A stretch of 64,000 bases of DNA, taken from NCBI RefSeq assembly GCF_002844395.1, contig NZ_CP025197.1, positions 1,550,001 to 1,614,000 on the forward strand. Reading direction: 5' to 3'. Positions 1 through 64,000 of the stretch are shown piece by piece. Numbering within the stretch: position 1 is the stretch's first letter; each line of letters starts with the position of its first letter. The translations under genes and the position numbers were made by a program. This DNA comes from Acetivibrio saccincola. GTDB taxonomy: Bacteria; Bacillota; Clostridia; Acetivibrionales; Acetivibrionaceae. Below the pieces are notes generated by a model. The model was not told the DNA's origin. It worked only from the letters and a program-made list of their open reading frames with translations, and searched no databases.

Positions 1-1
1 A

Positions 2-67
2 GAAAATAAAGAAAGCAGTAGAAAAACTCGTCAATTGAAAGAACTGTTAAGATTGGTTAATCTTTAA
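2..67 (+). CDS. C-terminal tail of an unidentified gene (5' cut by window edge)
   Basis: A reading frame enters from the left edge and runs 21 codons to a TAA at 65-67. The tail is basic and helical in character and ends in LKELLRLVNL. It is too short to assign to a family, and it may be chance. The next start codon lies about 100 bases further on behind its own ribosome binding site. Confidence 0.3.
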   Translation, partial: ENKESSRKTRQLKELLRLVNL

Positions 68-172
68 TAAAAGCAAGAATTGCATGAAAATACAGAACTC
101 TTAGGAAAAGTAAGAAAAGTTGGATAAACTATAAACAAGATAAAAATATTATAAAGCACAGGAGGATGTATA

Positions 173-682
173 GTGTTAAATATCAGCTATATAGAGGGAG
201 GTCGGGAATTACTTGAAGAAGTAAGACCTCTGTGGATAAAAAAAAGAAAGTATCATAAAGAAAAATCAACATATTTTCCTCATAAGTTTGCACAGATGAC
301 ATTTGACGGGAGAACGGAGGAAATGCTTGAGAAGTCAGAAATAAGAGTTGTTATAGCAAAAGATAGGGAAAAAGATAAGTATGTTGGATTTTGTATATCC
401 ACTATTGATGAAAAAAGACTTGGGATGATTGAGTCTATTTTTATTGAAGAGGAATACAGAAGAAACAGAATAGCTGAAAACCTCATGAATTTATCATTAA
501 AATGGATGGATGAAAAAGGAGTAAAAAATAAAAGGCTTAATGTGGCAATAGGAAATGAAGAGGTTTTGAATTTTTATAAAAGGTTTAATTTTAAGCCGTT
601 TCTAATTATTTTAGAACAAAAAAATGATGACAACCCTGCAAATGATAACTCTGCAAATGACAACCCTGAAAATAATTTATAA
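173..682 (+). CDS. GNAT family N-acetyltransferase
   Basis: This 169-residue protein probably transfers an acetyl group from acetyl-CoA to an unknown amine in the cytoplasm. The central part shows the GNAT pattern: a beta strand around VGFCISTID, then GMIESIFIEEEYRRNRIAENLM, where the R-x-x-x-I-A segment replaces the usual R/Q-x-x-G-x-G/A pyrophosphate loop, then NFYKRFNFKP near the end. The start is GTG at 173, chosen because AGGAGG lies at 160-165, seven bases away. The last 18 residues are Asp/Asn/Pro-rich and come from a 15-nt tandem repeat, so the tail is probably a recent disordered extension. The substrate cannot be inferred; the genes downstream are anion-exporter-like and unrelated. 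Confidence 0.8.
   Translation: MLNISYIEGGRELLEEVRPLWIKKRKYHKEKSTYFPHKFAQMTFDGRTEEMLEKSEIRVVIAKDREKDKYVGFCISTIDEKRLGMIESIFIEEEYRRNRIAENLMNLSLKWMDEKGVKNKRLNVAIGNEEVLNFYKRFNFKPFLIILEQKNDDNPANDNSANDNPENNL
629..673 (+). repeat. 15-nt in-frame tandem repeat (3 units) in the acetyltransferase tail
   Basis: Three consecutive 15-nt units with few mismatches (GACAACCCTGCAAAT type) encode the low-complexity tail of the GNAT protein. The unit is a multiple of three, so copy-number change would keep the frame. Confidence 0.75.
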
Positions 683-794
683 TGTCGTATAATTACTTAT
701 AACAATTTACTACTATTTATAAATATTTATGGTGCAAATATTTATAGTATAAATTTTGCAGTATAAATCCGCAATAAATATAAAAAATATTAGT

Positions 795-1178
795 ATGGAT
801 TTATTAAATAAATTTGCTAAAGCGAATAAAAAATATTTTAAATATATAGTAATAGGGATGGTTACAGGTATTGCTAACGGACTTTTTGGTTCAGGAGGCG
901 GCACATTGGCAGTACCTGCCATGGTATATTTGCTGGGAAGTGATGAGCATAAAGCTCATGCGACTGCTATTTCCATTATTCTGCCCCTTACAATTGTGAG
1001 CAGCTTTTTTTATATTAAAAATAATCTGGTGGACTGGACTTTGACCTATAAAGTGGTGACGGGAGGTATTGTAGGAGGATATATAGGAGCTAAACTTCTA
1101 AACATATGTCCTGCCGGGATCCTTAGAAAAATTTTTGCAATATTTATTATTGCTGCAGCAATCAGGATGATAATGTAG
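795..1178 (+). CDS. TauE/SafE family permease, half-size, first of a pair
   Basis: A small hydrophobic protein of about 127 residues with the TauE/SafE (DUF81) signature: NGLFGSGGGTLAVPAMVYLL near the N-terminus, followed by an HA-TAIS segment and three more hydrophobic helices. Full TauE proteins are about 250 residues built from two such halves; here the second half is a separate gene at 1308. The two products probably assemble as a heterodimeric exporter of sulfite or organosulfonate-like anions, although the substrate is unknown. No convincing ribosome binding site is visible. The start at ATG 795 is a choice; a TTG at 756 in the same frame would add 13 residues. The stop codon lies inside an 11-nt tandem repeat. 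Confidence 0.7.
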   Translation: MDLLNKFAKANKKYFKYIVIGMVTGIANGLFGSGGGTLAVPAMVYLLGSDEHKAHATAISIILPLTIVSSFFYIKNNLVDWTLTYKVVTGGIVGGYIGAKLLNICPAGILRKIFAIFIIAAAIRMIM

Positions 1179-1292
1179 AGATGATGTAGGAATGATGTAG
1201 AGACGATGTAGAGATGATGTAGAAATGATGTAGAAATGATGTAGAAACGATTTAGAAATGATACAGCAATTATATAGAAATGATATAGAAAT
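1172..1292 (+). repeat. 11-nt tandem repeat array, 11 units
   Basis: Eleven consecutive 11-nt units of consensus GATGTAGAAAT fill the space between the two TauE-like genes, overlapping the stop codon of the first. Units near the left are closest to consensus and those at the right end are degenerate. Each unit carries a TAG, so the array cannot be read through in that frame. The period is close to one DNA helical turn. Confidence 0.9.
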
Positions 1293-1307
1293 GGGCAGGA
1301 GGAATTT

Positions 1308-1697
1308 ATGAAATTATTCTTAATAGGCATTGTGTCAGGAATAGTGAGTGGAATGGGGATAGGTGGCGGGGCTATACTAATACCAGCCCTTGTTATGTTT
1401 GTAAAGCCGCCCCAGCACATAGCCCAGAGTGTCAATTTACTATATTTTATACCTACTGCAATAGTTGCACTTATTATACACATAAAGAATAAAAAAATAG
1501 ATTTTAAAATTGCAGTGCCCATTATTATATTCGGGCTATTTGGGGCATATATAGGTTCGCAGATTGCAGTTAATTTGTCCGAGGATACTTTAAGAAAATG
1601 TTTTGGTGTTTTTTTATTTTTGATAGGCATTAACGAAATGATAAGAAAGGATGGGAAAAATAAAATAAAAAAAAATAAAGATAAAATTAAAAAATAA
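1308..1697 (+). CDS. TauE/SafE family permease, half-size, second of a pair
   Basis: A 129-residue membrane protein with the second copy of the TauE/SafE signature, GMGIGGGAILIPALV near the N-terminus, then QSVNLLYFIPTAIVAL and two further helices, ending in a strongly lysine-rich cytoplasmic tail. AGGAGG at 1299-1304 fixes the ATG at 1308. It is separated from the first half-size gene only by the 11-nt repeat array, so the two are probably co-transcribed and form one transporter. The substrate is not indicated by neighbours. Confidence 0.75.
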   Translation: MKLFLIGIVSGIVSGMGIGGGAILIPALVMFVKPPQHIAQSVNLLYFIPTAIVALIIHIKNKKIDFKIAVPIIIFGLFGAYIGSQIAVNLSEDTLRKCFGVFLFLIGINEMIRKDGKNKIKKNKDKIKK

Positions 1698-1706
1698 TAT
1701 GGAAAC

Positions 1707-3122
1707 TTATAAATTTATATATTCCCAGCCTTTGTTTGTAATTTTACCTTTTCTATATGAATATGTGAATATATAATTTCCAGCCCCTAATTGCAATTCA
1801 TAAACCTGGATGCTGTGTTTAGACATAAGGTTAGAAATAATATTTATATAATAATTTACAAGAGTATTTGAAAAATCTCTATTTTTTACAAGCTCAAGTA
1901 AATTTGTTCTATCTGTTCTGGATTGATATAACAAAATATTATAGCATCCAACAATGCTTCTGCCAAACAGTCCGTCAAAATTAATCCTGATGTTATTATA
2001 ACTAAAGGATGAATACATTTCCATTAATTCCATACCGATTACTGTGGATTTTTCCTCCAACATATCTAAAACATATTTACTTGGTACAGCAAGGTTTATA
2101 TTCTGCCCATCTATAAAACCGGCTGATGCCACACCTATAAGCTCACCATACATATTAAGTAGGGCTCCTCCGGAACTTCCCGGTGACATAGGTGCTGTAG
2201 TTTGTATAAAATCACATTTTTGAGATTTTCTAAATCCTGATATTATGCCCTCTGAAAAAGTATTCATTAATCCTAAAGGGCTTCCGATGGCAACAACTTT
2301 TTGACCTCTTGCAATGTCTTCACCCCTGCTTATTGCTATAGCGTTGGTTTTAATAGGAAGTTTTATTAAAGCCAAGTCTTTGTCAGGGTTTCTGTTTATT
2401 ACCGTATGGGTTTCGTATTGGGAATTTTCCTCCATGCCTTCAAAAATCACTCCAAAATAAAAACCTTTTTCTATAACATGATAATTGGTGACAATAAGTC
2501 CGTTATTGCTAATTACCACTCCTGAGCCGCTGCCGAGAATTTTCCCGTTTTTATCATAAGTTCTTATCATTACTGTTGAATTTGAAAGCTGAGCCAATTC
2601 TTCCAGGGACTTTTTAGTTTTTTCTACTTTTTCCGCTGTATGTATTTTCTCAGCAAAATTTTCTGCTTTTTTAGTTTCTAAAGGAGTATAATTTATTGGA
2701 GGGATCACTGTATTAGTATTGCTTTTAATAATGTTGCTTTTTTGCTGTAGTTTAAACCGGGGAAACTCTTCTAGCGGCTGGGTGTACGGGAGTTTATAAA
2801 CATAAGAGTGCCGGGAGTGTTTGTCAACATCTTCAAATTCATCCTTTGCCATAGTGTTTATATATAAAACATCAGTTCCAAGTTTAGAAAGCAATATGAG
2901 AAAATATATTTCGTGCTTTTTTATGTCCCCGTAAAACATTACTTTAGGATTGTGTATTTCTGTAGATTTAGCATTAGCTGTGCAAAAATCACAAAATAAA
3001 CCAGGCACATATTCATGTATCCAATTTAAAAGCTTCAGTCCAAAATTTTTTAATATGGTAATGCTTTTATTATCAGAATTAGACCAAAAAAGGTTCAGTA
3101 TATCAGAGAATGCTTTCACCAT
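1707..3122 (-). CDS. trypsin-like serine protease domain behind a truncated YceG-like region
   Basis: This 471-codon open frame is the surviving downstream part of a larger broken gene. Residues about 190-345 form an HtrA/trypsin-type protease: GSGSGVVISNNGLIVTNYHV carries the catalytic His, NPDKDLALIKL the Asp, and SPGSSGGALLN the Ser, so the protease core looks intact. Residues 1-130 (KVMFYGDIKKHEIYF, GTDVLYIN) resemble the C-terminal part of YceG-like proteins of tellurium/stress operons; that match is from memory and less certain. The last 120 residues are unassigned. No signal peptide is present. The ATG at 3122 has no clear ribosome binding site, and coding similarity continues upstream in another frame. 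The ORF may therefore be untranslated or translated only as a fragment. Confidence 0.7.
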   Translation of the reverse strand: MVKAFSDILNLFWSNSDNKSITILKNFGLKLLNWIHEYVPGLFCDFCTANAKSTEIHNPKVMFYGDIKKHEIYFLILLSKLGTDVLYINTMAKDEFEDVDKHSRHSYVYKLPYTQPLEEFPRFKLQQKSNIIKSNTNTVIPPINYTPLETKKAENFAEKIHTAEKVEKTKKSLEELAQLSNSTVMIRTYDKNGKILGSGSGVVISNNGLIVTNYHVIEKGFYFGVIFEGMEENSQYETHTVINRNPDKDLALIKLPIKTNAIAISRGEDIARGQKVVAIGSPLGLMNTFSEGIISGFRKSQKCDFIQTTAPMSPGSSGGALLNMYGELIGVASAGFIDGQNINLAVPSKYVLDMLEEKSTVIGMELMEMYSSFSYNNIRINFDGLFGRSIVGCYNILLYQSRTDRTNLLELVKNRDFSNTLVNYYINIISNLMSKHSIQVYELQLGAGNYIFTYSYRKGKITNKGWEYINL

Positions 3123-3517
3123 TGAAGCAGTAAGTGTACTGATTTAACATATGGAAATATTCCTGCATTGTACAAAAGATATGTGTTGTCTTGTTTTTTA
3201 TTTAGATTTTCAGCCACTTCTTCCCATATATTTCCGGCAGAATTTGAAATTTCATCATGAAATAAAAAAGGTATAGGTTTAATAAACTTTAAATATAAGT
3301 TTCCAAGTTCTAAAAGTCTATTATCTAAATTAGTCAGTTCCTTATAATATATATCTTTGTTTTCCTTTATACCTATATATCTGTAAAAGTATATTGGAAT
3401 TACATGTGTTTTTCTAATGGAAAAACCATTTCTTCTTGATAGCGGAATTAAAATATCTTCTTAAATACAGTCTGAAGTTTGGATAATTGTTTTAACCGGT
3501 CTGGATGTTAAAATCAT
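3116..3517 (-). pseudogene. broken N-terminal part of the YceG-like/trypsin gene
   Basis: Upstream of the protease ORF the minus strand encodes a further 130 residues. A good ribosome binding site (AGAGGGG) precedes ATG at 3517; the frame reads MILTSRPVKTIIQTSDCI, hits an in-frame TAA at 3461-3463, and continues without shift as EDILIPLSRRNGFS and then IPIYFYRYIGIKENKDIYYK. The style IP-x-YFYRYIGI is what I recall of YceG-like proteins. It ends at TGA 3116-3118, and the protease ORF follows in another frame. One nonsense change and one frameshift near 3150 would restore a protein of about 600 residues. This is either a decayed gene or two sequencing errors. Confidence 0.6.
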
Positions 3518-3646
3518 TAACTATACCCCTCTTTTCAAGAAAAACCTATATATAACCATTATCTCATATGCCTTATGTAAAAACAAGAAAATAGTAATCA
3601 GTTTATAATTTTTTGTTTTTTTTATTATTTTCTTATAAGAGCATTA

Positions 3647-3655
3647 TGTTATAAT
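3647..3655 (+). promoter_or_regulatory. extended -10 promoter candidate for the LysE-type gene
   Basis: TG-T-TATAAT at 3647-3655 is a good extended -10 box about 95 bases before the ATG at 3750. No convincing -35 hexamer is seen 17 bases upstream, as is common for extended -10 promoters. Confidence 0.4.
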
Positions 3656-3749
3656 TATTTTTAGTTTTTACTTTTTCGATAGTTGGGAATAAATATTTTA
3701 TGGATAAATTTAATTACAATACAGAAAGGATAATGAAAGGGTAAATAAT

Positions 3750-4397
3750 ATGGTTTTGTGGGGAATGTTTTTTAAATCTTTTTTAATAGGCTTTTCAGGG
3801 GCAATGGTGCCGGGAACTATGCTGGGAGTCACCATTGATGGAAGCTTAAAAAAAGGATGGAAAGCAGGTCCTTTGATAGTATTAGGTCATGGGATATTGG
3901 AAATTTTATTGATTATAGTTATGGTTATGGGGTTTAGAGATTTTTTTACTAATCCGGTAGTTGGAGGAATTATCGGGCTGGCAGGTGGTGTTTTTCTTGC
4001 ATGGATGGGGTATGGAATGATAAAATCAGGTAAAAATAAATCAGTTTCTTTGGAAAATCAAGAAACAGGCAATAGTATCATGGGTAAAAATCTCGTACTG
4101 GTAGGGTTGATTGTAAGTGCTACCAATCCTTACTTTATTATTTGGTGGGCATCTACGGGTATGGAATTAATACGTCAGGCTCTTACTATAGGGGTTATAG
4201 GTATTTTATTTTTCTTTGCCGGTCATATTTTATCGGACTTTATATGGTATTCGTCAGTTTCATTGGCATTTTCAAAAGGAAAGAAATTAATAAGTGATAA
4301 TGTGTATCGCTGGATTATTCTGTTTTTGGGCGTATTTATTATGGGCTTTTCCATATACTTTATAAGCGGCGGTTTGAAAATGCTTATTAATGCATGA
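3750..4397 (+). CDS. LysE family translocator
   Basis: A 215-residue integral membrane protein with about six hydrophobic helices. The N-terminal SFLIGFSGAMVPGTMLGVTI and the later ATNPYFIIWWAS with a conserved proline are typical of the LysE/RhtB amino-acid exporter superfamily. It probably exports an amino acid or a small metabolite from the cytoplasm; the substrate is unknown. The weak ribosome binding site GAAAGGG precedes ATG 3750; an in-frame ATG lies six codons later. It is flanked by unrelated genes and has its own candidate promoter, so it is probably monocistronic. Confidence 0.75.
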   Translation: MVLWGMFFKSFLIGFSGAMVPGTMLGVTIDGSLKKGWKAGPLIVLGHGILEILLIIVMVMGFRDFFTNPVVGGIIGLAGGVFLAWMGYGMIKSGKNKSVSLENQETGNSIMGKNLVLVGLIVSATNPYFIIWWASTGMELIRQALTIGVIGILFFFAGHILSDFIWYSSVSLAFSKGKKLISDNVYRWIILFLGVFIMGFSIYFISGGLKMLINA

Positions 4398-4412
4398 TAC
4401 CGTAGAATTTTA

Positions 4413-4441
4413 TTGTATTCATTAAGATAATATGGTATTAT
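4413..4441 (+). promoter_or_regulatory. candidate promoter for the GH5 cellulase
   Basis: TTGTAT at 4413-4418 and TATTAT at 4436-4441 are separated by 17 bases, with TG one base before the -10. It would leave a leader of about 170 nt before the GH5 start. Confidence 0.35.
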
Positions 4442-4614
4442 AAACTTAAAGACGGGGAGAAATTGCTATATTTTTATCTAATCTATGTAGTTTATGTAAC
4501 ACCACTATTTTTCCGCTTCTTTGCAGTATTATAATCCATTGGTTTCAAAAATCCCTTAAGATGAATAATGTTGATTTTAATATTTTAATTTTAAATATAT
4601 TAGGAGGAATGGAA

Positions 4615-6309
4615 ATGAAAAAAATCACCATTATACTGATGATATTGGTAATGTGTGTATCATTATTAGCGATACATAATTTCCAAAGTCCTGTTGCTGC
4701 GTCCGGTGACGGCGGTAACTGGTTTCATGTGGAAGGTACCAATATCGTAGATAAACATGGCAACAAAGTATGGTTAACAGGTGCTAACTGGTTTGGTTTT
4801 AACTGCCGTGAGAGAATGTTTTTAGATTCTTATCACAGTGATGTATTAGCAGTTATGGAGATGGTGGCAGACAAAGGTATAAATGTTGTGAGGGTACCTA
4901 TTGCTACAGACTTGTTGTATGCGTGGAGCAAGGGGGAATATCCTCCTTCAGTGGACACCAGCTACAACAATGCAACCTTGGCTGGGCTGAATAGCTATGA
5001 GCTGTTTAATTACATGCTAGAAAATTTTAAAAGATTAGGAATAAAGGTTATAATTGACGTACATAGTGCAGAAACTGACAACCAGGGGCATACACATCCC
5101 CTTTGGTTTAAAGGAAAGATAACAGAAGAGATATTTAAAGAAGCATGGGTGTGGGCAGCCAAAGAGTTTAAAAACAATGATACCGTTATAGGTTTTGACC
5201 TTAAGAATGAACCTCACACAAATGCCGGTGATTTAAAAAGAATATCTGAAAGTGCTATATGGGATGACTCTGACAGGCCAACTAACTGGAAAAGGGTGGC
5301 AGAGGAGACTGCATTGGCAATATTGGAAGTTCACCCTAATGTACTGATATTTGTTGAGGGTATAGAGATGTATCCTAAAGATGATATATGGGATGATGAG
5401 GAATTTAATACATCCCCGTGGTTTGGAACTAATGATTATTATGGAAACTGGTGGGGCGGTAACCTTAGAGGCGTGAGAAAATACCCTATTAATTTAGGAA
5501 AACACCAAAAACAACTTGTTTATTCACCACATGATTATGGTCCTATAGTATACGAACAGACCTGGTTCCAGGGTGAATTTATTACTGCAGATGATGAAAG
5601 GGCAAAAGAGATTTTATATGAAGAGTGCTGGAGGGACAATTGGGCATTTATTATGGAAGAAGGAATATCACCGCTATTACTTGGTGAATGGGGTGGTATG
5701 ACAGAAGGCAATCACAAGCTTTTAGAACTTAATAAGAAGTATTTAAGGGCTATAAGGGATTATATTATAGAAAACAAATATGAACTACATCATACATTTT
5801 GGTGCATAAATATTGACTCAGCAGACACCGGAGGTTTGCTCACCCGTGATGAGGGAACAGAGTTTCCGGGCGGAAGGGATCTTAAGTGGAATGACTATAA
5901 ATATGACAACTTTTTGTACCCTACTTTGTGGAAAAATGAAGAAGGCAAGTTTATAGGACTTGACCAAAATGTGCCTTTAGGCAGAAACGGAATTTCATTA
6001 GGGGAATACTATGGAACAAAGGACCCTAATTTACCAAGTCCAACACCAACAACAAGTCCAACTCCAACCCAGGAACCAACACAAACACCCATTGAACCAA
6101 TAAGTTATGGGGATTTAAATGATGATGGCGAAATAAATTCCCTTGATGCTGTATTATTAAGCAGGATTTTACTTGAAATGTCCCCGTCTGGTGTAGATAT
6201 GAAAAGAGCAGATTTAAATGGGGACGGGGTTGTAGATACCATGGATTATGTACTTTTAGGAAGGTATATTTTTGGTGTAATAACTGAATTTCCTGTAAGT
6301 AAAAACTAA
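4615..6309 (+). CDS. GH5 endoglucanase with C-terminal type I dockerin (CelB-like)
   Basis: A secreted cellulosomal enzyme of 564 residues that should cleave internal beta-1,4-glucosidic bonds in cellulose. The start is ATG 4615: AGGAGG at 4602-4607 is seven bases away, whereas the upstream in-frame ATGs at 4561 and 4609 are poorly spaced. A signal peptide (MKKITIILMILVMC..) is followed by a GH5 domain to about residue 485. GFDLKNEPH holds the acid/base Glu199 and LLLGEWGG the nucleophile Glu358. A Pro/Thr linker leads to a dockerin with two calcium-binding halves (GDLNDDGEINSLD and ADLNGDGVVDTMD). From memory the catalytic domain is very close to C. thermocellum CelB. It is transcribed alone and ends at a strong terminator. 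Confidence 0.93.
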   Translation: MKKITIILMILVMCVSLLAIHNFQSPVAASGDGGNWFHVEGTNIVDKHGNKVWLTGANWFGFNCRERMFLDSYHSDVLAVMEMVADKGINVVRVPIATDLLYAWSKGEYPPSVDTSYNNATLAGLNSYELFNYMLENFKRLGIKVIIDVHSAETDNQGHTHPLWFKGKITEEIFKEAWVWAAKEFKNNDTVIGFDLKNEPHTNAGDLKRISESAIWDDSDRPTNWKRVAEETALAILEVHPNVLIFVEGIEMYPKDDIWDDEEFNTSPWFGTNDYYGNWWGGNLRGVRKYPINLGKHQKQLVYSPHDYGPIVYEQTWFQGEFITADDERAKEILYEECWRDNWAFIMEEGISPLLLGEWGGMTEGNHKLLELNKKYLRAIRDYIIENKYELHHTFWCINIDSADTGGLLTRDEGTEFPGGRDLKWNDYKYDNFLYPTLWKNEEGKFIGLDQNVPLGRNGISLGEYYGTKDPNLPSPTPTTSPTPTQEPTQTPIEPISYGDLNDDGEINSLDAVLLSRILLEMSPSGVDMKRADLNGDGVVDTMDYVLLGRYIFGVITEFPVSKN

Positions 6310-6336
6310 CACAGGTATGGGCGCAGTGGATATAAT

Positions 6337-6381
6337 AAAGCCATGTTGGAACTTTTATGTATTTCCAACATGGCTTTTTAA
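6337..6381 (+). terminator. Rho-independent terminator after the GH5 gene
   Basis: A perfect stem (AAAGCCATGTTGGAA pairing with TTCCAACATGGCTTT) of about 15 bp with an 11-nt loop ends in a T run. Confidence 0.9.
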
Positions 6382-6639
6382 ATAAATTTATAAAATATTT
6401 TTAAATAAATTTTAGCTTTTTTAAAAACCATATATCCCATGTATCCAAAAATTGGTTTTGCAAAAAGATTGTGATAGTTTATGTAGAATGCTGAGTATAG
6501 CACTAAATCCTTCACATAACAATAAAATTATAGTAAAATTGTCTTTGAAACTATATATTATAAATTTTTATTCATAGAGTTTTGTTAAGAGTGTATGGAA
6601 ATTTACTTGAAAAATTTGTGTTTATAAAACGGAGGCAGT
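6382..6639. other. AT-rich intergenic region without a recognisable gene
   Basis: No open frame with a ribosome binding site and no strong promoter pair is evident. The region must carry the promoter of the YgjP-like gene, but the candidates I see (TTGAAA near 6544 with AT-rich downstream sequence) are ambiguous. Confidence 0.4.
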
Positions 6640-7365
6640 ATGAGCAAAGCATTAGATAGCGGAAAAATTAAATATAAAATTGTCCGCAGTAACAGGAAAA
6701 CTGTAGCTATACAGCTTCGTGAAGATGGGAGCATAAAAGTTTCAGCCCCTTTTAGCGTTACAAAAAATCAGATAGATGAAATTATAGAAGAGAAGCTTTC
6801 CTGGATTTTAAAAAAACAAGAGGAGTTAAAGAGAATACAAAGAGAGAGAAATGTATATAGGAAATTTGAAGATGGAGAGAAAATTTCTTACCTTGGGAAG
6901 GAATATATCCTGAAGATTATAAAGACAGAAGAAGATGTCCGGCCAAAAGTTGTTATTGATAATCACTATATGGTTATATATATTAGTGAAAAATTTATTG
7001 GTGAAGATGCCAGGGGAAATATAAGAAATGTGATAAAAAAATGGCTTGTTGAAAGGTTTAGGGATATTGCAGCAGAGAAAATAAAAAAATACAGCATTTT
7101 GATAGGTGTAAATCCCACAAAAATAACAATCCGTGAGCAGAAAACCCTTTGGGGAAGCTGCAGCAGCAAAGGCAGCATTAATTTAAACTGGAAGCTTGTT
7201 ATGGCTCCTATGGAAGTTATTGACTATGTAATTGTGCATGAATTATGCCATATGATAGAGATGAACCATTCAAAAAACTATTGGAAAATTGTATCATCTA
7301 TAATGCCGGATTATAAAAATCATCGCAAATGGCTTAAAGAAAACGGACACAAGCTTTTGATATAA
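6640..7365 (+). CDS. YgjP/WLM-like (DUF45) zinc metallopeptidase
   Basis: A 241-residue cytoplasmic protein of the YgjP-like M48-related family. The C-terminal domain carries WGSCSSKGSINLNWKLVMAP, then the zinc motif VHELCHMIEMNHSKNYW (His-Glu-x-x-His with a downstream His). The N-terminal 100 residues form the family's beta-rich domain (KTVAIQLREDGSIKVSAPF). It is expected to be a zinc-dependent protease of unknown substrate. The start ATG 6640 follows a GGAGG at a good distance. It is followed at 25 bases by a DUF1294 gene. Confidence 0.88.
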   Translation: MSKALDSGKIKYKIVRSNRKTVAIQLREDGSIKVSAPFSVTKNQIDEIIEEKLSWILKKQEELKRIQRERNVYRKFEDGEKISYLGKEYILKIIKTEEDVRPKVVIDNHYMVIYISEKFIGEDARGNIRNVIKKWLVERFRDIAAEKIKKYSILIGVNPTKITIREQKTLWGSCSSKGSINLNWKLVMAPMEVIDYVIVHELCHMIEMNHSKNYWKIVSSIMPDYKNHRKWLKENGHKLLI

Positions 7366-7390
7366 ATTTTGAGGAAGGGGTGATTTTTTT

Positions 7391-7672
7391 TTGTTTGAAA
7401 GTCACTGGAAGTGGGCAGTAGTTTTAGTTATAGTATTGTGGAATATTATTACTTTTATTATGATGAAAATAGATAAATCTAAAGCTGAAAAATCAAAATG
7501 GCGTATAAAGGAAAAAACAATTTTTTTATCAGCTTTTTTGTCAGGTGCCTTTGGTGTTTTAGCAGGTATGTACATATTCAGGCATAAAACAAGGCATTGG
7601 AGTTTTAAAATAGGCATTCCTTTAATAGCCATTATAAACTTAATATTGATATACTTTTTATACACGTTGTAA
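7391..7672 (+). CDS. DUF1294 membrane protein
   Basis: A 93-residue protein with three to four hydrophobic helices. The central motif (FLSAFLSGAFGVLAGMYIF followed by RHKTRHWSFKIGIPLI) is typical of the DUF1294 family, whose function is unknown. The start is a TTG at 7391, preceded by a purine-rich GGAAGGGGTGA. The close spacing to the YgjP-like gene suggests shared transcription. The imperfect palindrome that follows at about 7699-7737 could act as a weak terminator. Confidence 0.8.
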   Translation: MFESHWKWAVVLVIVLWNIITFIMMKIDKSKAEKSKWRIKEKTIFLSAFLSGAFGVLAGMYIFRHKTRHWSFKIGIPLIAIINLILIYFLYTL

Positions 7673-7779
7673 AGAAATTTACAGGACTTAGGAAAAAAAT
7701 CCCATATCAATATTACAATTAATTAATATTAATATGAGGAAATAAAAATAAAAAAACAAAAAACAGGAGTGGATTTTTT

Positions 7780-8604
7780 ATGTTTAATGTAGAAGAAATT
7801 TTAGAAAGAACTAAAGATTTTTTATTTGCTAATGTACCAGGGGTAATAGGGGCAATTCTTGTATTAATTATTGGTTTTAAACTGTCTAAATGGATTGTTA
7901 GAGCCATTGAAAATTCAATGAATAAATACAACAAAGATGCTACACTAAATTCCTTTATAAAAGCCTTGTCCAGGTTCTCATTGAAATTTGCTGTGGTTAT
8001 TTTTGCAGCCAATGTTTTGGGAATAGGAATAGATACATTTTTAGTTATATTAGGAGCTGCAGGGCTTGCCATTGGTCTGGCTTTAAAGGACAACCTCTCA
8101 AATCTGGCAAGCGGGGTAATTATTTTATTGTTCCGTCCCTTTAATATAGGGGATTTTATAGAGGCTGGAGGATATTCGGGTACAGTAAAAGAAATACAAC
8201 TTATGCATACTAAACTTAACACCCCTGACAATAAAGTGGTTGTAATTCCAAACGGAGCTTTGGTTAATGAAAAAATCATTAATTTTAGCGTTGAGAAAAC
8301 AAGGCGGGTGGATTTTAAGTTTAGTGTGGGATACGGAGCAGATATAAAAAAGGTAAAAGAAATTTTAAATAGCATTGTGGATAACCACCCCTTGGTTTTA
8401 AAGGATCCGAAGCCTTTTATAAGACTTTTTGAAAGTGGTGAGGGTGCCATTACTTTTACAGTAAGGGTCTGGGGTGAGGCAGCAAATTACTGGACTATAT
8501 ATTATGATTTGCAGGAGGAAGTCAGGTTAAAATTTGATGAAAACAATATAAATTTACCTTTCCCGCAAATGGGTGTACATTTAATTAATAAAAACGGAGG
8601 CTAA
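7780..8604 (+). CDS. MscS family mechanosensitive channel
   Basis: A 274-residue membrane protein expected to open under membrane tension and release solutes during hypo-osmotic shock. Three N-terminal helices are visible; the third is the glycine/alanine-rich pore helix (FLVILGAAGLAIGLALKDNLSNLASG), followed by the beta domain (RPFNIGDFIEAGGYSGTVKE and VVIPNGALVNEKIINFS) and an alpha/beta C-terminal part. The length matches small-conductance MscS. AGGAGTGG precedes ATG 7780. Five bases separate it from the exonuclease gene, so the two are probably one transcript. Confidence 0.93.
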   Translation: MFNVEEILERTKDFLFANVPGVIGAILVLIIGFKLSKWIVRAIENSMNKYNKDATLNSFIKALSRFSLKFAVVIFAANVLGIGIDTFLVILGAAGLAIGLALKDNLSNLASGVIILLFRPFNIGDFIEAGGYSGTVKEIQLMHTKLNTPDNKVVVIPNGALVNEKIINFSVEKTRRVDFKFSVGYGADIKKVKEILNSIVDNHPLVLKDPKPFIRLFESGEGAITFTVRVWGEAANYWTIYYDLQEEVRLKFDENNINLPFPQMGVHLINKNGG

Positions 8605-8609
8605 AAAAT

Positions 8610-9368
8610 ATGATAAAAATGATCTCGTGGAATGTAAACGGTATCAGGGCATGTTTAAAAAAAGGTTTTTTAGACTATTTTAATGAAGTGGATGCAGATG
8701 TTTTTTGTATTCAGGAGACTAAACTTCAGGAGGGGATTTTAGAATTAGAACTTGAAGGATACAAGCAATACTGGAATTATGCCAAAAGGAAAGGGTATTC
8801 AGGTACAGGGGTTTTTGTAAAAAAAGAACCCCTAAATGTGGAATATGGAATAGGTATTGAGGAGCATGACCAGGAAGGAAGGGTAATAACATTAGAATAT
8901 GAGGGTTATTTTCTTGTTACTGTATATACGCCTAATTCAGGAAAAGAGCTTGTAAGATTAGATTACAGAATGAAGTGGGAAGATGATTTTTTAAAGTATC
9001 TGAAAAAATTAGATGAAGTTAAACCTGTAGTTCTTTGTGGTGATTTGAATGTGGCGCATAAAGAAATTGATCTTAAAAATCCTTCATCAAACAGAAGAAA
9101 TGCAGGTTTTACAGATGAAGAAAGAGAGAAATTCCAGGTGTTGCTAGATTCTGGATTTACAGATACCTTTAGATATTTTTACCCTGACAAAGAGGGGGCG
9201 TATACCTGGTGGTCATATATGTTTAATGCCAGGTCAAGGAATGCAGGATGGAGAATTGACTACTTTTGTGTTTCAAAAAGGCTTGAAGACAAATTAATTG
9301 ATGCACAGATACATAGTGAGGTTTTAGGCTCTGATCACTGTCCTGTGGGACTTTTAATTGATTTATAA
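8610..9368 (+). CDS. xth: exodeoxyribonuclease III / AP endonuclease
   Basis: A 252-residue DNA-repair nuclease that cuts at abasic sites and removes 3' blocking groups in base-excision repair. The family motifs occur in order: SWNVNGIRA at the N-terminus, IQETKLQ with the metal-binding Glu, GDLNVAHKEIDL with catalytic Asp and Asn, WRIDYF, and GSDHCPVG with the catalytic Asp-His pair. The length is normal. It lies directly behind mscS. Confidence 0.95.
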   Translation: MIKMISWNVNGIRACLKKGFLDYFNEVDADVFCIQETKLQEGILELELEGYKQYWNYAKRKGYSGTGVFVKKEPLNVEYGIGIEEHDQEGRVITLEYEGYFLVTVYTPNSGKELVRLDYRMKWEDDFLKYLKKLDEVKPVVLCGDLNVAHKEIDLKNPSSNRRNAGFTDEEREKFQVLLDSGFTDTFRYFYPDKEGAYTWWSYMFNARSRNAGWRIDYFCVSKRLEDKLIDAQIHSEVLGSDHCPVGLLIDL

Positions 9369-9410
9369 AACTTCAGTTTAAAGAAAATTTTATGACAGGA
9401 GGATGGTAAA

Positions 9411-9941
9411 ATGTTTTTTGATTTATTAAAAGAAAGGCGCAGTATTAGAAAATATCAGGACAGGGTTGTTGAAAAAGAAAAGGTGGATATTATTTTAAAG
9501 AGTGCTTTATTATCACCCTCTTCCAGGTCAAGACGTCCATGGGAATTTGTGGTTGTTACAGACAGAGAAGTTTTAAAAAAGCTTTCCATGTGCAGGGAAC
9601 ACAGCTCTGCATTTTTAGAAGGGGCTCCTTTGGGAATAGTTGTTATATCAGACCCAAGCATATGTGATGTGTGGGTGGAGGACTGTTCAATAGCTTCTAT
9701 TATAATTCAATTATCTGCCCATTCATTGGGATTGGGTTCTTGCTGGATACAGGTAAGGGACAGGTATCACAAAGAAGGGGTAAAGGCGGAAGACTATATT
9801 AAAAACATTTTAAATATACCTGACAAATATGCTGTTGAATGCATTATAGCAATAGGTTACCCTGATGAGAAAAAAGAAGGTTATGACTTAAATAAGCTTC
9901 CTTTTGAAAAAATACATTTTGGTTCATACAATTATTCTTAA
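9411..9941 (+). CDS. nitroreductase family protein
   Basis: A 176-residue flavin-dependent oxidoreductase. The N-terminal RRSIRKYQDRVVEKEKVD and ALLSPSSRSRRPWEFVVVTD are the FMN-binding motifs of the family, and LGLGSCWIQVRDR is the usual mid-domain motif. It should use NAD(P)H to reduce nitro groups, quinones or an unknown substrate. AGGAGG precedes the ATG. The C-terminal half is short compared with larger family members but complete. Confidence 0.88.
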   Translation: MFFDLLKERRSIRKYQDRVVEKEKVDIILKSALLSPSSRSRRPWEFVVVTDREVLKKLSMCREHSSAFLEGAPLGIVVISDPSICDVWVEDCSIASIIIQLSAHSLGLGSCWIQVRDRYHKEGVKAEDYIKNILNIPDKYAVECIIAIGYPDEKKEGYDLNKLPFEKIHFGSYNYS

Positions 9942-9964
9942 GGTAATTCTTCAGTTTAGACTAA

Positions 9965-9994
9965 TTGCAGCACGCTGTTTCCCTATGATATAAT
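9965..9994 (+). promoter_or_regulatory. promoter candidate for the GH9 gene at 10078
   Basis: TTGCAG at 9965-9970 and TATAAT at 9989-9994 are 18 bases apart, with TG one base before the -10. A small C-rich hairpin (about 10014-10040) sits in the resulting leader. Confidence 0.5.
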
Positions 9995-10077
9995 ATTATT
10001 AAATTAGACTTTTAAAGTTCCCCGCATTTTTAGGGGAATTTTAAATAAATATTTAAAAAATAAAGGGGAGATAGAAT

Positions 10078-12300
10078 GTGAAAAAAGTACTGGCAGTTGT
10101 ATTGATAGCCGCAATGCTGTCAACGCTATTGGTTTTTAAGGGCAGCGTTAGTGCGTCTAAAAACTTTAACTATGGAGAGGCATTGCAAAAGGCTATTATA
10201 TTTTATGAGTTCCAGCGTTCCGGAAAGCTTCCGGAGAACAAAAGAGATAACTGGAGAGGTGACTCCGGACTTCAGGACGGTGCAGATGTGGGATTGGACC
10301 TTACAGGCGGCTGGCATGACGCAGGAGACCATGTGAAGTTTAATTTACCTATGGCATATACTACAACAATGCTTGCCTGGAGTGTATATGAGTCGAAGGA
10401 TGCATATGTACAAAGCGGACAACTTCCTTACATATTGGATGCCATAAAGTGGACAACAGATTATTATATTAAATGTCATCCAAGTCCGAATGTTTATTAC
10501 TATCAAGTTGGAGACCCTCAAAAAGACCATGCATGGTGGGGTTCACCTGAAGTAATGCAGATGGAAAGACCGTCGTATAAAGTGGATATGAACAATCCAG
10601 GTTCTACAGTTGTGGCAGAAACTGCTGCGGCTTTGGCATCTTCGTCAATTATTTTCAGGGATACCGACCCTGCTTATGCTGAGACTTGCCTGAGTCATGC
10701 AAAGGATCTTTTCACTTTTGCAGATACTACTAGAAGTGATGCAGGATATAAAGCAGCGGAAGGTTTTTATTCATCCCACAGCGGTTTTTATGACGAACTT
10801 ACATGGGCTGCTGTATGGTTATACCTTGCTACGGAAGACCAATATTACCTGGACAAGGCTGAGTCCTATGAGCCTCATTGGGAGAGGGAACTTGGGTCTG
10901 ATACAATAAAATACAGATGGGCTCATTGCTGGGATAACAAGCTTTTTGGCGCTATGCTTCTCTTGGCTAGAATAACAAATAATCCTTTTTATAAAGAAAA
11001 TATTGAAAGACATTTGGACTGGTGGACTGTAGGAGTGGGTTCTGAGCGTATTACATATACTCCAAAAGGACTTGCATGGCTGGATGGATGGGGTTCTTTA
11101 AGATATGCTACCACTACTGCTTTTCTTGCAGAAGTTTATGCTGACTGGTCGGGATGCAGTTCTTCTAAAGCAAAGGTATATCACGACTTTGCAAAATCCA
11201 CTGCAGACTATGCATTAGGAAGTACAGGAAGAAGCTTTATAGTGGGATTTGGTGACAAATATCCTCAGCGTCCTCACCACAGGGCTGCTCACGGTTCATA
11301 CATAGCGGATATGGACTATCCGGAACAGCACAGGCACATTTTGTACGGTGCTCTTGTTGGAGGACCAAGAAGCGATGATTCATATGTTGACCATATTATT
11401 GATTTCCAAAGTAATGAAGTGGCAAATGACTATAATGCAGGTGTGGTAGGTCTTCTTGCTAAAATGTACCAAAAGTATGGCGGAAACCCTATTCCTAACT
11501 TTAATGCCATTGAAGAAGTGGGACAGGAGTATGAAGTTGAAGCTGCCATTGTGGCATCAGGTATCAGTTTTATCAATTTAAGAGTTACACTAATGAACAA
11601 AACAGCTTGGCCACCAAGAGCCAGTGATAAATTGTCCGCTAAATACTTTGTGGATATTTCTGAAACAATTAAAGCAGGTCTTACACCTGATGACATCAGG
11701 GTGTCTGCATCCACACCGGGTGTAAAGGTTTCAGGATTAAAGCCTTGGGACAAGGACAAAAATATATACTATGTGGAAATAGATTTGACAGGTATAAATA
11801 TATTCCCGGGTGGCATAAATGACTATAAAAGAGATGTATACTTTATAATTGAAGCTCCGTATGGAGAAGGCAACTGGGACAACAGCAATGACTATTCATA
11901 CAAAGGACTTGAAGATGCCGGAATGAACGGTATAAGTACAGAATATATACCTATGTATGATGGCGGTGTGAGAGTGTATGGAATGGAGCCGGACGGTTTA
12001 CCGGTACCAACGCCTACCAAGACACCTGATCCAAGTCCGACACCTACGAAAGAACCTAATTTAGTCAAACTTGGGGATATAAATTATGACGGAACGGTTG
12101 ATTCCATTGATTCAACATTATTAAGCAGATATATACTTGAAGTTTTAACTTATACGGATCCGGAGTCCCAAAAATCCTTTACTGCAGCAGCTGACATAAA
12201 TAATGACGGAATTGTGGATACCCTTGACTATACGTTATTAAACAGGTTTGTATTAGAAATTCCCGTAAACTATCCTATAGGGGAAATGGTTGAAAGATAG
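10078..12300 (+). CDS. GH9 cellulase with CBM3c and type I dockerin
   Basis: A 740-residue secreted cellulosomal endoglucanase. The start is GTG at 10078, because the overlapping ATG at 10076 runs straight into TGA. A signal peptide of about 26 residues precedes a GH9 catalytic domain (to about residue 480): [16 protein letters not shown] carries Asp81 and Asp84 (catalytic base region), [10 protein letters not shown] the conserved His, and [10 protein letters not shown] the acid Glu447. A family 3c carbohydrate-binding module follows (about 490-640), which in such enzymes feeds the chain to the active site and gives processivity. A Pro/Thr linker and a dockerin ([13 protein letters not shown] and [13 protein letters not shown] halves) end the protein. 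It is transcribed alone with a terminator downstream. A paralogue of the same architecture is at 44735 on the other strand. Confidence 0.95.
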
Positions 12301-12325
12301 AAATTTGCAGTATGCATATAAAAAA

Positions 12326-12357
12326 GCTTCACCTTTTTACAAGGTGGAGTTTTTTTT
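12326..12357 (+). terminator. Rho-independent terminator after the GH9 gene
   Basis: The stem GCTTCACCTT pairs with AAGGTGGAGT (one G-T pair) and is followed by a run of eight T. Its T tract abuts the CIRCE element. Confidence 0.85.
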
Positions 12358-12382
12358 AGCACTCTTCTTATAGGAGTGCTAA
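12356..12382 (+). promoter_or_regulatory. CIRCE operator (HrcA binding site) upstream of htpG
   Basis: A perfect inverted repeat TTAGCACTC-N9-GAGTGCTAA, the exact consensus of the CIRCE element bound by the heat-shock repressor HrcA. It lies about 120 bases upstream of htpG and just before the candidate -35 box. Confidence 0.95.
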
Positions 12383-12390
12383 AAAAATTC

Positions 12391-12419
12391 TTGAAAAATT
12401 TTAATTATAAATGTAATAT
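12391..12419 (+). promoter_or_regulatory. promoter of htpG
   Basis: TTGAAA at 12391-12396 and TAATAT at 12414-12419 with a 17-base spacer. The CIRCE operator ends eight bases upstream of the -35, so HrcA would block polymerase access. Confidence 0.6.
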
Positions 12420-12501
12420 TATTAATGGGATTGTCAATGGAATTTATTAATGAATCTATAAATGGAACTATTTACATAGATACTAACTTAGGAGGTGCAT
12501 T

Positions 12502-14388
12502 ATGAGTAACGAGAAGGGGACTATATCTGTTAGCACGGAAAATATTTTTCCAATTATCAAAAAGTGGCTTTATTCTGAGAAAGATATTTTTCTTCGTGAG
12601 CTTGTTTCCAACTCCAGTGATGCTATAAGCAAGTTAAAAAAGTTAGCTGACATTGGAGAAGCGGAAATTGATAAGGATAAAAAGTTTTTTATCAAAGTTA
12701 TTGTGGACAAAGAGAATAAAACTCTCAAAATAGTTGACAACGGCATAGGGATGACCGATGAAGAAGTAAAAAAATACATCAACCAGATAGCTTTTTCAGG
12801 AGCTAAGGACTTTGTTGAAAGATACAAGGACAAAGCTGATGAAGGTCAGATTATCGGCCATTTTGGGTTAGGGTTTTATTCTGCATTTATGGTTTCTGAA
12901 AAAGTTCAAATAGATACTTTGTCTTACAAAAAGGATGCAGAGCCTGTAAGATGGATAAGCTCAACAGGTACTGAATATGAAATGGAAAAGTCGGACAGGG
13001 ATGAAGTGGGTACAACGATAACTCTTTATATTGCAGAAGATAGCGTTGAATTTCTTGAAATGTACAAAGTAAGGGAAGTTCTAAATAAATATTTTTCCTT
13101 CCTCCCATATGAAATATATTTAGAGGATGCAAATGAAGAAAAAGATAAAAAAGAAGATAAAGAAGATATCGGGCCAATACCGTTAAATGATACAAGCCCT
13201 CTTTGGCTGAAAGACCCTAAAGACTGTACTGATGAGGAGTATAAGGAGTTTTACAGACGGGCGTTTTTTGATTTTGAAGAGCCCCTTTTCTGGATACATT
13301 TAAATATGGACTATCCTTTCAGATTAAAGGGTATTTTATATTTTCCAAAATTAAAACATGAGTTTGACGCAATGGAAGGGCAGATTAAACTATTTTATAA
13401 CCAGGTATTTGTTGCTGACAACATTAAAGAGGTAATACCTGAGTTTCTTATGCTGTTAAAGGGAACTATAGACTGCCCTGATTTACCACTTAATGTATCC
13501 AGAAGTTTTCTTCAAAATGATGGGTATGTTAATAAAATTTCCAACCATATAACTAAAAAAGTTGCGGACAAACTTACTTCAATTTTTAAGAAGGAGAGGG
13601 AAAAATACAATAAATACTGGGACGACATCAACCCATTTGTAAAGTTTGGATGTATAAAGGAAGAAAAGTTTTATGATAGGGTTAAAGATATAATTGTTTA
13701 TAAGACAATCAATGATGAGTATGTTACATTAAAGGATTATCTTGAAAAGAATAAAGACAAGCATGAAAACAAAGTTTTTTATGTGTCTGACGAAAAACAG
13801 CAGTCCCAATATGTAAAAATGTTTAAAGAACAAGGCTTAGATGCTGTTTTAATGACAACAATGATAGACAATCACTTCATGCAGTTTATTGAAATGAATG
13901 AAAAAGATGTTAAGTTCCAGAGAATAGATTCGGATATCAGTGAAAGCATGAAGGAAAGTGAAACTGATGAGGAAAAGAAAAAGGAAATGAAAGAAGGCCT
14001 TGAGAAACTATTTAGAAATAGTCTGGAAAATGAAAAATTAAAAGTTGAGGTTGAAGCATTAAAGACATCATCAGTTCCGGGTATGATACTTTTATCTGAA
14101 GAATCCAGAAGAATACATGAAATGACTAAAATGTTCGGCGGCATAACTTTAGGAGAAAGGTACCAGGCAGAAGAGACTCTGGTGTTAAACAGCAATAACG
14201 GTTTGATTAAATCTCTCATGAGTTTAAAGGATAAAGAAGATAAAAAGGAAGATACAAAGCTTATTTGCCAGCATATTTATGACCTTGCCATGATGAGTCA
14301 TAAACAGCTTGAACCTGAGGCCATGACAGGGTTCATTGAAAGGAGCAATAAAATTTTGTCAAAATTTGCATCTAACTTAGAGGGTTAG
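12502..14388 (+). CDS. htpG: Hsp90-family chaperone HtpG
   Basis: A 628-residue ATP-dependent chaperone dimer. The N-terminal GHKL ATPase is recognisable from ELVSNSSDAISKLKKL (Glu and Asn), IVDNGIGMTDEEV, and GHFGLGFYSAFMVS; the middle domain contains NVSRSFLQNDGYV with the catalytic Arg loop; the C-terminal dimerisation domain follows. The length is usual for bacterial HtpG. AGGAGGTG precedes ATG 12502. A perfect CIRCE site upstream indicates HrcA control rather than only the general heat response. It stands alone; the 14-nt repeat array starts immediately after its stop. Confidence 0.97.
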   Translation: MSNEKGTISVSTENIFPIIKKWLYSEKDIFLRELVSNSSDAISKLKKLADIGEAEIDKDKKFFIKVIVDKENKTLKIVDNGIGMTDEEVKKYINQIAFSGAKDFVERYKDKADEGQIIGHFGLGFYSAFMVSEKVQIDTLSYKKDAEPVRWISSTGTEYEMEKSDRDEVGTTITLYIAEDSVEFLEMYKVREVLNKYFSFLPYEIYLEDANEEKDKKEDKEDIGPIPLNDTSPLWLKDPKDCTDEEYKEFYRRAFFDFEEPLFWIHLNMDYPFRLKGILYFPKLKHEFDAMEGQIKLFYNQVFVADNIKEVIPEFLMLLKGTIDCPDLPLNVSRSFLQNDGYVNKISNHITKKVADKLTSIFKKEREKYNKYWDDINPFVKFGCIKEEKFYDRVKDIIVYKTINDEYVTLKDYLEKNKDKHENKVFYVSDEKQQSQYVKMFKEQGLDAVLMTTMIDNHFMQFIEMNEKDVKFQRIDSDISESMKESETDEEKKKEMKEGLEKLFRNSLENEKLKVEVEALKTSSVPGMILLSEESRRIHEMTKMFGGITLGERYQAEETLVLNSNNGLIKSLMSLKDKEDKKEDTKLICQHIYDLAMMSHKQLEPEAMTGFIERSNKILSKFASNLEG

Positions 14389-14540
14389 AATTAGAAGACA
14401 GTAATTGGAACGATGCAATTAAAACGCTAAAATCAGAATGCTGCATTTGGAACGCTGCGATTGGAAGACTTTAATTAGAAGACGGGACTTGAGATTTAAA
14501 TTGTAATGCTGTAATTAGTGAACCGGAATTGGAATACCGG
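14389..14540 (+). repeat. 14-nt degenerate tandem repeat array, 11 units
   Basis: Starting at the first base after the htpG stop, eleven units of about 14 nt (two of 13) follow the consensus AATTGGAACGCTGC. The array fills most of the htpG-purL gap. The unit is unrelated to the arrays at 1172 and 18463. Confidence 0.85.
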
Positions 14541-14621
14541 AAGAAAGGACAGAAATTAAATTTTAATTTTAGGCAGGAGGACTATTATAGTTTTTTTGTC
14601 TTTATAGAAAGAGGTGCTTAT

Positions 14622-17600
14622 ATGGTAAAAAATATCAAAAGAATTTATGTTGAAAAGAAAAAGGGTTTTGATGTGGAAGGGCAAAATTTGTTTGCTGATT
14701 TAAAGGAGAATTTGGGTATAAAAAATCTTAAATCTGTGAGAGTAATTAACCGTTGTGATGTGGAAGGGCTGTCTGATGAAGAGCTTGAAACAGCAAAAAA
14801 GATAGTGTTTTCCCAACCTCCTGTAGATAATGTTTATGATGAAACTATAGATATAGGCGAGGGTGAAAGGTTAATTGCTATAGAGTTTTTGCCGGGTCAG
14901 TACGACCAGAGAGCGGATTCTGCCTCTCAGTGTATACAATTGCTTACTCTTAGGGAGAAACCCAGGGTAAAGGTGGCAAAAATCATTGTACTAAGCGGGG
15001 ATATTAACGATGAAGAGTATGAAAAAATAAAAACGTATTTAATTAACCCAATTGAGTGTCAGGAAGCTTCAATGGAAAAGCCGGATACATTAGAGAAAAA
15101 AGCCAATGTACCGGAAGATGTTGAAGTTTTAGATGGCTTTATAAATATGTCATCTGCAGAAATTGAAGAATTTAAAAATAAAATGGGATTTGCAATGTCT
15201 TTAGAAGACCTGAAGTTTTGCCAGGAGTATTTTAAAAATACTGAAAAAAGAGACCCAACCATAACGGAAATGAAAGTTTTAGATACTTACTGGTCAGACC
15301 ACTGCAGACATACTACCTTTTTGACTAATATAAAAAGTGTGGAATTTGAAGATGGAGATTTTACTGAGCCTGTAAAGGAAGCCTACATGGAATATTTAAA
15401 GTCCAGGGATTTTGTATATGGTGATGAAGAAAGAGATATTTCATTAATGGACCTGGCTACAATTGTGGCGAAAGAATTGAAAAAAAGAGGGAAGCTTGAT
15501 GCTTTAGACCAGTCTGATGAGGTTAATGCCTGCAGCATTAAAGTTAAGGTTGATGTGGATGGAAAAGAAGAAAACTGGCTGGTTATGTTTAAAAATGAAA
15601 CACATAACCACCCTACAGAAATAGAGCCCTTTGGCGGCGCGGCAACCTGCCTTGGAGGGGCAATAAGAGACCCTCTGTCCGGAAGGTCATATGTATATCA
15701 GGCTATGCGTATTAGCGGCAGTGGTGATCCAAGAACCAGAATTGAGGATACAATACCAGGAAAACTTCCGCAAAGGAAAATTACAACTGTAGCTGCCCAA
15801 GGGTACAGTTCCTATGGAAACCAGATTGGAGTGGCAGCAGGACAGGTGGACGAAATATATGATGAAGGGTATGTTGCAAAGAGAATGGAGCTGGGTGCAG
15901 TAATTGCTGCAGCACCTATGAAAAACGTAGTTAGGGAAAAGCCCGTTCCAGGGGATGTAATTATTTTGCTTGGAGGAAGAACAGGCAGGGATGGATGTGG
16001 AGGGGCAACCGGCTCATCTAAAGAGCATACAGAAGAATCACTAATTACATCCGGTGCAGAAGTGCAAAAGGGTAACCCTCCTATAGAAAGAAGAATACAG
16101 ACTCTTTTTAGAAAGCCTTGGGTAAGCACAATGATAAAGAAGTGTAATGACTTTGGTGCAGGAGGGGTTTCGGTAGCGATAGGTGAGCTGGCGGACGGCT
16201 TAAAAATAAATTTAGACGCTGTTCCAACAAAATATGAAGGACTGGATGGTACGGAAATAGCTATATCAGAGTCTCAGGAGAGAATGGCTGTAGTTATTTC
16301 AAAGGAAAACGTAGAAGCGTTTATAGAGGCTGCAAGCCTTGAAAATCTTGAAGCCACCCCGGTTGCAGAGGTTACAGAAGAACCAAGGCTCGTTATGACA
16401 TGGAGAAATACTGATATTGTAAATATAAGCAGGGAGTTTTTAGATACAAATGGCGTTAAACAAAATACTAATGTTAAAGTAAAGGCACCGCTAAATGAGG
16501 AAAATTATTTTAATAAAGCAGGTAAAGTAAAAGAAAATTTAGAAGACGCCTGGATTTCAAACTTAAGGGATTTAAATGTTTGCAGTAAAAAAGGCCTGGT
16601 GGAGATGTTTGACAGCAGTGCCGGTGCAAACACCGTACTTATGCCCCTTGGAGGAAAGCATCAACTGACTCCTCAAGAGGGAATGGTGGCTAAAATACCT
16701 GTACAAAAGGGAGAAACAAATACAGGCAGCATTATGACCTATGGATACAATCCCCGTATCTCAAGATGGAGTCCTTTCCACGGGGCTGTTTACGCTGTTG
16801 TTGAGTCTGTTGCAAAGGTTGTTGCAATGGGTGGGGATTATAAAACTACATGGCTGACATTCCAGGAGTATTTTGAAAAGCTGGGCTCTGATCCTGAAAA
16901 ATGGGGCAAGCCTTTTAGTGCACTCCTTGGAGCATATTATGCACAAATGAAGTTTGGAATTGCAGCAATAGGCGGGAAAGACAGTATGTCAGGAACTTTT
17001 GAAGATTTGAATGTTCCTCCTACACTGGTTTCCTTTGCTGTAAATGTTGCAGATGTAAATAATGTAGTGTCTGCAGAGTTTAAAAAAGCAGGAAGTAAAG
17101 TGGTTTTAGTGCCTGCAAAATTTGACAGGAGAAATCTTCCTGATTTTGAAGATCTACAGAATAAGTATGAAAAAATAAACCAGGTAATTAAAAAAGGAAA
17201 AGTGCTTTCATCTCAAAGTGTAAGGGGTGGAGGTATTTCAGAGGCAATAAGCAAAATGTGCTTTGGAAATATGATTGGGTTTAAGTTTAGTGAAGATATT
17301 AGTGATGAAGAACTTTTTGCACCTTTATACGGTTCAATAATTCTTGAATTTGATGAAAATGAAGATGTGGATAAGTTGCTGGATGGTATTGATTTTAAGG
17401 TTTTAGGTCTGACCCAGGATAAAAAGTCCATAGATGTTGGAAAAATCAGCTTACAACTTGACAGCCTCTGTGACAGTTGGGAAGAGCCTTTAGAAAATAT
17501 TTTCCCTACAAAATTGCCTTCTGAAGATGGAAAGCCAAAACAGTACGAATATTTTAGAAAAGACAGTATAAAACCTAAAACAAGCTTTGCAAAACCAAGG

Positions 17601-18389
17601 ATTTTCATACCTGTATTCCCAGGTACAAATGGTGAAGATGAAGTTATTAAGGCTTTTGAGAAGGCAGGCGGGGAAGTTGAAATATTAATAATGAAAAATT
17701 TAAGCATCAAAGACATTGAAAAATCAATGGATGAATTGGTAAGAGGCATTCAAAAATCACAAATTGTGGTACTTCCCGGAGGTTATAGCGGTGGTGATGA
17801 GCCAAACGGTTCAGCTAAGTTTATTGTAGCAGCTTTTAAAAATTCAAAAGTTAAAGATGCCGTGATGGATTTAGTAGAAAACAGGGACGGGCTGATGTTG
17901 GGAATCTCCGGTGGTTTTCAGGCGTTAATTAATTTAGGGCTTGTACCTTATGGTGAGATAAGGGATATTTCAGACGATAGTCCTGTTTTGACATTTAACA
18001 CAATAGGAAGACATGTTTCAACCATGGTGAGGACAAAGATTACTTCTAATTTATCACCATGGTTTAGCAATGTGAAAGTGGGAGATGTCTATACAATTCC
18101 GGTTTCCCACGGGGAAGGACGATTTGTTGCAAAAGATGAAGTGTTTGATATATTAGAGAAAAACGGACAAATTGCAGCCCAGTATGTGGATTTTGACGGC
18201 AACCCTACTTATGACATCAGGTTTAATCCTAATGGTTCTTTTGGGGCTGTTGAAGCTGTAACCAGTCCGGATGGCAGGATACTTGGCAAAATGGGACACT
18301 CTGAGAGAATAAGCACTAATGTGGCAAAAAATATTCCGGGTAATAAGAATCAAAAACTATTTGAAGCAGGGGTTAATTATTTTAAATAG
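14622..18389 (+). CDS. purL: single-chain phosphoribosylformylglycinamidine synthase
   Basis: A 1255-residue enzyme of de novo purine synthesis that converts FGAR, glutamine and ATP to FGAM. Start ATG 14622 is chosen because AGAGGTG lies at 14609-14615; an upstream in-frame ATG at 14529 falls inside the repeat array. Motifs include DTYWSDHCRHTTF and KNETHNHPTEIEPFGGAATC in the synthetase part. The C-terminal glutaminase domain has PGGYSGGDEPNGSAKF, PVSHGEGRF and MGHSER (His1226 and Glu1228). The nucleophile position reads GISGGFQ, so a Ser (residue 1096, codon TCC at 17907) occupies the place of the catalytic Cys of GxCNGFQ. The enzyme may need free ammonia or have an altered glutaminase. No purine riboswitch is visible upstream. 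Confidence 0.95.
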   Translation: MVKNIKRIYVEKKKGFDVEGQNLFADLKENLGIKNLKSVRVINRCDVEGLSDEELETAKKIVFSQPPVDNVYDETIDIGEGERLIAIEFLPGQYDQRADSASQCIQLLTLREKPRVKVAKIIVLSGDINDEEYEKIKTYLINPIECQEASMEKPDTLEKKANVPEDVEVLDGFINMSSAEIEEFKNKMGFAMSLEDLKFCQEYFKNTEKRDPTITEMKVLDTYWSDHCRHTTFLTNIKSVEFEDGDFTEPVKEAYMEYLKSRDFVYGDEERDISLMDLATIVAKELKKRGKLDALDQSDEVNACSIKVKVDVDGKEENWLVMFKNETHNHPTEIEPFGGAATCLGGAIRDPLSGRSYVYQAMRISGSGDPRTRIEDTIPGKLPQRKITTVAAQGYSSYGNQIGVAAGQVDEIYDEGYVAKRMELGAVIAAAPMKNVVREKPVPGDVIILLGGRTGRDGCGGATGSSKEHTEESLITSGAEVQKGNPPIERRIQTLFRKPWVSTMIKKCNDFGAGGVSVAIGELADGLKINLDAVPTKYEGLDGTEIAISESQERMAVVISKENVEAFIEAASLENLEATPVAEVTEEPRLVMTWRNTDIVNISREFLDTNGVKQNTNVKVKAPLNEENYFNKAGKVKENLEDAWISNLRDLNVCSKKGLVEMFDSSAGANTVLMPLGGKHQLTPQEGMVAKIPVQKGETNTGSIMTYGYNPRISRWSPFHGAVYAVVESVAKVVAMGGDYKTTWLTFQEYFEKLGSDPEKWGKPFSALLGAYYAQMKFGIAAIGGKDSMSGTFEDLNVPPTLVSFAVNVADVNNVVSAEFKKAGSKVVLVPAKFDRRNLPDFEDLQNKYEKINQVIKKGKVLSSQSVRGGGISEAISKMCFGNMIGFKFSEDISDEELFAPLYGSIILEFDENEDVDKLLDGIDFKVLGLTQDKKSIDVGKISLQLDSLCDSWEEPLENIFPTKLPSEDGKPKQYEYFRKDSIKPKTSFAKPRIFIPVFPGTNGEDEVIKAFEKAGGEVEILIMKNLSIKDIEKSMDELVRGIQKSQIVVLPGGYSGGDEPNGSAKFIVAAFKNSKVKDAVMDLVENRDGLMLGISGGFQALINLGLVPYGEIRDISDDSPVLTFNTIGRHVSTMVRTKITSNLSPWFSNVKVGDVYTIPVSHGEGRFVAKDEVFDILEKNGQIAAQYVDFDGNPTYDIRFNPNGSFGAVEAVTSPDGRILGKMGHSERISTNVAKNIPGNKNQKLFEAGVNYFK

Positions 18390-18462
18390 TACTGCTGGTA
18401 CTAAAGGAGCATTAAAAGAAGAAAAACAGCAATAGTAAAAAATTACAAAACCACAATGAAAT

Positions 18463-18623
18463 GTGACAGCAGGTAAAATGTAATAGCATGACAAAATGCA
18501 ATAGCAGGATAGAGTGCAATAGCGTGATAAAATGCAATAGCAGGGGAAAATGCAATAGCAGGATAAAATTGCACAAGCAGCATAAAATACAATAACGTGA
18601 TAAATGTAATACCAGGATAAAAA
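18463..18623 (+). repeat. 18-nt tandem repeat array, about 9 units
   Basis: About nine units with consensus CAATAGCAGGATAAAATG lie between purL and the aldo/keto reductase gene; the fourth to sixth units are nearly identical and two units alternate AGGAT with CGTGAT. It ends just before the ribosome binding site of the reductase. Confidence 0.85.
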
Positions 18624-18640
18624 CATACAGGGGGATTAGT

Positions 18641-19864
18641 ATGCAGTATCGAAGATTTGGAAAGACAAATGTTAATGTATCAATATTAGGATATGGATGC
18701 ATGAGGTTTCCTAAAAAGAATAAAAGAATTGATTTAAATAAAACGGAGAAACAAATTCTAACTGCAGTAGAAAATGGAGTTAACTATTTCGATACTGCAT
18801 ATATATACCCGGGAAGTGAAGCGGCTTTAGGAGAGATTCTTCAGCGGAATAATTTAAAAGAAAAAGTTTATATTGCCACAAAAATTCCTCCATATATGGT
18901 GAATTCCAAGGCAAGCATGGAAAAAGTCTTAAACACCCAGCTAAAAAGACTTAAAACAGACTATATTGATTTTTATTTAATTCATTCAATTCAAGATATT
19001 GAAAGCTGGGAAAAGGCAAAAAGTGCCGGAATGGTAAGCTTTTTAGAGGAGATGAAAGAAAAAGGTGTAATTAAGTTTATTGGCTTTTCATATCATGGGG
19101 GAAAAGATGATTTTAAAGCAATTATAGACGATTATAATTGGGATTTTTGCCAGATCCAATACAACTTTATTGACGAATACACCCAGGCAGGGGTTGAAGG
19201 GCTTAAATATGCGTTTTCAAAAGATATTGGAGTTGCAATTATGGGTTCTTTAAAAGGGGGAAGGATTGTGGGACAGATGCCTCCTTCAATAGATAAAATA
19301 TGGAACAAGGCCCCTTTTAAGAGAACTTATGCAGACTGGGCTTTCAGGTGGCTGTGGAATCAGGAAGAGGTATCAGTAGCTCTGTCAGGCTTAAATGATG
19401 AGAAGCATATTATTGAAAATTCTAAGCTGGCAGATGAAATTAAAGTTGGCTGTCTCACCAAAGAAGAACTGGACATTTATAAAGAAGTAAAAGAAGAGTA
19501 TTTAAGGCTTATGAAGGTTCCGTGCACAGGCTGCAACTATTGCCTACCATGTCCTGTTGGAGTAAATATTCCATTTGCATTTAACTATTATAATTCAAGG
19601 TTTTTTTTCAACCAACGGACTGCTATTTTCAAATATTTGTTTTTTGGGGGGGATGTGCTGGGAGGAAGGAATTTTCTTGCGTCAAATTGTATTAGCTGCA
19701 GAAAGTGCGAGAAGGTATGCCCTCAGGGTATAGAAATAAGTGAAGAACTTAAAAAAGTAACTAAGGAAATGGAGCCTTGGTGGAGTAAGCCACTTCTTTT
19801 TGTCGGAAAGAGAGTTTTGAAATTTAAGAGTTTGTTGGATAATAGGAGGAAAGATAAACTTTAA
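18641..19864 (+). CDS. aldo/keto reductase with C-terminal 2[4Fe-4S] ferredoxin domain
   Basis: A 407-residue oxidoreductase. Residues 1-270 are an aldo/keto reductase barrel: GYGCMRFPKK, VNYFDTAYIYPGSE with the catalytic Asp and Tyr, KIPPYMV with Lys, and DFYLIHSI with the active-site His. The C-terminal part carries CTGCNYCLPCPVGVNIP and CISCRKCEKVCPQGIEI, two ferredoxin-like clusters, as in clostridial anaerobic reductases of this type. The substrate is unknown. AGGGGG precedes ATG 18641. It is flanked by a repeat array upstream and a terminator downstream, so it is probably transcribed alone. Confidence 0.9.
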   Translation: MQYRRFGKTNVNVSILGYGCMRFPKKNKRIDLNKTEKQILTAVENGVNYFDTAYIYPGSEAALGEILQRNNLKEKVYIATKIPPYMVNSKASMEKVLNTQLKRLKTDYIDFYLIHSIQDIESWEKAKSAGMVSFLEEMKEKGVIKFIGFSYHGGKDDFKAIIDDYNWDFCQIQYNFIDEYTQAGVEGLKYAFSKDIGVAIMGSLKGGRIVGQMPPSIDKIWNKAPFKRTYADWAFRWLWNQEEVSVALSGLNDEKHIIENSKLADEIKVGCLTKEELDIYKEVKEEYLRLMKVPCTGCNYCLPCPVGVNIPFAFNYYNSRFFFNQRTAIFKYLFFGGDVLGGRNFLASNCISCRKCEKVCPQGIEISEELKKVTKEMEPWWSKPLLFVGKRVLKFKSLLDNRRKDKL

Positions 19865-19870
19865 AAATAA

Positions 19871-19906
19871 AAAAACCCGGGAAGAATTAATTTTCCGGGT
19901 TTTTTA
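19871..19906 (+). terminator. Rho-independent terminator after the aldo/keto reductase
   Basis: AAAAACCCGGGAA pairs with TTTTCCGGGTTTTTT around a short AT-rich loop. The stem is flanked by A and T runs, so it could act on both strands. Confidence 0.85.
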
Positions 19907-19946
19907 TTTATGCATTTTATCTTTAAAATAATTTATACTTATATAG

Positions 19947-19995
19947 TTATCTTGATTATCTAATTATCTTAATTATCTTAATTATCTTAATTAAT
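19947..19995 (+). repeat. 9-nt tandem repeat (TTATCTTAA)
   Basis: About five units of TTATCTTAA, three of them perfect and consecutive. It lies between the reductase terminator and the dockerin remnant. Confidence 0.7.
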
Positions 19996-20031
19996 CTACC
20001 TTGAATCCATTTTGTTTAAATTTTTTAATAT

Positions 20032-20313
20032 TTATCTTGGAAATTTTTTTATAATTTCTAAAACGTATCTTTGCAGTAATGTTGCATCCAAAGAATCTAT
20101 TATATTATCCCCGTTTAAATCTGCAGCTTCCTTATTAGGTAAGGATTTTTCCACTTCTAGTATGTATCTGCTTAGAAGGGAGTAATCCATTGAATTTATG
20201 ACTTTGTCATTTTTTATGTCACCGTACATTACGTCAGGTACAGGAGCATCTTCTGTAAATACAGTACATATTTCAGCAGAATCCTTTAAACCATTTGGAC
20301 CGTTTACAATATT
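20032..20313 (-). pseudogene. orphan dockerin, C-terminal remnant of a cellulosomal protein
   Basis: The minus strand encodes an uninterrupted 93 codons from 20313 to the TAA at 20032. Residues 1-28 (NIVNGPNGLKDSAEIC..) look like the end of a catalytic or binding module. A type I dockerin follows, with halves GDIKNDKVINSMD and ADLNGDNIIDSLD, each with LLSRYILE or LLQRYVLE. A TAA immediately upstream at 20314-20316 and the lack of a start, ribosome binding site or signal peptide show that the 5' part is gone. The dockerin halves look intact, so the loss is probably recent. An internal ATG at 20229 could give a bare dockerin, but it has no signal peptide. Confidence 0.7.
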
Positions 20314-20374
20314 TTATAAAAAAAGGTGGGCATTATGAAAAAAGTGATAAAAATTTAGATGTATTGCATTTAGA

Positions 20375-20440
20375 AGTACTGCATTTTAAAAAGACGTATC
20401 GTATTTGATACGTCTTTTTAAAAATGCAGTGCTTTTTTCT
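20375..20440. terminator. long hairpin between dockerin remnant and a small gene
   Basis: A stem of roughly 26 bp pairs AGTACTGCATTTTAAAAAGA.. with its complement ending ..TTAAAAATGCAGTGCT around a 6-nt loop; T runs flank it. It can terminate either direction and would serve the minus-strand small gene at 20446. Confidence 0.6.
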
Positions 20441-20445
20441 TTTAC

Positions 20446-20559
20446 TTAATATACTCCTCCAAATGGGAATATTATAAGTAATAGTATTATAAGTATTATT
20501 AAGAAGAAAACTCCTCCCCCGAATCCTACTCCTACACCTGCAAATCTTCCATTATCCAT
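20446..20559 (-). CDS. 37-residue Gly-rich hydrophobic protein (YjcZ-like)
   Basis: A short gene with a clear AAGGAGTG ribosome binding site before ATG at 20559. The product starts MDNGRFAGVGVGFGGGVFF, continues as a single run of Ile/Leu, and ends FPFGGVY. The Gly-rich head plus one transmembrane segment recalls the YjcZ/sporulation-associated small hydrophobic proteins of Firmicutes. The function is unknown. The long hairpin just downstream would terminate it. The IS110 element lies about 95 bases upstream and may have separated it from its original promoter. Confidence 0.65.
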   Translation of the reverse strand: MDNGRFAGVGVGFGGGVFFLIILIILLLIIFPFGGVY

Positions 20560-20780
20560 CTAAAACACTCCTTGTACAATTAATATTGTTATTTCATCAG
20601 TGACTTTTGCCACTGTTCGACCCTGTTAACATAATGTCATATTTGTTGCTTTTCTAAACATCAAGCACTTCTATGTGCCATCCCCTAGGGGATGGCGGCG
20701 GCTTTCAAATCCTGCCGCCTGCGGTTCCCCATCTATGACCGCTTGCTAGCTTTCGTCTGGCCTGAACCTTGTCAATCATG

Positions 20781-21000
20781 TATAATATTTTCCGGACTTG
20801 GAGAGTGTTTGTAATCACTCCTGGGACGGACCTTATTGGGCCGACTACCCGTAAGAAAGAGTATTTATCCATTCCGGTAAGTCTAAATGATTTGGCTGGT
20901 TGAGGCCAGCATTTCAGCTGGCTCCTCGTGTCACACGCAAGGTTGTTTACTTACATGAGAAGGAATGGAGTCTTTTAAGTCCATTAATCTTACAAAGGAG
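20781..21000 (+). ncRNA. candidate bridge RNA in the IS110 left end
   Basis: IS110-group elements encode a structured RNA of roughly 150-250 nt in the non-coding left end that guides recombination. Here about 350 non-coding bases precede the transposase. A TATAAT at 20781-20786 could start a transcript that contains hairpins GAGTG/CACTC (20803-20820) and CCAGC/GCTGG (20906-20921). An 18-bp perfect palindrome, CCATCCCCTAGGGGATGG, lies upstream at 20678. The assignment is inference from gene layout. The inverted repeats at the ends recall the IS1111 group, where the RNA sits at the right end, so the location is not certain. Confidence 0.35.
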
Positions 21001-21008
21001 GTATTTTT

Positions 21009-22298
21009 ATGAATTTTAGACCCATCGCCGGAATCGATGTCGGCAAGTTCTTCAGTGAGATGGCAATTCTTTCTCCATCCAATGAAGTAATTGCCCGCAT
21101 GAAGATCCGCCATGATTCCAGTACTGACGTTGAAAGAGCCGTTGAATTACTGAAAAAAACGGAAAAGGACTTTGATTCTAGGCCTTTCGTCGTCATGGAA
21201 TCCACTGGGCACTATCACAAAATCCTTTTCCATTCACTTTATAAAGCTGGATTTGAGGTTTCTGTCATAAACCCCATCCAAACTGATTCTATCAAAAATA
21301 TTGGAATAAGGAAAGTGAAAAATGATAAAGTGGATGCCCGGAAAATTGCTCTGCTATACAGATTTCAGGAGCTTAAAACTACCAATATCCCCGACGAGGA
21401 TATTGAATGTCTGCGAAGCCTTTGCCGCCAGTACTACAAGCTCTCTGACGAACTTACTGCTTACAAAAACAGGCTTATGGGTATTGTTGACCAACTCATG
21501 CTAAACTTCAAGGATGTATTCCCTAATATCTTTTCAAAGGCTGCTCTTGCAGTATTGGAGAAATATCCTGCACCTGCGCATATTCTTAAAGCGAACAGAA
21601 ACAAGTTGATTGCACTGATACAGAAGAATTCCCGCAGAAGCCTTAAATGGGCAACTGCAAAGTATGAGCTTTTGAATTCCAAGGCCAAAGAATTTGCACC
21701 TTTAAGCATTAGTAACTCTTCAAATGTTGCCATGCTTGGTGTGTATATCTCTATGATTAAAACCTTGGAAGAAAACCTTGAGAAAGTCCTCAAAGCCATT
21801 CGTTCATTGATTATTGAAGATATGGCAAAGGACATGCCCATGCTGGCACTGACTCTCGAGCTTCTACAAAGCATTCCAGGTATAGGACTTATCTCTGCTG
21901 TTACCATTCTGGCTGAAATTGGCGACTTTTCAGCCTTTTCAAAGCCAGGCAAGCTAGTTGCTTATTTCGGTATTGACCCCTCTGTAATGCAGTCCGGAGA
22001 GTTTACCGGCACACAAAACAAGATGTCAAAAAGGGGGTCAAGACTGCTTCGCAGAGTACTTTTCACAATTGCTCTTGCTAATATCCGCACCAAGCGGGAC
22101 AAAACAGCTTACAACCCTGTACTGATGGAATATTACAAAAACAAATGCCAGAGCAAGCCCAAGAAAGTAGCTTTGGGGGCTGTTATGCGTAAGCTTGTTA
22201 ATTATATTTTTGCTGTTCTTAGGGATAGAAAGCCTTACGAATTACGTTCTCCCCAAGAGCACGCGCAAATGCTTGCAGCGAAGCACACAGCAGCTTAG
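21009..22298 (+). CDS. IS110-family transposase (DEDD recombinase)
   Basis: A 429-residue recombinase. The N-terminal RuvC-like DEDD domain begins IAGIDVGKFFSEMAIL and includes FVVMESTGHYHK, VINPIQTDSIKN and VKNDKVDARKIALL (Asp-Glu-Asp-Asp residues). The C-terminal transposase_20 domain has LLQSIPGIGLISAVTILAEI and LVAYFGIDPSVMQSGEF with the conserved Ser region (KRGSRLLRRVLF). It should excise and integrate the element through a circular intermediate. AAAGGAGG precedes ATG 21009. The open frame looks complete, so the element may be active. Confidence 0.95.
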   Translation: MNFRPIAGIDVGKFFSEMAILSPSNEVIARMKIRHDSSTDVERAVELLKKTEKDFDSRPFVVMESTGHYHKILFHSLYKAGFEVSVINPIQTDSIKNIGIRKVKNDKVDARKIALLYRFQELKTTNIPDEDIECLRSLCRQYYKLSDELTAYKNRLMGIVDQLMLNFKDVFPNIFSKAALAVLEKYPAPAHILKANRNKLIALIQKNSRRSLKWATAKYELLNSKAKEFAPLSISNSSNVAMLGVYISMIKTLEENLEKVLKAIRSLIIEDMAKDMPMLALTLELLQSIPGIGLISAVTILAEIGDFSAFSKPGKLVAYFGIDPSVMQSGEFTGTQNKMSKRGSRLLRRVLFTIALANIRTKRDKTAYNPVLMEYYKNKCQSKPKKVALGAVMRKLVNYIFAVLRDRKPYELRSPQEHAQMLAAKHTAA

Positions 22299-22321
22299 TA
22301 GTACTTGTACTCGATGTTTAG

Positions 22322-22858
22322 TTTTCAAAGATCAATTTACTATTTCAGGCCAGCTATTTTATGTCTACTAATCTTAGGTGGTCTTGTCGTTGTGCCTTTT
22401 TTCGCTGTCAGGAGTTTTAGAAAATTCTTAAAATTTTTTCTTAAAAACTCTTGACTTTAATTAGCTGGTCTTTCTTATAGATATCACCCATAAGTATTTT
22501 CATGTAATACATATTATTTAGAACATAGAAAAATTGTTACTATTAAATAAAAAATTTGTTTTTTTCTTATGAATAAAATAATACTATGAAATGATAATTT
22601 ACTACTATATACATCCTTTGGATTATTTTGATATAATTTAATTGAGGGGAGTTGTATTTATTTTTAACATATTAACATTATATAGACAAAGAGTTGGATA
22701 AAGGGGATGGTTTATGTTGAGGTATATCTTTTATTATTAAAAATCTCTTTTAGTTCAACAACTTGGGTCTACATCTTTACGCCGGCATTCTTAGGTTTCA
22801 TATCTTTTCAATTCATTTAAATTAAAAAAATAAAACATAATGGGGAGGGAGTGTACAC
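22322..22858. other. non-coding stretch between the IS110 element and the fibro-slime gene
   Basis: The first 170 bases may still belong to the IS right end, since the composition changes gradually. No gene is evident. An extended -10 box (TG-A-TATAAT) near 22628-22636 is the best promoter candidate for the two-gene cassette downstream and would leave a leader of about 220 nt. A short open frame starting ATG near 22713 has only eight codons. Confidence 0.4.
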
Positions 22859-24508
22859 ATGAGGAGAAAAAAATTAGGTTTATTGACAGTAATAGCACTA
22901 CTGGTTTCTGTTATGTTACCAAGCTTTATAATAACAATTCCTGTAAATGCTAATGACGACTTGGATTTACCCGAGAAAGTTGTTTTTGAGGCGACTATAA
23001 GGGACTTTACTCCTGACACAAATCCGGATTTTGAAAACCGTAATTTTTATAATAATGCAATCAGAATAGGAAGTAAAGCTGTTAAAGGATTGGTGCAAGA
23101 TGAACTGGATGAAGACGGCAAACCTGTTTATAAAGGACCGGGGTATTATCGGGATGACTATGGTAGAATGAGAGATAACGTACAAATGATTACCAGTGCT
23201 GAGACATTTAGTCAATGGTATAGGGATGTTGAGGGTGTTAATCGTTCAGTTAAACGTGAAATTGAATTAAAACTAGACTATGATAAAAATAACAATCCGT
23301 ACTATTGTTTCAGTGATGACCAATTTTTCCCGATTGATGACGATGTACTTCGTGAAGGTGAAGAGACATTCGGAAATTATAAAGACAAACTAGTTGAAAA
23401 AGAAGAACGAACAGGAAGTGGTATTGTTGAGAAAGTAAGGGTAAGCAGAAATTTTCACTTCACAACAGAGATAGAGAGTAAATTTATGTACAAGGGCGGA
23501 GAAACTTTTACATTTATAGGTGACGATGATGTATGGGTATTTATTGACGGTAAGTTGGTAATTGATATAGGCGGGGTTCATGGAAAGGTAGAAGAAAAAA
23601 TATCTTTGGATGATTTGGATATCGGTTTAGAAAAAGGTAAGATATATACTTTTCACTTTTTCCATGCAGAAAGACATACAGTAGAATCAAATTTTACAAT
23701 ACAGACCACTATTGATTTTTATACTGAGCAGAATCATAAGATGAATCTTATGGCAAGAAATGAAGGTGGTAGTTATGACAGCGAAGCAAGTGGAATGGTA
23801 GGGGATATAGTAGAGCTTAAATATGTTTTCCCGGAACAGGAAATTGAACTGCCGGAAATAGAAAACATAAGTATAAACAGGATTGTATTTAATTTTGAGA
23901 CTAATCTTCCAAGGGGATTAGAAGTAATTGATTCAGGTGGGTTGATAAAATCGGATATATTAGATGAAAGAGGAAATATAATTGGTACTAAATTGCGGCA
24001 GCCCGACTCAGGTGAAGATTTTGATATAGATTATGAAGTTGACCCTGTTACAGGAAAGTACCGGATTAAGAAGCACGAAATAACAATAAAGGTAAGATTA
24101 TTGAGACCGGGAGCATACAAAATCAATCCTGAGGACATAATTGCTAATTATTCCTTATATTACTCAGATGGAGCGATTGTGGGTCTGCACAAAGGTCACT
24201 ATATTGCAGATAACAATGTAGGAATAAATGTAAGATTTAGAGCGAGAATAGAAGGACCTGATTCAATGTACGTTGGTCAAATTGTAACTTATACCGTAAT
24301 AACTGACTTAGAGGATACCACTGATACCAGCTTTATTTGGAGTGTAGATGAAAATTACCTTGAGATTGTTGAAGATAACGGGGAGACAATTAAAGTAAAA
24401 GCTGTGGGTAAAGGTGAAGGTAAAATAAGTGTAAATGTCGGACTTGACGGAATTAACCAGGAAGCAGAAAAGACAGTGAATATTATGTGGGTGATAGATA
24501 TTCAATAA
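22859..24508 (+). CDS. secreted fibro-slime (PA14-like) domain protein
   Basis: A 549-residue exported protein. A signal peptide (MRRKKLGLLTVIALLVSVML..) ends near residue 31. The next 270 residues match the fibro-slime domain: VFEATIRDFTPDTNPDFEN at the start, then FHFTTEIESKFMYKGGETF, FIGDDDVWVFIDGKLVIDIG, GVH, and FHFFHAERHTVESNFTI. PA14-like folds of this kind bind carbohydrate or cell-surface glycans. After a middle region of unknown type, the last 85 residues look like a bacterial Ig-like (Big_2) domain (VKAVGKGEGKISVNVGL). No dockerin or anchor is seen. GGGAGGGAG precedes ATG 22859. The cohesin gene follows 41 bases later, so the two form an operon. Confidence 0.85.
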   Translation: MRRKKLGLLTVIALLVSVMLPSFIITIPVNANDDLDLPEKVVFEATIRDFTPDTNPDFENRNFYNNAIRIGSKAVKGLVQDELDEDGKPVYKGPGYYRDDYGRMRDNVQMITSAETFSQWYRDVEGVNRSVKREIELKLDYDKNNNPYYCFSDDQFFPIDDDVLREGEETFGNYKDKLVEKEERTGSGIVEKVRVSRNFHFTTEIESKFMYKGGETFTFIGDDDVWVFIDGKLVIDIGGVHGKVEEKISLDDLDIGLEKGKIYTFHFFHAERHTVESNFTIQTTIDFYTEQNHKMNLMARNEGGSYDSEASGMVGDIVELKYVFPEQEIELPEIENISINRIVFNFETNLPRGLEVIDSGGLIKSDILDERGNIIGTKLRQPDSGEDFDIDYEVDPVTGKYRIKKHEITIKVRLLRPGAYKINPEDIIANYSLYYSDGAIVGLHKGHYIADNNVGINVRFRARIEGPDSMYVGQIVTYTVITDLEDTTDTSFIWSVDENYLEIVEDNGETIKVKAVGKGEGKISVNVGLDGINQEAEKTVNIMWVIDIQ

Positions 24509-24549
24509 AAATTATTGGTATATGAAATTATATTAAAGAGGTGTTTTGA

Positions 24550-25329
24550 ATGAAAAAGAGGATGAGTGCGTTAGCAATATTAGTTGTTGTTTTACTTGTT
24601 TCTTTTTTAGTAGTTAACGCAGCCACTGAGAGTATAATAGCTTTAATAGCCACTTTTGATATTTACGTTAACGGTGAAAAGTATCAAGGTGAAAATCCTC
24701 CTATTGTAATAGAAGGAAGAACCTATCTTCCTCTCAGGGCAATAGGGGAAGTGCTGGGAATAGATGTTGAGTGGAATCAACAGTTAAGAAGGGTTGAAGT
24801 TGAAAGACCAAGTGGAGGGGAAATAGTAGAGGAAGTAGAAGAAATTCCCGGCGCACCTGCAGGGTATGGTATTTTACCGGAAATCAGGGAAGTAAAATTC
24901 AGTAAACACGACCCTATAGACCTTAAAGTCGGAAGCTTGACAGCTACTAAAGGAAGCACTGTTGAGATTCCTGTTTACCTGGGATATGTGCCTAAGGGCG
25001 GCATATTTGAAACTGATTTTGAATTGCTGTATGATAGGGACATTTTAGAAATAGAAAGCGTAAAGCCCGGAAAATTACTGTCTGGAGACGGGGCAGGATT
25101 TAGTTACATTGGAGGAAACGGAATTGTAAATATAAAATTTGATTCAAATGCAGGAAGAAGGCCGTCAATTACTTCAGACGGGGAGTTGGCTGTAATAACG
25201 GCTAAAATTAAAAATAATGCGCCTACAGGCAAGACTGCAATCAGATTAAGCAGCGGGGGATATTTTGAAGATAATCATTCTGCTGCCCTTTGGGTATGGT
25301 ATATACCCGGAATTATAACAGTTGAATAA
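24550..25329 (+). CDS. secreted protein with copper-amine-oxidase-N domain and cohesin
   Basis: A 259-residue exported protein. A signal peptide covers about residues 1-24. Residues 33-92 match the copper amine oxidase N-terminal (stalk) domain, with IYVNGEKYQ, IVIEGRTYLPLRAIGEVLG and VEWNQQLRRVEV; this domain in clostridia is a surface-protein module and implies no oxidase activity. Residues about 120-259 read as a cohesin: LKVGSLTATKGSTVEIPVYL, FETDFELLYDRDILEIESVK, FDSNAGRRPSITSDGELAVI and APTGKTAIRLSSGGYF. A cohesin would let the protein hold a dockerin enzyme. No S-layer, sortase or dockerin module is present, so how it is retained is unclear. It is co-transcribed with the fibro-slime gene and followed by a terminator. 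Confidence 0.8.
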   Translation: MKKRMSALAILVVVLLVSFLVVNAATESIIALIATFDIYVNGEKYQGENPPIVIEGRTYLPLRAIGEVLGIDVEWNQQLRRVEVERPSGGEIVEEVEEIPGAPAGYGILPEIREVKFSKHDPIDLKVGSLTATKGSTVEIPVYLGYVPKGGIFETDFELLYDRDILEIESVKPGKLLSGDGAGFSYIGGNGIVNIKFDSNAGRRPSITSDGELAVITAKIKNNAPTGKTAIRLSSGGYFEDNHSAALWVWYIPGIITVE

Positions 25330-25362
25330 ATTTTAGTTAAATTGAATAATTAAGAAACTATA

Positions 25363-25394
25363 CAAAAAAGCTTGTTACATAACAAGCTTTTTTG
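25363..25394 (+). terminator. Rho-independent terminator after the cohesin gene
   Basis: ACAAAAAAGCTTGTTA pairs with TAACAAGCTTTTTTGT, a near-perfect stem with an AT loop and T run. Confidence 0.9.
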
Positions 25395-25465
25395 TGTTAG
25401 AATTATTATATACTGGGTATATTTAAATACTGATAAAATATTTTAATTAAAGGAGAGGGACAGTT

Positions 25466-25714
25466 ATGGAAAAGTACAATATCATGGCAGTTGTTATAAA
25501 CCACAGGTCAAACAATGCTCCTAAAGTTCAAGAAATTTTCACTAAATATGGTTGTAATATTAGAATGAGGGTTGGTCTTCATGAAACAGATAACACCTGT
25601 TCGGAAGAAGGTCTTATTTTACTCCAGCTGACAGGAAGCAAAGAAGAAATTGGTGAACTGGAAAAACAGCTTAATGATATGGAGGGGGTTAGGGCTAAGA
25701 CCCTTAGTATTTAA
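25466..25714 (+). CDS. TM1266-family iron-only hydrogenase system regulator (ACT-like)
   Basis: An 82-residue protein with a single ACT-like fold: YNIMAVVINHRSNNAPKVQE, then NIRMRVGLHET, LILLQLTGSKEEIGELEKQL and a final strand VRAKTLSI. It resembles the TM1266 family, annotated as a putative regulator of the iron-only hydrogenase system; no hydrogenase genes are in this window. AGGAGAGGG precedes ATG 25466. The terminator at 25791 follows it and has been duplicated together with the deacetylase gene. Confidence 0.75.
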   Translation: MEKYNIMAVVINHRSNNAPKVQEIFTKYGCNIRMRVGLHETDNTCSEEGLILLQLTGSKEEIGELEKQLNDMEGVRAKTLSI

Positions 25715-25767
25715 TCTATTAGCATTTATAGCATTTAATCTATAATTTCACTGAATTAAAGTACCAT

Positions 25768-26451
25768 AATAAAGTACTTATAATATATAAAAAATGGCTC
25801 TAAACCAATAGTAAAAAGGTTTATGAGCCTTTTTTAGTCCCTGGGCATATGTTTTATTGCATATATATTTCTCCCATACAATATTATTAATATAAGAAAT
25901 TAATATTGTTCGGGAGAATATTTTCTATGAAGCTCTATGTTATTAAAATTAACAGCATATTAAAAAGTATTTTTTTAGCCTCTATGGCAATTATATTGTT
26001 TGCAATGGTTTTTTATTTTAAAGAGGAAGTTGCAACGGTTTTCCAACAAAAGAGGGATTTACCCATATATTCAGTGGACAAAAAAATAGCAATTACTTTT
26101 GATTGTGCATGGGGAAGCGATGATATACCTGACATATTGGACACATTGGAAAAACACCAGGTAAAAGCTTCTTTTTTTATTGTGGGTACATGGGCAGAAA
26201 AATTTCCTGATGCTGTAAGATTAATTTCTGAAGCAGGTCATGATGTGGGAAATCACTCCTATTCACATATAAAAATGGGGAGTGTTGACCGGAACCGGAT
26301 AAAAGATGAGATTATTAAATGTGACAGTGTTTTGGAAAAAATCACAGGTAAAGAAGTTAACCTCTTTAGACCGCCTTATGGGGAGTATAATAATGATGTG
26401 ATAAGGGTGGCTAGGGAACTAAATCACTATACAATTCAATGGGATGTGGAT
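25768..26451 (+). repeat. duplicated segment, copy 1
   Basis: 684 bases identical by eye to 27230-27922 apart from a 9-base deletion (CTGCCCTGA missing near 26078). It contains a terminator, the upstream region and the first two-thirds of a polysaccharide deacetylase gene. Confidence 0.92.
25791..25835 (+). terminator. terminator upstream of deacetylase copy 1
   Basis: GGCTCTAAACC pairs with GGTTTATGAGCC (one mismatch) and is followed by TTTTTT. It most probably ends the TM1266-family gene. Confidence 0.75.
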
Positions 26452-26538
26452 TCATTAAATATAAAAGTAAAACATACTCAATCCGCACAAGCGGATATTT
26501 TTTTATATAGACCTGTTTTAAATACAATAACAATTTGA
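25927..26538 (+). pseudogene. truncated polysaccharide deacetylase (duplicate copy)
   Basis: This copy encodes 203 residues. The first 175 are identical to the complete gene at 27389 except for three residues (Cys-Pro-Asp) lost by the 9-base deletion before the first motif. It keeps motif 1 (TFDCAWG), motif 2 (GNHSYSH) and motif 3 (RPPYGEYN). At VDSL the sequence diverges into an unrelated 28-residue tail and a stop, so motif 4 (DWHPD) and motif 5 (LLFHND), both needed for the active site, are missing. The start is ATG 25927 behind CGGGAG; a TTG at 25906 is also in frame. The product, if made, should be inactive. Confidence 0.85.
26481..26504 (+). terminator. terminator inside the 3' end of the truncated deacetylase
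   Basis: ATCCGC-ACAA-GCGGAT followed by a T-rich run. It lies within the novel tail of the truncated copy, so transcription of that copy probably ends here, before its stop codon. Confidence 0.7.
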
Positions 26539-26563
26539 TTACAAGGTGTTAGTATGATATAAT
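26535..26563 (+). promoter_or_regulatory. promoter of the small gene at 26590
   Basis: TTGATT at 26535-26540 and TATAAT at 26558-26563 with 17 bases between them and TG one base before the -10. The ribosome binding site follows 13 bases later. Confidence 0.7.
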
Positions 26564-26589
26564 AAAATAACAAAAAGGAGGATTTTAAT

Positions 26590-26781
26590 ATGGAGATAAT
26601 AAGCAAAGGGTTAAAAAAATGTTATATAATGCACAGCACAACAACAGGTAAATATATGATTTGCAAGGTTTTAAATGAATATGACAACGAAAAAGAAGCC
26701 GATGATGATATGGTTAAGTTGTTAACTCATGAAATTAGCGAAAAAGATTTGTTGAAGGAATTTAGTAAAAAACCATACTAA
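26590..26781 (+). CDS. 63-residue hypothetical protein
   Basis: A small acidic/basic cytoplasmic protein that I do not recognise. It starts MEIISKGLKKCYIMHSTTTG and ends in a charged helix (HEISEKDLLKEFSKKPY). A full promoter (26535-26563) and AAAGGAGG immediately upstream make it a credible gene. It lies between the two copies of the deacetylase duplication and is followed at once by the first copy of a local repeat family. Confidence 0.55.
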   Translation: MEIISKGLKKCYIMHSTTTGKYMICKVLNEYDNEKEADDDMVKLLTHEISEKDLLKEFSKKPY

Positions 26782-26784
26782 AGT

Positions 26785-27228
26785 TTTAGAAAATCCTGCA
26801 AACCCGCATGAATAGCGAATTTTGAGATTTGTTGCCCCATTTTGATATAATGAAAAAGAAAACATAGAAATGTTAAGGGTTTAGAAAATCCTGCAAACCT
26901 GCATGAATAGCGGATTTTGGGCAATTTTTTTATAAAAAATAACATTTTTCTATTCTATGGAATAGAATATTAAACAAAAATCTAATACTTTAGAAAATCC
27001 CGCAAACTTAGATGAAACACAGTAAAATCAATACTTTTAAGGATTTTGTTTATTTTTATTTATCAGAATAGGAAGAACAAAATATTAATATAATTTTCAT
27101 ATTAAACGTACATCAAACCGTAGGAAATATTGCAGTAGTTGTTGGAAGAAACGACATCAAGAATTAAAAAATAAATGGAAACGTGAAAAATGGAATAAAG
27201 GAAGAAGTTTAGAAAATCCTGCAAACCT
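26785..27228 (+). repeat. local repeat family, four copies (TTTAGAAAATCCTGCAAAC)
   Basis: Copies start at 26785, 26880, 26989 and 27208. The first two are 39 nt and can fold with arms AAAATCC and GGATTTT (one mismatch in the first); the third shares about 19 nt; the fourth is cut after about 21 nt by the start of duplicated segment 2. Between copies one and two is another promoter-like pair, TTGAGA (26822) and TATAAT (26846), with no gene behind it. Confidence 0.75.
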
Positions 27229-27265
27229 GAATAAAGTACTTATAATATATAAAAAATGGCTCTAA
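27089..27265 (+). pseudogene. basic CxxC-containing coding remnant
   Basis: An open frame of 58 codons without a start codon encodes a very basic segment, RRKYCSSCWKKRHQEL, followed by a Lys/Trp-rich helix. It runs through the fourth repeat copy into the duplicated deacetylase leader, where it stops. The CxxC and basic helix recall a small zinc-ribbon or nucleic-acid-binding protein. It may be a fragment fused by the duplication, or a chance frame. Confidence 0.25.
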
Positions 27266-27922
27266 ACCAATAGTAAAAAGGTTTATGAGCCTTTTTTAGT
27301 CCCTGGGCATATGTTTTATTGCATATATATTTCTCCCATACAATATTATTAATATAAGAAATTAATATTGTTCGGGAGAATATTTTCTATGAAGCTCTAT
27401 GTTATTAAAATTAACAGCATATTAAAAAGTATTTTTTTAGCCTCTATGGCAATTATATTGTTTGCAATGGTTTTTTATTTTAAAGAGGAAGTTGCAACGG
27501 TTTTCCAACAAAAGAGGGATTTACCCATATATTCAGTGGACTGCCCTGACAAAAAAATAGCAATTACTTTTGATTGTGCATGGGGAAGCGATGATATACC
27601 TGACATATTGGACACATTGGAAAAACACCAGGTAAAAGCTTCTTTTTTTATTGTGGGTACATGGGCAGAAAAATTTCCTGATGCTGTAAGATTAATTTCT
27701 GAAGCAGGTCATGATGTGGGAAATCACTCCTATTCACATATAAAAATGGGGAGTGTTGACCGGAACCGGATAAAAGATGAGATTATTAAATGTGACAGTG
27801 TTTTGGAAAAAATCACAGGTAAAGAAGTTAACCTCTTTAGACCGCCTTATGGGGAGTATAATAATGATGTGATAAGGGTGGCTAGGGAACTAAATCACTA
27901 TACAATTCAATGGGATGTGGAT
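27230..27922 (+). repeat. duplicated segment, copy 2
   Basis: 693 bases that repeat 25768-26451 in direct orientation, 1462 bases downstream, with the 9 bases CTGCCCTGA retained. Its left edge joins directly to a truncated copy of the local repeat family. Its right edge lies inside the intact deacetylase gene at the GAT of VDSL. Confidence 0.92.
27253..27297 (+). terminator. duplicated terminator upstream of the intact deacetylase
   Basis: Same stem-loop as at 25791-25835, carried over by the duplication. Confidence 0.7.
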
Positions 27923-28165
27923 AGTTTAGATTGGCATCCGGATATCACCATAGAAGAAATACATAATAGAATAAAAAAAGGCGTAAAGAACGGTTCAATT
28001 TTATTGTTTCACAATGATACAAAGCACACTGCAAATATAATTTCAGATATAATTGTTAATTTAAAAAACAGTGGCTATAGCTTTGTACCGGTTTCAGAGT
28101 TGATAATTAAAGAAGACTATTATATTGACAATACAGGAAGGCAGATAAAAAAACAAAAATCCTGA
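27389..28165 (+). CDS. polysaccharide deacetylase (PdaB-like)
   Basis: A 258-residue membrane-anchored or secreted NodB-fold deacetylase, expected to remove acetyl groups from peptidoglycan or other N-acetylglucosamine polymers. An N-terminal hydrophobic helix (SIFLASMAIILFAMVFYF) precedes the catalytic domain. Motifs are in order: TFDCAWGSDD (motif 1, with Cys-Ala in place of Asp-Gly), GNHSYSH (metal His pair), RPPYGEYN, DSLDWHPD and LLFHND. The start is ATG 27389 behind CGGGAG; TTG 27368 is a possible alternative. The size and motif 1 variant match sporulation-type PdaB proteins. An almost identical truncated copy lies 1.46 kb upstream. Confidence 0.9.
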   Translation: MKLYVIKINSILKSIFLASMAIILFAMVFYFKEEVATVFQQKRDLPIYSVDCPDKKIAITFDCAWGSDDIPDILDTLEKHQVKASFFIVGTWAEKFPDAVRLISEAGHDVGNHSYSHIKMGSVDRNRIKDEIIKCDSVLEKITGKEVNLFRPPYGEYNNDVIRVARELNHYTIQWDVDSLDWHPDITIEEIHNRIKKGVKNGSILLFHNDTKHTANIISDIIVNLKNSGYSFVPVSELIIKEDYYIDNTGRQIKKQKS

Positions 28166-28254
28166 TTTTACTTAAAACTTAGCACATAAAAAACAAAAAA
28201 AAAGGAAACATAAATATTACAGCATAAAATGTAATATGAAATGAGGTATATTAA

Positions 28255-28905
28255 TTGCTTATAGCAGGTATAATTGGTCAAAACAACAAGGATAAGATAT
28301 CCCGTTTAATTCACCGTATCTTCTCAAACTCAAATAAAAGAATAAGCATTGTAGATTCTAAAAATTTGTCAAATTTTGATGCAAAAAGAATTAAAGACTA
28401 TTTTAATGAACTTGAAAAAAACAATGTTGACATTGCCATTTTAAAGATAGATTTTAAAGACCTATTAAAAGAAATTTTCTATAATATTAAATTTGATGTT
28501 ATCATTTTTACAGATAAAGCCGATGAAATTGATGAAGATAAAATTGAGACTTACAGAAAAATAATGAAAAAAACATTTTCATTATTAAATGAAAATGGTG
28601 TTGCAATTGTAAATTCTGACGATAATGACCTTAGCAGTTTTTTAAGCGGGATAAAACACTATATAGTTACATATGGTTTTAATTTAAAGGCAAGTATAAC
28701 CACTTCAAGTGTGGGAGATTTTATGGATAAAGATGATATTATGTGTTGTTTGCAAAGAACAATACATACAAAAAACGGCAAAATCCTCGAACCGCAAGAA
28801 TTTAAGATAAAAGCTGATTTAAACGGTATGGATCTGTATAATGTCTTGGCAGCAGCTACTTTTGCTCTAATTAATGGTGTGGATGTAAATTTAATAAACA
28901 ATTAG
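28255..28905 (+). CDS. Mur-ligase-like protein lacking a recognisable P-loop
   Basis: A 216-residue protein. The second half reads like the central domain of Mur ligases: LLNENGVAIVNSDDNDLSSF, YIVTYGFNLKASITTSSV, a strand-rich segment, and ADLNGMDLYNVLAAATFALI with the conserved Asn-x-x-A-A-x-A. The N-terminus (IAGIIGQNNKDKISRLIHRI) stands where GTNGKT would be, so the ATP-binding loop looks lost, and the usual C-terminal ligase domain is absent. It may be a non-catalytic relative with a regulatory or binding role. The start is TTG 28255 with AATGAGG upstream. The neighbouring deacetylase also acts on peptidoglycan. Confidence 0.6.
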   Translation: MLIAGIIGQNNKDKISRLIHRIFSNSNKRISIVDSKNLSNFDAKRIKDYFNELEKNNVDIAILKIDFKDLLKEIFYNIKFDVIIFTDKADEIDEDKIETYRKIMKKTFSLLNENGVAIVNSDDNDLSSFLSGIKHYIVTYGFNLKASITTSSVGDFMDKDDIMCCLQRTIHTKNGKILEPQEFKIKADLNGMDLYNVLAAATFALINGVDVNLINN

Positions 28906-29214
28906 TATGAATAATTAGTATGAACAATTTAATTTTTTATTATTTTATATGATTTTGTATCTTAATTTCTTATAATAAAAATGCAAAAATTAATAATGTT
29001 TGCAAGATGAAAAAAATATACTATAATATACTATAATAAATGTTAATATATTATAATAAATGTTGAAGATGCTTTACTGGTGAAATTAGAAACTATTTAA
29101 AAATGAATTGACAAAAGTAATTCTAAAAATGACTTTTCTTGAATAAACATTACATTAGGTGTATTTTAGCAGTACCAAATAACGCAACGAGCCTAAGAGA
29201 GGAGTGGGGGGCAA
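28906..29214. other. AT-rich intergenic region with degenerate repeats
   Basis: About 310 bases without a gene. Around 29020-29070 there are overlapping ACTATAATA and TATAATAAATGTT repeats, which give several TATAAT-like sequences. A perfect TTGACA at 29108-29113 has no good -10 at 17 bases. The promoter of the SSB-like gene must lie here. Confidence 0.4.
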
Positions 29215-29886
29215 ATGGTCGAAAACATCATTGAGAACAACATGGTGACCATTTCCGGTAAAATAATATCAGAAGCAGAATTTAGCCATGAGGTTTACGG
29301 TGAAGGATTTTATTCTTTCATGCTAGAAGTGCCAAGATTAAGTGACAGTACCGACAAAATATGTATAACCATATCGGAACGGCTGACTTCTAAGGAAAAT
29401 TTAGAAATTGGAAGGTATGTAGAAATTGAAGGACAATTCCGTTCTTACAACAATTACAATAATACCAGCGGCAACAGGCTGATTTTGACGGTGTTTGCCA
29501 GGGAAATTAATTTTTTGGAAGATGAGAAGAAGATAAAAAATCCTAATCAGATTTACCTTAATGGATTTATCTGTAAGACCCCTACCTACCGAACAACTCC
29601 TTTCGGCAGAGAGATTACAGATATACTTCTGGCTGTAAACAGGCCGTATAACAAGTCTGATTATATACCTTGCATAGCCTGGGGAAGAAATGCCCGTTTT
29701 TCCTCTAAATTAGAAGTAGGTCAAAACATAAAAATATGGGGAAGAATTCAGAGCAGGGATTATCAAAAGAAGCTTGAAACAGGTGAGACTGTCACTAAAA
29801 CAGCTTATGAAGTATCTATTTCAAAAATGGAAATATGCAGTAAAAACAATCAAAAGGAAGGTACAGAAGAAGATTTGACAGAGTAA
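29215..29886 (+). CDS. single-stranded-DNA-binding-like protein with two OB folds
   Basis: A 223-residue protein that reads as two consecutive OB-fold domains, residues about 8-105 and 112-210. The first has VTISGKIISEAEFSHEV and RYVEIEGQFRSYNNYNN, the second IYLNGFICKTPTYRTTPFGR, ITDILLAVNRPY and GQNIKIWGRIQSRDYQKK, which are the strand patterns of SSB proteins. It lacks the acidic DDDIPF-like tail of replicative SSB, so it is probably an accessory nucleic-acid binder. AGGAGTGGGG precedes ATG 29215. A NusG-II gene follows 10 bases later. Confidence 0.75.
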   Translation: MVENIIENNMVTISGKIISEAEFSHEVYGEGFYSFMLEVPRLSDSTDKICITISERLTSKENLEIGRYVEIEGQFRSYNNYNNTSGNRLILTVFAREINFLEDEKKIKNPNQIYLNGFICKTPTYRTTPFGREITDILLAVNRPYNKSDYIPCIAWGRNARFSSKLEVGQNIKIWGRIQSRDYQKKLETGETVTKTAYEVSISKMEICSKNNQKEGTEEDLTE

Positions 29887-29896
29887 GGATGTTTTT

Positions 29897-30295
29897 ATGT
29901 TTAAAAAAGGTGATATAATTATATACACAGCCATTTTAGCAATTATACTTGTTTCGTCTATAGGGGTTTATTATTACAGGTTTGATGATAAAAATGATAA
30001 AAAAGTTGCAATTATAAAACAGGATAATGTGGTAATTGAGAAAGTATTTATAGATGATTTGAATGAATTAAAAGAGATAAAACTATTTGGAAATGATGAT
30101 GTTATTATACATGCCCAAAATGGGCGTATCAGATTTTATAAATCTGGCTGCCCTGATAAGGTATGCGTTGAAAGCGGATGGATTTCTAAAAAAGGGGAAA
30201 TGGCGGTGTGCCTTCCATATAGAATTATAATCAAAATTGAAGGCACAGGTGATGAATTGAACACAGGGGATGAAGTGGATATAATAACACATTAG
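29897..30295 (+). CDS. NusG domain II-containing membrane protein
   Basis: A 132-residue protein with one N-terminal membrane helix (IIYTAILAIILVSSIGVYYY) and an extracytoplasmic NusG-II domain ending SGCPDKVCVESGWISKKGEM-AVCLPYRIIIKI. The paired cysteines are typical of the family. It is usually encoded next to a Gx transporter gene, as here (32 bases to the next start). Its function is unknown; a link to membrane redox or quinone/isoprenoid metabolism has been proposed for similar gene pairs. Confidence 0.85.
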   Translation: MFKKGDIIIYTAILAIILVSSIGVYYYRFDDKNDKKVAIIKQDNVVIEKVFIDDLNELKEIKLFGNDDVIIHAQNGRIRFYKSGCPDKVCVESGWISKKGEMAVCLPYRIIIKIEGTGDELNTGDEVDIITH

Positions 30296-30327
30296 TATAG
30301 TAAAAATTCTATTAGAAAGGGATATAT

Positions 30328-30840
30328 GTGAATAAAACAAAAAAATTAGTTTTATTATCGCTTTTTATATCGCAGGCTTTAGTTTTGTCAATAATTGAAT
30401 CATGGATACCTTTTCCTATGGTGGTGCCAGGGGTGAAGCTTGGACTTGCAAATATTATTACACTTATTGTAATAATATTTTTTAATTTTAAGGAAGCTTT
30501 AATTGTCGTCATAATAAGAACCATGCTCTCTTCAATATTTGGAGGGGGCGGTTTTGTTGTTTTTTTATTTAGCTGTGCAGGGGGGGTATTAAGTACAATT
30601 GTCATGGCAGGTTTATATAAAATAAAAAATAATTTTTTCAGTATCGTAGGAATCAGCGTGGCAGGAGCTGCAGCACACAATACAGGGCAGGTACTGGTTG
30701 CAGCTTTATTAATGAAAGATATAGTTGTAATTACTTTACTTCCGGTAATTCTTACTTTAGGCAGCGCAATGGGTGTTCTGGTGGGTATTATAAGCACTTT
30801 TCTCACGGACAGGCTTAAAAATATTCTTGAAAACATTTAA
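30328..30840 (+). CDS. Gx transporter family protein
   Basis: A 170-residue membrane protein with about five helices. The N-terminal MVVPGVKLGLANIITLIVI and the central GGGGFVVFLFSCAGGVLST are typical of the Gx transporter family (older name: heptaprenyl diphosphate synthase component I). The fold is that of the substrate-binding S components of ECF transporters; the substrate is unknown. The start is GTG 30328 behind GAAAGGG. It forms a pair with the NusG-II gene. Confidence 0.82.
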   Translation: MNKTKKLVLLSLFISQALVLSIIESWIPFPMVVPGVKLGLANIITLIVIIFFNFKEALIVVIIRTMLSSIFGGGGFVVFLFSCAGGVLSTIVMAGLYKIKNNFFSIVGISVAGAAAHNTGQVLVAALLMKDIVVITLLPVILTLGSAMGVLVGIISTFLTDRLKNILENI

Positions 30841-30925
30841 AATTTATATTATGGTATAGCTAATATTATGGTATAATTATAGGTAAGTATTATTTATAAG
30901 TAAGTATTATTTGAGGAAAGGATAG

Positions 30926-31351
30926 ATGCCGATGATAAAAGTAATTTGTGGGAAAAAGGGCGTGGGAAAGACAAGAGTTTTAGTTGATTCCTCAAACAGT
31001 CTTGTGGAAATCTGTACAGGAGTTGTAGCATTTATTGATGGATGCAGACGGAGCAAGTTAATGTATGAGCTAAATCACAAGATAAGGTACATCAACATAT
31101 CTGAATTTCCTGTAAAAATTGACAGTTCTGATGTCTTTCTTGGTTTCTTGTGTGGAATTATTTCAGCAAATTACGATGTTAATGGAGTATTTATAGATGA
31201 TATTACTACCATTGTGGGTAATGATGTTGATGGGTTGAAAAAGCTATTTGAGGGCATAAAGGAGATTTCTGACAAATACAATATAAACTTTAGCATATCA
31301 ATTGAAGGAGATCCAAATTCTATGCCGGAGTTTATTAAAGAGTATTACTAA
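30926..31351 (+). CDS. P-loop NTPase-like hypothetical protein
   Basis: A 141-residue protein with a Walker A motif near the N-terminus (VICGKKGVGKTRVLVDSSN) and a hydrophobic strand ending in two acidic residues (GVFIDDITTIVG) that could be Walker B. No other domain is present, so it is a minimal NTPase of unknown function. GAGGAAAGG precedes ATG 30926; a second ATG lies two codons later. A terminator follows. Confidence 0.65.
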   Translation: MPMIKVICGKKGVGKTRVLVDSSNSLVEICTGVVAFIDGCRRSKLMYELNHKIRYINISEFPVKIDSSDVFLGFLCGIISANYDVNGVFIDDITTIVGNDVDGLKKLFEGIKEISDKYNINFSISIEGDPNSMPEFIKEYY

Positions 31352-31355
31352 AACA

Positions 31356-31388
31356 TAGTTGATGAATAAAGAAGCTATGTTTTATTTT
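31356..31388 (+). terminator. Rho-independent terminator after the P-loop gene
   Basis: AAACATAG pairs with CTATGTTT around a 15-nt loop, followed by TTATTTTT. Confidence 0.55.
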
Positions 31389-31551
31389 TATGTCATAAGT
31401 TGTGATGAATTTTAAATAAATAAAATTAAACTAAATATATAAAACTAAATATATTTAAAAGAATTATTATACTTATATACTTAAACCTTATTGTACTTAA
31501 AATTATTAAATAAAATGTAATTTATTTAGATAAATTAAAATAAATTTAAAT

Positions 31552-31602
31552 AGAGAAAAAGGCTTATAGCCCGTAAATTGTGGACTATAGCCTTTTCTCT
31601 TT
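31552..31602. terminator. strong hairpin upstream of priA
   Basis: AGAGAAAAAGGCTTATAG pairs with CTATAGCCTTTTCTCT (one bulged A) around a 15-nt loop. It lies 120 bases before priA with A and T runs on both sides. It may be a second terminator for the upstream genes or an attenuator in the priA leader. The remaining 31389-31551 stretch is AT-rich without a gene. Confidence 0.65.
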
Positions 31603-31723
31603 AAGATTTATAAAAAAATTTTATAAGTTTTTTAAAGAGTTAGAAAAGGGATTGTGTTGCTTAAAAGTTACCGGTGTTGTTATAATGATGTTGTTATTAT
31701 AAAAACCATTTGGATGGAGTAAT

Positions 31724-34171
31724 ATGTATAAAATTGCAGCAGTTGTTATCAGTAATTGTACAAGAAAATTTGATAAGGAGTATCACTATATAATTCCATG
31801 TGAATTAAAAGATGCAATAAATACAGGAAACCGGGTGATTGTTCCCTTTGGCAAGGGGAACAGGCATGTTGAGGGATATGTTTTTGACATTATTGAAAAG
31901 TCTGAGATAGAAGGATTAAAGAAGATAAAGGATGTTGTTGACAGCAAGCCTTTATTAAGTTCTTCTATGATTAGACTTGCTAAGTGGATGAAAAAGCGGT
32001 ATATCTGTACCTACTCAGATGTTATAAAGTGTATGCTGCCCCCGGGCATTAGTGTGAAAAGCTCAAAAACTGTGGTGCTTAAAAAATATGAAGAAAACCT
32101 TAGGGGAAATAACGGAAAAATAGTTGAGGTGCTAAATTCATGCGGGGGCAAAAAAGACTATGAAGAACTTAGGGAAATTATAAATTCTAGGACTTTTACA
32201 AAAAATATAAAAAACTTACAGGAACTTGGTGTTGTGGATGTTGTTGAAGAGTTTACAACAGGTGTAAACAAAAAATACTATAAGGCTGCATTTATTATAA
32301 AACCCGTAGAAGAAATTATTGAAGAAATTGAAGCAAATGAAATAAAGAGCATAAAACAAATTAGGGTGCTTGAAATGCTAATTGAAAATGAATACATCTC
32401 GACAAGTGATATAATGAGGTTTTTAGGTGTGTCTTCAAGTGTTTTAAATGCTTTAAAGAAAAAGGGCTATATTGATTATAAAGAGATTGAAGTAAAAAGA
32501 GACCCCCATGAAAATACTGTTTTTGAAAAAACTTTTCCGCTAGAGCCTACACGGGAGCAGGCGGATGTATTGGAAAGAACAAAAAAAATTATGGATGAAG
32601 GAAAATTTAAAGAAATTCTTTTGCATGGGGTTACAGGAAGCGGGAAAACAGAAGTTTACCTTCAGCTTATACAAAAGTGCATTGATAAAGGAAAGCAGGC
32701 TATTGTGCTGGTTCCTGAAATATCTTTGACACCACAGATGGTGGCAAGGTTTAAGGGAAGGTTTGGAAATGATGTGGCGGTACTGCACAGCAGGCTGTCC
32801 TTAGGGGAACGCTATGACCAGTGGAGGGTTATAAGGGACGGCAAAATTAAAGTTGTGGTTGGGGCAAGGTCGGCTGTTTTTGCCCCGGTGAATAATTTAG
32901 GGCTTATAATAATTGATGAAGAGCATGAAACTTCGTATAAGTCTGAGATAAACCCTAAGTATCATGCGGCTGATGTGGCAAGAATCAGGTGCAAAATTGA
33001 AAATGCTGTTTTGCTGCACGGTTCTGCCACCCCTTCTGTTGAGACCTACTATAGGGCAAAGACAGGAAAAATAGAGCTTATGGAAATGAAAAAAAGAGCT
33101 AATGATATGGTTCTACCAAAGGCATATATTGTAGATATGAGGGATGAACTTAGCAGCGGGAACAGGACGGTTTTTAGCAGGAAACTTTCTCAGGAGATAA
33201 AGAAAAATATAGAAGAAAACCAACAAACTATAATATTTTTAAACAGGAGGGGGTATGCTTCTTTTATATTGTGCAGGAATTGCGGACATTCCCTTATGTG
33301 TCCTAATTGCAGCATTACCCTTACTTACCACGCTTATGACAAGAGATTGATATGTCATTATTGCGGGTATACAACAAAAAAGCCTGATGCATGTCCTAAA
33401 TGCAAAAGCACTTATATTAGAAGTTTTGGAATTGGAACCCAAAAAATAGAGGAAGAAATAAAAAATCATTTTGAAGGTGCTACAGTTTTGCGCATGGATA
33501 TGGACACCACAATGAGGAAAAATTCTCATGAAAAGATTTTAAAAACTTTTAAAGAAGAAAATATAAATGTAATGGTTGGAACCCAGATGGTTGCAAAAGG
33601 CCATGATTTTCCAAATGTGACCCTGGTAGGGGTTATAGCAGCAGACAGCCTTTTAAATACAGGGGATTTCAGGGCGACGGAAAAGACCTTCCAGCTGATA
33701 ACCCAGGTGGCAGGAAGGGCGGGAAGGGGAAAGGTGGAAGGAAGGGTGGTAATACAGACATACAACACCGAAAACTTTAGTATTGTATGTGCATGCAACC
33801 ACGATTATAATTCCTTTTATGAAAATGAAATACTTTTAAGAGAACAGCTTCTGTATCCGCCATTTACCAATCTTGCATCGGTAATACTCAGCGGTACTAA
33901 CGAGAAGATGGTGATTGATAAAGCTAATAAAGTGGCAAAAAAAATTCATGAGAGTTTTAAAGGGATGAAGGGAATATATAAAGTATTAGGACCTTTGAGG
34001 GCACCTTTGTCTAAAATAAAAAACAAATACAGATGGAGGATAATTATAAAGTGTGAAAGGCTGACGGAACTTTTAGAGGTTTTAACAAAAGTTACAGATG
34101 ATTATTATAACTCTGGCAGAAAAAATTCTGTCAGTCTCAGTGTGGATATAAACCCTGTAAATATGTTATAA
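31724..34171 (+). CDS. priA: primosomal protein N' (replication restart helicase PriA)
   Basis: An 815-residue helicase that reloads the replisome at stalled forks. The N-terminal 3'-DNA-binding domain is followed by a DEAH helicase core: LLHGVTGSGKTEVYLQLIQ (Walker A), LVPEISLTPQM, LIIIDEEHETSYK, and motif VI QLITQVAGRAGRG. The zinc-binding insert has four pairs of cysteines (CRNCGHSLMCPNC and CHYCG..CPKC). It opens the conserved operon that runs to thiN; the leader contains a strong hairpin. Confidence 0.97.
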   Translation: MYKIAAVVISNCTRKFDKEYHYIIPCELKDAINTGNRVIVPFGKGNRHVEGYVFDIIEKSEIEGLKKIKDVVDSKPLLSSSMIRLAKWMKKRYICTYSDVIKCMLPPGISVKSSKTVVLKKYEENLRGNNGKIVEVLNSCGGKKDYEELREIINSRTFTKNIKNLQELGVVDVVEEFTTGVNKKYYKAAFIIKPVEEIIEEIEANEIKSIKQIRVLEMLIENEYISTSDIMRFLGVSSSVLNALKKKGYIDYKEIEVKRDPHENTVFEKTFPLEPTREQADVLERTKKIMDEGKFKEILLHGVTGSGKTEVYLQLIQKCIDKGKQAIVLVPEISLTPQMVARFKGRFGNDVAVLHSRLSLGERYDQWRVIRDGKIKVVVGARSAVFAPVNNLGLIIIDEEHETSYKSEINPKYHAADVARIRCKIENAVLLHGSATPSVETYYRAKTGKIELMEMKKRANDMVLPKAYIVDMRDELSSGNRTVFSRKLSQEIKKNIEENQQTIIFLNRRGYASFILCRNCGHSLMCPNCSITLTYHAYDKRLICHYCGYTTKKPDACPKCKSTYIRSFGIGTQKIEEEIKNHFEGATVLRMDMDTTMRKNSHEKILKTFKEENINVMVGTQMVAKGHDFPNVTLVGVIAADSLLNTGDFRATEKTFQLITQVAGRAGRGKVEGRVVIQTYNTENFSIVCACNHDYNSFYENEILLREQLLYPPFTNLASVILSGTNEKMVIDKANKVAKKIHESFKGMKGIYKVLGPLRAPLSKIKNKYRWRIIIKCERLTELLEVLTKVTDDYYNSGRKNSVSLSVDINPVNML

Positions 34172-34230
34172 TGATACAATGTTGTAAGTTTTAAATTTTT
34201 TAAAGTAACCAGGTAATGGAGGGAAATCAC

Positions 34231-34740
34231 ATGGCAATAAGAAATATAAGAACCAATGAAGATGAAATATTAAGAAAAAAATCCAAAAAAGTTGATGTGA
34301 TAGATGACAGGATTTTAACCCTTTTAGATGATATGGCTGAAACGATGTATTATTCAAAGGGAGTTGGGCTGGCAGCGCCCCAGGTGGGAGTGTTAAGAAG
34401 AGTTGTGGTAATTGATGTGGGTGATGGCTTGATAGAGCTTATTAACCCTGAAATAATAGAAAAAGAGGGTGAGAAAAAGGAAATTGAAGGCTGCCTTAGT
34501 TTTCCGGGGCTTTTGGGGGAAGTAGTAAGACCTGAGCGTGTAGTGGTGTCTGCCCTAAACAGAAATGGAGAAAAAATAACCCTTGAAGGGGAAGATCTTT
34601 TGGCAAGGGCATTTTGCCATGAAATTGACCATCTTGACGGGGTATTATTTGTAGATAAAGTTGAAAGATTTATAAGCAGGGATGAACTTGAAAGAGATAA
34701 CGAAGAAATAGATGATGAAGAAAGAGGTGAAGAAGGTTGA
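34231..34740 (+). CDS. def: peptide deformylase
   Basis: A 169-residue metalloenzyme that removes the formyl group from new polypeptides. The three motifs are present: [19 protein letters not shown] with the metal Cys, and CHEIDHLDG with the HExxH metal site. Start ATG 34231 is preferred because TGGAGGG at 34217-34223 is correctly placed; an ATG at 34216 lies within that ribosome binding site. The C-terminal 20 residues are very acidic. The stop overlaps the fmt start by four bases, indicating translational coupling. Confidence 0.96.
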
Positions 34741-35672
34741 GAATAGTTTTTATGGGTACTCCTGAGTTTGCCCTGCCAAGTCTTGATATGCTTGTAAATG
34801 AAGGTTATGAAGTAGCTGCAGTTGTTACGCAGCCTGATAAGCCGGCAAAAAGAGGCAAAAAAATCACCCCTCCCCCTGTAAAGGAGTATGCCATAAGTAA
34901 AGGGTTGAGAGTTTTGCAGCCTGAAAAAATAAAAACCCTGGAGTTTTTAAAAACATTAGAAGAAATAAAACCGGATCTTCTTATAACGGCAGCTTACGGT
35001 AAAATACTTTCAAAAGAAATATTGGAACTTCCGCCTTTAGGATGTATAAATGTTCATGCTTCCCTTTTGCCTAAATACAGGGGGGCTGCACCTATACACT
35101 GGTGTATTATAAACGGTGAAAAAATTACAGGAATTACCACCATGTACACCAATGAAGGGTTAGATACAGGGGATATACTATTAAAGGCTGAGGTGACCAT
35201 AACAGATGACATGACTGCCGGGGAGCTTCATGATAAATTGTCGGTTTTAGGGGCTGAAGTTTTAAAAGAGACACTTCAAAAGTTGAAGAAAAATGAGCTT
35301 GAAAGAATTCCACAGGATGATGGTGAGGCTACATATGCTCCCATTATAACCAAAGATATTGGAAAAATAGACTGGTCAAAGTCATCCTGTGAAATTTACA
35401 ATTTAATCAGGGGCACAAATCCCTGGCCGGGAGCTTTTACCCATTACAAAGGTGCTGTAATGAAAGTATGGAAGTCTGAAATAGTGGATGAAGAGCCCTG
35501 TGGCGGTTTAAAGCCGGGTACAATACTAAGGGTTAGTAAAGAGGGGATTGTAGTTTGCTGCGGCAAAGGAAAAATAAATATAAAAGAAGTTCAATTTGCT
35601 TCCTGCCGGAGAATGTGTGTAGCTGATTATATTTGTGGAAATAAAATAGATGAAGGTGAAATACTTGAATAA
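34737..35672 (+). CDS. fmt: methionyl-tRNA formyltransferase
   Basis: A 311-residue enzyme that formylates initiator Met-tRNA with 10-formyl-tetrahydrofolate. It has the N-terminal [19 protein letters not shown], the catalytic segment [19 protein letters not shown] (Asn, His), and [11 protein letters not shown]. The start is TTG 34737, overlapping the def stop (TTGA), the usual coupled arrangement. The C-terminal OB domain is complete. Confidence 0.96.
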
Positions 35673-36414
35673 AGACTTCAAAAAATTTTTACTGTTATCG
35701 GGTACGGTAATTCTTTTTTCTTTATTATTTTTTTTAGCATTGGTGTTTGTTTATTATTCTTCTTCAATATTTACATATAATATAATTACATTATTATTAA
35801 TTATAGTGACGATACTAATGATAATGTTTTTTTGTATTTCATCCCTTACCATTTTTTATGTTTATAAAAATAAAGAGGTAAAAAGCAAGCTTTTACTAAA
35901 TACTTCAAAAGCCGGGATGAAGGTATTATTGCCTGTAATTATGGCGCTGGCCGGTTTATTTAAAATCAAAAAAAACATTGTGAGAAGATTTTATGTAGAT
36001 TTTAATAACATAACCGTAAGTGCCATGGGGAAAAGATATAAAAAAGAAGACGTAATTGTGCTTCTTCCCCACTGTTTGCAGGATGCGGATTGTGTTTTTA
36101 AAATAACAAATGATATTTCAAACTGCAGGAAATGTGGGAAATGTACAATTGGCGGTATTTCAAGAATAGTGGAAGAAAGAAAAGTCAAATGCTTTGTGGT
36201 GACAGGCGGGACGGCGGCCAGGAATATTGTAAAAAAGCTAAAACCAAAAATGATTTTATCTGTGGCATGTGAAAGGGATCTTACAAGTGGTATAATAGAT
36301 GTGGGTAAGATACCTGTTGTAGGAATTGTAAATGAAAGACCCAACGGACCCTGCTATAACACCTGTGTTGATGTATCTGTATTAAAAGATAAACTTGACA
36401 GTATTATAAAGTAA
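35650..36414 (+). CDS. DUF116 membrane protein
   Basis: A 254-residue protein with two N-terminal membrane helices and a C-terminal DUF116 domain: VIVLLPHCLQDADC, the cysteine motif CRKCGKCTIGG, VTGGTAARNIVKKLKP and VNERPNGPCYNTCVDV. The cysteines suggest a metal or Fe-S site. The function is unknown, but the family is regularly found between fmt and rsmB in clostridia. Its start lies 23 bases inside fmt. Confidence 0.85.
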   Translation: MKVKYLNKDFKKFLLLSGTVILFSLLFFLALVFVYYSSSIFTYNIITLLLIIVTILMIMFFCISSLTIFYVYKNKEVKSKLLLNTSKAGMKVLLPVIMALAGLFKIKKNIVRRFYVDFNNITVSAMGKRYKKEDVIVLLPHCLQDADCVFKITNDISNCRKCGKCTIGGISRIVEERKVKCFVVTGGTAARNIVKKLKPKMILSVACERDLTSGIIDVGKIPVVGIVNERPNGPCYNTCVDVSVLKDKLDSIIK

Positions 36415-36446
36415 CAATAAAATATTTAGAAAAGGAGGTAGGTTTT

Positions 36447-37142
36447 ATGTTAGGATTTATATACATTGATTCTTCTTATTTAATTTTTGTATTTCCTGCT
36501 TTATTATTTGCATTTTATGCCCAGTTTAAAGTGAAGAACACTTTTAACAAGTACAGCAGGGTACCGAATAAAAAAGGGCTTACAGGCGCTGATGTGGCAA
36601 GAATTATATTGGAAAGAAACGGACTTTATGATGTGAGGGTTGAAAAGGTTGGAGGGGAACTTACAGACCACTATGATCCTAGAAGCAAGGTGTTAAGGCT
36701 TTCACAGGTGGTATACGGAAGTAATTCCGTTGCAGCAATAGGTGTTGCAGCCCATGAAGCGGGTCATGCTATACAACACAGTGTTGGTTACGGTCCGCTG
36801 ACTTTAAGAAGCAGCCTGGTGCCTTTGGCAGGAATTGGGTCCAATATGGGATTTCCTTTATTTTTAATGGGTCTTATTTTTAGTTTTGAACCTCTGATGT
36901 ATGCAGGCATAATTGCGTTTTCCCTGGCAGTGGCTTTTTATTTAATTACACTTCCGGTGGAGTTTAATGCCAGCAGCAGGGCTATAAGGTCTTTAGAGGA
37001 TACAGCTGTTTTAGACTATGATGAAGTTGACCCGGCTAAAAAAGTTTTATCTGCAGCTGCAATGACATATGTGGCTTCTGCGGCTGTTGCAATAGGACAT
37101 CTTTTACGCTTGCTTTTAATAGCCGGAAGGAGAAGAAGGTGA
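36447..37142 (+). CDS. YugP-type membrane zinc metallopeptidase
   Basis: A 231-residue membrane protein of the zinc peptidase 2 family. The HExxH motif is in GVAAHEAGHAIQHSVGY; DHYDPRSKVLRLS and LPVEFNASSRAIRSL are other family motifs. Three to four helices flank the active site. AAAGGAGG precedes ATG 36447. Its stop overlaps the rsmB start by four bases. Confidence 0.9.
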   Translation: MLGFIYIDSSYLIFVFPALLFAFYAQFKVKNTFNKYSRVPNKKGLTGADVARIILERNGLYDVRVEKVGGELTDHYDPRSKVLRLSQVVYGSNSVAAIGVAAHEAGHAIQHSVGYGPLTLRSSLVPLAGIGSNMGFPLFLMGLIFSFEPLMYAGIIAFSLAVAFYLITLPVEFNASSRAIRSLEDTAVLDYDEVDPAKKVLSAAAMTYVASAAVAIGHLLRLLLIAGRRRR

Positions 37143-38512
37143 ACAAAATAAATATCGATATACCAAGGGAGACAGCAGTTAAAATTTTATATGATATAGA
37201 TAAAAACGGTGCTTACTCAAATATATCTTTGGGTAAGCACTTAGATAATGGAAAATTAAAGGATATAGACAGGGCTTTTATTACCGAGCTGGTTTATGGC
37301 ATTTTAAAGTGGAAGCTGACTATTGATTTTATAATTTCAAGATTTTCAAAAATAAAACTAAAAAAAATATCCCCGTGGATATTAAATATCTTGCGCACCG
37401 GGGTTTATCAAATTATTTTTACAGACAAGGTACCTGTATCCGCTGCTTGTAATGAAAGTGTCAAACTTGCAAAAAAGTACGGGCATGCAGCAAGCAGTAA
37501 GTATGTAAATGGTGTTTTGAGAAATATATCAAGAAATAAAGATGCAATAAAGTATCCTGATAAAAAAGGTAATTTGTCTGAGTTTTTGTCTATAAAATAT
37601 TCCCATCCCCTTTGGATGGTTGATGAATGGTTAAAAAGACATGGGGAAGAATTTACAGAAGAGCTTTTAAAAAGCAACAATGAAACACCACACTTCACTA
37701 TAAGGGCAAATACTTTAAAGATTTCCAGGGATAGTTTAAAGAAAATATTAGAAGAAGATGGTTTTGAAGTTGAATTTGGTCAGTATTTGGATGAGGCACT
37801 TATTATAAAAAATCCAAAGTCTTTGCAGAGAATGGATGCTTTTAACAAAGGATATTTTCAAGTTCAAGATGAAAGCTCTATGCTTGCAGGACGGGTGCTT
37901 AATCCAAAGCCAGGTGATTTTGTTTTGGATGTGTGCAGTGCCCCAGGGGGAAAAACTACACATCTGGCCCAGCTGATGGATAACAGAGGAAGGATAGTAG
38001 CAAGGGATATTTATGAGCACAAAATAGAGCTTATAAACCAGGCTGTAAAAAGACTTGGAATTGGCATTATAGAAACGGAAGTTTTTGATGCCACATTATT
38101 TGATGAAAAACTTGAAGGCAGGGTGGATAAAGTTTTAGTTGATGCTCCATGTACCGGTCTTGGGATTATCAGGAGAAAACCTGATATAAAATGGACAAGG
38201 GAAAAAGAGGATAAAAATGAAATTATAAAACTTCAGAAAAAAATATTATATACTTCTTCAAAATATGTAAAAAAAGGTGGTATAATAGTTTATAGCACAT
38301 GTACAATAGAGCCGGAGGAAAATGAAAATATAATTGAGGAATTTTTAAAGGATAATAAAGATTTTTATTTAGAAAATCCTTGGGAAAGTTTACCTGAAAA
38401 AATCAGGGATTTATTTAAAAATGTCAATGGAAAGAGAGAATATATACAGCTTTACCCAAATAAACATAATGTTGATGGTTTTTTCATTGCAAAGCTTAAA
38501 AAAAGGAGTTAA
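37139..38512 (+). CDS. rsmB: 16S rRNA (cytosine-967-C5)-methyltransferase
   Basis: A 457-residue SAM-dependent methyltransferase. The N-terminal NusB-like RNA-binding domain (about 1-140) precedes a RsmB/NOP catalytic domain with FVLDVCSAPGGKTTHLAQLM, VDKVLVDAPCTGLGIIRRKP (catalytic Cys) and YSTCTIEPEENENII (second Cys). The start is GTG 37139, coupled to the upstream stop. Confidence 0.95.
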   Translation: MNKINIDIPRETAVKILYDIDKNGAYSNISLGKHLDNGKLKDIDRAFITELVYGILKWKLTIDFIISRFSKIKLKKISPWILNILRTGVYQIIFTDKVPVSAACNESVKLAKKYGHAASSKYVNGVLRNISRNKDAIKYPDKKGNLSEFLSIKYSHPLWMVDEWLKRHGEEFTEELLKSNNETPHFTIRANTLKISRDSLKKILEEDGFEVEFGQYLDEALIIKNPKSLQRMDAFNKGYFQVQDESSMLAGRVLNPKPGDFVLDVCSAPGGKTTHLAQLMDNRGRIVARDIYEHKIELINQAVKRLGIGIIETEVFDATLFDEKLEGRVDKVLVDAPCTGLGIIRRKPDIKWTREKEDKNEIIKLQKKILYTSSKYVKKGGIIVYSTCTIEPEENENIIEEFLKDNKDFYLENPWESLPEKIRDLFKNVNGKREYIQLYPNKHNVDGFFIAKLKKRS

Positions 38513-38518
38513 TTTATT

Positions 38519-39550
38519 ATGGAAGGGAAAGTTGACCTTATGAATATGGAAATAGATGAATTGGAAGGTTTTGTTTTAAGTTTAGGAGAGCCTAAGTTTA
38601 GGGCTCGTCAGATATTTGAATGGGTAAATAAAGGTGTTAAAGATATAGATTCTATGACTAATTTATCCAAAGATTTAAGGGAAAATCTTAAACGTAATGC
38701 ATATATTAATAATTTTGAAATAGTAAAAAAGCTTATATCAAAAATTGACGGGACCAGGAAGTACATTTTTAAACTCTATGATAATGATGTTATAGAGAGT
38801 GTTTTAATGAAGTACTCATATGGTTTTAGCGTATGCATATCATCCCAGGCAGGCTGCAGGATGGGATGCAGTTTTTGTGCTTCTACAGGGGCAGGCTTTA
38901 AAAGGAATTTAACTGCTGGTGAAATGTTGGATCAGGTTTTGACAATAAAAAACGATATAAAAGAAAGAATTGGAAATATTGTAATTATGGGAATTGGAGA
39001 GCCTTTTGATAACTATGATAATTTAATTAAGTTTTTAAGGCTGGTAAACCATAAGGACGGGTTAAATATAGGTTTTAGGTACATTACTGTATCTACCTGC
39101 GGTCTTGTGCCACAGATACTAAAATTTTCAAAGGAGAATATGCCTGTAACTTTGTCAGTATCCTTACATGCTCCTGATGATGAAACCAGAAGCAAGATTA
39201 TGCCTGTTAATAACAAATATCCACTTGACAAATTGGTTGAAGCATGTAAGATATATACTATGATTACTAATAGGCGGATTACATTTGAGTATTCATTAAT
39301 AAACGGTATTAACGACTCTTCGGGACATGCAGAAAAACTTGTATCACTTATAAAGGGGATGTTGTGCCATGTAAATTTAATACCTGTGAATACAGTATCA
39401 AATACAGGGTATAAAAGAAGCAGCAGGGAATCAATTGAGATGTTTAAAAATATTTTAGAAAAACATGGGATAAAGGTAACTATAAGACGCGGACTAGGAA
39501 GGGATATCGATGCTGCATGCGGTCAATTAAGAAGAAATATTATAAACTAG
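38519..39550 (+). CDS. rlmN: 23S rRNA/tRNA adenine-C2 methyltransferase RlmN
   Basis: A 343-residue radical SAM enzyme that methylates A2503 of 23S rRNA and A37 of some tRNAs. The iron-sulfur motif is [31 protein letters not shown] and [17 protein letters not shown] are family motifs, and the C-terminal Cys in [12 protein letters not shown] is the second catalytic cysteine. It lies six bases behind rsmB. Confidence 0.96.
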
Positions 39551-39598
39551 AAATATTTTCCGCACGATATGTATAATGTCAGGCTAGGGAGTGGTATA

Positions 39599-40336
39599 GT
39601 GAGATTTGCAGCGATAAGTGATAAAGGTATAGTAAGAGACGTAAACGAGGACAGCTACAGAATTATAACCGGCCAGGACGGGGTTCCAGACACATTTATT
39701 ATTGCAGATGGTATGGGCGGGCATAGTTCCGGGGATGTAGCAAGTAACATGGCTGTTGATTTTGCAAAAGATTACATATTAAACAATCCTGAAATTTTTT
39801 CTAGTGAAGATAGTGTACTAGAAGGAATCAGGAATTTAATAGAAGAGGCAAACAGGGCAATTTATGAAAAGGCGTCCCAGTCTAAAGAAACTTTAGGAAT
39901 GGGTACTACCTTTATTTTAACTGTTGTCTTAAAGGATAAACTGTACATAGGCCATGTGGGAGACAGCAGATTATACCTTATAAGGGACAATACCATAAAA
40001 AAGCTGACTACTGACCACTCTTACATAGAAGAACTTATATTGAATGGTTCAATTACAAGGGAAGAAGCTAAGAACCATCCAAAGAAGAATATAATTACCA
40101 GAGCTTTAGGCTGTAATGAAACTATACTTGTGGATACGTTAACAAGTCCTGTAAATAAAGATGATATATTTGTATTGTGTACTGACGGTTTGACAAATAT
40201 GCTATCAGAATATAAAATAATGGAGATAATATTAAAAAACGATGATTTAAATTATTCCTGTAATGAGCTTGTCAGATTGGCAAATGAAAAAGGCGGGGAA
40301 GACAATATAACTGTTATTATTATGAAAAAAAGCTAG
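39599..40336 (+). CDS. prpC: PP2C-type Ser/Thr phosphatase (PrpC/Stp)
   Basis: A 245-residue metal-dependent phosphatase that opposes PrkC. Motifs: SDKGIVRDVNEDSY, FIIADGMGGHSSGDVAS, GHVGDSRLYLIRDN, LCTDGLTNML and GGEDNITVIIM, each with its metal-binding Asp. The start is GTG 39599 because AGGGAG (39586-39591) is seven bases away; the upstream ATG 39569 has no ribosome binding site. It is directly followed by the kinase gene. Confidence 0.95.
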   Translation: MRFAAISDKGIVRDVNEDSYRIITGQDGVPDTFIIADGMGGHSSGDVASNMAVDFAKDYILNNPEIFSSEDSVLEGIRNLIEEANRAIYEKASQSKETLGMGTTFILTVVLKDKLYIGHVGDSRLYLIRDNTIKKLTTDHSYIEELILNGSITREEAKNHPKKNIITRALGCNETILVDTLTSPVNKDDIFVLCTDGLTNMLSEYKIMEIILKNDDLNYSCNELVRLANEKGGEDNITVIIMKKS

Positions 40337-40404
40337 CAGTTTTAATGATCTCAGGGGCATTATTATAAATTTTTTGGTAAAAGATATAGATTAGAGGTGC
40401 TGAT

Positions 40405-42330
40405 ATGATAGGTCAAATCCTTGGAAATAGATATGAGTTGATTGAGAAAATAGGCGGAGGCGGGATGGCTCTTGTCTACAAGGCAAGATGCAAGTTACTT
40501 AACAGGTTCGTTGCAGTGAAGGTCTTAAGGCCTGATTTTACAAATGATGAAGAATTTATAAAGCGTTTTAAAATAGAAGCCCAGGCGGCAGCCAGTCTTT
40601 CGCATCCAAATATAGTTTCTATATATGATGTAGGTAATGAAGGAGATATCCATTATATTGTAATGGAATATATAGATGGCGTTACATTGAAAGAGTATTT
40701 AGAAGAAAAAGGTGCATTAGACTGGAAAGAAGCAGTTAATATATCAATACAGATATGTCTGGCTATTAAGCATGCACATGAAAATAATATTGTACACAGG
40801 GATATAAAACCTCACAATATATTATTTACCAAGGATGGAATGGTTAAAGTAACTGATTTTGGAATAGCAAGGGCTGTAACTTCCTCTACTATAACAATGG
40901 TAGGGGGTACAATCGGCTCAGTTCACTATTTTTCCCCTGAACAGGCAAGGGGAGGGTTTACAGACGAAAAATCAGACATTTATTCTTTAGGGATTGTGCT
41001 TTATGAGCTTTTGACAGGAAGACTTCCTTTTAACGGGGATACACCTGTTTCAGTTGCCATAAAACATATACAGGAGGAACCGGAGGAGCCTATAAATGTA
41101 AATTCCCAAATTCCAACAGGGGTAAATGATATTGTAAAAAAGGCTATTCAAAAAGATCAAAGCAGCAGGTATCAAAAAGCGGCAGATCTTTTAAATGATT
41201 TGTACAAAGTTTTAGATAAACCAAGTGCCCAGTTTTTTGAAGAGGGAAATATTGAAGATTCTCCTACAGTAAGGGTACCGGCACTAGGTGAAAATTCATC
41301 ATTTTCAGGTAATGCTGTATCTAAGAAAACAGGTGATAATGATATGAGAAGAAAAAAGAAAAAAGAGAAAACCACCACCATAGTGGCAGTTGCTACATCT
41401 ATACTTGTAGTTGTTGCAGTACTCTTTATGGTGGGAAAAGTTATAATGTCTCAAATTAATCAGAACAATAAAGAATTTGTTGTAGACAACTATGTAGGCA
41501 AAAATTATCAGGAAGTAGTTAGAATGCTGGAAGATAACAATATCAGGGTTAAGCTTGTGGAAAAATATAATGATGAAGTTCCAGAAGGTGAGATTTTTTA
41601 CCAGGACAGAGGTGAAGGAGAAACTTTAATACCTGGTGAATTCAGCGAAATAGAACTTCATGTAAGTAAAGGACCTGAGTATTTTGAAATACCTGATTTC
41701 AGGAGGACTGATTACAGGGAGGCAGGCAGTATATTAAGGGAAAACGGACTTAGGGTTGTAGAAGAGCTTGAATATAGTGATACAGTTGCAATTGACTATG
41801 TTATAAGAACAGACCCTCCTATGAATGCAAGGGTAAAAAATGGTGATACGGTAATTATATTCAGAAGCATAGGACCGGAAATAAAAACAACTATAGTTCC
41901 TGATTTAATCGGCATGACCAGGCTTGAAGCTACAAATGTCCTGACAGAGAGAAAGCTTAAAGTAGGGAATGTTTATCCTGAGGATATGACAAGTGTTGTT
42001 GACAAAGTGACCAGGCAGATGCCTGAGCCAGGTGTGGAAGTTAATGAGGGAACTGCTATAAGCTTTTTCTTTGATGAATTAATTCCCAAGGACAAAATTG
42101 TCAGCAGGGTTGTTACTTTAGAAGATGAAGAAAAATACGGTGACAATATAAAGGTTTTAGTAAATATAAAAAGATCAGATAGTAACGATGTAGAAACAAT
42201 ATTAAGGGATACCATTAAAAAAGAAGATTTTCCGATAGTTATTCAAATACCTGTACCGGAAGACGGAAGCACACAAATAAAGGTGTATCTAGATCAAAAG
42301 TTTTATAAGGAATTTGAAGAAATATACTAG
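40405..42330 (+). CDS. prkC: PASTA-domain Ser/Thr protein kinase PrkC
   Basis: A 641-residue membrane kinase. The cytoplasmic Hanks-type domain has IGGGGMALVYKA (Gly loop), VAVKVLRP (Lys), HRDIKPHNIL and VTDFGIARA. A basic stretch and one membrane helix (IVAVATSILVVVAVLFMV) follow near residue 330. Outside the cell there are three PASTA domains, which in homologues sense muropeptides or lipid II. The last 90 residues are an additional beta-rich segment. It controls cell-wall synthesis, dormancy exit and translation factors in relatives. Confidence 0.96.
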   Translation: MIGQILGNRYELIEKIGGGGMALVYKARCKLLNRFVAVKVLRPDFTNDEEFIKRFKIEAQAAASLSHPNIVSIYDVGNEGDIHYIVMEYIDGVTLKEYLEEKGALDWKEAVNISIQICLAIKHAHENNIVHRDIKPHNILFTKDGMVKVTDFGIARAVTSSTITMVGGTIGSVHYFSPEQARGGFTDEKSDIYSLGIVLYELLTGRLPFNGDTPVSVAIKHIQEEPEEPINVNSQIPTGVNDIVKKAIQKDQSSRYQKAADLLNDLYKVLDKPSAQFFEEGNIEDSPTVRVPALGENSSFSGNAVSKKTGDNDMRRKKKKEKTTTIVAVATSILVVVAVLFMVGKVIMSQINQNNKEFVVDNYVGKNYQEVVRMLEDNNIRVKLVEKYNDEVPEGEIFYQDRGEGETLIPGEFSEIELHVSKGPEYFEIPDFRRTDYREAGSILRENGLRVVEELEYSDTVAIDYVIRTDPPMNARVKNGDTVIIFRSIGPEIKTTIVPDLIGMTRLEATNVLTERKLKVGNVYPEDMTSVVDKVTRQMPEPGVEVNEGTAISFFFDELIPKDKIVSRVVTLEDEEKYGDNIKVLVNIKRSDSNDVETILRDTIKKEDFPIVIQIPVPEDGSTQIKVYLDQKFYKEFEEIY

Positions 42331-42343
42331 GGGGTTTTAGAAT

Positions 42344-43231
42344 TTGCCGAGAGGTATAATCATCAGAGGTATAATGGGATTTTATTATGTCAAGACAGAA
42401 AACGGGGTATATGAATGTAAGCCCAGAGGGCTTTTTAGAAAAGATTCTATTACCCCGCTGCCTGGAGACATTGTTTCCATTTCCATTATTGATGAGAAAA
42501 AAAAGACCGGCAGTATTGATGAAATATTGCCAAGAACCAACCAGTTGACAAGACCTTCTGTGGCAAATGTTAATCAAATTGCAATAGTTTTTTCAATAAA
42601 ATCACCTTTACCGGACTTTTTGCTAGTTGATAAAATTCTTGTTACTGCCCGTCAAAAGGGAATAGATGCAGTTATTTTAATTAATAAAATTGATTTAGAT
42701 GAGGCAGGGGAATATAAAAAAATTAAGTATTCCTATGAAAAAACAGGGTATAAGGTTATACCTTTGTCTTGCCTAAAGGGTACCGGATTTGAAAAATTAG
42801 AGGAAGTTTTAAAAGACAGGATTACTGTTTTTGCAGGACAGTCAGGAGTAGGGAAGTCAACAATTCTAAATAAAATAATGGATTCATATATTATGGAAAC
42901 AGGAGATGTAAGCAAAAAAAATGAACGTGGAAGACATACTACAAGACATGCAGAGTTGGTGGAATTGAAGACAGGGGGACTAATTGTGGATACTCCGGGA
43001 TTCAGTTCTTTTGAAATATCTGATGTAAGTTTTGAGGAACTTAAGGACTATTATCCTGAGTTTATCGCCTATGCCAATCAGTGCAAATTCAATGGCTGTT
43101 TCCATGTAAGTGAGCCTGGCTGTGCAGTTAAAGATGCCTTAGAGTCAGAAGAAATTGACAAAGGCAGGTACATTAGATATGTTGAGCTTTATAATGTGTT
43201 AAGGGACAAGCACAGAAGAAGGTATTCATAA
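42344..43231 (+). CDS. rsgA: ribosome-assembly GTPase RsgA
   Basis: A 295-residue circularly permuted GTPase that matures the 30S subunit. The N-terminal OB domain precedes the GTPase, with NKID (G4), then FAGQSGVGKSTILNKIM (G1) and VDTPGFSSF (G3), and a C-terminal zinc motif CKFNGCFHVSEPGC. The start is TTG 42344 behind AGGGGG. It is the standard neighbour of prkC. Confidence 0.96.
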   Translation: MPRGIIIRGIMGFYYVKTENGVYECKPRGLFRKDSITPLPGDIVSISIIDEKKKTGSIDEILPRTNQLTRPSVANVNQIAIVFSIKSPLPDFLLVDKILVTARQKGIDAVILINKIDLDEAGEYKKIKYSYEKTGYKVIPLSCLKGTGFEKLEEVLKDRITVFAGQSGVGKSTILNKIMDSYIMETGDVSKKNERGRHTTRHAELVELKTGGLIVDTPGFSSFEISDVSFEELKDYYPEFIAYANQCKFNGCFHVSEPGCAVKDALESEEIDKGRYIRYVELYNVLRDKHRRRYS

Positions 43232-43317
43232 TTTTAGTCAAATAAAAATATTTAGAAAATTTAAAATATATAGAAAATTAAACTCTAGAAGAAAGTGTAA
43301 AAAGGAAGTGTTTTAAA

Positions 43318-43977
43318 TTGATTAAAATCGCACCTTCCCTTTTAGCAGCAGATTTTTCAAAGATGGGGGAAGAAATAGTTTGTGTTGAAAATGCGGGGGC
43401 AGACTTGTTACATATAGATGTTATGGATGGGAGTTTTGTGCCTAACATAACAATAGGATCGCCTGTCATTGCTTCTTTAAAAAGAATAAGCAAGCTTAAA
43501 TTTGACGTCCACCTCATGATTAAAAATCCTGAGAGACATTTGGAAGCCTTTGTTGAAGCTGGTGCTGATATGATAACTGTTCATGTTGAAGGGAATTATC
43601 ATCTCCACAGGTTAATCCAGCAAATAAAAGGGTATGGGGTTAAAGCGGCGGTGGCCATAAACCCAAGTACTCCACTTAGCAGCATTGAGTGGATTTTAGA
43701 GGATTTGGACATGATACTTATAATGTCTGTAAATCCGGGCTTTGGAGGACAGGAATATATTGAGTTTACCACCAGGAAAATAAAAGATGCCAGAAAAATG
43801 ATAGATGCAAAGGGTCTTAAAGTTGATATTGAAGTTGATGGTGGAATAAACACCAATAATATACATAAAGTTGTAAAAGCAGGTGCCAATGTTATTGTGT
43901 CCGGTTCTACCATTTTTAGTGCACCGGACAGAAAGAGCATTATAAGAGAGCTTAGGGAAAGGGCATTGAATGGTTAA
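43318..43977 (+). CDS. rpe: ribulose-phosphate 3-epimerase
   Basis: A 219-residue TIM-barrel enzyme of the pentose phosphate pathway. Motifs: IAPSLLAADFSKM, DLLHIDVMDGSFVPNI with metal ligands, DVHLMIKNPE, MSVNPGFGGQ and DIEVDGGIN. The start is TTG 43318 behind AAAGGAAG. It belongs to the priA-thiN gene row. Confidence 0.96.
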   Translation: MIKIAPSLLAADFSKMGEEIVCVENAGADLLHIDVMDGSFVPNITIGSPVIASLKRISKLKFDVHLMIKNPERHLEAFVEAGADMITVHVEGNYHLHRLIQQIKGYGVKAAVAINPSTPLSSIEWILEDLDMILIMSVNPGFGGQEYIEFTTRKIKDARKMIDAKGLKVDIEVDGGINTNNIHKVVKAGANVIVSGSTIFSAPDRKSIIRELRERALNG

Positions 43978-44007
43978 ATTCAATGTGCAATATGTGGTGA
44001 TTGTGTT

Positions 44008-44643
44008 ATGACGGGAATTATTGTGTCCAATGGAAATATAGAGGATTATGATTTTTACAGAAAATATTTTAAAAAAGAAAGTTTAGTTATTGCTGTTGAC
44101 GGGGGAGCATTTCACTTAAGAAATTTGGGCATAAAGCCGGATATTTTGCTGGGAGATTTTGACTCTATATTAAAAGAAGATTATGAAAATTATTATAAAG
44201 CAGGGGTGGAAATATTAAAATTCCCTGAAGAAAAAGATGCTACTGATACGGAAATTGCAATAGATGAAGGGATAAAAAGAGGCTTAAGGCAAATTATCTT
44301 AATGGGTGTAATTGGCTCTAGGCTTGATCATTCCTTATCTAATGTTTTTTTGTTAAAGAAAATTTTAGATAATGGAATAAAGGGAATGATAGTAGATACA
44401 TACAACGAGATATATTTAATTAAGGACAGAATTAAAATAAAAAAAGAAGAAGGGTATAAATTATCTTTGCTGCCTGCTACAGATAAAGTTGAAGGAGTGA
44501 CCACTAAGGGATTGTATTATGGGCTGAATGATGCCACCATTGAATTTGGCAGCAGTTTCGGGGTAAGCAATGAATTTATAAGTGACAGTGCTGAAATATC
44601 AATAAAAAAGGGATTATTGCTGGTTATAAAATCAAGGGATTAG
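44008..44643 (+). CDS. thiN: thiamine pyrophosphokinase
   Basis: A 211-residue kinase that converts thiamine to thiamine diphosphate. Motifs: AVDGGAFHLRNLGIKPDILL, GDFDSI, EEKDATDTEIAIDEGI and GVIGSRLDHSLSNVFLL. It ends the operon that began with priA. It complements the biosynthetic thi operon at 59 kb but has no TPP riboswitch itself. Confidence 0.95.
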   Translation: MTGIIVSNGNIEDYDFYRKYFKKESLVIAVDGGAFHLRNLGIKPDILLGDFDSILKEDYENYYKAGVEILKFPEEKDATDTEIAIDEGIKRGLRQIILMGVIGSRLDHSLSNVFLLKKILDNGIKGMIVDTYNEIYLIKDRIKIKKEEGYKLSLLPATDKVEGVTTKGLYYGLNDATIEFGSSFGVSNEFISDSAEISIKKGLLLVIKSRD

Positions 44644-44688
44644 AATTGAAATTTTACAAGGAGTTAGATTTTAAAATTTAAAAATAAA

Positions 44689-44719
44689 AAGGTGGAGGGA
44701 AATCCTCCACCTTATCTTT
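44689..44719. terminator. bidirectional terminator between thiN and the second GH9 gene
   Basis: AAGGTGGAGG-GAAAT-CCTCCACCTT, a perfect 10-bp stem with T-rich sequence to the right and A-rich sequence to the left, so it can serve both converging genes. Confidence 0.85.
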
Positions 44720-44734
44720 TCTATTTCCGGCACC

Positions 44735-46954
44735 TTATCTATTTTCCACAGGGAAACTTGATATAATTTCTAAAATGTATCTTTGCAGTAGGGATGAATC
44801 CATAGTGTTAATAATGCCGTCACCGTTTAAATCCGCTGCCATATGCCCATTGTATGGGTTACCGTAAACATCAGTTTGTGGGAGGCTTGGTAGTACCTCT
44901 AAAATATGCCTGCTTAAAAGCATTGCATCCATTGAATTGACTTCTCCATCCCCGTTTATATCCCCGTAAGTAACTTTTACAGGTGGTGTAGGAGTTGGTT
45001 CAGGTGATGGTGAAGTGGTAGGTTTTGGAGTAGTTCCGTCCGGTTCTTCACCGTAAATAAGTACCCCGCCGCTGTACACCGGAATTTGAGGTACAGGTTC
45101 CCATTTTTCTGTAATACCGGGATATGAGTAGTCCTTTGTGCTGTTCCATGGTGCGCCGTTAGGAGGAATTATGTGGAACTGTACTTCCTTTTGATGGTCG
45201 CTTCTGCTTCCAGGGAAGATAGCTGTTCCGGATAAATCTATTTCAAAATAGTATATGTTTTTGGAAGTATCGTATTCAAATGGTCCTGAAATAGTTGCCG
45301 TACTTGCTGCACTGTAAATTATTCTTGATGATATCTGGTCAGGACTGTATCCTCCGTTTATGTAATCAGTTAAATCAATATAATATCTAAAGGAAAGATC
45401 ATCAATAACTCTTGCAGGCCAGCCTGATTTGTTAACTGCAAATGCAGTAACTTCCGTTGCAGTTTTTCTGTCACTTAATGATGCAGAAACAAAAATTTCA
45501 GGGTATGGAACTTCTTCAACTGCAGTAAATCCTGGAATTGGTTCTCCACCGTATACATCATACATTTTAGCAAGAGCACCAACAAAACCGGCATTGTAGT
45601 CACATGCCACTTCGTTTTGCACATAGTCACTTACACTGTCCACATATTTGTCATTTTGGTCAGGACCTCCCACTAATGCACCGTAAAGTATATGTCTGTG
45701 GTATGGTGGTTCATCAGCAGAATCAACCCATGAGCTGTGAGCAGTTCTGTGGTGAGGATGCTGTGGAGGATTTTTACCAAATCCCACTACATAACTTCTT
45801 CCACTGCTTCCTAGTGCATAGTCCACTTGTTGTTTTGCAAAATCCATATAATATTTAGCTTTGTCAGAAGGACATCCTTCCCAGTCAGAATAAACAGCAG
45901 CTAAAAAGGCTGTAGTGGTTGAGTGGCGCAGTACACCCCAGGCAGTTAAATGTGCAAGCCCCTTAGGGGTATATGCTATTCTCTCGCCATTATAACCAAC
46001 GGACCAGTAGTCTAGGTGTCTTTCAACATGTTCTTTGTACAATGGTTTGTTTGTAGCTTTTGCCAGTAGAAGTGATGCACCGTACATAACGTCATCCCAG
46101 CAGTGTCCCCATTTATAAGCAAGAAGGTCAGTTCTTTCTTCACGTGGCCAGTTTGCTACATAACTTTCGGCTTTATCCAGGTATTCCTGTTCACCTGTAG
46201 CCATGTACAGCCATACACCTGCCATTGAAAGCTCGTCCCAAAAGCCGCTCCAGGAGTCGTAGAAGTTATTTGCTGCAGTATACCCTTTATCGCTTCGTGT
46301 TACATCTGCAAATTCAAAAAGCTCCTTGGCATGCTTTAAGCAAAGCTTGGAATAATCAGGGTCAGAATCTTTAAATACTATTGAAGCAGAAGCAAGGGCT
46401 GCTGCAGTTCCTGCCACAACAGCAGAACCCGGGCTGTCAAGGGTTACTTTGTGGGATGGTCTTTTTGATTGTATGTCAATCACTTCAGCGGGAACCCACC
46501 ATCTGTGGTCAGCTATTCCGTCCCCCACCTGATAGTAGTAAACATACTTTTCAGGATGGCATTTTATAAAGTAGTCAGCAGCCCATTTAATTTGCTGTTT
46601 TAAATACGGAAGCTGGCCACTTCTTTTTAGTGCGTCTTCGTATTCATATACTGCCCATGCAAGGGTTGTAGCGGTATATGCCATTGGAAGGTTAAACTTT
46701 ACGTGGTCCCCTGCGTCAAACCAGCCGCCGGTAAGGTCTAGTCCCACATCGCTGCCGTCTTGGAGGCATGAATCCCCGCGCCAGTTTGTGCGCATGTTAT
46801 CAGGTAATTTTCCTGACATTTGAAATTCATAAAACAAAATTGCCTTTTGAAGTGCCTCCCCATAGTTAAAGGTAGCTGCCTCAACTGTTGGCGGGGATGC
46901 TAAAAGAGTTACAATAAAAGTAGCCACAATAATTATGCAGGTAAGCTTTTTCAT
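44735..46954 (-). CDS. GH9 cellulase with CBM3c and type I dockerin (second copy)
   Basis: A 739-residue secreted cellulosomal endoglucanase with the same layout as the gene at 10078. A 26-residue signal peptide (ending TVEA) is followed by GH9 motifs [26 protein letters not shown] and [13 protein letters not shown]3c occupies about residues 480-640 ([20 protein letters not shown]). A Pro/Thr linker leads to a dockerin with halves [13 protein letters not shown] and [13 protein letters not shown]. The proteins share long identical stretches but differ throughout, so this is an old paralogue, not a recent duplication. AGGGGGA precedes ATG 46954. Confidence 0.95.
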
Positions 46955-47118
46955 TATACGTCCCCCTTTTTTATTTTTTAAATATTTTAAACCAAAGAGA
47001 TTAAATATCTCTTTAGCTATTTTTAGTCATTGGTTTTATATTGGTTTATATTGTCTTATGATGTTTTATATTGGTTTTAATAAATATACTTTCATATATA
47101 ACATTCGTGTAAAAAGTC
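46955..47118 (-). other. leader of the second GH9 gene, repeat-rich
   Basis: Contains a hairpin CAAAGAGAT/ATCTCTTT (about 46992-47013) and four imperfect copies of TTTTATATTGG (about 47031-47080). No clear promoter pair stands out on the minus strand, although this region must contain it. Confidence 0.4.
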
Positions 47119-47119
47119 T

Positions 47120-47155
47120 TTTTTTAGGGGTGCTGGTATTGCCCCCCTAAAAAAG
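47120..47155. terminator. terminator of the aminotransferase gene
   Basis: TTTTTTAGGGGTGC pairs with GCCCCCCTAAAAAA (one mismatch) around a 6-8-nt loop. On the minus strand it follows the aminotransferase stop and ends in a T run. Confidence 0.8.
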
Positions 47156-47171
47156 CCCTATTTATATGTTT

Positions 47172-48359
47172 TTATATAAGGTTAAAGTCCTTTGCCAGTG
47201 CTTTAAAAGCAGGGTATGAGTTTTCAATGGTTTCAATGCTTACACAGTATGCCATCCTGAAATAGCCGGGACATCCGAAGCCGGTGCCGGGAACTAAAAG
47301 TAGGTTGTATTTTAATGCATGTTCCACAAATTCCACATCATTTTCAATGGGTGATTTGGGGAACAGATAAAATGCACCTTGGGGTTTTATGCAGGAAAAA
47401 CCACATTCAGTGATAATTTCATATAATCTGTCCCGCCTTGCTTTATATATTTCCACGTCCACTTTAGCATCAAGAGAGTAGCTTATTACTTTTTGAAACA
47501 GGGCAGGAGCGTTGACAAACCCTAAAATTCTGTTGGAGAAAATAAGTGAATCAATAACGGTTTTTATATTCTCAATATCCGGGTTTACTGCTATATAGCC
47601 AATTCTCTCCCCCGGAAGGGACAGGGATTTACTAAAGGAGTTTACAACAAATGAATTTTTAAATATTTTTAATATGGAAGGGAGCTCTATATCATCATAA
47701 ATCAGCTGGTTGTATGGTTCATCGGATACTACATATATTGTTGTGTTAAATTCTTTTTCTTTTGAACTTATTATATCGGATATTTTATTTAAAGTTTCTT
47801 CACTGTAAATATATCCTGAAGGGTTGTTGGGTGAATTAATTATAAGTGCCTTGGTTTTTTTGTTTATTTTAGATTCAAATAATTCCAAGTCAGGTTCAAA
47901 GCTGTCCTTTACAGGTGGTATTATTACAGGTATCCCTCCGTGATTATCAATATAAAAATTATACTCACCAAAAAATGGTGCAAAAATTATAACTTCATCA
48001 CCCGGGTCTAAAAGGGTTTTAAAAACCACATTAAGACCCCCTGCTGCACCGCAAGTCATTATAATATTATCAACTGTAAGAGAAAGTCCGGTTTCACTAT
48101 TTATTTTTTTGGAGATTTTTTCCCTTACATCTAAAAAGCCGGCATTACTCATGTAGTGGTGAATTCCTTTTGGGTCTTCGGATATTATGTTTTTTAGAGT
48201 CTCTTTTACAGATGCCGGAGGCTCAGGATCAGGATTTCCTAAAGAAAAGTCAAAAACTTTGTCATCACCATGTATCTGGCGGAGTTTTGTACCTTTATCA
48301 AACATTGCCCTGACCCAGGACGATTTTTCTAAATTTTCTACTACTTTCTTAGATATCAT
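47172..48359 (-). CDS. class I/II PLP-dependent aminotransferase
   Basis: A 395-residue enzyme of the aspartate aminotransferase fold. Motifs: FSLGNPDPEPP, TCGAAGGLNVVFKTLLDPGD, NSPNNPSGYIYS, VVSDEPYNQLIYD (Asp and Tyr that hold PLP) and NSFSKSLSLPGERIGY with the Schiff-base Lys. The donor and acceptor cannot be told from sequence. AGGAGTG precedes the start. It lies alone between GH9 and rqcH. Confidence 0.9.
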   Translation of the reverse strand: MISKKVVENLEKSSWVRAMFDKGTKLRQIHGDDKVFDFSLGNPDPEPPASVKETLKNIISEDPKGIHHYMSNAGFLDVREKISKKINSETGLSLTVDNIIMTCGAAGGLNVVFKTLLDPGDEVIIFAPFFGEYNFYIDNHGGIPVIIPPVKDSFEPDLELFESKINKKTKALIINSPNNPSGYIYSEETLNKISDIISSKEKEFNTTIYVVSDEPYNQLIYDDIELPSILKIFKNSFVVNSFSKSLSLPGERIGYIAVNPDIENIKTVIDSLIFSNRILGFVNAPALFQKVISYSLDAKVDVEIYKARRDRLYEIITECGFSCIKPQGAFYLFPKSPIENDVEFVEHALKYNLLLVPGTGFGCPGYFRMAYCVSIETIENSYPAFKALAKDFNLI

Positions 48360-48427
48360 ACTAACACTCCTTATTAAAATTTAATATCTTTTAAGTATTA
48401 ATTTTGACTTAATATTTTCAAATTTAT

Positions 48428-50194
48428 TTAATTAATTTTCTGTAATTTATTTACCAATTCTTCACTGGGAGTAACAAAAATAGTTTTGTAATTCACATAA
48501 GTTACCATACCCGGCTTTGCTCCTTTAGGTTTTTTTACATTTTTAACTGTTGTATAATCCACCTCAACATTAGATGACATTTTAGCTTTGCTGTAATAGG
48601 CGGCAAGTATTGCTGCTTCTTCTAATGTACTTTCAGGAATATCACCTTTTTCTTTTTTAATTATTACATGGGATCCGGGTATATTTTTTGTATGAAGCCA
48701 TATATCATTTGAAGAAGCTGTTTTTAAAGTTAAAGTATCGTTTTGAACATTGTTTTTTCCCACGTATATGGTAAGACCGTCAGAGGATTTATACTTTAAC
48801 GGTGTGGATTTAATATTTTCTTTTTTATTTTTTCTCTTTTCCTCCAAATATCCTGCTAAAACCAGCTCTTGCCGTATTTCTTCAATATCTGAAAGATTTT
48901 TGCAGTTTTCTAAATTGTGAGATACACTTTCTAAGTACTCCAGTTCCCGGTAAGTTTCTTTAAGCTGCTCTTTTGCATGGGAATAAGCTGTTTTACATTT
49001 TATATATTTTTTAAAATATTTCTGTGCATTATCCTGTGGTGAAATATTATTGTCCAAAGGAATTTCCACGTATTCATTGTCACTACTGTAATAATTTAAC
49101 AAAGTCACTTTTTCTGCATTTTTAGGTATATTGTAAATATTTGAAATTATCAGTTCCCCAAATAGTTTGTATTTATCCCTTTGGGCGGATTCCCGCATTA
49201 TATCCTGGTATATTGTTATTTTTTTATTGCATCTTTCTATATTGTTATTAATTACCTTTAGTATAGAAGCTTTTTTTTGTGTAAGTCTTTCAACATTATC
49301 TTTTGAAGAATAAAAAATATCTAAAACATCGTTTATGGAGTCAAAAAGCTCCACATGCCGGTATTGGGTGATTTTCATGCAGTGAAAATCCAGCGGTTTT
49401 AAAATATCAGGGTCCCGCCATACAATGCAGGGAGTAAAATTTGAATTAATTATGTCTCTAACCATATTGTTTATAGTAATTTTTAAATTATTTATATCTT
49501 TATCTGAAAGATTTTTAATTAAAGTATCCGGCTCAACCCCGGAGCGGAAGCATACTTCATTGCACAATAAAGGGCTGAATCCTTTTATATTGGATAAAAG
49601 GAATTTTGAAATACGAATGCTGAGTTTATCCTCCGTATTTTTAAATAAAGATTCAGCGTCCAATTCTTTTGGGCTTATTTTGTCTTGTGCAGGGGGAAGG
49701 GAATAAAGCCTTGCAGGCATAATTTCCCTTACGCTACTGATGTCTTTATCTATATGCTTTATGGAATCAATAATTTTGTCCTCTTGGTTTAAAAGAATTA
49801 TATTGCTGTGCTTACCCATTATTTCCACAACAAGTTTTTTCTGCGTTAAATCTCCTAATTCACCTATATTATCAATATGTAAAACAACTATTCTTTCAAA
49901 ATCATGAAAAGATATTTCTGTAATTTTTCCTCCTGCCAGGTGTTTTCTAAGCAGCATGCAGAAAACCGGAGGATTAGAAGGATTTTCCTTTGTGTATTCA
50001 GTCAGGTGAATTCTTGGATAACTTGCATTTGCAGAAATAACAAGCTTAAGATTTTTCCCCTGTGCCCTTATATTTATCAATATTTCATCATATTCCGGCT
50101 GATATATTTTATCAATGCGCCCGCCTATAAGTATCCGGGACAGCTCCTCAACCATATTCTTTACCACTACACCATCAAAAGGCAACACACACAC
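48428..50194 (-). CDS. rqcH: NFACT-family ribosome quality control factor RqcH
   Basis: A 588-residue protein (older name: fibronectin-binding protein A). The N-terminal NFACT-N domain begins LPFDGVVVKNMVEELSRIL and includes NASYPRIHLTEY and MLLRKHLAGGKI. A helix-hairpin-helix and a long coiled coil (about 290-440) follow, then the NFACT-R domain with NDIWLHTKNIPGSHVII and KPGMVTY. It binds obstructed 50S subunits and adds Ala tails to stalled peptides. GAGGTGTG precedes the start. Confidence 0.93.
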   Translation of the reverse strand: MCVLPFDGVVVKNMVEELSRILIGGRIDKIYQPEYDEILINIRAQGKNLKLVISANASYPRIHLTEYTKENPSNPPVFCMLLRKHLAGGKITEISFHDFERIVVLHIDNIGELGDLTQKKLVVEIMGKHSNIILLNQEDKIIDSIKHIDKDISSVREIMPARLYSLPPAQDKISPKELDAESLFKNTEDKLSIRISKFLLSNIKGFSPLLCNEVCFRSGVEPDTLIKNLSDKDINNLKITINNMVRDIINSNFTPCIVWRDPDILKPLDFHCMKITQYRHVELFDSINDVLDIFYSSKDNVERLTQKKASILKVINNNIERCNKKITIYQDIMRESAQRDKYKLFGELIISNIYNIPKNAEKVTLLNYYSSDNEYVEIPLDNNISPQDNAQKYFKKYIKCKTAYSHAKEQLKETYRELEYLESVSHNLENCKNLSDIEEIRQELVLAGYLEEKRKNKKENIKSTPLKYKSSDGLTIYVGKNNVQNDTLTLKTASSNDIWLHTKNIPGSHVIIKKEKGDIPESTLEEAAILAAYYSKAKMSSNVEVDYTTVKNVKKPKGAKPGMVTYVNYKTIFVTPSEELVNKLQKIN

Positions 50195-50312
50195 CTCTTT
50201 TTGCCAAATTCACAAAACCATTGTATAAGCCTGGTTTATACCTTTATATTATGTTAATATCCTCAAAAGATAATACCAAGATATTATATCATTTTGCAAG
50301 ATTTTTAACAAA

Positions 50313-52031
50313 TTATATGGCTGGGAATTTTATTATGAATTTGCTTCCTTCCATTTCTTTTGATTCTATTTCTATTATACCATTAAATTCTTTAACAATT
50401 CCATAAGTTATTGAAAGTCCAAGCCCGGTACCTTTGTCAACGTCTTTGGTGGTAAAGAAAGGTTCAAAAATCTTTTCTTTAACTTTTTCAGAAATGCCAA
50501 TACCGTTATCTGCAATTTCAATTATAACGGTATTTTTTCTATGATATGCATTTATTGATATTATCCCGTCTTTTTTATCCGGGTTTTTCATTCTAAGCTC
50601 CTCAATTGCATCCCTTGCGTTTGCTATGATGTTTAAAAACACCTGTTCCAGCTTATTGTGGTCAGCAAGTATAGGGGGGAGGTTTTCTTCAATATTTGTT
50701 TCCACAGTTATTTTCCTCTTTATAAGCTGTTGGCCAATTAGTTTAAATACGTCAAATAAAGGCATTTTGATGTCTATTTCTTTTTTTGTCTGGTCAGACT
50801 GTCTTGCAAATGTCCTAAGATGCCCTATTATTTTATTAATTCTTTCGGTTTGCTCAATTATTTCATTGAGCTTTTCAAATAAAAGCTTATCATTTAATAC
50901 ATTTCTCACTTTAGCCAGTATAAGACCCTGAGTTATAAGGCTTATGCCGGCTAAGGGCTGGTTTATTTCGTGGGCTATACCCGTTGCCATTTCACCTAAA
51001 GTTGCAAGTTTTGCCGATTGGATTAATTGGGCGTCTTTTTCACGTAATTGGTCGGTGCGGGTTTTAACCATTTTTTCCAGGTTTTCTGCATAGTCCTTTA
51101 TTTCTTCAACAAGGCGCCTTCTTTGTATACCTGCCGTTATTTCATTTGCAATAAGGCTTAAAATCTGGGATTCTTTAAGTAAAAAGTCTTTTCTTAAAGT
51201 TGTAACAACAATATGCAGTATGCCCAATAATGAGTCATCAGAAGTTAGGGGTATGTGTATAATGGAAAAATCCTCATTGCTAAAATCATTTTCATTAATG
51301 AATTTTAAAATATCATGATTTTTAATGTCCGTAGAATTAATTGTTAGGCGGGTATATGTATAAAAACAACCCTTTTTACCCTCCGGCACATCTTTTTCAT
51401 GGCTATGATAAGTACAACTGTGCTGCCTCATTTTTTCACATGAACTTGAGCAGGAATTAATGTAAAAACCATTACTGCCAGGGTCAAACAGGCAGATATA
51501 CACCAGGGAAGTTTCCAAAAAACTACTTATGGTACTACATATTTTACTTAACATTTCATCCAGTGGTTTATTGGAGTTTACCAGGTGAGCAATTTCAATT
51601 AAGGCAACCCTGCATTGTTCCTGATGTATGTATTTTGTTATTTCACGGGTCATTATAAGAAGCCCTTCTATCTGGTTGTTTTTATTTATACGGGGGGTAA
51701 CGGTAACGGATACAGGAAGCAGTGTGCCGTCTTTTCTTACAGCGTGCATTGTATGGTCTATTAAATTTGAATTGGTAGGACTGTTAATTAAATAGGAAAA
51801 GTTTTTTCCAATGGAATCTTTTTTATGTAGGTTTGTGGGAAGTTCATTCAAAAGCATTTCATGGCAGGTATAGCCGTATATAAGTTCTGCACCTTTATTC
51901 CATAACACCACCTTATTATCTAAATCTGTTGCAATAATGGCGTATTCAGTGGAGCTAATCATAAGACTTTCAAGGAGGGCCAGAGGGTGTGTACTTTTAG
52001 ATAAATAAAAAATGTGTCTGTTGTCATTCAT
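50313..52031 (-). CDS. PAS-GAF sensor histidine kinase
   Basis: A 572-residue soluble kinase with no membrane helix. A PAS domain (about 20-135; [20 protein letters not shown] and [20 protein letters not shown]) is followed by a GAF-like domain with several Cys/His residues (about 140-310) and a short coiled coil. The HisKA box [20 protein letters not shown] holds the phospho-acceptor His. The ATPase has [23 protein letters not shown] and [15 protein letters not shown]. The cluster of cysteines in the GAF region could bind metal or a redox signal. One base separates it from the upstream response regulator, so the two are a cognate pair. Confidence 0.9.
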
Positions 52032-52032
52032 T

Positions 52033-53187
52033 TTATAAAACCTCGATTCCTAAAATTGTTGTATCATCCTGGCAAGAGCCGTCTGAAAAGTCTTCTGTAA
52101 CCTGTATAATTTTTTTTATGGTGTCAGAAAGGGAACAATCCTTACAGTCTTGAAGGAGTTTTAGCATGTTTTCATCCCCGAATATTTTGCCGTCACGGGA
52201 TACTTCTGTTATTCCATCGGTAAAAAGCCATATTTTATCACCTTTGTTTAAGTGGTTGACACTGCAGCTGTATGTTGCATCTTCAAAAACACCCAATATT
52301 GGACCTGTTGATTCTAATTTAATAAAGCCTCCGTCTTTTTTTATAACATATTGATTAATATGACCTGCGGACACTGTGTAAAGGGTTTTTGTTTCTTTAT
52401 CTATAAAGCCCAGAAAAAGTGATGCAAAAATATTCCGGGCGGTGTTAGTGTATAATTCTAAATTAAGATCCAGCACAATCTCAGGAAACCTTCTTCTGTT
52501 AATGCCCTGTTTGTAATTATATTCTATATTTTGCAAAAAACTTTTTATTATTGTGGATATCACTGAAGCTAATATTCCATGGCTTGATACATCAAATACA
52601 TAAAAACATATATATTCCCCTATGTCTTCCACATCGTACATATCCCCGCCAACACTTTCACAGCTTTTATATTCCACTAAAAAGTTAAAGCCGGGAATGT
52701 CAGGAAGGTTTTTAGGAAGCATGTTTAAAAGTATTTTTAATGCAGAATCATGAAGTCCCTGCATGTACTTTTTATATTCAAGGAGTTCTTTGTTTATACG
52801 GGTATTTTCTAAAAGAAGATTTTTTTTGCTAATGGCATTATTTATTGCTATTGTAAGATCGTCTGCATTAACCGGTTTTCTGAGATATTCAAAAGCCCCT
52901 TCCTTCATGGCGTGGATGGCATTTTCTAAATCCCCGTGACCGGTAAGGATAATGACACCCATTTCAGGCATTATTTTTTTAATTTCTTTAAGTATTTCCA
53001 TACCTGATATTTCAGGCATTTTCATGTCAGTAATGACAACATCTATATTGGAATAATTGTTTTTAAATATTTCTAATGCTTCTTTTCCGTTAGATACAGT
53101 GATAACTTCGTTATTGTCTAGTTCCAGTATGAATTTAATATTTTCAAGAATGGTTTTTTCGTCATCAATAACAAGAATTTTTGGCAT
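52033..53187 (-). CDS. response regulator with PP2C-type (SpoIIE/RsbU) phosphatase output
   Basis: A 384-residue protein. The receiver domain has VIDDEKTI, the phospho-acceptor Asp in DVVITDMKMPE, ILTGHGD and the Lys of LRKPVN. A coiled coil (about 120-150) joins it to a SpoIIE-type phosphatase with GGDMYDVEDI, FYVFDVSSHG, SAGHINQYVI, WLFTDGITEV and CQDDTTIL. Such proteins dephosphorylate anti-anti-sigma factors; no anti-sigma pair is encoded nearby. It is the first gene of a pair with the histidine kinase. Confidence 0.92.
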   Translation of the reverse strand: MPKILVIDDEKTILENIKFILELDNNEVITVSNGKEALEIFKNNYSNIDVVITDMKMPEISGMEILKEIKKIMPEMGVIILTGHGDLENAIHAMKEGAFEYLRKPVNADDLTIAINNAISKKNLLLENTRINKELLEYKKYMQGLHDSALKILLNMLPKNLPDIPGFNFLVEYKSCESVGGDMYDVEDIGEYICFYVFDVSSHGILASVISTIIKSFLQNIEYNYKQGINRRRFPEIVLDLNLELYTNTARNIFASLFLGFIDKETKTLYTVSAGHINQYVIKKDGGFIKLESTGPILGVFEDATYSCSVNHLNKGDKIWLFTDGITEVSRDGKIFGDENMLKLLQDCKDCSLSDTIKKIIQVTEDFSDGSCQDDTTILGIEVL

Positions 53188-53321
53188 AATATTTGCTCCT
53201 TTTGATTTTGAGAGGATTACATTAATGATTATATCAAATTGTGATTAATTTTTCTATACAAATGCTAAGTTTGAAATGTTATAATGGTGGTAAATAAAAT
53301 TATAAATTGGAGGATGTATCA

Positions 53322-53612
53322 ATGGTTGTAGGAGTATGTAAAGTTACACTTAATATAGATGATGCCTTTTCTTTAAAAGAAAAGAGGCAGATAGTAAGAA
53401 GTATTGTGGAAAGGTTAAAAGCCAAATTTAATGCTTCTGTTGCAGAAGTAGGGCTAAATGATATGTGGAAGAATGCGGTTATTGGCATTTCGTGCGTTTC
53501 AAATGAGTCATCCCATGCGGACAGTATGATGGCAAATATGGTGAATTTTATTGAAAATGACGGTAGGGCGGTTTTGTTTGATTACAGCACTGAAATTATT
53601 CATATAAGTTAG
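53322..53612 (+). CDS. DUF503 protein (YlxP-like)
   Basis: A 96-residue protein: VVGVCKVTLNIDDAFSLKEK, RQIVRSIVERLKAKF, NASVAEVGLNDMWKNAVIGI and a final strand. These match the DUF503 family (YlxP), often linked to ribosome or rbfA operons; the function is unknown. Start ATG 53322 is chosen since TGGAGG lies at 53308-53313; the TTG at 53307 overlaps it. A TATAAT at 53280-53285 is the likely -10. Confidence 0.88.
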   Translation: MVVGVCKVTLNIDDAFSLKEKRQIVRSIVERLKAKFNASVAEVGLNDMWKNAVIGISCVSNESSHADSMMANMVNFIENDGRAVLFDYSTEIIHIS

Positions 53613-53724
53613 TTTAGGGTTTTATGTATTCTCTTTTACAAGTAGAATATTTTTAAGATTTCCTGTATAATATGTTTAGAGGTTTTACCAGGAATTAAAC
53701 TATAATAGAAATGGGTTGAAGGCT

Positions 53725-55053
53725 ATGAATATCAGAGGTATTATGATAAATATCAGACGTATTATGGCAATTATTTTTATAGTTGCAGGTTTGGTCTTAC
53801 CTTTTGCCTCTTCTGTCAGCTTAGCGACTTCAGGAGATTATATACATGTAATACCTGTAAAGGATGAAATTACCCCGGCTATGGCGGTTTTTCTGTCAAA
53901 TGAGATACAAAGGGCCAATAATCTTGGTGCTAAGGGAATATTGGTAGAAATTACAACGTTAGGCGGCAGAGTGGATTCGGCATTAAAAATGAAAGAGGCA
54001 ATTATGAATTCAGACATAGAAGTGGTTGTTTATGTTGAAAAGAGGGCAGTATCGGCAGGTGCTCTGATAGCCATTTCAGCGGATAAGATTTTTATGGCCC
54101 CTGGAAGTCAGATTGGGGCAGCAGAGCCAAGACCTAATGATGAGAAAACCGTTTCCTTTGTAAAAGCTGAATTTGGGGCAACGGCAGAAGCAAGAGGCAG
54201 AAGGACTGACGTTGCAGAAGCCATGGTGGACAAAAACATAGAGATAGAGGGCTTGGTGGAGAAAGGAGAAATTTTATCCATGAAGGCTTCCCAGGCAAAG
54301 GAGTTTGGGTATGCAGATGCAATACTGGATTCCAGGGAAGATGTTTTAAAAGAGATGGGATGGGACGGTTTAGACATTGTGGAAACTGAGTTTTCCTTCA
54401 CTATGCAGATAGCCCAGTTTGTTACCAGCTACGAGGTGGCATCACTGCTTCTTAGCATAGGAACCATTGCCATTATAATTGAACTTGGCACCCAGGGCTT
54501 TGGTTTGCCGGGTATGGTAGGAATAATTTCCTTTCTACTTTATTTTGGAGGTAATGCCATTGCAGGATATAGTGAATGGTGGCCGCTGGTTTTATTCATT
54601 GTAGGGCTAATTTTGTTAATTGCAGAAGCTTTTGTGCCAGGGTTTGGTGTACTTGGAATAGGGGGAATTGTATCTGTGATTCTTGCAATTGTATTTTCCG
54701 CACCGGATTTGACACAGGGACTTGTTAGTTTAGCCATAGCCATAGTGGTGTCCATTATAGTAGTTCCTATATTATTTTACTTCATTGGAAAGAAAACCAA
54801 TTTATTTAAAAGAATAATATTATCTGAGGCTGAGACAGTTGAGGAAGGGTATGTAAATGTTTCAGGAAACGAACATTTACTTGGAAAAACCGGAAAAGCG
54901 GTAACTACACTAAGACCAGCAGGAACTGCGTTAATTGATGGGAAGAGGGTAGATGTTGTAACTGATGGTGAGTTTATCGCTAATAACACTGAGATTAAAG
55001 TAATACAAGTTGAGGGTTCAAGGATTGTTGTAGCAAAAAATGATAAACAATAG
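53725..55053 (+). CDS. NfeD-family membrane serine protease
   Basis: A protein of about 442 residues. After an N-terminal signal or anchor helix comes a ClpP-class protease domain: IQRANNLGAKGILVEITTLGG, YVEKRAVSAGALIAISADKI with the catalytic Ser, and GAAEPR; the Lys of the Ser-Lys dyad is probably in the VDKNIEIEG region. Four membrane helices follow (about 225-350) and then a C-terminal OB-like NfeD domain (LLGKTGKAVTTLRPAGTALI). It is thought to work with flotillin-like proteins in membrane quality control; none is adjacent. The exact start is unclear: a 21-nt direct repeat at the 5' end creates several in-frame starts (TTG 53716, ATG 53725, 53743, 53764). Confidence 0.9.
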   Translation: MNIRGIMINIRRIMAIIFIVAGLVLPFASSVSLATSGDYIHVIPVKDEITPAMAVFLSNEIQRANNLGAKGILVEITTLGGRVDSALKMKEAIMNSDIEVVVYVEKRAVSAGALIAISADKIFMAPGSQIGAAEPRPNDEKTVSFVKAEFGATAEARGRRTDVAEAMVDKNIEIEGLVEKGEILSMKASQAKEFGYADAILDSREDVLKEMGWDGLDIVETEFSFTMQIAQFVTSYEVASLLLSIGTIAIIIELGTQGFGLPGMVGIISFLLYFGGNAIAGYSEWWPLVLFIVGLILLIAEAFVPGFGVLGIGGIVSVILAIVFSAPDLTQGLVSLAIAIVVSIIVVPILFYFIGKKTNLFKRIILSEAETVEEGYVNVSGNEHLLGKTGKAVTTLRPAGTALIDGKRVDVVTDGEFIANNTEIKVIQVEGSRIVVAKNDKQ

Positions 55054-55138
55054 ATAAATAATTGATAAATAAAAATAGTAAATAGAAAAAATCAAATTAA
55101 AACTTAAATTAAAACTTAAAAACTTAGAAAGACAGAAA

Positions 55139-55170
55139 AAGTGGTTGAAATTCATTCAACCACTTAAATT
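55139..55170. terminator. bidirectional terminator between nfeD and a small gene
   Basis: AAGTGGTTGAA-ATTCA-TTCAACCACTT, flanked by A and T runs, serves both converging genes. Confidence 0.85.
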
Positions 55171-55172
55171 TT

Positions 55173-55379
55173 TTAGCTTTGACTCTCTACGAAAACACGC
55201 TTTTTCATGTTTTCGTAGATGCATTTGTACATCTTAAACAACTTAGCTGAATTGGGGTTGTCACAATTCATATCCGGATGGTATTTTTGAATTATGCCAT
55301 TCCAACCAATTCTCAAAATCTCTTCCTGGATTTCGTTAAACCTTGTAATCAGCTTCTTGCTGTGTTGTGATGAATTCAT
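55173..55379 (-). CDS. 68-residue J-domain-like protein
   Basis: A small protein with FNEIQEEILRIGWNGIIQKY, then HPD, then NPNSAKLFKMYKCIYENMKK. A helix, the His-Pro-Asp tripeptide and a second helix match helices II-III of a DnaJ J domain, but the region before and after is very short. AGGGGGAG precedes ATG 55379. It may stimulate DnaK-type chaperones or be a converged motif; no dnaK is nearby. Confidence 0.65.
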   Translation of the reverse strand: MNSSQHSKKLITRFNEIQEEILRIGWNGIIQKYHPDMNCDNPNSAKLFKMYKCIYENMKKRVFVESQS

Positions 55380-55586
55380 ATTACTCCCCCTCTAAAAAAA
55401 TTGCTTTATGTTAAATTTAATGATTGAACTTATACATTATACCAAAATAATACTTTATAGATTGCAATATTTTCACTGATAATGGTGGTAAGGTGTTTTC
55501 TCTATATTTTCTGTATTTAAAGCTGTTTTCTATAATTAAATTATACCATTAAAAAAATTTTATATCAAGGTGTTTACAATTTAGTA

Positions 55587-55715
55587 CTATCTTCTTTTTT
55601 TTGATTTTGAATTTAGCTCTTTAAGTTTTTTATCAGCAGAACGCATTAATAAAAAGAATGTAAGCCCTATTAAAGCAACTGCTGATAATAAGTATACAAT
55701 AGGCTGCCAAGGCAT
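55587..55715 (-). CDS. 42-residue single-helix membrane protein
   Basis: ATG at 55715 follows GGAGGTG at a good distance. The product has one hydrophobic helix (PIVYLLSAVALIGLTFFLLM) and a Lys/Arg-rich tail. No family is recognised. The ribosome binding site and clean membrane-protein pattern make it a plausible gene. The 207 bases between it and the J-like gene show no other frame. Confidence 0.55.
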   Translation of the reverse strand: MPWQPIVYLLSAVALIGLTFFLLMRSADKKLKELNSKSKKRR

Positions 55716-56019
55716 AGCTTTAATCACCTCCACTAATAATTAAAATTCTAGCATAAATCAAATGCAAAATCAAATGTATGAAAATAAAAAAGTTTTTATG
55801 AAAATAAAAAAGTTTTTTGGACCGGATGTAAGTGTAAATTAAAAATATAAGTGTATATTAAAATGGAAACTCGGGAAACTAATCTAAAACTACCGGAAAT
55901 AAAAATAAGATAAAATAATAATATTAAAACTAATTGCAGATACTGTAGTTAAAAAGAACAATTTAATAATGGATTGGCATAGAAAAGGGGAATATTATTG
56001 AGGAAGGGGAGCAGACTTT
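55716..56019. other. intergenic region upstream of the SIR2 gene
   Basis: AT-rich, no gene seen. A 20-nt direct repeat (ATGAAAATAAAAAAGTTTTT) occurs twice in tandem near 55778-55815. The promoters of the SIR2 gene (plus) and the 42-residue gene (minus) must lie here, but I see no convincing pair. Confidence 0.4.
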
Positions 56020-57078
56020 TTGTCTAAAAAAACTACAGTTATACTTGGTGCAGGATTTTCAAAAAATTCCGGGGTGCCAGTACAGACGGAGTTTTCTAAT
56101 TATTTAGTAGAAAGTTATGCTATTGGTGACTTTGACAAGGCAGTGAGTAAAATAATTAAAAGATATATAAAAAATGTTTTTGGATATTCAAAAGGAAATG
56201 CATACCCCCAATTGGATGACATACTAACTTCCATTGATATAGCAATAAATTCAGGGCATAATCTTGGGGCGGGTTATTCTTATACACATTTAGAATTAAT
56301 TAGAAAAGTTATTGTATATAGGATTATATCAATACTTGAAGGGTTTTATAGATACTCCCGGCATGCTGCTAAATTTGTAAGGGTGCTTTTAAGAGACTAC
56401 CCTGAAGTAGATTTTGTGGTGTTAAACTGGGATACTGTATTGGAAAAGAATATTTATGAGATGGAAGAGCCTATAGGCATAGATTATGTAAATGGGGGAG
56501 AGGAGATTAAAGGCCTTGGCAATTCACTTAAAATAAGCAAGGTGGTAAAAGTATTAAAAGTACATGGTTCCTGTAACTGGATGTACTGCAATAATTGCAG
56601 GGTACTTATAAATGATTTAAAAAGCAGCATTTCCCCCCTTAAAAGAACAGGCTTTACCAGGATGGATATATTGCTTCTAAAGGATTTAGAGGGGGTAGAT
56701 ATAAATTATGACAATATAGAAAATAAAAAATGTTTCAGATGCGGAAATGTTTTGTCATCTCATATAGCTACTCAAAGCTACAGAAATTCTTTTAAAGTTA
56801 ATTCTTTTTCTAATATTTGGGCTGAAGCAGAAAAATCCCTTTCACTTTCAGATAAGTGGATTTTTGTAGGCTATTCATTGCCCCAGAATGACTATGAATT
56901 TAAACACCTTTTAAAAATAGCAGAGTTAAAACTTTCTCATAAAAAGAAGACAAAACTTAATATTGACGTGGTTTTACTAAATAGCGATTCGACGGCGGTA
57001 AGATATAAAAGTTTTTTTGGAGATAAAATCAATATGGTTTGCAATGAGGGAATTGAAGAATATTTAAATTACCTTTAA
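56020..57078 (+). CDS. stand-alone SIR2-like protein with zinc ribbon
   Basis: A 352-residue protein. The N-terminus has the NAD-binding Rossmann motif VILGAGFSKNSGVP; VLNWDTVLEKNIYE and VLKVHGSCNWMYC (catalytic His) are SIR2 motifs. Two Cys pairs, YCNNC and CFRCGN, form a probable zinc site. WIFVGYSLPQNDYEFKHLL is the C-terminal NAD-site strand. SIR2-like proteins of this type act as NAD hydrolases or deacylases, several of them in phage defence, but no partner defence gene is present here. The start is TTG 56020 behind AGGAAGGGG. It lies alone between a repeat-containing gap and a membrane protein gene. Confidence 0.82.
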   Translation: MSKKTTVILGAGFSKNSGVPVQTEFSNYLVESYAIGDFDKAVSKIIKRYIKNVFGYSKGNAYPQLDDILTSIDIAINSGHNLGAGYSYTHLELIRKVIVYRIISILEGFYRYSRHAAKFVRVLLRDYPEVDFVVLNWDTVLEKNIYEMEEPIGIDYVNGGEEIKGLGNSLKISKVVKVLKVHGSCNWMYCNNCRVLINDLKSSISPLKRTGFTRMDILLLKDLEGVDINYDNIENKKCFRCGNVLSSHIATQSYRNSFKVNSFSNIWAEAEKSLSLSDKWIFVGYSLPQNDYEFKHLLKIAELKLSHKKKTKLNIDVVLLNSDSTAVRYKSFFGDKINMVCNEGIEEYLNYL

Positions 57079-57120
57079 GTTTTTATTACTTTAGAATTAT
57101 TGAATTTTTGGATAAGATTA

Positions 57121-57149
57121 TTGAGTTTTAGGATTTTAAATGATATAAT
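57121..57149 (+). promoter_or_regulatory. promoter of the membrane protein gene at 57201
   Basis: TTGAGT at 57121-57126 and TATAAT at 57144-57149 with a 17-base spacer and TG one base before the -10. Confidence 0.65.
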
Positions 57150-57200
57150 TATAAAAAATGCAATTACAACTTTTGGCTAAAAGGTAGATGGGGTGAATTT

Positions 57201-58052
57201 ATGATAGTAGAAGAGGCGTCAATAAATTATGGAGGATTGGCAGCACTTTTTTTATTTCTTTTATTAATAGCAGGGATATTTGTTTTTGTCAGGCACTATA
57301 AAAATAATTTAGACGAAATGGGCAAAAAAAAAGTTAAAAAAATAATAAAAATAACAGTAGTTGCTTTTGCCATTATTTTAATAGCAATTTCAGTTAGAAA
57401 TGTTTTAATGTATAATTATATTAAAAACCAACCTGCCGATATGATTGTCTGTACTCAAAAGTCCGGAATGATGATGATAGATAACTACAGATATTATAAA
57501 GTAAAGACTAAATACGGCGTTAAAGAAAGCATAAAAGAGTCAGAATACAATGAATTGATAAGTTTATATGGTGAAAGGGAAATTTATAAAGAGGCAAAAC
57601 AAAAAATTATAAGCACAAATGATAAATATAATGATAAAAATATAATAAAAGTATTTCCTTATAAGGACTATATCTATTATATTTTTCTTGATGAGAATGA
57701 AGAAGTATATACAATGAGATATAATATAAATACATACGAAATAGAAAAAATTTTCTTTGACTATATATATAAAGATTCAATGGATTTAGAAGGCAATGTG
57801 ATTATTAGTGAATATCCTGATTTTTGCGATAGTATAAATGAAAAGCTTGTTAACAAATTAGATGAGTATATACAAACCATATATACAGATAACAGAATAG
57901 TATTTGAAATATTGGTAAATAACCCTAAAAATGGAAGTTATATATCTTTGTATGAGTACATACCGGAGACTAAAGAAACTAAACTGTTAGTTAAGTTTGA
58001 TGTTACAAATATACGGGAAATAGCATTTATAGAAGCAAATAAAAATAATTAA
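57201..58052 (+). CDS. hypothetical membrane protein
   Basis: A 283-residue protein that I do not recognise. It has two N-terminal membrane helices (LAALFLFLLLIAGIFVFV and ITVVAFAIILIAISVRNVL) joined by a very basic cytoplasmic loop. The remaining 210 residues are rich in Tyr, Asp, Lys and Asn with beta-strand character (IIKVFPYKDYIYYIFLDENE) and should lie outside. GATGGGGTG precedes ATG 57201. It has its own promoter. Confidence 0.65.
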   Translation: MIVEEASINYGGLAALFLFLLLIAGIFVFVRHYKNNLDEMGKKKVKKIIKITVVAFAIILIAISVRNVLMYNYIKNQPADMIVCTQKSGMMMIDNYRYYKVKTKYGVKESIKESEYNELISLYGEREIYKEAKQKIISTNDKYNDKNIIKVFPYKDYIYYIFLDENEEVYTMRYNINTYEIEKIFFDYIYKDSMDLEGNVIISEYPDFCDSINEKLVNKLDEYIQTIYTDNRIVFEILVNNPKNGSYISLYEYIPETKETKLLVKFDVTNIREIAFIEANKNN

Positions 58053-58068
58053 AAAATAAATTTTATAA

Positions 58069-58161
58069 GGTAAAATTCACGGGATAATAGAGCGCAACGG
58101 TTCTGGAAAGACGGTTCTTTTTAAATGTGTAACCTTTAAATTTGTAAGTTTAATGGTATAA
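58069..58161 (+). pseudogene. Walker A fragment of an ABC transporter ATPase
   Basis: An open frame without a start codon reads GKIHGIIERNGSGKTVLFKC, which is the Walker A region of an ABC ATP-binding protein (usual form G-x-N-G-S-G-K-T). The similarity ends after about 20 residues. Nothing on either side continues it, so it is a relic of a deleted gene. The TATAAT used by ysxC (58157-58162) overlaps its end. Confidence 0.5.
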
Positions 58162-58203
58162 TATTTTTTGAAGATAAATATTATACAAAAGAGGTAGAAT
58201 GTA

Positions 58204-58803
58204 ATGAGTTTAAATATAAATAATGCAAAATTCGAAGTATCGGCGGTTAAGCCTTCCCAGTATCCTGTTAGTGATTTGCCTGAAGTGACCTTTGTGGGAA
58301 GGTCTAATGTAGGTAAATCCTCTTTGATTAATTCTCTTTTAAACAGGAAAAATTTGGCAAAAGTTGCAGCTACACCTGGAAAAACGCAGGTGATAAATTT
58401 TTACAATATAGATAATAAACTGTATTTTGTGGACCTTCCCGGGTACGGGTATGCAAAAGTGTCAAAAGGGGTACAGGCTTCCTGGGCAAAATTTATTGAA
58501 ACTTATTTAGTAAAAAGGGAGCAGCTAAAATTAATAGTTATGCTTGTTGATATAAGACATTCTCCAACTTCCCATGACAAATTAATGCATGACTGGATTT
58601 TAAGTATGGAGCTTCCATACTTAGTGGTTGCAACTAAGAAGGACAAAGTACCCCGTTCTAAAATAAAGCCAAGATTGGCTGATATAGCTAAAGAGCTAAA
58701 TCTTGATGCTTCTAATAAATTAATTCCCTATTCCTCAGAGACAAGACAGGGAAGGGATGAATTGTGGGATGAAATTAAAAAGTGTTTGGATATGGAAGGC
58801 TAA
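58204..58803 (+). CDS. ysxC: ribosome-biogenesis GTPase YsxC/EngB
   Basis: A 199-residue GTPase required for 50S assembly. Motifs: EVTFVGRSNVGKSSLINSLL (G1), a switch I threonine in ATPGKTQVINFY, VDLPGYGYAKVS (G3) and ATKKDKV (G4). The length is normal. AGAGGTAG precedes ATG 58204; an extended -10 (TG-G-TATAAT) ends at 58162. Confidence 0.96.
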   Translation: MSLNINNAKFEVSAVKPSQYPVSDLPEVTFVGRSNVGKSSLINSLLNRKNLAKVAATPGKTQVINFYNIDNKLYFVDLPGYGYAKVSKGVQASWAKFIETYLVKREQLKLIVMLVDIRHSPTSHDKLMHDWILSMELPYLVVATKKDKVPRSKIKPRLADIAKELNLDASNKLIPYSSETRQGRDELWDEIKKCLDMEG

Positions 58804-58805
58804 TC

Positions 58806-58833
58806 TTGACAAATGTCTTTACAAGTGTAGATT
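58806..58833 (+). promoter_or_regulatory. promoter candidate of the thi operon
   Basis: A perfect TTGACA at 58806-58811 with TAGATT at 58828-58833 (16-base spacer). A TATAAT at 58834-58839 is too far (22 bases) but may contribute. Transcription would start just before the TPP riboswitch. Confidence 0.5.
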
Positions 58834-58870
58834 TATAATATATAATAGACTCTGAAAATTGAATATTTTT

Positions 58871-58962
58871 TAAGCTGGGGGTGCCACACTGGCTGAGAAA
58901 GAGTGAAAAACTCTTAACCCTTTGAACCTGACACGGATAATGCCGGCGTAGGGAAGCTTTGA
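58871..58962 (+). promoter_or_regulatory. TPP riboswitch (THI element)
   Basis: Conserved parts in order: GGGGGTGCC, GGCTGAGA (CTGAGA at 58893-58898), CCCTTTGAACCTGA, and GGATAATGCCGGCGTAGGGA (58935-58954). P1 is formed by AAGCT (58872-58876) and AGCTT (58955-58959). The aptamer binds thiamine diphosphate. The 3' strand of P1 can also pair with the left arm of the terminator that follows, which explains switching by transcription attenuation. Confidence 0.96.
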
Positions 58963-58987
58963 AAAAGTGTTTTTTTCATAGATAATT

Positions 58988-59014
58988 AGCTTGCCTCAAA
59001 GGCAAGCTTTTTTT
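58988..59014 (+). terminator. riboswitch-controlled attenuator
   Basis: AGCTTGCC-TCAAA-GGCAAGCT followed by seven T. It lies between the TPP aptamer and thiS, so ligand binding should favour this terminator and shut the operon. Confidence 0.9.
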
Positions 59015-59066
59015 GATACCTAAAGACATAAAGTATGTAATATATGTAAAATAAGGGGGTGTTAAA

Positions 59067-59267
59067 TTGTTTATATCGCTAAATGGCAAAAAGACAGAAA
59101 TAAAAGAAGGAATGACATTAAAGGAACTTATAGATGAAAAAGGTCTTGAGCCTGAGAGAATAGTTGTTGAGCACAATTATCAGGTTTTAAGACAGGAGGA
59201 GTGGGAGAAAACCATTTTAAAAGAAAATGATAACCTGGAAGTTTTAAGATTTGTAGGGGGCGGATAA
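59067..59267 (+). CDS. thiS: sulfur carrier protein ThiS
   Basis: A 66-residue ubiquitin-like protein that carries the thiocarboxylate sulfur for the thiazole ring. The sequence starts MFISLNGKKTEIKEG and ends RFVGGG, with the essential C-terminal Gly-Gly. The start is TTG 59067 behind AGGGGG. It is the first gene of the thi operon; thiG begins three bases after its stop. Confidence 0.95.
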   Translation: MFISLNGKKTEIKEGMTLKELIDEKGLEPERIVVEHNYQVLRQEEWEKTILKENDNLEVLRFVGGG

Positions 59268-59270
59268 ATT

Positions 59271-60053
59271 ATGGGTGAAAGATTAGTTAGTGACAGATTG
59301 GTTATTGGAGGAGTGGAAATCAAAAGCAGGCTTTTTGTGGGGACAGGAAAGTTTTCATCAAACAAACTGATTCCTGATGTAATAATGGGTTCAAATGCCC
59401 AGGTTATTACTGTGGCGCTAAGGAGAATTGATTTTGATTCAGATGAGGAAAACATATTAAATTACATTCCAAAAGACTGCATTATAATGCCCAATACTTC
59501 AGGGGCGAGAAATGCAGAGGAGGCTGTAAGAATTGCAAGAATTGCAAGGGCTGCCGGGTGCGGCAATTTTATAAAAATTGAGGTTATTTCAGACAATAAG
59601 TATCTTTTGCCGGATAACCATGAAACAATTAAAGCAACTGAAATTTTAGCCAGGGAAGGATTTATTGTAATGCCCTATATGAGCCCTGATTTAATGGCAG
59701 CAAAAAGGCTTGTGGAAGCAGGGGCTGCATCGGTGATGCCCTTAGGTGCACCCATAGGCACAAATAAGGGACTTAAAACAAAAGAACTTATAAAAATATT
59801 AATTAATGAAATTGATGTGCCTGTTATAGTTGATGCAGGAATTGGAAAGCCTTCTCATGCTTGTGAGGCTATGGAGCTTGGTGCGGATGCCGTTCTTGTA
59901 AATACCGCCATAGCAACGGCGGAAGATCCTGCCAAAATGGCACGGGCCTTTGCAAAAGCTGTTGAAGCCGGAAGAATGGCATATCTTTCAGGTACCGGTG
60001 CAGTTAGGGAGTATGCAGAGGCTTCATCACCTCTTACAGGATTTTTGGCGTAG
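59271..60053 (+). CDS. thiG: thiazole synthase ThiG
   Basis: A 260-residue TIM-barrel enzyme that forms the thiazole phosphate from deoxyxylulose phosphate, dehydroglycine and ThiS thiocarboxylate. Motifs: [21 protein letters not shown] (Schiff-base region), [29 protein letters not shown] and [11 protein letters not shown]. It lies between thiS and thiH. Confidence 0.97.
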
Positions 60054-60095
60054 GGCTGAAAAGACAAAAGAAACCATGCTGAAAGAAGGGTTAAA

Positions 60096-61199
60096 ATGAG
60101 TTTTTATAATGAGTACATAAAATACAGGGACTTTAATTTTGAAAATTTTTTTGAAAAATTAACTGATGAACATATATTAAGGGCAATTAACAAGGAAAAA
60201 CTTGATGAATATGATTTTTTGACCCTTTTATCAGAAAGGGCGGAAAAGCATTTAGAAGAAATGGCTCAAAAAGCAAACAGGCTTACCCTGCAGCATTTTG
60301 GGAAAGTTATATTTTTATATACACCCATGTACCTGGCTAATTACTGTGTCAACCAGTGTGCTTACTGTGGTTTTAATGTGACAAACAAAATTGTAAGAAA
60401 AAAACTTGAATTGGATGAGGTGGAGAGGGAAGCAGAAGCAATAGCAGAGACAGGCTTAAAGCATATTTTAATCCTTACAGGGGAGTCAAGGAAGAAAACA
60501 CCTTTAAGCTATATAAAGGATTGTGTAAAAATATTGAAAAAGTACTTTTCTTCCATAACAATTGAAATTTATCCTTTGACGGAAGAGGAGTACAGAGAGC
60601 TGGTTGTAGCCGGGGTTGACGGGCTTACGGTGTATCAGGAAGTATATAATGAAAAAACTTACGACAAAATTCACATAAGAGGTCCTAAGAAAGATTACAG
60701 ATTCAGGCTTGATACTCCTGAAAGGGCGTGCAGGGCATCAATGAGAAGTGTAAATATAGGAGCTCTTTTAGGTTTGGAGAACTGGAGGAGTGAAAGCTTT
60801 TTTACAGGTCTTCACGCCAGTTACCTTCAAAATAAATATTTAGACACTGAAATATCTGTTTCCCTTCCCAGAATGAGACCCCATGCGGGAAGTTTTCAAT
60901 CTGTATATAGAGTGGAGGATAAAAATATAGTTCAGATAATGCTGGCTTTAAGGCTTTATATGCCAAGGGTGGGCATTACCATATCCACCAGGGAGAGGGC
61001 GGAGTTTAGGGACAATCTTATAGGACTTGGTGTTACAAAAATGTCTGCAGGTTCTTCAACAAAAGTGGGAGGACATACCCTAGGAGAAGAGAGTGATGGT
61101 CAGTTTGACATATCAGACCCAAGAAGTGTTGAAGAGATGAAAATAACAATTTATAAAAAGGGCTACCAGCCTGTATTTAAAGATTGGCATGCAATATAA
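60096..61199 (+). CDS. thiH: 2-iminoacetate synthase ThiH
   Basis: A 367-residue radical SAM enzyme that cleaves tyrosine to dehydroglycine, the oxygen-independent route used in anaerobes instead of ThiO. The iron-sulfur motif is [14 protein letters not shown], preceded by the YTPMYLA segment. [16 protein letters not shown] and [15 protein letters not shown] are family motifs. It lies behind thiG. Confidence 0.97.
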
Positions 61200-61225
61200 G
61201 GGAAAGGGAGATTTTATTTAAATTA

Positions 61226-61318
61226 AAGCGCAATAACAAAACTAAAATATTAAACACAATAAAAATATTAAAGTATTAAACATTAAAGTATTAAACTCAA
61301 TAAAATATTTAAGTGTTA
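61226..61318 (+). repeat. degenerate AT-rich repeats between thiH and thiF
   Basis: Interleaved copies of AAAGTATTAAAC and CAATAAAAATATT, four to five of each. They fill the 160-base gap within the thi operon without an evident terminator. Confidence 0.55.
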
Positions 61319-61367
61319 AGTGAAAATATCAAAGGGCTGTAAAAACAGTAAAAAATGGTGAGTGCTT

Positions 61368-61982
61368 ATGCAAAATGTTTTTGAAACGGGGCTTTTAAAT
61401 TATATTAAAAAAGAACAGCTTAAAAAAATCCAAAAAATAAAAATAGGATTGGCAGGGGCAGGGGGGTTAGGCTCTAACTGTGCTTTTAACCTTGTAAGAT
61501 GCGGGTTTAAAAAATTTAAAATAGTGGATTTTGACGTAGTTGAACCTTCAAACCTCAACAGGCAATTTTTCTTTTTAGACCAGGTAAATATACCAAAGGT
61601 GGAGGCTTTGAAGGAAAATTTAAAGAGAATTAACCCGGATGTTAAAATTGAAGGAATATTAGAAAAAATCACCCAAGAAAATGTAAGGGACATGTTTTCT
61701 GACTGCCATGTGGTGGTGGAAGCCTTTGACAAAGTTAAATATAAAAAAATGATTGTGGAAAATTATTTGGCGTCGGATAAACTTTTAGTTTGTGTTTCAG
61801 GCCTTGCAGGGTGGGGAAACAGCGATGACATAATGGTAAGAAAAGTCCGGGACAAGTTCTATATAATAGGTGATTTTGTTAACGAAGCAGGTAAAAATTT
61901 GCCTCCTATGTCCCCTAAGGTAAATATTGCCGCCGCAAAACAGGCGGATGTGATTTTGGATTATTTTTTAGGAGGCAATTAA
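61368..61982 (+). CDS. thiF: ThiS adenylyltransferase ThiF
   Basis: A 204-residue E1-like enzyme that adenylates the C-terminus of ThiS. Motifs: IGLAGAGGLGSNCAFNLVRC (ATP-binding Gly loop), VDFDVVEPSNLNRQFFF with the conserved Asp and Arg, and VVEAFDKVKYKKMIVE. It lacks the C-terminal zinc domain of larger MoeB-type enzymes, as is usual for clostridial ThiF. Start ATG 61368 is chosen over GTG 61362 because of the GGTGAG upstream. Confidence 0.92.
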   Translation: MQNVFETGLLNYIKKEQLKKIQKIKIGLAGAGGLGSNCAFNLVRCGFKKFKIVDFDVVEPSNLNRQFFFLDQVNIPKVEALKENLKRINPDVKIEGILEKITQENVRDMFSDCHVVVEAFDKVKYKKMIVENYLASDKLLVCVSGLAGWGNSDDIMVRKVRDKFYIIGDFVNEAGKNLPPMSPKVNIAAAKQADVILDYFLGGN

Positions 61983-62148
61983 AGTGGGATCTAAAAAAAG
62001 TCACTAAAAGTCTTTAGAGAGGATTTTTAAATGTCTAGATTTTTACGTAAAGCTTTTTTTGTAAAGCGGCTTTTAAATAAAAGAGACTTTTAAATAAAGC
62101 AGGTTTTTTAGGTGAATGTGGATTTTAAAAGAAAGTGAGGTGTTATAC

Positions 62149-63204
62149 ATGGACAAGTTTTACAGGATAATTGATGCAAATATAAACAGGGCGTCAGAAG
62201 GTGTAAGGGTTTTAGAAGATTTGGCGAGGTTTTATTTAGAGGATAAGGATTTAAGCAAGAAGCTAAAAGAAATAAGGCATGGCATAAGAAAAGAGGTTAT
62301 GGTTTTTTTGCCGTCGCTTTTAAATGCCAGGGATTCTTTAGGGGATGTGGGTGCATGGGTATCTAAAGAACTTGAAATTGACAACAAAGCTTCCATAAGA
62401 GAACTTGCGGTAGCTAATTTTAAAAGGCTGCAGGAAGCTTTAAGGACTGTGGAAGAAAATTTAAAGGTAATTGATAAATACAGGCTTTCAAAGATTTATG
62501 AAAATTTTAGGTTTGATACATATGAGTTGGAAAAAATCTTCTTTAAAAAAATCCCCCCGCAAAAAAGAAGGCGTATTACTCTAAAAGGGCTTTACTGTAT
62601 AACCGCCCATGAGTTTTCAAAGGGCAGGAGCAATATAGAAGTGGTAGAGAAGATGATAAAGGGAGGAGCCAAAATTCTTCAATACAGGGAAAAAGACAAA
62701 AACTTTATTGATATGTATGAAGAATGTGTAAAGATAAGAAAACTTACACAGGAAGCTGGAGTAACTTTTATAGTAAATGACCATGTGGATTTGGCAATGA
62801 TGGTTAATGCAGACGGGGTGCATTTAGGTCAGGATGATTACCCCATTGAGAAGGTAAGGGAGCTTGTGGGGGAGGATATGATTATAGGTCTTTCAACCCA
62901 TTCCCCAAAGCAGGCACAGGATGCACTTAAAAAAGATGTGGACTACATAGGTGTGGGACCTATATATAGAACCTATACAAAAAAGGATGTATGCGACCCT
63001 GTTGGACTGGAGTACTTAGAATATGTCATTGGAAATATTAACATTCCATATGTGGCAATAGGGGGTATAAAAGAACACAATTTACATGAGGTGTTATCCA
63101 AAGGAGCTAAATGTGTCTCTATGGTGACAGAAATTACAGAGGCGGAAGATATTGAAGGAATAGTCAGGAGAGTTAATAAAAAAATTTTAGAGGGGGAAAT
63201 GTAA
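62149..63204 (+). CDS. thiE: thiamine-phosphate synthase with N-terminal ThiD2 domain
   Basis: A 351-residue fusion. Residues 1-135 form a helical ThiD2-type domain ([53 protein letters not shown]). Residues 145-351 are the ThiE barrel: [24 protein letters not shown] (pyrimidine site), [65 protein letters not shown] and VAIGGI. It joins the pyrimidine and thiazole halves. The N-terminal domain may replace the missing ThiD kinase. Start ATG 62149 follows GTGAGGTG; the ATG at 62116 has none. Confidence 0.92.
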
Positions 63205-63205
63205 A

Positions 63206-64000
63206 ATGTATACAACACAAATGGATGCAGCGAAGAAAGGTATTATAACCAAGGAAATGGAAATTGTTGCAAAAAAAGAAGGAAAAACGCCTGAAGAAAT
63301 CAGAAGTCTTGTGGAAAAGGGAAGGGTAATAATACCTGCAAATAAAAACCATAAATCCCTTGACCCTGAAGGTATAGGGGAAGGACTTAGGACTAAAATA
63401 AATGTAAATTTAGGTATTTCAAAAGATTGCTGTAATTTTGAAATGGAGCTGGAAAAGGCTAAAAAGGCTGTGAGTTTAAAAGCTGAAGCAATTATGGACC
63501 TTAGCTCTTACGGAAAGACCCGGGAATTCCGAAGAAAGCTTGTGGAAACAATACCTTCTATGATTGGTACAGTTCCTGTTTATGATGCAGTGGGTTTTTA
63601 CGATAAAGATTTAAAGGAGATAACATCAAAGGAATTTTTGGACGTTGTAAGAAAACATGCCCAAGACGGGGTAGACTTTATGACGATACATGCAGGCATA
63701 AACAAGGAAACTGCTAAAAAGTTTAAACAAAACAAAAGACTTACCAATATTGTTTCAAGAGGAGGTTCATTAATTTTTGCATGGATGGAGCTTACAGGCA
63801 ATGAAAACCCTTTTTACCAGTACTATGACGAATTACTGGATATCTTGGCAGAATACGATGTTACAATAAGCCTTGGTGATGCATTAAGGCCGGGAAGTAT
63901 AAATGATGCTACAGACCCTTCCCAGGTGGCAGAACTTATTGTTTTAGGTGAACTTACCAAAAGGGCGTGGGAGAAAAATGTCCAGGTGATGATAGAAGGA
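63206..64000 (+). CDS. thiC: phosphomethylpyrimidine synthase ThiC, 5' part
   Basis: The first 265 residues of ThiC are present; the gene runs off the window edge. It makes the pyrimidine phosphate from aminoimidazole ribotide by radical SAM chemistry. Motifs: [72 protein letters not shown] and [11 protein letters not shown]. The Fe-S cysteines lie beyond the edge. AGAGGGGG lies over the end of thiE and ATG 63206 is one base after the thiE stop, so translation is coupled. Confidence 0.97.

Follow-up and report, generated by a model that had tools for sequence, protein, structure and literature searches.

A fibro-slime/cohesin gene pair conserved beyond Acetivibrio saccincola: a possible wall-anchored adhesin module

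The window, that is, the whole 64,000-nucleotide stretch of the Acetivibrio saccincola genome analysed here (our handle G000; contig NZ_CP025197.1, positions 1,550,001 to 1,614,000), contains two open reading frames located on the same strand and separated by 41 bases, the first encoding a fibro-slime protein and the second a protein that combines a CuAO-N half-domain with a cohesin (Table 1). The initial annotation had described two exported proteins at this spacing; both reading frames were confirmed, and both N-termini appeared signal-peptide-like by eye. Upstream of the pair lies a block shared by three genomes, which includes a promoter-like site composed of TATACA at 22608, an 18-nt spacer and a TATAAT ending at 22637 and preceded by TG (10/12). 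Promoter-like sites in the region as a whole numbered 18 against a shuffled mean of 14.2, i.e. near chance, and 22598-22641 had no second copy within the window at up to three mismatches. An RNA leader was set aside, since nothing in 20000-25480 attained the gathering threshold of any Rfam family and the folding of 22640-22870 was no better than that of shuffles (z 0.81).

Table 1. Features of the locus in window coordinates
Feature	Position	Strand	Details
Remnant of a lost GH5-dockerin gene (dockerin tail)	20035..20310	-	last 93 codons; 60% identity to L056:14542-16320
IS110-family transposase gene	21009..22298	+	PF01548 and PF02371
Conserved upstream block with sigma-A-like promoter	22598..22650	+	alignment of 3 genomes, largely identical
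Fibro-slime protein gene	22859..24508	+	549 aa; exported by eye; ORF ends exact
Fibro-slime/PA14-like domain	23447..23716	+	residues 197-286; TIGR02148 116.5 bits (cut-off 45); PF07691 31.5 bits (cut-off 24) at 200-283
Ig-like stalk region	23732..24496	+	residues 292-546; AlphaFold2 strands
CuAO-N/cohesin protein gene	24550..25329	+	259 aa; exported by eye; ORF ends exact
CuAO-N half-domain (CSBM type)	24634..24798	+	residues 29-83; PF07833 45.9 bits (cut-off 24.2)
Type I-grade cohesin domain	24919..25281	+	residues 124-244; PF00963 77.3 bits (cut-off 24.1); Z 21.1 to 1aoh_B; type I side of tree
Terminator-like hairpin closing the operon	25362..25395	.	15-pair stem reported on - strand; T-run on + strand by eye

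The surroundings of the pair are damaged in this genome. The dockerin tail aligns with residues 501-593 of L056:14542-16320, which occupies the syntenic place in G001, a genome of the same genus, and GH5-dockerin genes occur near the locus in both G001 and G004, while no IS110-family gene was seen at the corresponding place in either of them. The two-gene neighbourhood had been regarded as part of an accessory patch beside an IS110 element; the element is indeed there, whereas a synteny survey found the locus itself to be conserved in relatives, so that the IS110 insertion and a deletion, which spared only the dockerin tail of the GH5 gene, represent local damage.

The first protein was identified as a fibro-slime protein by NCBIfam model TIGR02148 (E 5.4e-34), with a Pfam PA14 match over nearly the same residues, as had been proposed from the sequence. 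Among its Pfam matches listed up to E 1, no dockerin, SLH or sortase model was present. Pfam dockerins were likewise absent from the fibro-slime proteins of G000, G001, G002 and G049 and from both pieces of the interrupted G004 orthologue, and the dockerin-loop motif occurred in none of the four fibro-slime proteins scanned, although a dockerin control was detected. Neither scan revealed a cryptic dockerin, a result in favour of a partnership of another kind within the pair. AlphaFold2 predicted the stalk with 10-residue pLDDT means of ~61-94; its best structural match was 8beg_A (Z 11.1, 208 residues, rmsd 10.4), and its last domain (residues 460-546) resembled 5dmy_A (Z 10.5, 82 residues, rmsd 1.7), both middling matches that inform on fold only. 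The model of the N-terminal half was too weak for its fold to be read. The protein would be an adhesin devoid of a recognised wall anchor of its own. In Fibrobacter succinogenes, according to PMC8865330, fibro-slime proteins belong to a complex thought to aid cellulose adhesion; the likeness to the window protein is one of domain family and description only, and the latter differs in belonging to a cellulosome producer and in being paired with a cohesin protein.

Profile searches also recovered the two domains anticipated in the second protein, the CuAO-N match covering the second half of the profile only (53-107 of 108). The sole further Pfam match was a weak one to P22_AR_N, at 12.1 bits and under its cut-off, and no NCBIfam family was matched. 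The CuAO-N part was poorly modelled by AlphaFold2 (pLDDT mostly ~50 or lower), too weakly for its fold to be read. The cohesin was modelled with confidence (10-residue pLDDT means of 78-96 from residue 121 on), bearing out the predicted cohesin fold, and it superposed on the CipA cohesin 1aoh_B (Z 21.1, 142 residues, rmsd 2.1) and on the OlpC cohesin 4dh2_C (Z 20.6, 145 residues, rmsd 1.9). Type I cohesins occupied ranks 1-20 (Z 18.7-21.1), against Z values of 15.0-18.4 for non-cellulosomal cohesins from Archaeoglobus fulgidus (2xdh) and Clostridium perfringens (2jh2, 2vo8, 2w1n), in which the fold serves outside the cellulosome, as may also hold in G049.

The combination of CuAO-N with a single type I cohesin, initially considered unusual, is that of the published OlpC/ScaG type of anchoring scaffoldin, as PMC4582956, PMC3413522 and PMC6780208 describe it. 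OlpC (Cthe_0452, Clostridium thermocellum) and ScaG (Acetivibrio) share with the window protein a signal-like N-terminus, the CuAO-N module and a single C-terminal type I cohesin. The window protein is 30-37% identical to ten aligned OlpC/ScaG proteins, its gene lies elsewhere in the genome, where it shares an operon with a fibro-slime gene, and its type of cohesin differs by variable dockerin-contact positions, although OlpC-type ones also vary. In the cohesin tree, which included 12 of the 29 G013 cohesins and the G000 ScaG cohesin once, the window cohesin fell on the type I side (type II-type group 95/97; root branch weak, 72/63). The pair cohesins formed a supported clade (100/94) apart from a seven-member clade holding OlpC (100/95), so that the pair cohesin falls outside the OlpC orthologue group; the A. 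saccincola ScaG itself, at C1:2290 kb, lies inside that clade. The ScaG proteins of G005, G006 and G007, the remaining three of the ten, stand outside the seven-member clade and may or may not group with the pair cohesins, just as the two supported clades may or may not be sisters. In A. cellulolyticus, PA14 domains have been described in novel scaffoldin types (PMC3413522), a system in which PA14 and cohesin also occur together, with the difference that the window has them on two polypeptides.

Both genes are under purifying selection with respect to G002, with dN 0.114 and dS 0.565 for the CuAO-N/cohesin gene and dN 0.186 and dS 0.811 for the fibro-slime gene (dN/dS ~0.20 and ~0.23), a point in favour of the two-gene module. 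Fibro-slime relatives are present in G002, G004, G001 and G049, and the pair-type cohesin gene adjoins a fibro-slime gene in every genome having it (G000, G002, G004 and G049), i.e. in at least 4 of the 58 genomes of the order with up to 45 candidates scored per genome, a distribution favouring a functional link. Two observations point the other way. In G001 the fibro-slime gene occupies the corresponding position with no cohesin gene beside it, so the partner is not obligatory, and in G004 the fibro-slime gene carries an in-frame TAA while the cohesin gene is open; the piece before the stop showed weaker constraint (dN 0.35, dS 0.71). G049 belongs to another family, and the genes flanking its pair differ from those elsewhere. 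Its single PF00963 match, the only cohesin detected, is the pair cohesin, and no PF00404 dockerin was detected in this 83% complete genome, from which a lone dockerin could be missing; by comparison, 66 PF00404 dockerins were counted in G000, 61 in G002 and at least 91 in G004 (150 of 166 candidates scored). Contamination was dismissed as the origin of the G049 pair on grounds of composition: the tetranucleotide correlation of its contig was 0.85-0.94 with other G049 contigs and 0.32-0.71 with G000, G004 and G001 stretches. The contig also carries core-like genes by eye. Genes that appear pilin-like by eye precede the G049 pair, and the extra N-terminal stretch of its fibro-slime protein has no clear Pfam or PDB relative. 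More distant fibro-slime homologues bear SLH anchors of their own (two in G007, one in G139), and no cohesin gene adjoins them in the 16 kb around the G007 genes or on the one side available for G139, in line with a cohesin that anchors the protein elsewhere. The class-level search covered 391 genomes drawn from a larger group, with at most three candidates scored in those listed, and our literature search found no publication naming the fibro-slime/cohesin pair.

We further compared identity at 11 cohesin positions, which we take to be dockerin contacts, with that at the other positions. The three congeneric pair cohesins gave 0.42 at contacts versus 0.77 elsewhere, in favour of a ligand other than a dockerin; the ScaG proteins of three congeners gave 0.94 versus 0.82, and four CipA cohesins 0.95 versus 0.66. 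Arguing against that reading, three OlpC/ScaG orthologues (G013, G012, G008) gave 0.64 versus 0.77, and the ScaG proteins of G000, G002 and G003 together with that of G001 gave 0.65 versus 0.62. Across 539 control comparisons, which are not independent of one another and rely on presumed contact positions, the mean difference was +0.18, with 19 below zero and 520 not, while the pair comparisons yielded -0.42, -0.35 and -0.25, with 1, 1 and 2 controls as low, respectively. The control set comprised 145 cohesins compared between different loci only, at 55-90% identity outside contact positions, all G049 comparisons being left out. Low controls such as G008-G012 (-0.33) and the ScaC-type G007-G006 (-0.42) show that such variability is not confined to the pair. 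Position 37 is E, K or R in the three congeneric pair cohesins and in none of 131 control cohesins (131 of 138 matches at a coverage of at least 75%, from 24 chosen loci), again in favour of a ligand other than a dockerin. Position 83 is polar in 11 of these 131 type I-like cohesins, the polar-83 controls being ScaC-type, and the notion that a polar residue there means no dockerin binding was dropped, as a ScaC cohesin polar at this position has been solved with dockerin. ScaC-type cohesins (4uyp) are type I and variable at contact positions, and structures in complex with a dockerin exist for the cohesins of both OlpC and ScaC (4dh2 and 4uyp, the latter with a ScaB dockerin, by structure titles). 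The contact-position argument is thus weakened, both by the ScaC-type nature of the polar-83 controls and by the 19 control comparisons below zero.

Our preferred reading, by a narrow margin and with a probability of roughly 40%, is that of a wall-anchored adhesin module whose cohesin holds the operon partner and not a standard dockerin enzyme. The pair would constitute a two-gene cell-surface module of two apparently exported proteins. The CuAO-N half-domain would attach the second protein to the cell wall, as PMC4582956 reports for OlpC, leaving the cohesin to point outward. This type I-related cohesin would most likely have ceased to serve ordinary enzyme dockerins and would instead tether the co-made fibro-slime protein, by which the cell would gain a carbohydrate-binding surface protein; that the proteins are exported, attach to the wall, bind glycans and touch each other is in each case our inference. 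That the cohesin may have a different partner is suggested by the occurrence of the pair in a distant genome with no detected dockerin. It seems doubtful, on present evidence, that a type I-derived cohesin left the dockerin system altogether to become the wall receptor of a dockerin-less fibro-slime adhesin, in an old module found also outside cellulosome producers; a cohesin of cellulosomal type would then have a non-dockerin ligand.

Nearly as probable is a second anchoring scaffoldin of the OlpC/ScaG kind, with CuAO-N on the wall, a cohesin that takes dockerin enzymes, perhaps with a special specificity as in ScaC, and the fibro-slime protein as a co-expressed substrate adhesin. The domain order is that of OlpC, the type I fold is sound, ScaG is reported to bind type I dockerins (PMC6780208 and PMC4582956), three of the four pair genomes hold 61 to at least 91 dockerins, and GH5-dockerin genes neighbour the locus in G001 and G004; moreover, the ScaC cohesin solved with a dockerin is polar at position 83, and ScaC-type and OlpC-type cohesins likewise vary at contacts. 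Such a scaffoldin is harder to reconcile with the dockerin-free result in G049 (83% complete), with contact positions that, unlike those of ScaG in three congeners, are not conserved, and with a position 37 that was E, K or R in 0/131 controls. We regard as rather improbable that the adhesin and the cohesin-fold protein act separately, the latter on another ligand such as a wall or pilus component, and share an operon for expression only: the lone adhesin of G001, the interrupted adhesin gene beside an open cohesin gene in G004 and the pilin-like genes (by eye) ahead of the G049 pair would fit, yet adjacency has been retained in two families despite different flanks. A decaying relic in a damaged region, which the remains of a GH5 gene, the IS110 element upstream and the interrupted G004 orthologue would fit, is very improbable, given that both genes are open in this genome and under purifying selection versus G002 and that the conserved promoter block is still present.

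Because cohesins are usually taken to be receptors for dockerins, a cohesin gene is readily counted as a cellulosome part. The conserved pairing of a cohesin with an adhesin, which in one case lies in a genome with no detected dockerin, raises the question of whether cohesins bind other partners. The pair may also give cellulosome bacteria a means of holding on to plant fibre besides the binding modules that scaffoldins carry.

The two open reading frames lie 41 bases apart on the same strand at the positions given by the initial annotation, whose observation of a two-gene cassette joining a fibro-slime protein to a CuAO-N/cohesin protein was right. The first protein carries a fibro-slime domain at residues 197–286 (TIGR02148, 116.5 bits, cut-off 45), overlapped by a PA14 match (31.5 bits, cut-off 24). 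In the structural model its residues 292–546 look like Ig-like stalk domains, with middling best fold matches for the stalk (Z 11.1 over 208 residues, rmsd 10.4) and for its last domain (Z 10.5 over 82 residues, rmsd 1.7), and the model of the N-terminal half is weak. The second protein combines the second half of the CuAO-N profile at residues 29–83 (45.9 bits, cut-off 24.2) with a cohesin at residues 124–244 (77.3 bits, cut-off 24.1). AlphaFold2 gave a good model of the cohesin (10-residue pLDDT means of 78–96 from residue 121) but a poor one of the CuAO-N part. The cohesin model matched 1aoh_B at Z 21.1 with rmsd 2.1 over 142 residues, and the cohesin of OlpC (4dh2_C) at Z 20.6 with rmsd 1.9 over 145. 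Both proteins look exported.

Features of the fibro-slime and cohesin locus, in window coordinates
Feature	Position	Strand	Remark
GH5-dockerin remnant (dockerin tail of a lost enzyme)	20035–20310	−	last 93 codons only, 60% identity
Sigma-A-like promoter block	22598–22650		about 220 bases before the start codon; largely identical in three genomes
Fibro-slime gene	22859–24508	+	open reading frame, 549 aa
CuAO-N/cohesin gene	24550–25329	+	open reading frame, 259 aa
Terminator-like hairpin			3′ of the second pair gene

Relatives of the fibro-slime protein (E up to 1e-20) were found in 6 of the 58 genomes of the order, and those of the CuAO-N/cohesin protein (E up to 1e-25) in at least nine, with at most the best 45 candidates scored per genome. 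Both genes are adjacent in four genomes, namely that of the window (GGR1, or G000), G002 (contig JAAYTS010000200.1), Herbivorax sp. ANBcel31 (G004) and a member of another family (G049), where the pair stands as a unit; the remaining five of the nine (G005, G006, G007, G012 and G013) hold ScaG/OlpC types in other surroundings. Across the class, the fibro-slime profile (E up to 1e-15) matched in at least 6 of 391 genomes drawn, and no cohesin gene adjoined the fibro-slime gene in the newly found G139 and G309, whose loci are short and, for G139, cover one side only. Three distant fibro-slime proteins, two from G007 and one from G139, possess their own SLH anchors. In G049 (L052:4446-11963) the pair is preceded on the same strand by genes that, by eye, resemble those of pilin-type secretion.

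The comparison of GGR1 with G002 shows purifying selection on both genes: the cohesin gene has dN 0.114 and dS 0.565, the fibro-slime gene 0.186 and 0.811. In Herbivorax sp. ANBcel31 the fibro-slime orthologue (L054:5273-6880) is interrupted by an in-frame TAA; the part ahead of this stop (dN 0.35, dS 0.71) is less constrained than the part behind it. An in-frame TAA also splits the frame of a type II-like cohesin in a scaffoldin with several cohesins at G000:C1:562775-563155, which may be a sequencing error or a real interruption.

The initial annotation placed the pair in an accessory patch next to an IS110 element, whereas synteny with G001 and G004 reveals a conserved locus (neighbours lacking a family search were named by eye). 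G001 has an aldo/keto reductase, two GH5-dockerin genes, a methyltransferase, the fibro-slime gene, a ferritin and a gene like that at window position 25466, of the CPF_0552 family; G004 has GH5-dockerin, methyltransferase, fibro-slime, CuAO-N/cohesin, ferritin, a chemoreceptor-like gene and a deacetylase. The window order is reductase (71% identical to that of G001), GH5-dockerin remnant, IS110 and pair, so the IS110 neighbourhood is a scar within this conserved locus. Since only the end of the GH5-dockerin gene is kept, the supposed dockerin at 20032 is a remnant. The promoter block and the terminator-like hairpin fit an operon; the long 5′ leader matched no Rfam family at gathering score, and its stability is not unusual. 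Downstream, 25763–26376 and 27225–27847 form a direct duplication (99–100% identity, about 1.46 kb apart) with two polysaccharide-deacetylase copies, the first cut short (25906–26538) and the second longer (27368–28165), aligning with the G004 gene over nearly its full length. Between the duplicated stretches stands a threefold 46-nt repeat (26779–26824, 26874–26919 and 27202–27247; the later two are 91% and 67% identical to the first), whose last copy overlaps the second stretch.

The four pair cohesins group as a single clade (support 100/94) on the type I side of a 54-cohesin tree, apart from a seven-member clade (100/95) of OlpC and the ScaG proteins of G000–G003, G008 and G012. Support for the root branch is low (72/63) and G049 sits on a long branch; the order of type I branches is not fixed, so a sister relation between the pair and the OlpC clade is possible. 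G013, which we take to be C. thermocellum ATCC 27405, encodes a protein that matches 4dh2, the structure of the OlpC cohesin, over its residues 98–258 (340.6 bits). GGR1 has its own ScaG (C1:2290272-2290931), 34% identical to the window cohesin protein and adjoining, by eye, an nrdR-like gene, as in G001, G002 and G003. At L038:1483-2211 in G013, a CuAO-N segment 51% identical to that of the window is joined to a DUF4352 domain in place of a cohesin, so the module occurs with differing partners. Many CuAO-N reading frames, mostly of about 180–350 aa, lie in two clusters of G000 (C1:1265-1304 kb and 1510-1541 kb).

The CuAO-N half-domain likely fixes the second protein to the wall, by analogy with OlpC, whose CuAO-like domain binds secondary cell-wall polymers according to a passage of PMC4582956 crediting Pinheiro et al. 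The fibro-slime domain likely binds glycan; Fibrobacter fibro-slimes are described, in part of PMC8865330, within a complex thought to aid adhesion to cellulose. The cohesin domain would then hold the fibro-slime protein, a reading that we slightly prefer (probability about 0.4) because no wall anchor or dockerin was recognised in that protein and the cohesin clade, where found, always stands beside it. A strict partnership is opposed by G001, whose adhesin gene occupies the syntenic place with no cohesin gene at that locus, and by the interrupted adhesin gene of G004. That the cohesin captures a dockerin enzyme, as initially proposed, is a serious though slightly less favoured possibility. 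The pair cohesin is the single PF00963 match in G049, and no PF00404 dockerin was matched in this 83% complete genome, against 66, at least 91 and 61 in G000, G004 and G002; one dockerin could be missing from such an assembly, a cellulosome-sized set hardly. Contamination as the source of the G049 pair is unlikely, since contig C27 agrees in tetranucleotides with five other G049 contigs (r 0.85–0.94) and bears genes resembling core genes.

Dockerin binding was also approached through 11 cohesin positions that we take to be the dockerin contacts in 1ohz. These are 42% identical among the three congeneric pair cohesins against 77% elsewhere, a value as low being reached by 0.3% of random position sets, and 30% against 58% among all four. 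The corresponding values are 94% against 82% for ScaG of G000, G002 and G003 (65% against 62% when G001 is added), 95% against 66% for four CipA cohesins, and 64% against 77% for OlpC together with its relatives from G012 and G008. Across 539 control comparisons, conservation at the contacts exceeded that elsewhere by 0.18 on average, with 19 values below zero. The three pair comparisons showed a deficit of 0.25–0.42, one that 1, 1 and 2 controls respectively reached as well; these counts are not probabilities, the controls being kin to one another. The lowest controls were a ScaC-type comparison (−0.42) and G008–G012, of OlpC type (−0.33). The ScaC assignment comes from two controls with a polar residue at position 83: one proved to be 4uyp, the ScaC cohesin of known structure (289.5 bits), and another, from G006, its relative (156.2 bits). 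OlpC and ScaC cohesins vary at the contacts, yet structure titles report dockerin complexes for both, so weak conservation can also mean altered dockerin specificity.

The initial interpretation of a mini-scaffold was half right: a real CuAO-N/cohesin protein is paired with a fibro-slime protein, but its build is not unusual, passages of PMC4582956, PMC3413522 and PMC6780208 describing OlpC and ScaG as a CuAO-N module ahead of one type I cohesin. The window cohesin protein is a new variation on this build: it stands outside the OlpC clade and is encoded alongside a fibro-slime adhesin in a conserved operon.
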